From the NCBI GenBank assembly GCA_024998685.1, contig JACOEH010000051.1:1-34026 (forward strand): a stretch of DNA of 34,026 nt, in the 5' to 3' direction. Below are positions 1 to 34,026 of this stretch, piece by piece. A program made the position numbers and the translations under genes. The stretch comes from Nitrospira sp. GTDB taxonomy: Bacteria; Nitrospirota; Nitrospiria; Nitrospirales; Nitrospiraceae. The stretch's first letter is position 1, and each line of letters opens with the position of its first letter. Below the pieces are notes generated by a model. It did no database searches. It worked only from the letters and a program-made list of their open reading frames with translations, and was not told the origin of the DNA.

Positions 1-165
1 GACAGAGAAGCCTATTGCGGACTGCTTTGCGAGGAGTTTTTCAGCAGACTGCTAGCTCGAATTTCATTTCTTGTGCTCTTGAATCCGAAGCATCTTGATT
101 CGTTTCCTATTGTGTGTATTATTCCGTGGCGCTCCGGCACTTGCCCCTGAGCGCATGTCTACTCC

Positions 166-567
166 TCAACGCGCAAAGACATCAGGCGATATGGCGAGAC
201 TGGGGAACGCCTTCAGGATCTGCCGGTCGGTCGTAACCAACGGTATTCCCAGATCTTGCGCGAGGGCTACAAACTCACAGTCATATGCCGAACACCCAGC
301 TCGATCAGCGAGCGTCAAAACATGGCGAGAGATCACGCTGTATTCGTATCCGGCTAACCATCGTTCTGCTTCATCAACAATGGAAAGCGCCTTGTCTATG
401 GCCAATACCTCTTTCCGGACTAGGCCGATCAGCGCATTCCGAAATTCTGAACGCCACAGTAACGGAACGGTCCACGTCGCATCGCACCTTAGTACGGCCT
501 CGCTCTCCTCTGTTCGTTCACCCTGGACATAAAGATAGATCAACAAATTCGTATCAGCCACGATCAT
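166..567 (-). CDS. vapC: PIN-domain toxin, VapC/FitB type
   Basis: A 133-residue protein that is essentially one PIN domain, expected to be a Mg-dependent endoribonuclease acting as the toxin of a type II toxin-antitoxin pair. The acidic residues of the fold are in place: D5 in the opening MIVADTNLL strand, E41 in RSEFRNAL, D96 in SAYDCEFVALA and D114 in VTTDRQIL. The length is normal for the family. The start codon overlaps the stop of the upstream antitoxin gene by four bases (ATGA), which indicates translational coupling and fixes the start. RNA target and activity cannot be read from the sequence. Confidence 0.9.
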   Translation of the reverse strand: MIVADTNLLIYLYVQGERTEESEAVLRCDATWTVPLLWRSEFRNALIGLVRKEVLAIDKALSIVDEAERWLAGYEYSVISRHVLTLADRAGCSAYDCEFVALAQDLGIPLVTTDRQILKAFPSLAISPDVFAR

Positions 568-806
568 GACCGACCGACCGCCTTCAGTTCTTTGAGGAGG
601 CGATCGGTCAATTTCAGCCCTTTGGGAATTTGGCGAATGGCTCGCGCTCTTGCCAGCAATGTGTCGGCATCAACCGGCACGCTCTGTGTCATCTGTTCCA
701 GATACGAGATAACCTGAAAGTTCAGGCTCCGATGCTGAGCTGCCGCCTGCTGTTTGAGTCGTTTCACCAATGGTTCTGGAATGTTCTTGATGGTCAAGCT
801 CGCCAT
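564..806 (-). CDS. Ribbon-helix-helix antitoxin (FitA/VapB-like)
   Basis: An 80-residue partner of the downstream PIN toxin. The N-terminus (MASLTIKNIPEPLVKRLKQQ) has the strand-helix pattern of a ribbon-helix-helix DNA-binding domain of the Arc/FitA type, followed by a second helix around residues 25-42. The basic C-terminal tail (PKGLKLTDRLLKELKAVG) is the part that would wrap the toxin. The gene is first in a two-gene operon and overlaps the toxin gene by four bases. An inverted repeat 25 bases upstream of its start is a plausible autoregulatory operator. Antitoxins of this size are often poorly conserved, so the subfamily is less certain than the role. Confidence 0.85.
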   Translation of the reverse strand: MASLTIKNIPEPLVKRLKQQAAAQHRSLNFQVISYLEQMTQSVPVDADTLLARARAIRQIPKGLKLTDRLLKELKAVGRS

Positions 807-830
807 AGATTGCCCTCATGGTTCCATATT

Positions 831-847
831 GCATCCGTTATGGATGC
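831..847. promoter_or_regulatory. Candidate operator of the toxin-antitoxin operon
   Basis: A perfect 6-bp inverted repeat, GCATCC-GTTAT-GGATGC, lies just upstream of the antitoxin start codon at 806. VapBC/FitAB complexes commonly bind such repeats to repress their own operon. The repeat is seen directly; binding is inferred. Confidence 0.45.
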
Positions 848-897
848 TATCCCGATCATGACGATCCCGTCAAGCGAGAAGAGCAGAGGGCAATCTC

Positions 898-1929
898 TCA
901 ATCCCCCACCTGTCCTTGCTGGAACAGCTGGTTCATGATCTGATTCTTTTTCTCGGGATCGCGATAGTACTTCAGCGCCTTGGTATAGTTTTCCATCGCG
1001 CTCTGGCGCTTCCCCCGCAAGGCATAGATTTCAGCGATCCCGTGATAAGCTCGTGCATCCTCCTCATTGCACTTGAGCGCTCGGCTGAAGATATCCGCCG
1101 CTTCTTGAAGCCGCTGTTTGCCTAGTGCGAGCCAACCGAGCGCGGAATGGGCTGCGCCAAAGTCCGGATCGGCATTGAGGGCGTCTTGATAACTCTTGTG
1201 CGCCAAGTCCAGCCGCCCGCGCATTTCGTAGAGTCCACCCAGCGCGAAGTGGACTTCGGCGTCCTGTGGGTTCAGTTTCAAGGCCGTCTTGTAGGATTGC
1301 AACGCCGGTTCCATTTTCCCCTGTTCTGCAAGCGCGCAGGCGAGATTGGAATGTGCCGCCGAATCGTTGGGAGCGAGCTTGACCACCTCCCGGTATTCTT
1401 TGATCGCCATCTCCAGCCGCCCTTGGTCTTGATATGCGACTCCCAGATTCATTCGTGCCGGTGCAAAGTCCGGCGCCAGCCGGACGGCTTCACGATACTC
1501 CTTGATTGCCATTTCAAGATGGCCGGCGCGTTCGTGAATCTGTGCCAGAAAGTAATGCGGATAAGCAGATTGTGGGAGTAACCGAGCGGCTTCCGCGTAT
1601 AGTCTCATGGATTGCTCGGATTGACCCGATTGCGCCAAAACAAGGCCCATAACCAAATAGGTGTAGCCACTGTCCGTATGCCCATCGAGCAGATTCTTCA
1701 CCCACGTTTGCACGGTCGCGATGTCCTTCTCAGCTTCCAAGCAGAGCGCATGGGCTTTCCAGGCATCGGCGAACCGACCCTGCAAGAGATACACGACGTT
1801 TCGTGCGAAGAGAGGACGTGGATCTTTCGCTCCTTCCGGATCTCGACTCCAAGCCAACGACTCGGCGAACAAAGTGTCCCATGCTCCGGCCACGATCGCG
1901 GCTTCGCATTGTTGCTGGTAGGTGCTCAT
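898..1929 (-). CDS. Tetratricopeptide-repeat protein
   Basis: A 343-residue protein whose residues from about 100 to 330 form at least six consecutive 34-residue TPR units with the usual pattern (for example AHSNLACALAEQGKMEPAL, followed by P-rich turns such as LNPQDAEVHF). Two adjacent units share the phrase GHLEMAIKEYREAV / GRLEMAIKEYREVV, a sign of recent internal duplication. There is no signal peptide or membrane segment, so it is probably a cytoplasmic scaffold; the partner is unknown. It starts 15 bases after the ThyX-like gene on the same strand and is probably co-transcribed with it. No strong ribosome binding site is visible. Confidence 0.85.
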   Translation of the reverse strand: MSTYQQQCEAAIVAGAWDTLFAESLAWSRDPEGAKDPRPLFARNVVYLLQGRFADAWKAHALCLEAEKDIATVQTWVKNLLDGHTDSGYTYLVMGLVLAQSGQSEQSMRLYAEAARLLPQSAYPHYFLAQIHERAGHLEMAIKEYREAVRLAPDFAPARMNLGVAYQDQGRLEMAIKEYREVVKLAPNDSAAHSNLACALAEQGKMEPALQSYKTALKLNPQDAEVHFALGGLYEMRGRLDLAHKSYQDALNADPDFGAAHSALGWLALGKQRLQEAADIFSRALKCNEEDARAYHGIAEIYALRGKRQSAMENYTKALKYYRDPEKKNQIMNQLFQQGQVGD

Positions 1930-1944
1930 CTGAGAGACAACGCC

Positions 1945-3432
1945 TTATCTAGTCAATGCATCGTCGATATCGGGTGGCGTCGCGTGGATTTGTTCACCGA
2001 GGTAGGGATAGCGTTGGGTGAGCTGCTGTTTCATCTTCCAAGCGACGGCTCGGTAGGACCAGTGCCCTTTGACGCCGGACCGTAGCTTGCTGATGTATTC
2101 CGCTTCTGCATAATCCATTTTAAACAAACACCGTACTTTGAAGCCAAACGGAATGGCGTAGAGTGATGCTTCCTGATCCTTTTTCTTGAGCGACTCGATA
2201 TCCTGACGTACGGCATCCATCGCCTGCCGATACTCCTGATCCAGCCCTGCCTCAATAAGCGGCGGTGGGACATCATAGCCGTGAAGAGTCGTGAAGTTTT
2301 GTTGCACTTGCTGACACCGTCGATGGCGGTGCATATCTCGCCAGGCCCCGATGTCCATGAGGATATCGAAGTTGAATGCATAACCGCTGCGGAACTCTTT
2401 GATGAGTTCATCATACGGTCCGCGCTGTCTGGTGGCCACCTCGATGGTCGCTCGTTTCTCCTTCTCGGACCACTCCTTCACAACGTCGAGGATCTTCCGG
2501 TATGGGGCCTGCAACACGCGATAGAGGAGCGTCGTGACGATTTCGTCGAGCGGATGATGTGGGTCAATCAGCTCGGCCGACTCCACGGCACCCCATGCCC
2601 CAGGCTGATCCAACCCTGTGTCGCGTAGTACTCCCTTCGCATGGCGAGCCAAATCGGAGTAGACGGATTCCTGATAGGCATTCGCCTTTGCATGCCGTGC
2701 CAGCGTGGGCGCCAGAGGATCGTTCAAGCCGGAGGTCTGACCACAGAGTTCGCTCCACAGATTCACCGGCGGCCGTTGGCAGGCCTCTTTCAAATCTTCA
2801 CCGATCGCCCGCAGTTCCGGTAATTGAGACGATAACAGGCGCGTCATCTGCTTTTCCAACGTCCGGATACTGACGACTTGTCCGACGTTGGTCTTGGCCG
2901 CAAGAGGAAGTAGGTAACGGGTGACATCAAAGGCGCGTGCCGCGATCGTCCGTTGATAATCGGTCTGTTTCATGGACTCCGGACGTGGATCCCGTTCAGA
3001 GAGATACGCGATCAAGGGATCGTGCAGCAATCGATAAATTTCAGACAGACTGCGGAGAATGCCTTCATAGACCGCCTCGGTTTCGCTCCCTCGAATCTGG
3101 CCCGGCACAAACCACCGGCTCGCGGCAAAATTTTGATAGCGGCTCGATTTCGCCTGGCCGTCCCAGAGCGGCTCGTCCTCCAAGCGTATGGCGGCGAGTT
3201 CCGAGATCTCTTCACAACAGATAATGACGTGGCCGAGATCAGCGATTGACGCATGACCGTAATCGAAATAAAACTGTTCCCAGAACTTTTCCGAGGAATG
3301 TCCATGAACCCACCGGATGCTCTGTTCTATGGAATCCGGCGATCGGCTGTAGCGCGCCAGTGCGTATGCAGATTTCTCCGGCGGCATGGGAGCGATGGCC
3401 ACGACCCGGCGACCTGATTGATCCTGACTCAT
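1945..3432 (-). CDS. thyX: Tandem-domain ThyX-like protein (flavin-dependent thymidylate synthase family)
   Basis: The protein is 495 residues, about twice the usual ThyX length, and appears to be two fused ThyX-like halves. Canonical ThyX makes dTMP from dUMP using FAD, NADPH and methylene-THF, with a signature of RHR followed by S-x-R-Y. In the first half, YGHASIADLGH (58-68) aligns with the ThyX GHxxxxEH region and SSRYQ (96-100) with the SxRY end, but RHR is replaced by acidic residues (LEDEPLW). In the second half RHR is present (369-371) but the following Ser and Arg are missing (RCQQVQQNFTT). The start ATG at 3432 follows a candidate promoter. It may be a synthase with a composite active site, or a homologue with another role; the symbol reflects family only. 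Confidence 0.75.
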   Translation of the reverse strand: MSQDQSGRRVVAIAPMPPEKSAYALARYSRSPDSIEQSIRWVHGHSSEKFWEQFYFDYGHASIADLGHVIICCEEISELAAIRLEDEPLWDGQAKSSRYQNFAASRWFVPGQIRGSETEAVYEGILRSLSEIYRLLHDPLIAYLSERDPRPESMKQTDYQRTIAARAFDVTRYLLPLAAKTNVGQVVSIRTLEKQMTRLLSSQLPELRAIGEDLKEACQRPPVNLWSELCGQTSGLNDPLAPTLARHAKANAYQESVYSDLARHAKGVLRDTGLDQPGAWGAVESAELIDPHHPLDEIVTTLLYRVLQAPYRKILDVVKEWSEKEKRATIEVATRQRGPYDELIKEFRSGYAFNFDILMDIGAWRDMHRHRRCQQVQQNFTTLHGYDVPPPLIEAGLDQEYRQAMDAVRQDIESLKKKDQEASLYAIPFGFKVRCLFKMDYAEAEYISKLRSGVKGHWSYRAVAWKMKQQLTQRYPYLGEQIHATPPDIDDALTR

Positions 3433-3470
3433 AAACTATCTTTCATATCGCATTGAACTATAGGCCGCGC

Positions 3471-3499
3471 ACTATACCTCTCACATCAGTATGGCGCAA
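3471..3499 (-). promoter_or_regulatory. Candidate sigma-70 promoter for the ThyX-like gene
   Basis: Read on the minus strand: TTGCGC (3494-3499), a 17-bp spacer, then TATAGT (3471-3476), about 40 bases before the start codon at 3432. The -10 is close to consensus; the -35 is moderate. Confidence 0.4.
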
Positions 3500-3511
3500 G
3501 CTGCTGGTCCG

Positions 3512-3541
3512 TTGACTTGCCGCAGAAGCCGCCGCTATAGT
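3512..3541 (+). promoter_or_regulatory. Candidate sigma-70 promoter for hisS
   Basis: TTGACT (3512-3517), an 18-bp spacer, then TATAGT (3536-3541), about 48 bases before the hisS start. It sits back to back with the promoter of the divergent ThyX-like gene. Confidence 0.5.
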
Positions 3542-3589
3542 CCGCGCAAACTCTACTGTATTTAACATGCCTTCTAAGGAGATGATCGG

Positions 3590-4858
3590 GTGTCAATGAT
3601 CAAGGGGATCAAAGGTGTCAAAGATCTGTTGCCGGAAGAAACGCCCCGTTGGCGTCTCATTGAAGAGATAGCCAGGCGGTGGGCGGGCCGGTATGGATTT
3701 CATGAAATTCGCATTCCAATTTTTGAAGTGACAACTTTGTTTGCGCGGAGTATCGGCGCCTCGACCGATATCGTTGAGAAGGAAATGTATACCTTTCAGG
3801 ATCGGGACGGTACCTCTCTGACCCTTCGTCCTGAAGGGACTGCCGGGACAGTCCGAGCCTATATCGAGCACAATCGTGCCTCGATCCCCGTTCCTCAGAA
3901 GTATTTCTATTTCGGGCCCATGTTTCGTCACGAGCGTCCGCAAGCAGGACGCTTGCGGCAATTTCATCAGTTCGGCGTCGAGTCGCTTGGTATGGCTGAT
4001 CCCCAAGCTGACGTCGAAGTCATCGCCCTCCTCTGGCGAATCCTGTCTAACCTCGATCTACCCGGTCTCACTTTGGAGATTAATAACCTCGGCTATATCG
4101 CTGATCGAGACACCTATCGGCCCCATCTCGTGAGTTACCTCATGCAGTATGAATCCGATCTTTGTGCCAATTGTCGGCACCGTATTGAAACCAATCCTCT
4201 ACGCGTCCTGGATTGTAAAGTTCCTGAGTGCCGCACAATTACGGGAACCGCTCCCCGCTTAAGCGACTCTCTTTCAGAGACAGCTCGCTCGTACTTCACA
4301 AGAGTCTTATCTGGTCTTGATCTTGTGAAGATTCCGTACTCGTTGAATCATCGCCTCGTTCGAGGTCTTGATTACTATAACCTCACTACTTTCGAGGTCA
4401 CTGCAATCAACTTAGGCGCTCAGAATGCCGTGGGGGCAGGTGGACGCTATGATGGATTAGTTGAAACTCTCGGAGGACCGCCGACTCCGGCTGTGGGTTT
4501 TGCCATCGGCCTTGAAAGAATGTCCATGTTGCTGCCGACGGATGTAGTAAAAAAAGCAACGGACGATGTGACTATCTATGTTGCCGGATTCGGTGCTTAC
4601 GGTGCTGTAACTGGTCTCACGGCTCTTGAAGAACTTCGTCTTGCCGGCCTCCAAGCAGTCTCCGATTTTAGGTCCGTAACTTTGAAGGCTCACTTACGGC
4701 AAGCTGATCGTCTCGGATGTCGATTCACTCTCATCATCGGTGATGATGAGGTAGTAAAGGGGTCAGGCATCCTGCGTGATATGGAGACTAAAGTGCAGCA
4801 TGATGTCAGTCTCTCCATTATAGGTATTCAGATTCCCTCTCTCCTTACCGGTTCCTAA
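3590..4858 (+). CDS. hisS: Histidyl-tRNA synthetase
   Basis: A class II aminoacyl-tRNA synthetase that charges tRNA-His with histidine in the cytoplasm. At 422 residues it is the normal bacterial length. Visible signatures are motif 2 (YFGPMFRHERPQAGRLRQFH), the histidine-binding LVRGLDYYNLTTFEV segment and motif 3 (VGFAIGLERMSML), followed by a C-terminal anticodon-binding domain. The GTG start at 3590 is preferred because AAGGAG lies 8 bases before it; an ATG two codons later is too far from that site. Codon choice looks richer in A/T at third positions than in dnaN or gyrB. A stem-loop follows the stop. Confidence 0.97.
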   Translation: MSMIKGIKGVKDLLPEETPRWRLIEEIARRWAGRYGFHEIRIPIFEVTTLFARSIGASTDIVEKEMYTFQDRDGTSLTLRPEGTAGTVRAYIEHNRASIPVPQKYFYFGPMFRHERPQAGRLRQFHQFGVESLGMADPQADVEVIALLWRILSNLDLPGLTLEINNLGYIADRDTYRPHLVSYLMQYESDLCANCRHRIETNPLRVLDCKVPECRTITGTAPRLSDSLSETARSYFTRVLSGLDLVKIPYSLNHRLVRGLDYYNLTTFEVTAINLGAQNAVGAGGRYDGLVETLGGPPTPAVGFAIGLERMSMLLPTDVVKKATDDVTIYVAGFGAYGAVTGLTALEELRLAGLQAVSDFRSVTLKAHLRQADRLGCRFTLIIGDDEVVKGSGILRDMETKVQHDVSLSIIGIQIPSLLTGS

Positions 4859-4888
4859 AACGCATTTTTTCAAGTTGACTTTCCTCTG

Positions 4889-4917
4889 AAAACCTCATAC
4901 TCTCCCACCGAGGTTTT
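4889..4917. terminator. Stem-loop after hisS, possible terminator
   Basis: A perfect 8-bp inverted repeat, AAAACCTC (4889-4896) and GAGGTTTT (4910-4917), with a 13-base loop lies 30 bases after the hisS stop. The run of T is within the right arm, so it could act as a weak intrinsic terminator in either direction. Confidence 0.45.
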
Positions 4918-4952
4918 AAACTATAACTATATAAAATCAATCATAAATTCCT

Positions 4953-5273
4953 GTGGATTCAAAAAAGATAGGTTTTCTCATGGCTCTTCCCCCATCACAT
5001 ACCAGTGCTAAGACTGTTCATGATCTCGCACGGGCGGCCCTTAATGCAGGTCATGAGGTTTATTTGTACCTCATTGATGAAGGTGTGAAGAACATCCACA
5101 CCAACCACTACCGAGCTCTCGCACAGGCGGGAGCCCGTGTTTTTGCCTGTGCTTATGGATGTCAACAACATCACGTTCCAACGGCGACTCTTGATCCGAA
5201 GATGTCACTCTGTGGCCTTGTTATGCTGTCCGGAATCATTGATGCCTGTGATCCGTTTCTGTCGTTTACCTGA
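4953..5273 (+). CDS. DsrE/DsrF-like small protein
   Basis: A 106-residue protein with the DsrE-family fold pattern: an N-terminal strand (KKIGFLMALPP), a helix with DLARAALNAGHEVYLYLIDEGV, then a Cys-containing loop (FACAYGCQQHHVP). DsrE-family proteins relay sulfur as persulfides or, in many lineages, have no known role; the two loop cysteines are where a persulfide would sit. The GTG start at 4953 is the only start that keeps the first strand, but no good ribosome binding site precedes it. It lies between hisS and the candidate origin, 10 bases before a second gene of related type, suggesting a two-subunit complex. Confidence 0.75.
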   Translation: MDSKKIGFLMALPPSHTSAKTVHDLARAALNAGHEVYLYLIDEGVKNIHTNHYRALAQAGARVFACAYGCQQHHVPTATLDPKMSLCGLVMLSGIIDACDPFLSFT

Positions 5274-5283
5274 TCATCTTTTC

Positions 5284-5625
5284 ATGGCAAAAAATCTAGC
5301 CGTCGTTATTCAAGAAGATCCACGAAGGAGCCATCGGCCTGTCGAGGCTCTCCGCATTGCTCTTGGCCTTGCGTCAGGATCTCACATGACAACCGTGGTT
5401 CTGCTAGGTGAGGCGGTCCGGCTCCTGGGAGATGAGATCGACGACATCCGTGATGTAGAGATTCTTGAAAAGTATCTTCCCATGATTGAACAGCTCAAAA
5501 TCCCCTTTATACTCCCAGACGCATTGAATCAGATACCAGTTCGAGACGTATTCTCCATCAGACGAGAAACTGATGAAACTATTAAGAATTTTGTTCGATC
5601 CATAGACTGCGCACTCGTTTTTTGA
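5284..5625 (+). CDS. Second DsrE-like small protein
   Basis: A 113-residue protein starting at the ATG at 5284 (MAKNLAVVIQEDP). A longer in-frame extension back to 5137 would overlap most of the preceding gene and carries unrelated sequence, so it is rejected. The pattern of strand, helix (RRSHRPVEALRIALGLASGS), strand (MTTVVLLGEAVRLL) and IPFILPDALNQI is typical of the DsrE superfamily. It has only one Cys, near the C-terminus (SIDCALVF), so it is more likely a structural partner than a sulfur carrier. It is probably translated with the preceding gene. It is the last gene before the noncoding origin region. Confidence 0.7.
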   Translation: MAKNLAVVIQEDPRRSHRPVEALRIALGLASGSHMTTVVLLGEAVRLLGDEIDDIRDVEILEKYLPMIEQLKIPFILPDALNQIPVRDVFSIRRETDETIKNFVRSIDCALVF

Positions 5626-5994
5626 ATCTGGAGTTCTTTTATGCCGGTGGTCGTCTAATCTAAAGGGAATGGCGATAGTCCTTGAGAGCAAGCAAGCTAT
5701 GCCTCTATGACTCCGAAGTTTTATTAGAAAGAAAGTTAGGAGTCGGGGAAGTAGGAGTAGGGAAGTGAATAAAGAGAATAATTCTAAAAGTATTGATTTT
5801 ACTCATAAAATACCGGTTTATAATAAAGGATAACATTGGGGATTGGTTCTCTATGGAAGAGCTGCAACCTGTGAAAAGCTTGTGAAAAGGCAATAAGGGT
5901 TGGCGGTGGCCTCTTCACATAGCTCGACATGACCAGGTGTGGCATGGTATTCACCATCGCTTTTTAGCAAGCAGGTGGCCAGATTGAAGAATTG

Positions 5995-6003
5995 TTATCC
6001 ACA
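5995..6003 (+). promoter_or_regulatory. DnaA box (perfect consensus)
   Basis: TTATCCACA matches the TTATNCACA consensus exactly. It is paired with an inverted box two bases away, 39 bases before the dnaA start codon. Confidence 0.85.
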
Positions 6004-6005
6004 GG

Positions 6006-6014
6006 TGTGAATAA
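6006..6014 (-). promoter_or_regulatory. DnaA box (perfect consensus, inverted)
   Basis: TGTGAATAA is the reverse complement of TTATTCACA, an exact consensus box, head-to-head with the box at 5995-6003. Confidence 0.85.
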
Positions 6015-6017
6015 TCC

Positions 6018-6026
6018 TGTGTATAG
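6018..6026 (-). promoter_or_regulatory. DnaA box-like site (one mismatch)
   Basis: TGTGTATAG differs from the inverted consensus TGTGNATAA at the last base. It is the third site in a 32-bp cluster just before dnaA. Confidence 0.5.
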
Positions 6027-6041
6027 AAATTTTGAGATGTT

Positions 6042-7385
6042 ATGAGTATCGATATTGTTTGGCAGGATACACTGCAGTACATCCAAAAGAAGGTCCCGAA
6101 ACAGGTATATGACACATGGTTCATACCGGTTCACCTGGACCGGATTGAAAACTCTATAGCACACATTGGAGTTCCCAATAAATTTTTCGGAGAATGGTTG
6201 GATACTCATTATGGATCATTGCTGACAGAAGCCATGACCACGGCTCGCGGTGGAGAGCTGCTGACCGTGGCATTTACCGTCCGTGAGAAAGGAACTGCAC
6301 CACAGAGCGAACCCCAGACTCTCATGAATGGACCGCGCGGTGTCATGCAGTCCAAGCCTCGGCGGGGAATCCAGCTGAACCCAAAGTATATATTCAAGAA
6401 TTTTGTCGTTGGCGCCGGGAATCAATTTGCCCATGCGGCCTGCATGGCAGTTGCCGAGCAGCCCGGGCACACGTATAACCCGCTTTTTATTTACGGTGGT
6501 GTGGGATTAGGAAAGACTCACCTCTTAAACGCCATAGGAAATCATGTGGCTGAAAAGAGCGATCTGCGTATCGCGTACTTGACCACTGAACAATTTACCA
6601 ACGAGGTGATTAACTCCATTCGCTATGACAAGATGATGGATCTGCGAAAGCGCTATCGACATATCGATATGCTCATGATCGACGACATCCAGTTCCTGGT
6701 CGGGAAAGAACGGACGCAGGAAGAATTCTTCCATACGTTCAATGCCTTGTACGAGGGGCATAAACAGATTGTCCTCTCAAGCGATCGTTTTCCTAAAGAT
6801 ATGCCTGATATCGAAGAGCGTCTCCGATCTCGCTTCGAATGGGGGCTGATTGCGGACTTGCAGCCGCCCGATGTGGAGACTCGTATCGCCATCCTAAGAA
6901 AAAAATCAGAAGATGAGGGAGTCACACTGCCGGAAGACGTCGTCCAATTCCTATCGACCACCATGAAGAGCAATGTCCGCGAACTGGAAGGTAGCCTGGT
7001 TCGTTTAGGCGCCTATGCCTCGTTGACCGGGCAAGTGATAACCCTTGATCTTGCCAAGAATGTCCTCCGCGATCTCATCGGGGACAAGAAAAAGATCGTT
7101 GCGATGGATGATATTCAAGAGGCGGTCTGTGCGCAGTTTCATGTGAAGATGACGGAACTGAAATCCCGCCGTCGGAGCAAGACCCTCGTGCATCCTCGAC
7201 AGATCGCCATGTATCTGTGTCGCGAGCTGACCGACGCATCGTACCCTGAAATCGGGCGTCAATTCGGAGGCAAGGACCATACGACCATCATTCACGCCTG
7301 TCGCCAGGTTGCCAAGGCCAAGGAGACCGACACGATGTTGCAAACGACGATTGAAACATTAAAAGAGCAAATTCTTAGAAACTAA
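6042..7385 (+). CDS. dnaA: Chromosomal replication initiator DnaA
   Basis: A 447-residue initiator that binds DnaA boxes and opens oriC. The N-terminal domain I (MSIDIVWQDTLQYIQKKV) is followed by a short linker, the AAA+ domain with Walker A GGVGLGKTHLLNAIG near residue 152, Walker B LMIDDIQFLVGKERTQEEFF and an arginine-finger region (RLRSRFEWGL), then the C-terminal box-binding domain with the signature GKDHTTIIHACRQV. The length is normal. The ATG start is 15 bases after the last DnaA-box-like site, consistent with autoregulation. dnaN follows after a short gap, so the two are probably one operon. Confidence 0.98.
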   Translation: MSIDIVWQDTLQYIQKKVPKQVYDTWFIPVHLDRIENSIAHIGVPNKFFGEWLDTHYGSLLTEAMTTARGGELLTVAFTVREKGTAPQSEPQTLMNGPRGVMQSKPRRGIQLNPKYIFKNFVVGAGNQFAHAACMAVAEQPGHTYNPLFIYGGVGLGKTHLLNAIGNHVAEKSDLRIAYLTTEQFTNEVINSIRYDKMMDLRKRYRHIDMLMIDDIQFLVGKERTQEEFFHTFNALYEGHKQIVLSSDRFPKDMPDIEERLRSRFEWGLIADLQPPDVETRIAILRKKSEDEGVTLPEDVVQFLSTTMKSNVRELEGSLVRLGAYASLTGQVITLDLAKNVLRDLIGDKKKIVAMDDIQEAVCAQFHVKMTELKSRRRSKTLVHPRQIAMYLCRELTDASYPEIGRQFGGKDHTTIIHACRQVAKAKETDTMLQTTIETLKEQILRN

Positions 7386-7408
7386 GAGCTTGGTTGGGAG
7401 ACGTCTCC

Positions 7409-8536
7409 ATGAAAGTACGCATTGAGCGAGATGAATTGTTGACGGGACTCCAGCGGGTGCAAGGTGTCGTGGAGAAACGGAACACGATGCCGATTCTGTC
7501 GAACATTCTATTGGAAGCCAAGCAAGAGGGGGTGGAGATCGTAGCGACTGACCTTGAGATCGGCATGCGAGGTCTTTACAAAGGAACCGTTCTTTCGACC
7601 GGCGGTGTAACCATATCAGCTCGAAAGTTATTTGAAATCGTCAAAGAGTTACCTCCTGGCGATATCGAACTGACGGCGACCGACAATAACTGGACTACCA
7701 TCCAGGCCGGGAAGAGCCAGTTCAAGGTCGTAGGCCTCCCCAGCAGCGAGTACCCCGCACTGCCGACGATCGAGCGTGAGGGATTGACACCTCTCTCGGG
7801 AGACGGACTTCTGGAGTTGATCCGGAAGACCCTCTTTGCTGCAGGGGATAACGATGCTCGGTATATCTTGAACGGCCTCCTGGTCACCCTCGTTGCCACC
7901 GACAAGAAGACCTCCCTTCGATTAGTCGGTACAGATGGCCATCGTTTGGCGGTGGCGGAGCAGGAAGTCGGTAAGGCCGGCAACAAAAGTGTGCCGCAAG
8001 AAATGAAAGCGATTATACCCAAGAAGGCTGCGCATGAAATCCGCCATCTGTTGGAGGAAGGCGGAGACGCCGAACCGCTCATCGGTTTTTCGAAGAATCT
8101 CATGATCTTCCGCAAAAGCGGTTTGCTGCTGACATCGCGGTTAATGGAAGGCAACTACCCCAATTACCAACAGGTCGTTCCAAAGGAAAACGGCAAGAAG
8201 ATCAGCGTGAGCCGAAGTGAATTGGAGAGCGCGCTGCGTCGCGTGTCGGTGCTGGCCAAGGACAAAGCCAGCGCGGTAAAGATTACGTTCGCATCCGGTC
8301 AGATGACGTTGTTTTCCAGCAGCCCGGACTACGGAGAAGCCACGGAAGAATTGCCAGCTCGATATGAAGGGGAGACCATCAATACGGGATTCAATGCCCG
8401 GTATCTTCTGGATACCTTCAACGTGATGGACGGGGAAACCATATCGCTTCAGATGGAAACCCCGCTGAGTCCTTGTCTGATTCAAGAGCCTGAAAGCCCT
8501 GGGTTCAAATGTGTGGTCATGCCAATTAAGGTTTAG
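7409..8536 (+). CDS. dnaN: DNA polymerase III beta sliding clamp
   Basis: A 375-residue processivity clamp that forms a ring dimer around DNA. The N-terminus MKVRIERDELLTGLQRVQGV and the phrase NTMPILSNILLEA are typical. Three clamp domains follow, with the YPALPTIE and GTDGHRLAVAE segments visible and the C-terminus ending in VVMPIKV, matching the VxPMRL-type end that borders the peptide-binding pocket. The ATG at 7409 is preferred over an in-frame TTG at 7394 because GGGAG lies 8 bases upstream and family members begin at this residue. It is followed by a 177-bp noncoding stretch, probably a repeat, before gyrB. Confidence 0.97.
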   Translation: MKVRIERDELLTGLQRVQGVVEKRNTMPILSNILLEAKQEGVEIVATDLEIGMRGLYKGTVLSTGGVTISARKLFEIVKELPPGDIELTATDNNWTTIQAGKSQFKVVGLPSSEYPALPTIEREGLTPLSGDGLLELIRKTLFAAGDNDARYILNGLLVTLVATDKKTSLRLVGTDGHRLAVAEQEVGKAGNKSVPQEMKAIIPKKAAHEIRHLLEEGGDAEPLIGFSKNLMIFRKSGLLLTSRLMEGNYPNYQQVVPKENGKKISVSRSELESALRRVSVLAKDKASAVKITFASGQMTLFSSSPDYGEATEELPARYEGETINTGFNARYLLDTFNVMDGETISLQMETPLSPCLIQEPESPGFKCVVMPIKV

Positions 8537-11182
<2,646 letters not shown>

Positions 11183-11189
11183 CGTTAGT

Positions 11190-11268
11190 TCGTTAACCGT
11201 GAATCGCAAGAGAAGATCGAGATGGAGCCTGCGTCTACAATTCACGAATAACGATTGACGGTTAACGA
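11190..11268. repeat. Inverted repeat in the gyrB-gyrA gap
   Basis: TCGTTAACCGTGAATCG (11190-11206) pairs with CGATTGACGGTTAACGA (11252-11268) with a single mismatch in 17 bp. The motifs ATTCACG and GTTAACG recur within it. The right arm ends 13 bases before the preferred gyrA ATG, so the structure could affect gyrA translation or attenuate read-through from gyrB. It could equally be a dispersed repeat. Confidence 0.6.
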
Positions 11269-11281
11269 TTCACGAGGGACA

Positions 11282-13759
11282 ATGCCTCCCGATGAACGTT
11301 TAGAACATATCGACATCGAAGATGAAATGCGCTCGTCGTACTTGAGTTACGCGATGAGCGTGATCGTGGGACGCGCGCTTCCTGATGTCCGTGACGGGCT
11401 CAAACCGGTTCATCGCCGCATCCTGTTCGGCATGAATGAAATGGGCCTCGCCTCCAATCGAGCCTACCGGAAATCCGCCAAGATCGTCGGCGAAGTCATG
11501 GGGAATTATCATCCGCATGGAAACATGCCCATCTACGACGCGCTCGTTCGAATGGCGCAAGACTTCAACATGCGTTATCCGCTCATCGACGGTCAGGGAA
11601 ATTATGGGTCGATGGATGGTGACCCGCCGGCCGCAGAACGGTATACCGAAGCGCGTATGACCAAACTGGCCGAGGAGATGTTGGCCGACATCGACAAAGA
11701 AACGGTCGATCTCGGCCCGAATTACGACGAATCGCTGCAGGAACCGCTGGTTCTACCGACGAGGGTGCCGAATCTTTTGATCAATGGCGCGGGCGGTATA
11801 GCGGTGGGCTATGCGACCAACATTCCGACGCACAACATTGCCGAGATCATCGACGGGCTGCTCTTGCTGCTGGAGAATCCGGAGGTGACAATCGCACAAC
11901 TGATGAAAAAGATCCCAGGCCCTGATTTCCCCACGGCCGGATTCATCTACGGTATGAGTGGGATCAAAGAGGCCTATGAGACCGGCCGAGGCCTTCTCAC
12001 CATACGGGCGAAAGTCGTGGTGGAGACCGAGGAACGCACCGATCGCGAGCGCCTCATCGTCACAGAGATCCCATACCAAGTCAACAAGGTGACATTGATC
12101 AAAAAGATTGCCGAGTTGGTTCAGGAAGACCGCATCAAAGGCATCTCGGATTTGCGAGATGAATCATCGGATCGCGAAGGGGTGCGGGTAGTGATCGAGC
12201 TGAAGCGAGGTGAAATCCCCTTGGTGGTGTTGAACAATCTGTACAAGCACACACCGCTCGAAACCACCTTCGGGGTCATCATGCTGGCCCTCGTCAATAA
12301 TCGACCGGAAATCCTGAATCTCAAGCAAATCCTCCATCATTTCTTTGAGCATCGACGCGAAGTCGTCGTGCGGAGGACGGCGTTCGACCTGAGAAAAGCA
12401 GAGGAGCGTGCGCACATTCTGGAAGGCCTCAAGATCGCGCTTGACAATCTCGATGCCGTGATCACGCTCATCCGACGATCTCAATCACCCGATGAGGCGC
12501 GTGCCGGTTTGATGCGGCAATTCGGCCTTACCGACATCCAAGCCAACGCGATCCTCGACATGCGGCTCCAGCGTCTGACACAGTTGGAACGCGCCAAACT
12601 CGTCGAGGAATATCAGGAAGTGCTCAAACAGATCGAATACCTGAAGTCCGTGCTCGCGAGCGAGGCCCTGGTCCGGACCATTATCAAAGACGAGCTGATG
12701 GAAATTCGTGAGGCCTACAAGGACGAGCGGCGAACCCAGATCGTCAAAGAAGAGGCGGAGATCAACCTCGAAGACCTGATCGCGGAAGAAGAAGTGATCG
12801 TGACCATCTCGCACGCCGGCTACATCAAACGGAATGCCGTGTCTCTCTATCGCGCGCAGCGACGAGGCGGCAAGGGCAAGATCGGAATGGGCATCAAAGA
12901 AGAAGACTTCGTCGAAAACCTCTTTACCGCCTCAACCCATGATTCACTGCTTTTTTTCACGGACGCGGGAAAGGTCTATTGGTTGAAAGTCCATGAAATT
13001 CCGGAAGCCAGTCGGGCCGCAAAGGGCAAGGCCCTGGTCAATCTGCTCGCCCTGTCAGGAAGCGAAAAAGTCACGGCGACGTTGCCGGTGAAAGAGTTCC
13101 GAGAAGACCGATATATCGTGATGGGCACTAAGAAAGGCATCATCAAGAAGACAGAACTGTCCGCCTTCAGCAATCCAAGGCAGGGCGGCATCATTGCCTT
13201 GGGACTTGAGGGCGGCGATAGATTGATCGGCGTACAATTGACCGATGGGCAGCGGGAAATTCTTTTGGGGACCCGACAGGGCATTACCATTCGGTTTAAA
13301 GAGGAAGAAGTGAGGTCGATGGGCCGGACGGCATACGGTGTGAAAGGGATCACGCTTGAAGAGGGGAACGAAGTCATCGGCATGGAAACCATTACCCCTG
13401 ATTCCACCACCTCGATCTTGACCATCACGGAAGGCGGCTACGGTAAACGGACGCCCGTGGGCGAATATCGTGTTCAGGGTCGCGGCGGCAAGGGCATCAT
13501 CAGCGTCAAGACGACTGAACGAAACGGACTGGCCGTCGGATTTCTACAAGTACGAGACGGCGACGAAATCATGTTGATCGCCGCGCAGGGAAAAGTGCTT
13601 CGTTGCAAGGTAGACGACATCCGCGAAATCGGCCGGAATACCCAAGGTGTTCGCATTCTCGACCTCGATGGCGAAGGGGATCGAGTCGTAGGCGTCGCAA
13701 GACTCGCGGAAGCAGTCGAACGAGAGGACGTGGGTACGGAGGGTGTGCCAGAGACCTAA
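11282..13759 (+). CDS. gyrA: DNA gyrase subunit A
   Basis: An 825-residue breakage-reunion subunit of gyrase. The N-terminus (MRSSYLSYAMSVIVGRALPD) is canonical; the catalytic tyrosine is Y121 in AAERYTEARM. The gyrase-specific GyrA box (QRRGGKGK, near residue 526) starts the DNA-wrapping C-terminal domain, which separates it from topoisomerase IV ParC. The quinolone-pocket loop reads HPHGNMPIYD, so the positions of E. coli Asp82 and Ser83 are Asn81 and Met82, while Asp87 is kept as D86. The ATG at 11282, close to GAGGGA, is preferred to the in-frame TTG at 11255, which lies inside the inverted repeat. Confidence 0.97.
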   Translation: MPPDERLEHIDIEDEMRSSYLSYAMSVIVGRALPDVRDGLKPVHRRILFGMNEMGLASNRAYRKSAKIVGEVMGNYHPHGNMPIYDALVRMAQDFNMRYPLIDGQGNYGSMDGDPPAAERYTEARMTKLAEEMLADIDKETVDLGPNYDESLQEPLVLPTRVPNLLINGAGGIAVGYATNIPTHNIAEIIDGLLLLLENPEVTIAQLMKKIPGPDFPTAGFIYGMSGIKEAYETGRGLLTIRAKVVVETEERTDRERLIVTEIPYQVNKVTLIKKIAELVQEDRIKGISDLRDESSDREGVRVVIELKRGEIPLVVLNNLYKHTPLETTFGVIMLALVNNRPEILNLKQILHHFFEHRREVVVRRTAFDLRKAEERAHILEGLKIALDNLDAVITLIRRSQSPDEARAGLMRQFGLTDIQANAILDMRLQRLTQLERAKLVEEYQEVLKQIEYLKSVLASEALVRTIIKDELMEIREAYKDERRTQIVKEEAEINLEDLIAEEEVIVTISHAGYIKRNAVSLYRAQRRGGKGKIGMGIKEEDFVENLFTASTHDSLLFFTDAGKVYWLKVHEIPEASRAAKGKALVNLLALSGSEKVTATLPVKEFREDRYIVMGTKKGIIKKTELSAFSNPRQGGIIALGLEGGDRLIGVQLTDGQREILLGTRQGITIRFKEEEVRSMGRTAYGVKGITLEEGNEVIGMETITPDSTTSILTITEGGYGKRTPVGEYRVQGRGGKGIISVKTTERNGLAVGFLQVRDGDEIMLIAAQGKVLRCKVDDIREIGRNTQGVRILDLDGEGDRVVGVARLAEAVEREDVGTEGVPET

Positions 13760-13800
13760 CCTGACAGAGCAGTTCAATACACGAGCAGGTATCCTCTCCC

Positions 13801-14388
13801 ATGCCTTCCGGCAGTCCCAAGAACAAAAAGCCGCTGGACATCGTCGTAAAATTCGGGCTTGCCGTCTTTATTGGATCCTTCGCCCTGATTTGGGGTGGCA
13901 TGTACCTCAGCCGTCCCGATCGATCGATTCCTCCCTACACCGTTGGTTCTCAGTCAGGCCATGTCGTCGCGACGGATGTCCCCTCGGGGACTCAAGATGA
14001 TCAAATCGCGAAATTACTGAATCGTTTCCGAAAAGTCGGTCATGAGACTCGCGATTTCGGTCGCATGAAGATTTATCCCACGACACCGGGTAATCCGGGA
14101 GGCCGGTACAGACAGATTGTGATTTATGTGTTCGACGATCATGGATGGACTGATCCGGACGTGTTGGCAAAGTTTCTGACGGGAGACGCGACAGCGATCA
14201 AGAACTATGAAAGATCCATGCGGGGATACTATCGATTGCTGGACCAAGAGGAAGAAGGAGGCTTGGGTCCTATCCCCAAGGATGGACGGATAACCGGTGA
14301 CACGCGGATTCTCTTCAAGGGACTTGTGACGGACCCCTTGCCGGTCGAGGCGGAAGATGAGCCGGGTATCTCGATATCACCTCTCTAA
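13801..14388 (+). CDS. Membrane-anchored protein of unknown function
   Basis: I do not recognise this 195-residue protein. After a basic N-terminus (SPKNKKPLD) a single hydrophobic segment at about residues 16-36 (FGLAVFIGSFALIWGGMYL) would anchor it, leaving a soluble domain probably outside the membrane. The soluble part has a YRQIVIYVFDDHGWTDPDVLA segment and acidic patches (LDQEEEGG, VEAEDEPG) but no Cys. It starts 41 bases after gyrA on the same strand and may be in that operon. Its last 74 bases overlap the convergent dciA gene, so the two transcripts would be antisense to each other at their ends. Confidence 0.7.
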   Translation: MPSGSPKNKKPLDIVVKFGLAVFIGSFALIWGGMYLSRPDRSIPPYTVGSQSGHVVATDVPSGTQDDQIAKLLNRFRKVGHETRDFGRMKIYPTTPGNPGGRYRQIVIYVFDDHGWTDPDVLAKFLTGDATAIKNYERSMRGYYRLLDQEEEGGLGPIPKDGRITGDTRILFKGLVTDPLPVEAEDEPGISISPL

Positions 14389-14818
14389 GCCGCTCACGGA
14401 TGGACGGATCTTGAATCATGGCGGTATGCGATACCAACTCAACCCAAGATTTCTCCGACAAAGTGGGCCTGATGTCGGAGGTGAGGCTTGTGGGGCAAGC
14501 CTCCGTCTCACTAGGAATCTCTCCGACGCGAAACGCAATATCAGTGATAGACCCCGTTCCTGACTCTGCCTGCAATTTCGCTAAGAGTGCCGGTTTAAGG
14601 AATGTCAGCTGTTGCAACCAGACGGAATTTCTGACGATCAGATAGAGCTTTTTGAAGCGAATCTGTGCCGGCCGGGTGTGGGAAGCCATGGGCTCGCCCA
14701 CGATATCGCGCCAGCGACGCTGCAAACGAAGTTCCAGCATCCTCGATTCGAGACCAAGCCGCTTGGAAAGGCCGGAAAGGATGCTGCCGAAGGAATCAAG
14801 TGTACGTGGACCGGTCAT
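14315..14818 (-). CDS. dciA: DciA-like (DUF721) replicative helicase loader
   Basis: A 167-residue protein of the DUF721 family. Proteins of this family (DciA) load the replicative helicase DnaB in most bacteria that lack DnaC or DnaI. The N-terminal half shows the family pattern: RLQRRWRDIVGEPMASHTRP, then the strand LYLIVRNSVWLQQLTFLKP with its conserved Trp, then ITDIAFRVGEIP. The Pro/Arg-rich C-terminus (HLPPRPARGPSQVP) is probably disordered, as in other DciA proteins. It is divergent from smpB across a 52-bp gap and overlaps the gene on its other side tail to tail. Its location beside the gyrase genes near oriC fits the role. Confidence 0.85.
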   Translation of the reverse strand: MTGPRTLDSFGSILSGLSKRLGLESRMLELRLQRRWRDIVGEPMASHTRPAQIRFKKLYLIVRNSVWLQQLTFLKPALLAKLQAESGTGSITDIAFRVGEIPSETEACPTSLTSDIRPTLSEKSWVELVSHTAMIQDPSIRERLREVISRYPAHLPPRPARGPSQVP

Positions 14819-14870
14819 GTGGCATCATAAGCGGTAGCCGAGAAATAGATCAAGGTGTCGGTGTGGGGTC

Positions 14871-15344
14871 ATGACTAAAGAGACGGAAGATCAGCGGAAA
14901 GTCGTCGCCACTAATCGGAAGGCCTACCACGACTATTTTATCGAGGAAAAGTTCGAGGCCGGGATTGTGCTCAAAGGCACCGAGGTGAAATCGCTTCGGG
15001 AGAGGCGAGTGAACTTGCAAGACAGTTACGCGGGCATTAAAGAAGGCGAGGCCTTTCTCCATCATTGTCACATCAGTCCGTATAGTCATGGCAACATGAT
15101 GAACCATGACCCGATTAGGACCCGCAAATTGCTCCTTCATCGAAAGGAGATCAACAAGCTTCTCGGGAAAACCCAGCAGAAAGGCCTCACGCTGATCCCC
15201 CTCCGAATCTATTTTTCAGAACGAGGCCAGGCGAAGGTCGAACTTGGATTAGCAAAAGGAAAGAAACAGCATGATCGCCGAGAATCGATTAAGGCTCGAG
15301 AAGCCGGACGAGAAGTGGAACGAGCGATCAAAGAACGGAAATAG
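14871..15344 (+). CDS. smpB: SsrA-binding protein SmpB
   Basis: A 157-residue partner of tmRNA in rescue of stalled ribosomes. The family phrases are clear: [60 protein letters not shown] and [20 protein letters not shown], ending with the basic tail [20 protein letters not shown]. The length is normal. The ATG at 14871 is preceded by a weak GGGG. The tmRNA gene (ssrA), sometimes adjacent, is not visible downstream or elsewhere in the window. Confidence 0.97.
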
Positions 15345-15532
15345 GGAAAAATCAGTCTATTATTCAAAATGCATTAACGATTCGAAAACCCCACCGCATC
15401 ATCTCTATGACCTTGACCGATACGACAAGGAACCGCGCCGTGCCGCCTCCGCTGCTCATGGACGGCGACGCGGCGCGTATGGGACATATCCGCACATGTG
15501 GTAATCTTAACTCCTACCGATGACTCGACAAC

Positions 15533-15559
15533 CTCTTTTCTCGCAAGGAGAGAAAAGAG
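15533..15559. terminator. Perfect 10-bp hairpin, possible end of the minus-strand small-protein transcript
   Basis: CTCTTTTCTC (15533-15542) and GAGAAAAGAG (15550-15559) flank a 7-base loop. It lies 10 bases beyond the stop codon of the last small minus-strand frame. There is no clear T-run after it, so termination is inferred from position. Confidence 0.45.
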
Positions 15560-15569
15560 ACCATATTCA

Positions 15570-15653
15570 TTATTCACCGTCAAGGAACGCCGCCTTATAC
15601 ATAAACCCAAAAACAGCGGTCAGCGCGAGCAATGCAAAGAATATCGTCGTCAT
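15570..15653 (-). CDS. 27-residue single-helix membrane protein (small protein A)
   Basis: An unannotated-size gene of 27 codons ending in TAA. The product is one hydrophobic helix from MTTIFFALLALTAVFGFMYK, then a short polar tail (AAFLDGE). AGGGGGG lies 9-14 bases upstream of the ATG. Its start overlaps, out of frame, the stop of the 52-codon frame before it, suggesting coupled translation. The segment AVFGFMY matches AIFGVLY in the small protein at 16070-16150. Size and topology recall accessory subunits such as KdpF or CydX, but the sequence does not identify it as either. Function unknown. Confidence 0.55.
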   Translation of the reverse strand: MTTIFFALLALTAVFGFMYKAAFLDGE

Positions 15654-15808
15654 GGATTTTCACCCCCCTTCACTCGTGAATATACTCCTCGAAAATGAAT
15701 GGCCGATGATGAGATCGTGAAGACATTTTCATAATTCATCGATTTGTACAGTTGACCAATGAGCCGACGGATGGAAAGCGCACTGGGAACGTATTGATTC
15801 GCGGGCAT
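15650..15808 (-). CDS. 52-residue frame upstream of small protein A, part of a duplicated leader
   Basis: Starting at the ATG at 15808, the product contains SIRRLIGQLYKS followed by NYENVFTISSSAIHFRGVYS and ends in RVKGGENP, its stop overlapping the start of the next small gene. The stretch is similar in the same frame to sequence before another small gene (16151-16240: NEELFTISLWALHLGGVY). A third, shorter copy (IRRLLGNEELFTMISS, then stop) lies near 16795-16850. Either this is a small protein family with decayed copies, or a conserved RNA/DNA leader that happens to be open. The ribosome binding site is poor. Function unknown. Confidence 0.4.
   Translation of the reverse strand: MPANQYVPSALSIRRLIGQLYKSMNYENVFTISSSAIHFRGVYSRVKGGENP
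15681..15732 (-). repeat. Duplicated leader, copy 1
   Basis: These 52 bp match 16179-16230 at 42 positions without a gap, on the same strand and the same distance (27-28 bases) before a small-protein start codon. The copy contains TGAAGACATTTTCA (15718-15731), a degenerate form of the palindrome in the other copies. Confidence 0.7.
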
Positions 15809-16069
15809 GGTCCGAGACAAAACCAGTAAATTTAGGAGGGGATATCTAAAAGTGATACTTCTTACGCAGGACTTATACGCATGAATCTGACAGAACGGCT
15901 TCCGACCAAACGTCCGCAAGGTTGCAGGTTATAGCCGCCTTTAACAGCAGCATGACCCAACGTTCACGCTGAAGCGAACGAAACTACAAACACAGATGTG
16001 GGACCGGCAAGTCAGAGCTGCTGTGCCCAACCATGCTACAGCGCAGAGATCTACCGAGTCCTGCGCTCG

Positions 16070-16150
16070 TCATCTCCTGGCGAGCTGCAACATTGCGTAC
16101 AACACCCCGAATATGGCGGCCAATAAGAACACTTCGATGAAGGAAACCAT
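16070..16150 (-). CDS. 26-residue single-helix membrane protein (small protein B)
   Basis: A 26-codon frame ending in TGA whose product is one hydrophobic helix (IEVFLLAAIFGVLYAMLQ) with a basic end (LARR), so the C-terminus is probably cytoplasmic. AAAAGGAG lies about 11 bases before the ATG at 16150. The frame is open further upstream to an ATG at 16315, which would give an 81-residue protein carrying the NEELFTISLWALHLGGVY leader sequence fused to this helix; I cannot exclude that form. AIFGVLY is shared with small protein A. Function unknown. Confidence 0.5.
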   Translation of the reverse strand: MVSFIEVFLLAAIFGVLYAMLQLARR

Positions 16151-16178
16151 GAGAGGGTCATCTCCTTTTGGTTTCCTG

Positions 16179-16230
16179 TATACGCCTCCAAGATGAAGCG
16201 CCCATAATGAGATCGTGAAGAGTTCTTCAT
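16179..16230 (-). repeat. Duplicated leader, copy 2
   Basis: About 80% identical to 15681-15732 over 52 bp without a gap. It contains TGAAGAGTTCTTCA (16216-16229), palindromic except for the central pair, and lies 28 bases before the start of small protein B. Confidence 0.7.
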
Positions 16231-16356
16231 TAAGTAGTGCTTTCCAGCAAGGCATGAAGTTTCCGAGAAGGTAAGCACGCTTCCCGTCGGGCTTTGGACC
16301 GCATTCGACTTCCATGCCTAACGCGTCAGCCTGGCAGGTCCTTCATGAGTATGCCG

Positions 16357-16437
16357 TCAGGAACCAATTTCCCGGCTCCCCCACAGTATAAGCCCAACAA
16401 AACTCATGGTGAGTATGAAGAGGAAAGTCGCCATCAT
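16357..16437 (-). CDS. 26-residue single-helix membrane protein (small protein C)
   Basis: A 26-codon frame ending in TGA. The product begins MMATFLFILTMSFVGLILWG and ends in a polar SREIGS tail: one membrane helix. The ribosome binding site is the best in the segment, GGAGG nine bases before the first ATG at 16437. Same length as small protein B and similar pattern around the helix centre (SFVGLIL against AIFGVLY). A GTTGAA/TTCAAC palindrome lies 45-60 bases upstream. Function unknown. Confidence 0.55.
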   Translation of the reverse strand: MMATFLFILTMSFVGLILWGSREIGS

Positions 16438-16481
16438 GATATTTCACCTCCATTCGTCAGGTTTCGCATGCTCATCAAGCA

Positions 16482-16497
16482 GTTGAAGGATTTCAAC
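16482..16497. promoter_or_regulatory. Palindrome before small protein C
   Basis: GTTGAA-GGAT-TTCAAC, perfect 6-bp arms around 4 bases. It resembles the TGAAGA/TCTTCA palindromes before the other small genes and overlaps the stop codon of the frame at 16493-16732. Confidence 0.4.
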
Positions 16498-16732
16498 GCG
16501 GGGTAAATACGGCACACCCGGGTATAAAGCAAATCTTGCAACGTGTCTCTTCTTTGCGTGATGCTTTGACCATTTCGTTCGATGTCATGAAAGGGATCTT
16601 CTGACCATTGATTCCCGCGGCTGTATCACGGACTGTTCTTACGGTCGAGTGTGTCCCCACGATAATTGCTTGTCCGAGTCCAACGATGACGTACGGAAAA
16701 CAGACCATTGAAGCAGCGATAACACTTGCCAT
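16493..16732 (-). CDS. 79-residue small membrane protein of uncertain identity
   Basis: Starting at the ATG at 16732, with AAAGGA about 12 bases upstream, the product has one hydrophobic segment (MASVIAASMVCFPYVIVGLG) and then a soluble part with GQAIIVGTHSTVRTVRDTAA and three cysteines near the end (RCKICFIPGC). The GxGQ...AAGxxGxKI pattern at residues 18-45 faintly recalls the first helix and loop of ATP synthase subunit c, but the second helix is absent. A second frame (16444-16584) over its 3' part also looks coding-like, so a frameshift or truncation is possible. Low certainty that this is an intact gene. Confidence 0.4.
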   Translation of the reverse strand: MASVIAASMVCFPYVIVGLGQAIIVGTHSTVRTVRDTAAGINGQKIPFMTSNEMVKASRKEETRCKICFIPGCAVFTPR

Positions 16733-16807
16733 GTATTCCAATCCTTTCTTGAGTTATTCATACAAGAAAGCATATCGAGTCGACATGAAATCAGGATGAA
16801 ATCATGG

Positions 16808-16821
16808 TGAAGAGCTCTTCA
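16808..16821. promoter_or_regulatory. Perfect 14-bp palindrome between the histidine kinase and the small genes
   Basis: TGAAGAGCTCTTCA is perfectly self-complementary and matches the near-palindrome at 16216-16229 in 13 of 14 bases. It lies between the kinase stop and the first small gene, where a regulator site would be expected. It is also part of a leader copy, so it may be inherited sequence rather than a selected operator. Confidence 0.45.
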
Positions 16822-16936
16822 TTCCCCAAAAGACGACGAATGCCATGTCTTGGCAAGGTAAAACAGCAGTAGAAGTCGAGTTAGATTAGAATGGCGCAGA
16901 ACGTAGTCGGATGAGGGCAAAGTGCTTCGAGAACCG

Positions 16937-18373
16937 TTAGGCAAGAACCGTCTGCTGAGCGAGAGCCGGTAACCGTAGGGTGAAGACGGAGCCTCTGTGG
17001 ACTTCGCTGGTGACGGAAATGCTCCCGCCATGGGCCTCCATGATTTCCTTCACGATGGGAAGTCCTAGCCCTGTACCGGCGGAATCTTTTGCCCTGGCCC
17101 AATCGGTGCGGTAGAATCGTTCAAAAAGATGGGGAATGTTCTCCGGCTCGATTCCATGGCCTGTGTCCTCGACCGCTACCATCACTTTTTGACCGACGGC
17201 TTGCAAGCGGATGGTAACTACTCCACCGGATGGAGTGTAACGCAGCGCATTGTCGAGCAAATTGATCAATGCTTGTTTGAGCCACTGGGCGTCGCCGAGT
17301 ACGGAGGGAACCGGCTGAGATTCAAACCGCAAGGTGATCTGGCGGTCATCCGCCAAAAGAATCAACTCATCCACAATCTCCTGAATAAGAGGCTCCAAGG
17401 CGAGCGGGACGAGATTGACAGGCGGCTTGCTACTGGTGAATTTCGCAAGGGTCAACAACGGGCGGGTTAAGGCGATGAGCCGATCCACTTGCTGGAGGTT
17501 GTTGAGCAACACTTCGCGATATTCTTCGACGGTCCTCGCTTTCATGAGTGCGACCTCCAGGTTGCCCTGCAGGATGGTCAGGGGGGTCCTCATCTCATGG
17601 GCGGCGATCTCGCAGAAGTTCCGTTGGACCTCGCTCCCTCGCTGGAACTGATCCAATACCGAGTTGACGGCCTGAGTCAGTCGCCGAAATTCTCGATAGG
17701 GTGAATCCATCGGCAGACGCTTCCCAAGGTCGGCTTCCGACATGGTTTCAGCGCCCGTACACAAAGCCTCGATCGGAGCCATCACTTTCTTTGCCAGCCA
17801 GAGGCTCCCGACCCAAGCCAGGATAAGAGTGGCCCCGGATCCGAGAGTGAGCAGAAACACAAGGCCATACAAGGTTTCCTGGTAATGCAGCAACGAAGTT
17901 TCGGCCTGCACGATGTACTGCGCACGGCCTTTGCCGAGGAGATAAAGGAATAAATGCCGCGCTGGCGTCCCATCAGGCGCCTTGAGCGTCTCGAACAGGA
18001 TATTTTTGAGGCTGACCTGTTCCAACACGTGAGAAGGGAGCGATCCTTGCCCAGTTGCGTGAGGACTCCTCCACAAAAGCGAGCCGTTGGTTGAAAAGAC
18101 ACGGAGGGCGTGGGTCACGTCGGGCAGTACGTGCTGTTCCGTTGTGTTTTGGGTCAACTCGTTGGTCGGGGGAGTGTCCTTGCCGCCTTGTTCAAAGAAC
18201 TCGGGATACCGCTCGACAAACTCGGCCAGTGTTTCCGCCAACACCAGCAGTCGCCCATCCACTAATCGTTGTAACAAAATCTCGCTGGCGGCGTATACGA
18301 GCGCAGAAAACGCGAGAAGACCGGCCATCAACACGAAGGCCGACCAGCTGATCAGGGTCCGCAGGGATTTCAT
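16937..18373 (-). CDS. Two-component sensor histidine kinase
   Basis: A 478-residue membrane kinase. It has a first membrane helix (residues 8-30), a periplasmic region of about 135 residues, a second helix (about 169-194), a HAMP linker, then the dimerisation domain with phospho-acceptor H259 in EIAAHEMRTPLTILQGN. The ATPase domain shows an N box (LINLLDNALRYTPSGG), G1 (VEDTGHGIEPENIPHLFERFY) and G2 (GTGLGLPIVKEIMEAHGG). The architecture is that of CusS/QseC/PmrB-type kinases; the signal is not deducible. Its start overlaps the response regulator stop by four bases. Transcription would run on towards the small membrane-protein segment. Confidence 0.92.
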   Translation of the reverse strand: MKSLRTLISWSAFVLMAGLLAFSALVYAASEILLQRLVDGRLLVLAETLAEFVERYPEFFEQGGKDTPPTNELTQNTTEQHVLPDVTHALRVFSTNGSLLWRSPHATGQGSLPSHVLEQVSLKNILFETLKAPDGTPARHLFLYLLGKGRAQYIVQAETSLLHYQETLYGLVFLLTLGSGATLILAWVGSLWLAKKVMAPIEALCTGAETMSEADLGKRLPMDSPYREFRRLTQAVNSVLDQFQRGSEVQRNFCEIAAHEMRTPLTILQGNLEVALMKARTVEEYREVLLNNLQQVDRLIALTRPLLTLAKFTSSKPPVNLVPLALEPLIQEIVDELILLADDRQITLRFESQPVPSVLGDAQWLKQALINLLDNALRYTPSGGVVTIRLQAVGQKVMVAVEDTGHGIEPENIPHLFERFYRTDWARAKDSAGTGLGLPIVKEIMEAHGGSISVTSEVHRGSVFTLRLPALAQQTVLA

Positions 18374-19053
18374 GCGGAGGCATCCGGCTCTTCGAGCATA
18401 TATCCGGCGCCACGCACCGTGGCGATCAAAGGCGGCGAAAAGTCCCGGTCGATCTTCGCCCGGAGGGCTCGAATGTGGGCATCGACGATATTCGTCATGG
18501 GATCATAACTGATGTCCCACACATGCTCGATGATTGCCGTTCGGGTGAGCACGCGATTCTTGTTTCGGAGCAGGAATTCGAGCAGGGCATATTCTTTATT
18601 CGTCAGAGAGATTTCCTGCCCTGCGCGCCAGACACGGTGAGAAGCCGGGTCTAGCCGAAGGTCGGCCGCCTGAAGATGGGCAATTTGCTGGGAGCTCCCG
18701 CGGCGCAAGAGCGCCCTGATTCGTGCCAGCAATTCCGCGAAGGCGAACGGCTTCGGCATAAACTGATCCGCGCCGGTATCAAAGCCGGAGACCTTGGTCT
18801 CCAAGTTGTTTCGCGCGGTCAGTAGCAGCACCGGAGTGGAGATGCCTTTGTCACGAACGCGACGGCAGAGGGTCAGGCCGTCGAGCTTGGGTAACATGAT
18901 GTCCAGGATCATCAGATCATAGGAATTGTCCAGAGCCAACGCCAAGCCGGCTTCGCCGTCGGCGGCGACGTCCACCACATAGTGCTCTTCCTTCAGTCCT
19001 TTTCTGATGAATTGCGCAAGATCCGCATCGTCTTCAACGAGCAGAATTCTCAT
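18370..19053 (-). CDS. OmpR-family response regulator
   Basis: A 227-residue regulator paired with the downstream kinase. The receiver domain has the acidic pocket (VEDD at 6-9), phospho-acceptor D51 in LMILDIMLPKLDG, T79 and K101. The C-terminal winged helix follows (LTNKEYALLEFLLRNKNRVLTRTAI and VDAHIRALRAKI). Length and layout are those of CusR/QseB-type regulators. The four-base overlap with the kinase shows coupled translation. The gap from the secreted-protein gene upstream is 39 bases, so this pair is probably part of a longer operon. Confidence 0.95.
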   Translation of the reverse strand: MRILLVEDDADLAQFIRKGLKEEHYVVDVAADGEAGLALALDNSYDLMILDIMLPKLDGLTLCRRVRDKGISTPVLLLTARNNLETKVSGFDTGADQFMPKPFAFAELLARIRALLRRGSSQQIAHLQAADLRLDPASHRVWRAGQEISLTNKEYALLEFLLRNKNRVLTRTAIIEHVWDISYDPMTNIVDAHIRALRAKIDRDFSPPLIATVRGAGYMLEEPDASA

Positions 19054-19092
19054 GATTTACCTCAACCGGGTCGGCAGCAAAGAAGCAGTTGC

Positions 19093-19710
19093 TCAACAGA
19101 GACTACCCGTGCAATCTGTGACCACCAGATTAATTGCTTTTTCGTCAACATCGAGATCAATGGTCAGCCAGGCTATTCCCATCGCTCGCTCATCCTGGCG
19201 GGCTCCACTGCTCCCCTCAAGGGGACTGACAACATAATAGCGGCCGGCCGGAACTTTCGTGAACCAAAAGTGACCGGTTGGATTGGCCCTTGTCGTGCGG
19301 AGATAGGGAATAAGGCGCTTATCGGCCAGCAGTTGGGCTATGACCGCGCGGAGGCATTCCATAGGCGACTCCTGAGCCACTGGGGATTCTGAAGACGAGG
19401 CCCCATTTTTTAAAGGGCAGGAGTAATCCCGCACATTTCTGTCGAACCAATAGCGAGTATATGAAACAACTGGAATCAAATAGATTGAAGCTCCGGCCTG
19501 AGTCACGGCTTTTCCAGAGGTTGCGCGCAAGAACACCTGTCCAGCCGCGCCGCTCCGACCTTTGGCCCGGTAGGCGAAGAGCTCTTTTTCGTTGAAGGCC
19601 GGTGGGATCGATGAACCCGACACCACCGCTTGTGCCCATACCACGTGGAAGCTGCTGATCAGCAGTAGATAGATGAAGCAGCACCGGAGTTGCCTGCCAC
19701 GCCGCGTCAT
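19093..19710 (-). CDS. Secreted protein of unknown function
   Basis: A 205-residue protein with a signal peptide: basic start (MTRRGRQLR), hydrophobic core (CCFIYLLLISSFHVV) and a likely cleavage after WAQA. The mature part contains a beta-rich region (AAGQVFLRATSGKAVTQAGA, then IYLIPVVSYTRYWFDR) and later HFWFTKVPAGRYYVVSP, a pattern typical of carboxypeptidase-regulatory-like (CNA-B type) beta sandwiches. It has four Cys in the mature part. Its start overlaps the stop of the FTR-beta-like gene by four bases. It may be the periplasmic input or target of the adjacent two-component system; that is speculation from position. Confidence 0.65.
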   Translation of the reverse strand: MTRRGRQLRCCFIYLLLISSFHVVWAQAVVSGSSIPPAFNEKELFAYRAKGRSGAAGQVFLRATSGKAVTQAGASIYLIPVVSYTRYWFDRNVRDYSCPLKNGASSSESPVAQESPMECLRAVIAQLLADKRLIPYLRTTRANPTGHFWFTKVPAGRYYVVSPLEGSSGARQDERAMGIAWLTIDLDVDEKAINLVVTDCTGSLC

Positions 19711-20147
19711 GTCGAGGAGGCTGACGGCGTCGTGGACTCGTCGGGCACGGTTGCAGTTGGGACGGCCTTGTGTTTGAGGGCGCGGCCTATGTCGGGGGTC
19801 GGATCGGTGACCACGCCATACACTTCGCGACCTTCATGGCCGTCCGGCAAATATTCCGTAATCGGCATTCCATCTTCACGGACAAAAAGGAGACAATGAC
19901 AGTATTTGTAGATCTGCATTTCGTCGCATGCGCAGATCCACCGCCGGAGCTTGGCTTCGGCTTCTTTGTCCTTATAAAAGTTACAAGGGCAGAGCGGTTT
20001 CCCGAGTTCGTCGATATGAGACGCTAATCCCTTGACCACTGCCTCGGTTACAGCGGTGTTGGGATGCATCGAGGTTCCGCTTTTCTCGGCAAAACCCTGT
20101 ACAAACTTCCGTATCTTATCGAGGCTTTCCTGCGTTGGTTCGGCCAT
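19707..20147 (-). CDS. Ferredoxin:thioredoxin reductase catalytic (beta) subunit-like protein
   Basis: A 146-residue protein with the exact FTR-beta cysteine layout: C53-P-C55, 16 residues, C72-A-C74, 8 residues, C83-H-C85. In plant-type FTR four of these bind a [4Fe-4S] cluster and two form the active disulfide that passes electrons from ferredoxin to thioredoxin. By alignment C55 and C85 would be the redox pair. The C-terminal third (after residue 115) is Ser/Thr/Pro-rich and probably disordered. No variable (alpha) subunit gene is visible nearby. It heads a minus-strand group with a secreted protein and a two-component system. Confidence 0.85.
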   Translation of the reverse strand: MAEPTQESLDKIRKFVQGFAEKSGTSMHPNTAVTEAVVKGLASHIDELGKPLCPCNFYKDKEAEAKLRRWICACDEMQIYKYCHCLLFVREDGMPITEYLPDGHEGREVYGVVTDPTPDIGRALKHKAVPTATVPDESTTPSASST

Positions 20148-20185
20148 GAGCTCCCTCCTCCAGCGATGAGAGGCAGAATCGCTAG

Positions 20186-20214
20186 TTTACAAGGATAATT
20201 CGCTGCTTTACAAT
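20186..20214 (+). promoter_or_regulatory. Candidate sigma-70 promoter of the VWA-protein operon
   Basis: TTTACA (20186-20191), a 17-bp spacer and TACAAT (20209-20214), 30 bases before the start codon at 20245, in the gap between divergent genes. Confidence 0.5.
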
Positions 20215-20244
20215 CCATCCCTTCGGCTGATTCTCGTATAAGTC

Positions 20245-23241
20245 ATGAAGGACATGTCAAGTCGACAGATCTTACTACAGCGACTGGTCCCCGAGTTGAG
20301 TCCGGCGATCGCACAGACACTGGTGACTGATTTGCTGCAGGCCACCGGCAAACCGGATACCGAGGCACGGGTACTGACTCTGCTGGACGAGCTCCAACAA
20401 TTGTCCCCAAAAGCAGCCGACTCGGCGGTAACGGCATTGCCCGAGCTTGCTCGGCGGGCCGGCCTCGCGCACCTTATTTTGTGGCTCGATCTCGGAGTGG
20501 CACTGGCTCAGTCCTCCGGGGCATCCGCGCTCAAATATTTTAAAGATAGTCCCTTCGTCCTTGGGCTGATTGAACCGGCCGATGCGCGCACAGAAGTCTT
20601 AACAATCGGTCTGGAAATCGCTGAACAGGATGCCAATGTTGCGCTTGAATACATCCGGCACGCCCCACAGATTTTGTCCGATGTTCCCGTCTCGCAATTG
20701 CGACGCTGGCTCGATATCGGCATTGAACTGACCGAGGTCAATGTCGTCGTCGGACTTGAATTCATCCGACAAATCTCCAAGCTGGCTGTCGTGCTTCCTT
20801 GGGACAGTGCGCGCAGCTGGGCCACAGTGGGCATGAGGTTGATTGGGCCGAATAGCCTCGGGAAGCCGGACTATGTCGCAACCATGGAGTTTCTCAGGAC
20901 CAGCCCGTCGATACTTGGGAATATCGAAGACCTTCCCGTTCGGCAAAAGGTCGTATCTCTGTGCCTCCTGTTGGTCGAACATTCTCCCGAGTCCGGCATA
21001 ATTTGGCTCGCAGAGTCTCCCACCTTCTTGAGAGCGCTGCCGTCTATGGAATGGCGGCTCCGGCTGTTGCAGTACGGCGCCTTGCTTGCCGAGCAGCACG
21101 CTGCCGTCACACTCGAGTACCTGCGTCGCGCCTCCGAACTCGTCGGACTCATTCGAAATGGACCCGAAGCGCCCACGCGATTTGAAAATTGGTTTAAGGC
21201 CGGGATGGAGGTAGCGGCTTACAGCCTGGACGGAGCACGCGCCTACTTCTCCGTAGAGTCGCGGAAGGCACTGGCTTCGGTCGAACAAGCCTTGAGCGGA
21301 GTGCCGTTTCGGCAGGTCGCGCGACGAGTGAACCTGTTCGTCCAGGGACTCTGTGGAATCGACGTCGCCGTGACGGCGCTTCCTGATTCTGTGACTTCCC
21401 CGGCCCGCGCGACGGTCAGCGGCGACGGGAAAACCATTTCATTGCCGGCGCTGCTCCGTCGGTATCCAACGGCCGAGGAAAACGAGCGTCTCTATCTCGT
21501 GATGGCGGCGCATGAAGCCGGACATTTGGAATTCGGAACCTATCGCCTCCGACTTGAATCCCTCATCAATTTGATTGAAACCGTACGATACCGATATGGT
21601 CGATCCAATGAAGCCGGGCCGGGCACACTGGCTGCCTTTTTTCAAATATATCCGAACCCCGCGCTGGTGCGGGACCTCTGGATCGTACTGGAAGATGCGC
21701 GTATCGAATTCTTGCTGCAAACGGAGTATCCAGGGCTTCGGTGCGACCTTGCGCGGTTCGCTGCTGAATCCATCGCCCCACGCGACCCGGCTCAAGGAGT
21801 GACGCCCCAGGAACTGGTCGTCGATGGGCTCCTGAGGCTCTCCACCGGTGAAACGGAGGATTCGGCAGTGCCCAAGGCTGTCAGAGAAGAAGTCTCTATT
21901 CTCTGGAGCATGTGCCGTTCCATCCTCAAGACCACCGCCACGGCAGAAGAAACGGTTCGTGTGGTCGATCTCGTGTATGTCCGGTTGGAAGAACTGCTGA
22001 TAGCTCGCGGCGAGATAATACACCTAGAGCAGCGCGAGGAGTCGAAGGATGCAGAAACGGGACAGACGAAATTTGAGGAATGGGGTGATCAGTACCGTAC
22101 AGTGACCGATTTGCCGCATCGTGGCTCGATGAATCCGGAGTTCATCACGTGGAGTCAGGAACAATTCGACCGGCAACACAAGTCTCCGGCACAATCGGAT
22201 ACGCGAACAAAGGAGAATGTCCGGAGCGGCGAGCAAGATCTCGGAAGCAGAGAGATGTTGAGCGAGGGGCGTTCATTGCCGTCCATTGTGGAAGAGAGCC
22301 TCGCAGTTGAGATGGAAACACAATCGATTCGAGAGATCAGCGCTCATGACGGGCGAGCCGTCCTTTATCCCGAGTGGGACCATCGGATCGAAGATTATCG
22401 GATGAATTGGTGTCGCGTGGTGGAACAGCCTGCGGATCTGGGATCGGACGACTTCGTCACGGAGACATTGGTCTCCCACCGGAGTACCGTCAAGTCACTG
22501 CGCCGGGTTTTTGAAGGCCTGCGTCCACCGGCATTCCGCCGCGTCGCGGGACAACCCGATGGGGAAGAAGTGGATCTGGACGCCGTTGTCCGACGAACAG
22601 TGGAACAGCGGGCAGGCATGGAAGGCGACGATCGATCGTACATCCGGCGGGAAAAGCGAGAACGCGACGTGGCGGTGGCCTTCCTCATCGATATCAGCGG
22701 ATCCACAAGCCGCGACCTCGGAACCGGCCAGCGGGTGATCGATATTGAGAAGAAAGGCTTAGTACTGCTTTGTGAAGCACTGGATGCCGTCGGAGATCAG
22801 TATGGACTCTATGCCTACTCGAGCCAAGGACGAGCGAGGGTCGAGTTCCTCACGATCAAAGACTTTGACGATCGGCTTGGGGCGACGACGGCGCATCGGC
22901 TTGGCGGCTTGGCTCCTCGTCATCAGAATCGGGACGGTGCGGCTATTCGACACGCGACTGCGAAGCTGCTGGCACGGGAAGCCAAGAACCGTGTCCTCAT
23001 GCTGTTGAGCGACGGAAGACCATTGGACGACCAGTACAAGGACGACTACTCGTTGGAAGATACGAAGGCCGCACTCCGCGAGGCAAAACAACGGAGAATC
23101 GAAACCTACTGTATTACAATCGATCGGGAAGCTGAAAATTATCTCCGCCGCATGTACGCCGAGGCCCGGTACTGCGTCATAGACCGCGTCGAAGCCCTTC
23201 CGACGAAGTTGCCTGGAATTTACAGGCGATTGACGGTGTAG
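20245..23241 (+). CDS. NorD/CbbO-family protein with C-terminal VWA domain
   Basis: A 998-residue cytoplasmic protein. The C-terminal third is a von Willebrand A domain with an intact metal-ion (MIDAS) motif: D816-I-S-G-S in AFLIDISGSTSR, and LLSDGRPLDD later. NorD and CbbO proteins work with a MoxR-type AAA+ ATPase to activate enzymes such as nitric oxide reductase or Rubisco; no such ATPase gene lies in this window. Residues 65-330 are made of several related helical units around the pattern W-L-D-x-G-x-x-L-A/T. A middle region has H423-E-A-G-H427 and EDARIE at 483-488, resembling a metal-binding HExxH plus a distal Glu. A charged linker (about 600-690) precedes the VWA domain. An ATG at 20254 is an alternative start. 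Confidence 0.8.
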   Translation: MKDMSSRQILLQRLVPELSPAIAQTLVTDLLQATGKPDTEARVLTLLDELQQLSPKAADSAVTALPELARRAGLAHLILWLDLGVALAQSSGASALKYFKDSPFVLGLIEPADARTEVLTIGLEIAEQDANVALEYIRHAPQILSDVPVSQLRRWLDIGIELTEVNVVVGLEFIRQISKLAVVLPWDSARSWATVGMRLIGPNSLGKPDYVATMEFLRTSPSILGNIEDLPVRQKVVSLCLLLVEHSPESGIIWLAESPTFLRALPSMEWRLRLLQYGALLAEQHAAVTLEYLRRASELVGLIRNGPEAPTRFENWFKAGMEVAAYSLDGARAYFSVESRKALASVEQALSGVPFRQVARRVNLFVQGLCGIDVAVTALPDSVTSPARATVSGDGKTISLPALLRRYPTAEENERLYLVMAAHEAGHLEFGTYRLRLESLINLIETVRYRYGRSNEAGPGTLAAFFQIYPNPALVRDLWIVLEDARIEFLLQTEYPGLRCDLARFAAESIAPRDPAQGVTPQELVVDGLLRLSTGETEDSAVPKAVREEVSILWSMCRSILKTTATAEETVRVVDLVYVRLEELLIARGEIIHLEQREESKDAETGQTKFEEWGDQYRTVTDLPHRGSMNPEFITWSQEQFDRQHKSPAQSDTRTKENVRSGEQDLGSREMLSEGRSLPSIVEESLAVEMETQSIREISAHDGRAVLYPEWDHRIEDYRMNWCRVVEQPADLGSDDFVTETLVSHRSTVKSLRRVFEGLRPPAFRRVAGQPDGEEVDLDAVVRRTVEQRAGMEGDDRSYIRREKRERDVAVAFLIDISGSTSRDLGTGQRVIDIEKKGLVLLCEALDAVGDQYGLYAYSSQGRARVEFLTIKDFDDRLGATTAHRLGGLAPRHQNRDGAAIRHATAKLLAREAKNRVLMLLSDGRPLDDQYKDDYSLEDTKAALREAKQRRIETYCITIDREAENYLRRMYAEARYCVIDRVEALPTKLPGIYRRLTV

Positions 23242-23253
23242 GAACTCAAGAAC

Positions 23254-23664
23254 ATGACCAATTCGGTCGGAAAACCGACGATTCCTCCATGGTTATATAA
23301 ACTCTTCACAGGACATCAGTATCCCTACGTCCGTCGATTAGCCAAGTTCGGACAGACGTTGAAACCCGGTGAAGACCGTCCGGAACCGACAAGGGAAATG
23401 ATCGAAGCCAAGTTCTGGGAAGTCTATCCGCGTTGCCGGGTAAAGGTCCTCCAGGAAGTCAAAGAAGGGATGATCGTGGTCTTTCACGACCTGGGTGAAT
23501 ATCCTCCCGGGGGCTTTCAGGAACTCGTCGACAATCCGGAGGAGTTTCTGGCAAAAACATTCGGCAAGAAGAAGATCAAGGTCAATTTTTATGACGGAGA
23601 TAATTTCGTCTGCACGATCAACTTCAAAGTTGCGGGCTGGACGGAGCATGAAGGAGGGCATTGA
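23254..23664 (+). CDS. Conserved-looking protein of unknown function beside the VWA protein
   Basis: A 136-residue soluble protein I cannot name. It begins 12 bases after the VWA-protein stop and is surely co-transcribed, so it may be a partner of that protein. The sequence is rich in aromatic and basic residues in its first third (PWLYKLFTGHQYPYVRRLAK), then EAKFWEVYPRCRVKVLQEVK, and ends in a beta-rich part (KKIKVNFYDGDNFVCTINFK). There are two Cys (PRCRV and FVCTI) and no membrane segment. The stop codon lies at the outer edge of a long imperfect palindrome. Confidence 0.75.
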   Translation: MTNSVGKPTIPPWLYKLFTGHQYPYVRRLAKFGQTLKPGEDRPEPTREMIEAKFWEVYPRCRVKVLQEVKEGMIVVFHDLGEYPPGGFQELVDNPEEFLAKTFGKKKIKVNFYDGDNFVCTINFKVAGWTEHEGGH

Positions 23665-23777
23665 CGGTCTCAAGAGGTCTTTGTGCTCGCGCACCGCGCA
23701 CGCCAGTCTTATTGAATTCGACACCATGGGCGGTGCTCGGTGCATGCGCGCAATGAAAGACATCCTGAGACCGTCAA
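23661..23777. repeat. 117-bp imperfect palindrome
   Basis: TTGACGGTCTCA at 23661-23672 is the exact reverse complement of TGAGACCGTCAA at 23766-23777. Pairing continues inward with GTCTTT/AAAGAC and GCACC/GGTGC segments to a GAATTC near the centre (23714-23719). The 146-bp gap between the preceding gene and mdh holds nothing else. It could be a miniature transposable element, a dispersed repeat or a large RNA hairpin. Confidence 0.6.
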
Positions 23778-23819
23778 CTAAGAGGATGAAAAAAGGAACT
23801 GAAGATTGAGGTGGTAATG

Positions 23820-24758
23820 ATGGCGCGACCGAAGATCACCGTGGTAGGTGCGGGGAATGTCGGAGGGACGACGGCACAGCGGCTGGCCGAGAAGAATCTC
23901 TATGACGTGGTATTGGTCGATATCGTCCAGGGGGTTCCACAGGGTAAGGCACTGGATATTTCCCAAGCAGGTCCGGTCTGTGGGTACAGCACGCAGGTAG
24001 TCGGCACCAACGGTTACGCGGAAACCGCCGGGTCGTCGATCGCCGTCATTACTTCGGGTATTCCGAGAAAACCGGGCATGAGTCGAGATGAGTTGTTGGG
24101 GACGAATGCGAAAATCGTGAAATCCGTCGTCATGGAGCTCGTCTCACGCTCCCCGGACATTATCCTGATCCTCGTCACCAATCCATTGGATGTCATGGTC
24201 CATGTGGCGCGTTCGGTCAGCGGTCTCCCTAAGTCGAGAATCATCGGGATGGCCGGAGTGTTGGACTCTGCAAGAATGCGGACGTTCATTGCCGCTGAAC
24301 TCAACGTACGGGCCACCGAGGTGCAAGCCATGGTGTTGGGCGGACACGGGGATACGATGGTGCCGCTGCCGCGCTATACAACCGTGAAGGGTCGGCCGGT
24401 GTCTGAACTGATGTCGAAGGAGAAACTCGACGCCATCGTCAAACGAACGCGGGAGGGGGGGGCCGAAATCGTGGGCCTTTTGAAAACGGGCAGTGCCTTC
24501 TATGCTCCGTCCGCTTCAGCAGTGGCGATGGTTGAATCGATCCATAAGGACGAGAAGCAGGTCATGCCCTGTGCGGTGCTGTGCGAAGGGGAGTACGGAC
24601 TCAAAAACGTCGTCGTCGGGGTTCCGGTGAAGATCGGACGCGGAGGAGCCGAACAGATTCTCGAGTATGAATTGACCGCTGATGAACGGGCGGCATTGGA
24701 AACGTCGGCCAGGGCGGTGCGGGAATTGTGCGCTGCAGTGGATCGGTTGATGATATAG
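23820..24758 (+). CDS. mdh: Malate dehydrogenase (LDH-like type)
   Basis: A 312-residue NAD-dependent enzyme interconverting malate and oxaloacetate. The nucleotide-binding loop ([15 protein letters not shown]), substrate-binding arginines in [14 protein letters not shown], the [12 protein letters not shown] segment and the catalytic H176 in [12 protein letters not shown] identify it. The [10 protein letters not shown] loop, with Arg where lactate dehydrogenases carry Gln, favours malate. ATG at 23820 is chosen from two adjacent ATGs (23817 is equally possible) because GAGG lies 8 bases before it. In a reductive TCA organism it would run from oxaloacetate to malate. Two stem-loops follow the stop. 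Confidence 0.95.
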
Positions 24759-24814
24759 GACCCATAAGGCATAAGGATGGGTCCGTGGTCATTAGTCATC
24801 GGTGATTAATGACC
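24758..24814. terminator. Two consecutive stem-loops after mdh
   Basis: GGACCCAT (24758-24765) pairs with ATGGGTCC (24777-24784), and GGTCATTA (24787-24794) pairs with TAATGACC (24807-24814); both are perfect 8-bp stems. The first begins in the mdh stop codon. No T-run follows, so they may protect the mRNA 3' end rather than terminate. Confidence 0.5.
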
Positions 24815-24904
24815 GCTCCGACCGACATGTCGGCTTGACAATCGGAGAAACGCTGCAGTACAGACATGGGGCAAGACAGTCAACTGTTCAGAGGAGAGGG
24901 AGCA

Positions 24905-25492
24905 ATGAAATTTCTTGAAGATCCGATGCAGACGATGTGGGCGGGATTTGGCCTCACCGTCGTATTGATAATAATATATCTCGGGCTAACCGGCATCGGC
25001 GCCGGTGAAGCCGAATGGGCATCCATGATCCTTCGCTGGGTACATTTCCTGGCCGGGATCACGTGGATCGGGCTTTTGTATTTCTTCAATCTGATCAATG
25101 CCTCCTTCTTGAAAAGCTTGGATGGCCCTACCAAGAATATCGTGATTCCAAAGCTCATGCCGGCCGCCCTCAATTGGTTCCGGCACGGAGCGACTGTGAC
25201 CGTACTTGCGGGGGTGTTATTGTATGGCCATATGTATCACAAAGGGGGAACAGGAGCGGTGGCCTTGGCAATCGGTGGGTTGCTCGGGATCATCATGATG
25301 GGCAACGTCCATGGAATTATCTGGCCGAACCAGAAGAAAATTATCGCCGCAGTGACCGCGACAGCACAGGGCACTCCTGCACCGCCGGAGATGGCTCAGT
25401 GGGGGCGGACAGCATTGCTGGCTTCTCGTGTGAATTTCCTGCTTTCGATCCCCATGTTGTTTTTCATGGGAGCGGGTAGCCATCTTAGATAG
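24905..25492 (+). CDS. Integral membrane protein of the Urate_ox_N (PuuD N-terminal) type
   Basis: A 195-residue protein with about five membrane helices: residues 12-30, 40-62, 93-112, 117-136 and 170-188. The segment WVHFLAGITWIGLLYFFNLI followed by a WFRHGATVTVLAGVLLYGH helix and MGNVHGIIWPNQKKII matches the membrane domain named Urate_ox_N, found in the urate hydroxylase PuuD and in many stand-alone proteins. Here the C-terminal cytochrome c domain of PuuD is absent. Several helix histidines (about 46, 95, 109 and 134) could bind haem. The ATG at 24905 follows GAGGAGAGGGAG; an upstream ATG (24866) lacks such a site. Whether it has anything to do with urate is doubtful; it may be an electron-transfer protein. 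Confidence 0.7.
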   Translation: MKFLEDPMQTMWAGFGLTVVLIIIYLGLTGIGAGEAEWASMILRWVHFLAGITWIGLLYFFNLINASFLKSLDGPTKNIVIPKLMPAALNWFRHGATVTVLAGVLLYGHMYHKGGTGAVALAIGGLLGIIMMGNVHGIIWPNQKKIIAAVTATAQGTPAPPEMAQWGRTALLASRVNFLLSIPMLFFMGAGSHLR

Positions 25493-25509
25493 AATCTGTA
25501 CCTTTTCTT

Positions 25510-25544
25510 GGCCGGTGGAGGTAAAGCCCACCGGCCGGATTTTA
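25510..25544 (+). terminator. Intrinsic terminator after the Urate_ox_N-type gene
   Basis: GGCCGGTGG (25510-25518) pairs perfectly with CCACCGGCC (25528-25536), followed by GGATTTTA. It is placed 18 bases beyond the stop codon. Confidence 0.75.
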
Positions 25545-25631
25545 CATTGTTGGCCTTACCCTCTATACCCAACTTCAAGTAGGCCCCTAGCCCTAACTGA
25601 TTGAGATTCAGGCCCATTTAGCTCCGTCGCC

Positions 25632-25661
25632 TTGACGGAAGAAGCGGTGGAGCCGTATAGT
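25632..25661 (+). promoter_or_regulatory. Candidate sigma-70 promoter for the NuoF-like gene
   Basis: TTGACG (25632-25637), an 18-bp spacer and TATAGT (25656-25661), 35 bases before the start codon. It closely resembles the hisS promoter. Confidence 0.5.
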
Positions 25662-25696
25662 ACGACCTCTACATTGAGAACATAGATCGGCCTAAT

Positions 25697-27001
25697 ATGC
25701 TTACAACTGCAGAACCACGCCTTGTCCAACAGACGGAAGGTGCCCCCTGGGAGATTGAGGGCTATCTCAAGGTCGGTGGCTATGAAGCCTGGAAGCGTTG
25801 TGTGAAAGAGCTGAAGGCCGCTCAAGTGATTGATGAGCTGAAGAAATCAGGCCTGAGAGGGCGGGGGGGAGCAGGATTTCCAACAGGAATCAAATGGGAC
25901 AAGGTCCTCAACCACCGGGTGAAAGAGCGGTATTTTGTCTGTAACGCCGGGGAACATGAACCGGGAACGTTTAAAGATCGTCATCTGTTGAAAACGCTGC
26001 CTCACCAATTGATCGAAGGCTGTCTCATCGCGTCGCATACGGTACAGGCGAAAGCCGCCTTCATCTATGTGAATCATGAGTACCATGAAGAGCGGCAAAA
26101 TCTTAAGAAAGCCCTGGCTCAAGCGAGAGAACGGGGACTGCTCGGTAAAAATGTGTTAGGAAGCGGCTTCGATATAGAATTGGAAGTGTTTGAAGGCCAT
26201 GGAAGCTATGTAGCCGGCGAAGAAACCGCTATGCTTGAGTCGATGCAGGGCCGTCCAGCGATGCCGCGGCAGAAACCGCCGTTTTATCCGACCGATTTCG
26301 GTCTCTATGGCAAACCGACTTTGGTCAATAACGTTGAGACGCTGTGCAACATTCCTCGGATTCTGCATAAGGGCGCTGAATGGTTTCTCCAGACGGGGAC
26401 GGAAAAGTGTCCAGGCACGATGATGTTCTCGCTGAGTGGAGCGATCAATCGACCTGGCGTGTACGAGATGCCGATGGGCGTGACGATTCGAGATCTAATC
26501 GAGCAATCCGGCGGTGGAGTGCCCAACGGCCGCAAGATCAAAGCGGTCTTTCCGGGTGGTCCGGCATTTTCAATGGTGACGGCGGATCAACTCAATCTTC
26601 CCATGGACTTCGATTCGTTGAAAAAGGCCGGCACGGGGTTAGGGTCGGCCGGAGTCATCGTTGTCGATGATGCGACCTGTATGGTGGCCAAGACGCTACA
26701 ATTTTCCAATTTTTTCAAGAACGAGAGTTGCGGGCAATGTCCACCGTGTCGAATGGGGACCATCAATTTAGCCGCGCTGATGACCAAAATTGAATCGGGA
26801 CAGGGTACTCAAAAAGACTTGGATAGCCTGCTCCAACTGTGCGGATTCGTCAAGGGGACAGGGTACTGCACCCTCGTGACCGGAGCCTCAGTATTGGTGC
26901 AAAGCAGTTTGAAGTTGTTTCGTCACGAATATGAAGAACATATCCGGCTGCAGAGGTGTCCCTATCGGGAAACTCCGGTTGGGATAGTTGCTCATTCCTA
27001 G
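25697..27001 (+). CDS. nuoF: NuoF-like NADH-binding flavoprotein
   Basis: A 434-residue homologue of the complex I subunit that oxidises NADH with FMN and passes electrons to a [4Fe-4S] cluster. The glycine-rich SGLRGRGGAGFPTGIKW and the FMN/NADH region (VCNAGEHEPGTFKDR, GHGSYVAGEETAMLES) are complete, and the cluster ligands C345, C348 and C351 in ESCGQCPPCR plus a Cys near 391 are present. NuoE and NuoG are not adjacent; instead a [2Fe-2S] ferredoxin gene follows after 8 bases. That arrangement suggests a stand-alone NADH-ferredoxin module rather than a conventional complex I, although the subunit could serve a complex encoded elsewhere. The start lacks a strong ribosome binding site. Confidence 0.9.
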   Translation: MLTTAEPRLVQQTEGAPWEIEGYLKVGGYEAWKRCVKELKAAQVIDELKKSGLRGRGGAGFPTGIKWDKVLNHRVKERYFVCNAGEHEPGTFKDRHLLKTLPHQLIEGCLIASHTVQAKAAFIYVNHEYHEERQNLKKALAQARERGLLGKNVLGSGFDIELEVFEGHGSYVAGEETAMLESMQGRPAMPRQKPPFYPTDFGLYGKPTLVNNVETLCNIPRILHKGAEWFLQTGTEKCPGTMMFSLSGAINRPGVYEMPMGVTIRDLIEQSGGGVPNGRKIKAVFPGGPAFSMVTADQLNLPMDFDSLKKAGTGLGSAGVIVVDDATCMVAKTLQFSNFFKNESCGQCPPCRMGTINLAALMTKIESGQGTQKDLDSLLQLCGFVKGTGYCTLVTGASVLVQSSLKLFRHEYEEHIRLQRCPYRETPVGIVAHS

Positions 27002-27009
27002 GAGGAGTC

Positions 27010-27345
27010 ATGCCGCGGGTGACATTTCTTCATTCGGACGGGCGAAGCGGGGAAGTGGAGGAGAACATTTCCCTCCTTGATGCCGCAAAAGAAGTAGGGT
27101 TCCGGTTGAACCACGACTGTGGAGGAAATGCCTCCTGCACGACCTGCCGAGTGGAGGTCCAAATGGGGCATGAGCATCTCTCGGAGATCGATTTCGATGA
27201 GCAAGATTTGCTGGATCGAGAAGCATTGACGGAGCCATGGCATCGCCTTGCATGTCAGGCACGTGTCTTGGGGGATGTCGTCGTGCGCGTGCCGGAAGCC
27301 AAATGGGAGAATCCAACAACAGCGACCACAGAAGCATGGGGTTGA
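27010..27345 (+). CDS. [2Fe-2S] ferredoxin, adrenodoxin-like
   Basis: A 111-residue ferredoxin with cluster ligands C37, C43, C46 (HDCGGNASCTTCRV) and C82 (RLACQARVLGD), the C-x5-C-x2-C spacing of adrenodoxin/Isc-type ferredoxins. The ATG at 27010 follows GGAGGAG; the frame is open further upstream but that part lies over the end of the NuoF-like gene. The gene starts 8 bases after the nuoF-like stop and is expected to be its direct redox partner. A Thr-rich tail ends the protein. The A-type Fe-S carrier gene comes next, consistent with an Fe-S supply theme. Confidence 0.93.
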   Translation: MPRVTFLHSDGRSGEVEENISLLDAAKEVGFRLNHDCGGNASCTTCRVEVQMGHEHLSEIDFDEQDLLDREALTEPWHRLACQARVLGDVVVRVPEAKWENPTTATTEAWG

Positions 27346-27424
27346 TATTCGAGAGAGAGGTGTTAGACTAACGTTCTAGCCCGTTGATGCGGGTTGGATT
27401 GATCTATAGAGGAGGAAGAAGACG

Positions 27425-27745
27425 ATGGTTACTATCACGCCGGTGGCGGAGCAGAAAATCAAGGAATTGATGGCCGAGGAAAAAGATGTCGTCGGATTGC
27501 GAGTGTATGTCCGCGGCGGCGGGTGCCATGGCTACCAATATGGGATGGCCTTTGAATCCAAAATGGCCGAAGATGATACCATCATCGAAAAGGGTGATGT
27601 GAAGCTCATTATGGATTCTCAGAGCGCGCCATTGCTTCAAGGTGCGGAAGTCGACTATGTCGACAGTGTGCAAGGCTCCGGCTTTTCGATCAAGAATCCT
27701 CAGGCCAAAACTACGTGCGGTTGCGGCAGTTCGTTCAGCGCATAA
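27425..27745 (+). CDS. A-type iron-sulfur carrier (HesB/IscA/ErpA family)
   Basis: A 106-residue carrier that receives Fe-S clusters from a scaffold and delivers them to target enzymes. The three ligand cysteines are present: C34 in RGGGCHGYQYG and C98, C100 in TTCGCGSSF. The usual VTITPVAEQKIKELM start and FSIKNPQAK segment are clear. The ATG at 27425 has AGGAGG about 8-13 bases upstream. Which of ErpA, IscA or SufA it corresponds to cannot be settled from sequence alone; the position after NuoF and ferredoxin suggests it matures them. An intrinsic terminator-like hairpin follows. Confidence 0.92.
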   Translation: MVTITPVAEQKIKELMAEEKDVVGLRVYVRGGGCHGYQYGMAFESKMAEDDTIIEKGDVKLIMDSQSAPLLQGAEVDYVDSVQGSGFSIKNPQAKTTCGCGSSFSA

Positions 27746-27796
27746 GCGCCGATAACGGATCGCCGTACGAAAACTGATAAAGGACCTCCACGCCGG

Positions 27797-27830
27797 GACC
27801 GCTTCCCTCGGAGCGGTCTCGGGTTTGTTC
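27797..27830 (+). terminator. Terminator-like hairpin after the A-type carrier
   Basis: GACCGCT (27797-27803) pairs with AGCGGTC (27812-27818) around an 8-base loop, followed by TCGGGTTTGTT. It separates the Fe-S genes from the pterin genes. Confidence 0.6.
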
Positions 27831-27853
27831 CACCTCAAGAGACACACAATCGA

Positions 27854-28258
27854 ATGTCACAGGTCTATGTGACAAGGCGCTATCGGTTTTGCGCCGCACA
27901 CCGGCTTCACACGGACCAGCTGTCACCTGAAGAGAACTGGGCTGCGTTCGGAAAATGTAATAATCCGAATGGTCACGGGCATAACTATGTCGTGCTGGTC
28001 ACGATCACGAGTGGAGCGACACAAGAGCCTTGTGATCTCAACCGTCTCGATCGGTTGGTCAACGAGAGGATTATCGATCGGTTCGACCATCGTGACCTCA
28101 ATAGCGACTCGGCGATGGCGGGACTCACGACCACCGGGGAGAACATCGTCAAATTGATCTGGGATATTTTGGAGCCCCAATTGCCTGCGGGGTGTCTGCA
28201 TAAGGTAGGTGTCATCGAGACGAGGGACAACTACTTCGAATATGCGGGCGTCGTTTGA
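27854..28258 (+). CDS. 6-pyruvoyltetrahydropterin synthase family enzyme
   Basis: A 134-residue enzyme acting on 7,8-dihydroneopterin triphosphate, the product of the next gene. Zinc ligands are H16 (FCAAHRLH) and H41 and H43; the catalytic Cys is C35. The motif reads C-NNPNG-HGH, the C(X)5HGH spacing of biopterin-type (PTPS-II) enzymes, and [14 protein letters not shown] is strikingly like the animal enzyme. QueD of queuosine synthesis usually has C(X)3HGH, so the product may be 6-pyruvoyltetrahydropterin rather than carboxy-tetrahydropterin; this needs enzymology. It overlaps or nearly abuts folE. Confidence 0.88.
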
Positions 28259-28275
28259 AACGACGAGGAAACGGA

Positions 28276-28923
28276 GTGAGGAAGCAACAGAAGAGAGAGA
28301 AAAGACGAGAATCAGTTGAGGACACCAGCGGGAGTGGGAAGCCGACGGATTTACCGGTGCTTCAGTCGCTGGTCACCGAGATGCTACTCGCTCTCGGAGA
28401 AAAACCGGGCCGCAACGGTTTGCTGAAAACACCCGAGCGCGTGGCCAAAGCCCTGGCTTTTATGACGCAGGGCTATCAGCGTGATATCGACCATCTGTTG
28501 AACGGTGCGTTGTTTCCGATCGAATACGACGAGATGGTCATCGTCAAAGACATCGATTTCTTCAGTATGTGTGAGCACCATCTGCTCCCGTTTTTTGGCA
28601 GAGTTCATGTCGGCTACTTGCCGAACAAGAAAGTCGTCGGCCTCAGTAAGATCCCGCGAATTGTCGATACATTCTCAAGGCGACTACAAGTACAGGAACG
28701 GTTGACGGTTCAGATCGCCGAAACTCTGAGCAGCAAGTTGAGCGCGCACGGCGTCGGAGTCGTCGTCGAAGCGCGACATCTCTGCATGATGATGCGTGGT
28801 GTGGAAAAACAGAACACGATCGCCGTCACCAGCTCCATGTTGGGAGCATTTCGCAGCCAATCACAGACTCGCGAAGAGTTTTTAAAATTGATTCGACGAG
28901 GTAGCGTCGGCGATCCCGAGTGA
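28276..28923 (+). CDS. folE: GTP cyclohydrolase I
   Basis: Converts GTP to 7,8-dihydroneopterin triphosphate, the first step to folate, biopterin and queuosine. Zinc and active-site motifs are intact: [20 protein letters not shown] and [16 protein letters not shown]. From the GTG at 28276 (AGG about 10 bases upstream) it has 215 residues with a highly basic, probably disordered N-terminus. A TTG at 28255 that overlaps the previous stop would add 7 residues but has no ribosome binding site. Co-transcribed with the PTPS-family gene, so the pair makes a reduced pterin. Confidence 0.95.
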
Positions 28924-28941
28924 TTGTTTGCTCAGTGCCTC

Positions 28942-29784
28942 TCACCCGCCGCCTCGTTTATCTTGGACATTCGACACAAAAGAGCGGACGGTTTCGTTGA
29001 ACAGGTCGGGCTGTTCGAGATTCGAAAGATGGGCGGCACCTGGAATAATGGCCAAGTGGGCATTGGGAATCCGGTCTGCCATAAGCTTGGCATCGGAAGG
29101 CGGGGTGGGGAGATCCAGGTCACCAACGATAATTTGAGTAGGACAAGTCATCCGTTGTAGCAGGGGGATGGAATCGGGCCTCTCTGCCATTGCCATTAAG
29201 TCCCCCGCTATGCCGCTGACTTGGTTGCCCTCGATCATCGTACGCACGTGTTGAACAAGCTCCGGTCTCGTTTGGATCGTTGCAGGACTTAGCAGCTTGG
29301 GAATCATAATGTCGGCGATCGCCCTCGCCCCTTGTTTGTACGCGATCTGAGCCATCTCAAATCTCGCCTGTTTCCCTTCGTCGGTATCTGCCCGGGCTTT
29401 CGTATCGGCTAATGCCAGTCCTTTGACATAGTCGGCATACTTTCGATAGAACGCGAACAGGATGTACCCTCCCATGGAAAGTCCGACGAAGACCGCTTGC
29501 CGGATCGACAAGTAATCAAGCAGACCATGGACGTCATCGGCTGCTTGATCGAGAGAATAGTGCCAGAGCGGCGCATCGGATTCACCATGTCCACGCAGAT
29601 CGATCGTAATCACTCGACACTGTGACGAAAGCGCGTCCTCCTGCTTTGCCCACATCGTTCGATTGAGCGGGAAGGCATGGAGAAAGACAATGGGAAGGCC
29701 GGTTCCCCGATCGTTGAACGCGAGAGTCATGCCGTTGATCTTGGCTTGCACCGTCCTCTCCGTAGGCTGCGGTTTTCGTATCAT
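28942..29784 (-). CDS. Alpha/beta hydrolase
   Basis: A 280-residue hydrolase with the nucleophile S103 in VGLSMGGYILF, the oxyanion-hole HAFPLN region, a likely acid Asp in IIVGDLDLPTPP and catalytic H252 in PGAAHLSNLEQPD. The overall pattern resembles 3-oxoadipate enol-lactonase/esterase-like members, but substrate cannot be inferred and no aromatic-degradation genes surround it. It is convergent with folE and divergent from rarA across an 80-bp gap. Confidence 0.9.
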   Translation of the reverse strand: MIRKPQPTERTVQAKINGMTLAFNDRGTGLPIVFLHAFPLNRTMWAKQEDALSSQCRVITIDLRGHGESDAPLWHYSLDQAADDVHGLLDYLSIRQAVFVGLSMGGYILFAFYRKYADYVKGLALADTKARADTDEGKQARFEMAQIAYKQGARAIADIMIPKLLSPATIQTRPELVQHVRTMIEGNQVSGIAGDLMAMAERPDSIPLLQRMTCPTQIIVGDLDLPTPPSDAKLMADRIPNAHLAIIPGAAHLSNLEQPDLFNETVRSFVSNVQDKRGGG

Positions 29785-29864
29785 TGGCTGTCTGCACGGT
29801 CAAGAGGCGGTTTGCGATCATGCCAAGGGGGCGTATACAATTCCCGCCATTCTGAAGGAGTGAG

Positions 29865-31163
29865 ATGACTCGTTTTCATGATCAGGCCCTTGATCTGTTC
29901 ACCGCATCCGAAAGCTTCCAAGATACGGTTGAGGCCCCGCTTGCCGAGAGGCTGCGGCCGCGTGAGTTTGTCGATTTCGTCGGGCAAGACGAGCTTGTCG
30001 GCCAGGATTGTCCCTTGCGAAGAGCGATTGAAGCCGACCAACTTTCTTCCGTCATCTTCTGGGGACCTCCCGGGTCGGGGAAGACGACCCTGGCCCATCT
30101 CATTGCCCGACATACCAAGGCCCAGTTTGTTCCCTTTTCGGCCGTGACCAGCGGCGTGCCGGAATTGCGCATGATCATCAAGACAGCCGAGCAACGTCGG
30201 ACGAGTAATGGTCAGCGGACGATCCTCTTTGTGGACGAGATCCATCGTTTCAACAAGGCGCAGCAAGATGCCTTTCTCCCTCATGTCGAACGAGGCACGA
30301 TTATTCTGGTCGGTGCGACCACCGAGAATCCTTCGTTTGAAGTCATCAGCCCGCTGCTGTCGCGATCTTTGGTCGTTGTCCTCAAGCCGCTTACCGAGGA
30401 GGCGCTGGGTCGGATTCTTGATCGCGCGCTGACCGATGTCGAGCAAGGGCTGGGAAAATGGCAGGCGCGCTTCTTACCGGATGCTCGGCAAGGATTGATC
30501 TCGTTCGGTAATGGTGATGCACGGGCGCTGCTCACATCGCTGGAATTTGTGGTAATGCAAGCGCCGGCTGGGGCTGATGGTGTGCGTGTGATAGATGGAG
30601 CGATGTTGGAAGCAGCGCTGAGCAAGAAGGCGCTACGGTACGACAAGCGAGGCGAAGAACACTACAATGTCATTTCGGCCTACATCAAAAGCCTTCGCGA
30701 TTCCGATGCGAACGGGGCGCTCTACTGGCTGGCCCGGATGCTGGATGCCGGTGAAGATCCGAAATTCATCGCCAGACGGATGGTCATTTTCTCGTCTGAG
30801 GATATCGGCAATGCCGATCCGTCGGCCCTTCTCGTGGCCACCTCCGTGGCACAAGCCGTCCAGTTCGTAGGACTCCCGGAGGCACAGATCAATTTGGCTC
30901 AAGGCACTACTTACCTGGCATCACGACCCAAAGACAACGCGTCCTACGTCGGTCTGTTGGAAGCCCTGAAGGATGCAAAAACTCACGGGAATCTGGCTGT
31001 TCCTCTCCATCTCCGAAATGCCGTGACTTCCCTGATGAGGGATCTAGGCTATGGAACCGACTATCGCTATGTCCATGACGATCCACGGGCACAAACCGAA
31101 CAAACCCATCTGCCACCAGTACTGAAGGATAGACGATATTACCGCCCTAAGCCGCCGGAATAG
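29865..31163 (+). CDS. rarA: Replication-associated recombination protein A (MgsA/RarA)
   Basis: A 432-residue clamp-loader-like AAA+ ATPase acting at stalled replication forks. The start region (PLAERLRPREFVDFVGQDEL), Walker A GPPGSGKTT (67-75), Walker B with DEIHRFNKAQQDAFLPHVE (from 124) and GATTENPSFEVISPLLSR sensor 1 are typical, as is the C-terminal YWLARMLDAGEDPKFIARR and GIG/EDIGNADP segment. The start ATG has GGAGTGAG just upstream. The length is usual. It is separated from the following PilZ gene by 50 bases. Confidence 0.96.
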   Translation: MTRFHDQALDLFTASESFQDTVEAPLAERLRPREFVDFVGQDELVGQDCPLRRAIEADQLSSVIFWGPPGSGKTTLAHLIARHTKAQFVPFSAVTSGVPELRMIIKTAEQRRTSNGQRTILFVDEIHRFNKAQQDAFLPHVERGTIILVGATTENPSFEVISPLLSRSLVVVLKPLTEEALGRILDRALTDVEQGLGKWQARFLPDARQGLISFGNGDARALLTSLEFVVMQAPAGADGVRVIDGAMLEAALSKKALRYDKRGEEHYNVISAYIKSLRDSDANGALYWLARMLDAGEDPKFIARRMVIFSSEDIGNADPSALLVATSVAQAVQFVGLPEAQINLAQGTTYLASRPKDNASYVGLLEALKDAKTHGNLAVPLHLRNAVTSLMRDLGYGTDYRYVHDDPRAQTEQTHLPPVLKDRRYYRPKPPE

Positions 31164-31213
31164 GGCCAATTATCCTAGTTTACTTTCTTGTCTAATCGGT
31201 TATACTTAGAGCA

Positions 31214-31606
31214 ATGAAGCGAGGGGAAGGAAAACCGTCAGCCAGCGTCGTTGCACTGAGTGAGCGGAGGAAGTTTGTCCGAGCCACTTTAGTGGGCTCC
31301 GCCTTGGTGTCGCCGAAGAGCGGTGGGCGCGCCTGCACTGCAGTCCTGGATAATGTGAACAAGATCGGGGCCGGTCTTCACACCAAAGAGCGCTTCCCAT
31401 CAAACGAGAGAGTCACCGTCTCGCTCGCCTTCCTCGATTCCGATCGCGTCGAGCAACAGGAAAAGCTTGATGGGACCGTCGCCTGGGTCAAGCCCTGGGA
31501 AAAAAAAGGATTCTTGATCGGGGTAGTCTGGGATGAGTTGGTGACGAAAGAGAAGAACCGCTGGCTGTACTACTATCTGGAAGAAACCCTCAAAGCCTCC
31601 GTCTAA
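31214..31606 (+). CDS. PilZ-domain protein
   Basis: A 130-residue single-domain protein likely to bind cyclic di-GMP. The PilZ signature is present but slightly altered: the arginine box RRKFVRA at 18-24 and the second motif around residue 46 (DNVNKIGAGLHTK), where Asn stands for the usual Ser of the N/DxSxxG motif. The remainder (VTVSLAFLDS, LDGTVAWVKP, GFLIGVVWDEL) fits the PilZ beta barrel. No fused output domain is present, so it would act by binding a partner. Affinity for the nucleotide is uncertain because of the altered motif. Confidence 0.8.
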   Translation: MKRGEGKPSASVVALSERRKFVRATLVGSALVSPKSGGRACTAVLDNVNKIGAGLHTKERFPSNERVTVSLAFLDSDRVEQQEKLDGTVAWVKPWEKKGFLIGVVWDELVTKEKNRWLYYYLEETLKASV

Positions 31607-31677
31607 CGTTCTCGTCCGCAACGCCGTCACGTGGTCCATCGATAACCAGCGTACCAAGGCATGGTGTGGCAAATCCG

Positions 31678-33519
31678 CTAGCCCATGGACACCAGCTGTT
31701 GTTTCACATTTTCTAGTTCCGCCGACAGCGATTCCCAGCGCGCGGTCAGTCGTTCGAGATCACGCTTCCAGTTCTCCTGTTCTTGATGCAGGAGATTCCA
31801 ACGGTCGAACTCGGCGTAGAGTTTTGGATCGGCCAACTCCGCTTCGCGCGTCTTGATCTTGGTCTCAGCCTCGGTAATTTCTGATTCCGCTCGGGATACC
31901 TGCTTTTCCAATCGTGCGTGGGTCTTGGTCAAGTCGCGTCGCTCTCCTCCTCGCGCTTTTGGTTGAACTTGCTGTGCCATCGCGCGAGTAGGGCCGGAAG
32001 ACGTGGGTTGCGAGGCTCCCTCGAGTTCGTCGCTTGTTTCCTTGATCGATTCGAATTCCTGAGCCTTCTTCCACAGGTAGTACTCATAATCGCCGATGTA
32101 GTTTCGGGCTTGTCCTTCTTCGATCTCAACGACTCGGGTGGCGATGCGCGCCAGAAACGTCGGATCATGGGAAATGAAGATGATGGTGCCGGGGAATTCA
32201 GCCAGTGCATCGGTGAGCACATCCACTGAGGCCGGGTCCAAATGATTCGTCGGCTCGTCGAGAAGCAAGGTATTGGCTGGTTCGACCAGCATGCGGGCTA
32301 AGGCCACCCGGTTCCGTTCACCACCACTCAAAGCCTTGATCGGTTTTTTCTGATCCTGGCCGGAAAACAAGAAAGCGCCCGCGATCCCACGCAGAAAATT
32401 CATCTCCGCATGTTTGGTGACTTCTTCGAGCGATTCGAGAATCGAGTGCTCGGGGTTCAAGGTTTCCGCCTGATGCTGTGCAAAGTAGTGTAGGCTCACC
32501 CCGTGCCCCACGGTTCTGGTGCCGGTATCGAGAGGAAGCACACCCGCGAGCATCTTCAAGAGAGTGCTTTTTCCCGCCCCGTTTTCACCGACCAGCGCGA
32601 CACGTTGGCCACGTTCCATGGAAAAATCGAGGGTCTTATAGACGACCTTTTCACCGTAGCGTTTACTCGCTCCGGCGAGATCCAATACTTGGCGGCCGCT
32701 CGCTGACGGAAGGGGAAACCGGAACTTGACTCGTTTTGCATCTCGTTGGATTTCAATCCGTTTGACTTTTTCCAGCTGCTTCAGTCGCGATTGAACCTGA
32801 CTGGCCTTGTTGGCCTGGTACCGGAAGCGATCGACGAATTTTTGAACGCGGGCAATCTCTTTGGACTGTCGAGCCGCCGAGGCGTGCAGCTGAGCATCTT
32901 TTTCCGCTTTCAACTTGCAGAAGAGCGAATAGTTGCCTCGGTATTCCTCGATCTTGTGATGCCGCAGTTCCCAGATATGCGTGACCACGCGATCCAGAAA
33001 AGAAGTGTCGTGGCTGATGATCAGGAGCGTCATGCCGGATTGTAAAAGAAACTGTTCGAACCAACGCTGGGTCGGTTTATCCAAATGGTTGGTCGGCTCG
33101 TCGAGCATCAACACATCGGGGTTTGATAAGAGCAGATGCGCCAGCGCGACCCGCATCCGGTAGCCTCCGGACAGTTTCTCGACATGACGATCAAAATCGA
33201 CCTCCGTAAACCCCAGCCCCATCAAGATGCGCTTCGCTTCGTGCGCAGGATACTCATCGCGATGCGCGGCATCGAGGACGGTCTTCCCGGTAATCGTTTC
33301 GAGCTCCTGTGGGAGGTAGCCGACCCGGAGCCGAGGACGCTTGCGGATCGAGCCTTTGTCCGGCGACTCTTCACCAAGGACCATGCGAAAGAGCGTCGTT
33401 TTCCCGGCGCCGTTCGGCCCGACCAAGCCCACTCGTGAATTCGGGCGAAGATGCGCGGAGGCCTCAGAGAGCAGCACCTTCGTGGAATATTGCTTGCTGA
33501 TGGATTCAATTTGGAGCAT
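31678..33519 (-). CDS. ABC-F family ATPase
   Basis: A 613-residue soluble ATPase with two ABC domains and no membrane part, as in EttA/Uup/YheS-type ribosome-acting proteins. Domain 1 has GPNGAGKTTLFRM and LSGGYRMRVALAHLLLSNPD with DEPTNHLD; domain 2 has GENGAGKSTLLKM and LSGGERNRVALARMLVEPAN with DEPTNHLD. The inter-domain linker around residues 215-270 is charged and helical (VQSRLKQLEKVKRIEI). The C-terminus (from about 530) is a long coiled coil, more like YheS/Uup than EttA. The ATG at 33519 with GGAAGG nine bases upstream is preferred over the GTG at 33525. The cellular substrate is probably the 50S ribosome E site, by family. Confidence 0.93.
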   Translation of the reverse strand: MLQIESISKQYSTKVLLSEASAHLRPNSRVGLVGPNGAGKTTLFRMVLGEESPDKGSIRKRPRLRVGYLPQELETITGKTVLDAAHRDEYPAHEAKRILMGLGFTEVDFDRHVEKLSGGYRMRVALAHLLLSNPDVLMLDEPTNHLDKPTQRWFEQFLLQSGMTLLIISHDTSFLDRVVTHIWELRHHKIEEYRGNYSLFCKLKAEKDAQLHASAARQSKEIARVQKFVDRFRYQANKASQVQSRLKQLEKVKRIEIQRDAKRVKFRFPLPSASGRQVLDLAGASKRYGEKVVYKTLDFSMERGQRVALVGENGAGKSTLLKMLAGVLPLDTGTRTVGHGVSLHYFAQHQAETLNPEHSILESLEEVTKHAEMNFLRGIAGAFLFSGQDQKKPIKALSGGERNRVALARMLVEPANTLLLDEPTNHLDPASVDVLTDALAEFPGTIIFISHDPTFLARIATRVVEIEEGQARNYIGDYEYYLWKKAQEFESIKETSDELEGASQPTSSGPTRAMAQQVQPKARGGERRDLTKTHARLEKQVSRAESEITEAETKIKTREAELADPKLYAEFDRWNLLHQEQENWKRDLERLTARWESLSAELENVKQQLVSMG

Positions 33520-33734
33520 CGGCACAAACCTTCCGTGTGAAATGGGACGATTGGGTCACCCGAGATAAACTCCAATGAAGTGAACAGCTAGGAGGTCGGG
33601 AGGCGAGGTAATGTGAGGAAACTAAACATGGCAAACATTCTAGAATCCAAGTCTTAAGACACTTGAAGCGTCTATCCGGTCGCGAGGATTACGATAAACC
33701 TTAAAATAGCTGACGGTACGCACGAAGTGCGGTT

Positions 33735-33810
33735 TGGTGGAGCTGGCCGGGATTGAACCGGCGACCTCGTGAATGCCATTCACGCGCGCTCCCAACTGCG
33801 CCACAGCCCC
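33735..33810 (-). tRNA. tRNA-Ala (anticodon GGC)
   Basis: A 76-nt cloverleaf on the minus strand: acceptor GGGGCTG paired with CAGCTCC (one G-U pair), D-arm GCGC..GCGC, anticodon stem CGTGA/TCACG with the loop ATGGCAT giving anticodon GGC (reads GCC), T-arm GCCGG-TTCAATC-CCGGC, discriminator A and an encoded CCA. All stems pair and the invariant positions are in place. Confidence 0.95.
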
Positions 33811-33871
33811 ACTCTGGGTGATTCAAAGACCAAAATGAATATGGAAATTGCGACGTTGAAACAACGTGGGC

Positions 33872-33900
33872 ATGCTAACACGCAGTATAGAGTCAGTCAA
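33872..33900 (-). promoter_or_regulatory. Candidate promoter of the tRNA-Ala gene
   Basis: Read on the minus strand: TTGACT (33895-33900), a 17-bp spacer and TAGCAT (33872-33877), about 60 bases before the mature tRNA 5' end. Confidence 0.4.
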
Positions 33901-34006
33901 CCGACCAATCTCCGGCTCATAGTGCTAGGAACCCGAGCAAAAGCTTTGAATGCGAAGCATCAACGACCAACTGTAGATAGCATATGCTTATCCGCTTGTT
34001 TCAGCA

Positions 34007-34026
34007 GACCGCAAGCGCTTGCGGTC
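34007..34026. repeat. Perfect 20-bp palindrome at the window edge
   Basis: GACCGCAAGCGCTTGCGGTC is completely self-complementary; it ends at the last base of the window so its full extent is unknown. It follows TTTCAGCAGAC, which also occurs at 39-49 near the other end. It may belong to a repeat family or a terminator. Confidence 0.6.

Follow-up and report, generated by a model that had tools for sequence, protein, structure and literature searches.

The region behind a two-component system (TCS) in the window, by which we mean the whole 34,026-nt stretch of Nitrospira sp. DNA analysed here, is probably the home locus of a comammox-type Nitrospira TCS regulon of membrane micro-proteins, which would dock on membrane complexes. 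The same promoter box is shared by these tiny proteins and a spare amoC, which suggests a regulatory circuit that has not been described: in the open-access PMC literature we found neither a TCS regulon of comammox bacteria that includes amoC or micro-proteins nor any system of this layout, in agreement with an earlier note on this DNA, which knew of none. Little is known of how complete nitrifiers regulate ammonia monooxygenase (AMO). If a bolder reading is true, in which the micro-proteins re-tune AMO, complete nitrification would have a dedicated regulatory layer built of proteins too small for gene callers, and the locus points to a membrane-protein class that is likely missed by them; that the units are too short for usual gene calling had been said before and holds.

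All three short minus-strand frames reported earlier (15570-15653, 16070-16150 and 16357-16437) are present, each preceded by a Shine-Dalgarno-like sequence, and two of them are borne out as peptide genes. Gene A (16070..16150, minus strand; MVSFIEVFLLAAIFGVLYAMLQLARR) encodes a 26-aa single-helix micro-protein and gene B (15570..15653, minus strand; MTTIFFALLALTAVFGFMYKAAFLDGE) a similar one of 27 aa. We compared the window with 40 other loci, and it turned out that A is present in 29 and B in 19 of the 41 loci, so both are conserved in relatives; orthologous loci are not independent of one another, and Fisher values on such locus counts overstate significance. The pN/pS is 0.26 for A (27 distinct sequences) and 0.28 for B (16 distinct sequences, without L078, whose start is misregistered), and for neither gene did any of 200 column permutations give a value as low. 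The low value is found in the named frame only, with 0.78-2.17 in the other reading frames of A, B and a further ORF, N, and all three conserve their length across relatives and carry Shine-Dalgarno sequences. Judged by these substitution patterns, A and B are real protein-coding genes under purifying selection. Searched with a profile of A, 66 genomes gave 49 full-length copies, spread over 31 of them, and a search of 146 other genomes gave matches to B (62-93% identity, E < 1e-4) in 18. In an alignment of 14 chosen A sequences I5, E6 and I13 are invariant and Y18 nearly so, while 13 chosen B-type sequences keep Y19 without exception and G16 nearly so; the hallmark of the A type is a near-N-terminal Ile-Glu pair and that of the B type a G-x-x-Y-[KR] end. 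Losses also occur: A is missing at the L212 locus, the closest named relative (97% identity in the kinase), and the B gene is split between frames in G137. A long frame overlapping A (16070-16315) was rejected as a true gene because the box and -10 element of A fall inside it.

Nearer to the kinase lies a fourth ORF of the set, beyond the earlier reading. This ORF, N (16493..16732, minus strand), has 79 aa, with a hydrophobic N-terminal half and the C-terminal sequence RCKICFIPGC, and occurs in 8 of 41 loci, one copy being frame-broken. Over its first 25 codons the pN/pS is 0.26 (7 distinct sequences, leaving out the broken L066; 0 of 200 column permutations as low), and by purifying selection in the named frame N is protein-coding and belongs to the gene set. 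The third short frame, C (16357..16437, minus strand; MMATFLFILTMSFVGLILWGSREIGS), is a 26-aa hydrophobic ORF downstream of N, and its coding status is doubtful. It has no leader or box of its own and is present in only 3 genomes; differences between the window and L059 fall on the three codon positions as 6, 7 and 7, which shows no bias, its stop codon is lost in L212, and purifying selection in its frame was not detected in the three sequences at hand. We therefore rejected C as an established gene on the absent codon-position bias and the lost stop. At L155, L159, L172 and L177, a 25-aa ORF follows an N-like ORF.

The sequences before A and B had been described as duplicated leaders about 80% identical over 52 bp and equally distant from their genes. 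Both observations stand, with 41 of 52 positions identical (79%) and 32 and 31 nt from the start of the -10 element to the ATG of A and B. Their nature was revised from RNA leader to promoter: they consist of a response-regulator-type box and a -10 element, and as structured RNA they were rejected, with only two chance-level Rfam matches on 15300-17000. The box is a triple 11-bp direct repeat, TTCAY-N6-NTCAY-N6-TTCAT, ending 10 nt before the -10. The putative boxes, all on the minus strand, are TTCACGATCTCATCATCGGCCATTCAT before B (15695..15721, exact match; -10 TATATT at 15679..15684; combined match 15679-15721), TTCACGATCTCATTATGGGCGCTTCAT before A (16193..16219, one mismatch; -10 TATACA at 16177..16182) and TTCACCATGATTTCATCCTGATTTCAT before N (16785..16811, exact match; -10 TATGCT at 16769..16774; combined match 16769-16811). 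The last of these is the third leader that the earlier note had seen behind the kinase gene; it is an exact motif match and precedes N, the ORF overlooked at that time. Across the loci, a box matching at least 11 of 12 core positions stands before 29 of 29 A, 17 of 19 B, 2 of 2 D and 3 of 3 E genes, and one matching at least 10 of 12 before all 8 N genes; in all these boxed genes the -10 starts 10 nt past the box, and the distance from -10 to ATG is 28-55 nt, except at L059 (103) and L096 (102). Direct repeats with a period of about 11 bp and fixed spacing to the -10 are as in OmpR-family promoters, and from motif, spacing and co-occurrence we infer that the neighbouring response regulator binds here. 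Ordinary sigma-70 promoters were absent from the minus strand in a consensus scan, as would be expected if an activator takes the place of the -35.

The box is also distributed widely outside the home locus. In the 4.83-Mb genome, the motif with its -10 has 5 exact copies, two of them at this locus, and the reversed pattern has none. We found 131 exact sites in 42 TCS genomes (kinase match with E < 1e-180, plus G100 with 80% over 277 residues) versus 3 in 12 genomes without the ortholog, and the reversed pattern was found in none of the 54. Among 65 box sites in 60 fetched regions, a selection without G137, which nearly duplicates G130, and without the bulk of the home-locus sites, hence not every site counted above, 30 are followed 18-70 nt on by a hydrophobic ORF of 22-40 aa, or 26 of 61 without the four copies belonging to TCS loci, versus 218 of 40,000 random positions in the fetched loci. 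The other 35 sites lack such an ORF, and several have no clear target; elsewhere the box also precedes Slp-type lipoproteins. Besides, the exact box lies 70-85 nt before the start codon in 45 of the 49 full-length A copies, and 38 of the 39 TCS genomes of the genus carry an A-type (E < 1e-10) or B-type (E < 1e-6) ORF, as against 0 of 12 genomes without the TCS. The proposal of duplicated leader-plus-mini-membrane-protein units downstream of a TCS is borne out, except that they are not only a local array: related units, including paralogues of differing type within single genomes, are dispersed through the genomes.

The TCS itself is of the OmpR family, with a receiver plus winged-helix regulator (18370..19053, minus strand; Pfam Response_reg and Trans_reg_C) beside a sensor histidine kinase that overlaps it (16937..18373, minus strand; Pfam HisKA and HATPase_c). 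The best NCBIfam model of the regulator is TIGR01387 (cztR/silR/copR) with 260 bits, below the 279-bit cut-off, and the kinase scores 247 bits against TIGR01386, below 293 bits, so that neither reaches the heavy-metal (Cus/Czc/Sil) subfamily. The fold matches of the kinase came from its catalytic core, the E. coli CusS core ranking third with 40% identity; naming a sensor fold was given up, the predicted model being too weak (mean pLDDT 63.5, pTM 0.34). CusR has a palindromic box. The CusRS/HprRS-type systems are alike in the best models and the high-ranking core match, and differ in the family cut-offs and in the triple direct repeat found here. Upstream and co-directional (minus strand) are a 205-aa exported-looking protein of no named family (19093..19710; Pfam matches all below threshold), found at the same position in many loci of the genus, and a ferredoxin-thioredoxin-reductase beta-like protein (19707..20147; Pfam FeThRed_B, below the cut-off of NCBIfam NF041072). 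In several more distant loci a 212-aa lipoprotein, not a micro-protein, stands behind the kinase. A box lies 379-538 nt upstream of the regulator gene in 5 distinct loci of related lineages, a pattern as for autoregulation; within 900 nt upstream, the window and 95 of 101 regulator loci have none.

The system is strongly associated with AMO, with exceptions both ways. Of the 52 genomes that have the kinase, 48 gave an amoC match, versus 7 of 82 without it, the test covering 134 of the 147 genomes (80 of the 93 remaining), with some matches being contig-end fragments; the 13 left out (G003, G007, G008, G027, G029, G034, G044, G106, G109, G113, G115, G117 and G124) are of low completeness and have no kinase ortholog. 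For example, G090 (96% complete) carries the TCS along with A copies and boxes, and neither amoC nor amoB was found in it, while G087 and G125 have amoC and amoB without the TCS ortholog, A or B, G125 carrying only a related family. A search for amoB in 15 chosen genomes showed AMO in G144, where amoC had not been found, and gave nothing in G090, G023, G049 or G120. All 5 amoC genes of one distinct type, known from 5 genomes only, have the box 191-291 nt ahead of them, and none of 29 other amoC loci examined has it within 450 nt; the second amoC of the source genome (C97) has no box. The survey took one amoC locus per genome and six others rather than every copy, L148 and L170 being one gene and L197 repeating L124. 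The boxed amoC lies inside the HK-smpB block in G046 and G102 and adjoins N in two of its 5 genomes. The amoC co-occurrence and the boxed amoC are additions to the earlier reading.

We propose that the kinase would sense an envelope or metal-type signal and that the phosphorylated regulator would bind the triple repeat at the place of a -35, switching on separate promoters. The commonest products would be one-helix membrane proteins of 24-32 residues, of A, B and further types, and the same switch would drive N and lipoproteins, both of the Slp family and others, as well as the distinct amoC in five genomes. The micro-proteins may then be small helices with an accessory or regulatory role, docking on membrane complexes when the cell is stressed or starved, with AMO as the first candidate partner; a role as accessory helices, be it of AMO or of other complexes in the membrane, appears the likeliest. 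More tentatively, a comammox-associated TCS might control radiating, multi-copy helices of about 26 residues that re-tune AMO or its membrane, together with a stress-form AmoC. With a defined box and named targets in dozens of genomes, binding and expression assays can test the circuit, and a candidate regulator is now available for one amoC type.

A narrower role is possible, in which the micro-proteins are specific small subunits or assembly or stability helices of comammox AMO, supplied with a stress-form AmoC. The TCS-amoC co-occurrence and the boxed amoC, beside N in two genomes, speak for it; a review describes non-operonal amoC in comammox and in betaproteobacterial ammonia oxidisers, stress-linked in the latter (PMC6311188), and extra small membrane subunits are described in archaeal AMO (PMC10030591). 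However, no PDB sequence matches, AMO structures included (chains of only unknown residues excepted), G090 has the micro-proteins without detected AMO, the reverse holds for G087 and G125, and many paralogues per genome are odd for a fixed subunit. The singleton amoC3 of Nitrosomonas is similar as a non-operonal amoC under a stress regulator, which there is a sigma factor (PMC6311188), whereas the regulator here appears to be a TCS acting through a direct-repeat box that micro-protein genes also carry.

Somewhat doubtful is a general role as membrane-stress peptides, whose insertion into the bilayer would lower membrane potential, fluidity or metabolism under envelope stress. E. coli YohP, a starvation-linked small membrane protein of 27 aa, lowers membrane potential (PMC12719787); Slp-family lipoproteins are co-regulated here, and a bulk membrane role fits multi-copy helices. 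But particular A and B-type residues are kept and pN/pS is low, and therefore protein partners are suggested. HMM searches also gave no convincing match to any known small protein, YohP included, and YohP is described as one protein, not as a multi-copy TCS regulon (PMC12719787). Such model searches gave only weak matches of one or two members (DUF3094 with E 0.0026 and a sorting-signal model with E 0.0006, 1 of 28 members each), and known families were rejected on them; CydX/YbgT is absent among the matches listed up to E 10, although so short and weak a match may be lost to the HMMER filters. Solved structures gave nothing significant, the best profile match being mycobacterial SdhF (E 0.45).

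Feedback, in which A and its relatives would dock on the transmembrane helices of the kinase and damp or tune signalling, is unlikely. MgrB has conserved cysteines and inhibits PhoQ; A and B have no cysteine. A is boxed and in many loci follows the kinase closely, MgrB acts in this way within the PhoPQ regulon (PMC8404706, PMC10576120), and KdpF bound KdpD in a two-hybrid test (PMC3618439). Nevertheless, dispersed paralogues of several types per genome exceed what feedback needs, and family W, which shares the A pattern, occurs in G125, which does not have this TCS, and has a different upstream element. The E. coli and Salmonella PhoPQ-MgrB pair is alike in having a single-helix small protein under TCS control, yet MgrB is a single protein of 47 aa that acts on PhoQ (PMC8404706), and here there are several dispersed families of 24-32 aa. 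Similarly, KdpF is a TCS-regulated membrane peptide of about 30 aa (PMC3618439), co-transcribed with kdpABC, while here no kdp gene is among the 20 neighbours scanned and the KdpF model is not among the matches of the 28 micro-proteins.

TisB is under LexA control. Hydrophobic type I toxins of the Hok/TisB kind would fit in size, hydrophobicity and stress-type control of that sort, and are very improbable in view of the activator-type promoter at each gene, persistence under purifying selection and the chance-level Rfam matches (antisense RNA was looked for by Rfam only). That the boxes drive non-coding RNAs, the short frames being by-products, is hardly credible: short transcripts would be expected and C lacks codon-position bias, but for A, B and N the pN/pS is low in no frame other than the named one, their length is kept across relatives, and each has a Shine-Dalgarno sequence.

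Two further observations concern A and B. A 38-nt part of A equals a CRISPR spacer in the same assembly, and therefore A may have a mobile history; a plasmid search gave no match, which does not support a mobile origin, and viral contigs searched with A and the box gave none either. Directly 3' of the B stop codon, a hairpin (15528..15564, minus strand) that a terminator scan did not flag and that has no clear T run folds with -15 kcal/mol (z -2.3; 3 of 200 shuffled sequences fold equally well) and is a possible terminator.

On the minus strand of the window, a ferredoxin-thioredoxin-reductase-like gene, a 205-aa protein of no assigned family, an OmpR-family response regulator (RR) and a histidine kinase are followed by a 1.6 kb gap before the convergent smpB. 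Four small minus-strand frames lie inside this gap, namely N (16493-16732, 79 aa), C (16357-16437, 26 aa), A (16070-16150, 26 aa) and B (15570-15653, 27 aa). The earlier note had listed C, A and B, which are indeed present, but overlooked N. We compared the window with 40 loci that surround a kinase ortholog or smpB, drawn from 39 other genomes, and found recognisable copies of A in 29 of the 41 loci, B in 19, N in 8 and C in 2. At more distant loci, two diverged ORF sets, D (n=2) and E (n=3), stand behind the kinase. Uncorrected pN/pS by Nei-Gojobori comes to 0.26 in A (27 distinct sequences), 0.28 in B (16 sequences) and 0.26 in the first 25 codons of N (7 sequences). The remaining frames give 0.78-2.17, and none of 200 column permutations reached such a low value for A, B or N. 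The peptide frames A and B proposed in the note are kept in relatives under low pN/pS. For C, which has a Shine-Dalgarno sequence, the differences are even across codon positions and the stop is lost in a near relative, so we do not claim it as a gene. The B gene is interrupted in genome G137, N has a frame break in G102, and the nearest named relative (L212) carries N, C and B at the locus, with A missing there. Besides, N has a Cys-rich C-terminus, whose sequence in relatives is RCKVCFIPGC and which may form a metal site.

The aligned upstream regions share a box of three direct repeats (TTCAY, NTCAY 11 bp on and TTCAT 11 bp further), then 10 nt and a -10 that is mostly TAnnnT or TATA. OmpR/PhoB-type regulators use triple direct repeats of helical period in place of the -35. 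All 29 A genes, 17 of the 19 B genes, both D genes and all three E genes have at least 11 of the 12 core box positions in front of them, and all 8 N genes have 10 or more. One of the two B genes without a good box lies directly behind A (L069), and the box of the other is degraded (L080). What the earlier note described as duplicated leaders is this common element before A and B; in front of both C frames, 7 of the 12 core positions are present. A sigma-70 promoter scan of the minus strand of the window found none. The distance between kinase and smpB grows to about 5-10 kb in some genomes (L063, L065, L066, L077, L098), with box genes on either side of the extra DNA in L063 and L066, and these widened spacings suggest that the block is an insertion hot spot.

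We scanned 54 genomes, 42 with the kinase and 12 without, for TTCAYN7TCAYN6TTCAYN10TA. It turned out that the kinase genomes hold 131 sites, with at least one in 41 of 42 (none in G070), and the others hold three (one each in G132, G133 and G139); the reversed pattern has no match in any of the 54. In the window's own genome, box plus -10 occurs exactly five times and the reversed pattern never. Among the 65 sites inside 60 fetched box regions, almost all away from the home locus, 30 have a hydrophobic ORF of 22-40 aa 18-70 nt behind them; leaving out four copies that belong to two-component system (TCS) loci, the count is 26 of 61. Over all fetched loci this holds for 79 of 130 box sites, many of them orthologous, versus 218 of 40,000 random positions. 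The ORFs that follow the box include A paralogues (e.g. MLSFIEAYAFVAIFGMLYGMLQLASR), clade-specific B-like ORFs (e.g. MTVIVLGAIGATLLFGVLYKALSAGNE) and a third family (e.g. MDANWLIFGGVLLGLAGAAFFVYKKGQ); at L155, L159, L172 and L177 the box is followed by an N-like ORF and then by a B/C-like one. The box also precedes Slp-family lipoproteins (Pfam PF03843), a second lipoprotein without assigned family, PAS-kinase-like and NtrC-like proteins (assigned by eye) and amoC, and several sites have no clear target. On own-genome contig C9 (L115, 8734-8877), a B-like frame of 26 aa with a B-type promoter continues into the beginning of an Slp-family lipoprotein gene, and the two form a single frame at L171, L191, L202 and L211, which looks like capture of a micro-gene as a leader. 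At L163 and L207, from genomes without the TCS ortholog, the box precedes exported proteins of ~100-125 aa, PepSY-like by eye, with a more distant kinase homolog (42-45%) close by in both.

Of 66 genomes, 31 contain full-length matches to the A profile (E <1e-10). These are 49 copies in all, and 45 of the copies carry the exact box at 70-85 nt upstream. The box has one mismatch in the window copy and in one G099 copy, where it lies farther upstream; the other two are in G102, where the -10 is shifted, and in G099, whose second copy has a degraded box. The B-type profile matches in 33 of the 66 genomes, every one in this genus and TCS-bearing. Within the genus, A-type (E <1e-10) or B-type (E <1e-6) copies occur in 38 of 39 TCS genomes versus 0 of 12 others, among which G125 has a related family (W) and G139 an E-like boxed ORF. 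A further 27-aa family with the A pattern (MTTWTIEAFLLSAIMGLTYTVRSLDRE) occurs in L285 (own-genome contig C43, near 49371), L286-L297, L300 and L301 behind a different recurring element, TTTCACACAGAATT...TGTAA...GAAACA (by eye). In L285, L289 and L296 a B-like ORF of 30 aa stands in front of it (also by eye), which may mean that pairs of A-type and B-type ORFs occur again under a different regulator.

In five distinct loci from related lineages, the RR gene itself has a box 379-538 nt upstream, followed in two of them by a hydrophobic 31-34-aa ORF; within 900 nt upstream of RR, none was found in 95 of 101 RR loci, the window included. In five more distant loci (L249, L258, L264, L265, L266) a boxed 212-aa lipoprotein stands behind the kinase with no micro-protein there, which suggests that micro-proteins are a derived kind of output of an envelope-type TCS that is itself older. 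Kinase and regulator are closest to the CusRS/HprRS group, yet under the family cut-offs, which makes a metal or an oxidant as the signal no more than a guess. Named kinase matches (at least 52% identity over most of the protein) come from records titled Nitrospira, Nitrospiraceae, Nitrospirae and once Nitrosospira, several of which are presumably published comammox genomes.

For ammonia oxidation, amoC was found in 48 of 52 genomes with the kinase versus 7 of 82 without (134 tested). It was not found in kinase genomes G090, G023, G049 and G144, the last having amoB, while G087, G125, G139, G037, G085, G103 and G120 have amoC but no kinase ortholog. One distinct amoC type, with 88-100% identity to the own-genome copy on contig C12, has the box 191-291 nt upstream in 5 of 5 genomes (G000, G046, G099, G102, G111), and none of 29 other amoC loci examined (70-87% identical) has it within 450 nt. 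In G046 and G102 the boxed amoC sits inside the kinase-smpB block, after N. A review (PMC6311188) describes non-operonal amoC in comammox genomes and a stress-linked one in ammonia-oxidising bacteria. A 47-aa single-helix ORF lies directly upstream of a non-boxed amoC on own-genome contig C97 (L126, 2309-2449, minus), with clear matches at three of the amoC loci examined (L126, L134, L136) and a MarR-like gene nearby (by eye). In G099, a boxed exported protein of 198 aa that belongs to no known family (L197, 2255-2848, minus) lies just upstream of a second amoC.

Taken from these patterns, the regulator would bind the box and activate the micro-protein promoters. For the micro-proteins we prefer docking on membrane complexes, because specific residues are kept and selection is strong. 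Less probably, they would act on the membrane at large under stress, as YohP does, or feed back on the kinase in the manner of MgrB. As MgrB and KdpF are small membrane proteins already known under TCS control, the present system is not wholly without precedent; in the open-access literature we found no description of a TCS regulon dominated by dispersed, multi-copy micro-proteins, nor of any such regulon in comammox bacteria. If docking is right, ammonia monooxygenase would be the first candidate partner, albeit a doubtful one. That the micro-proteins are subunits of this enzyme is weakened by G090, with kinase and no amoC found, and by G087 and G125, with amoC and no kinase ortholog.

A weak A-profile match on own-genome contig C77, on which none of the above rests, turned out to be a 38-nt CRISPR spacer and no gene. 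The 1.8 kb fetched there contain 21 repeats of the array; of 20 spacers, this one alone matches any of the 335 fetched sequences, and neither A nor the box has a match in viral contigs. The spacer is 38/38 identical to the window A gene (L284 26389-26427 versus window 16106-16143) and also identical to A of G146 (L078), which would reflect either a self-matching spacer, travelling A-bearing DNA or a strain-mixed bin.
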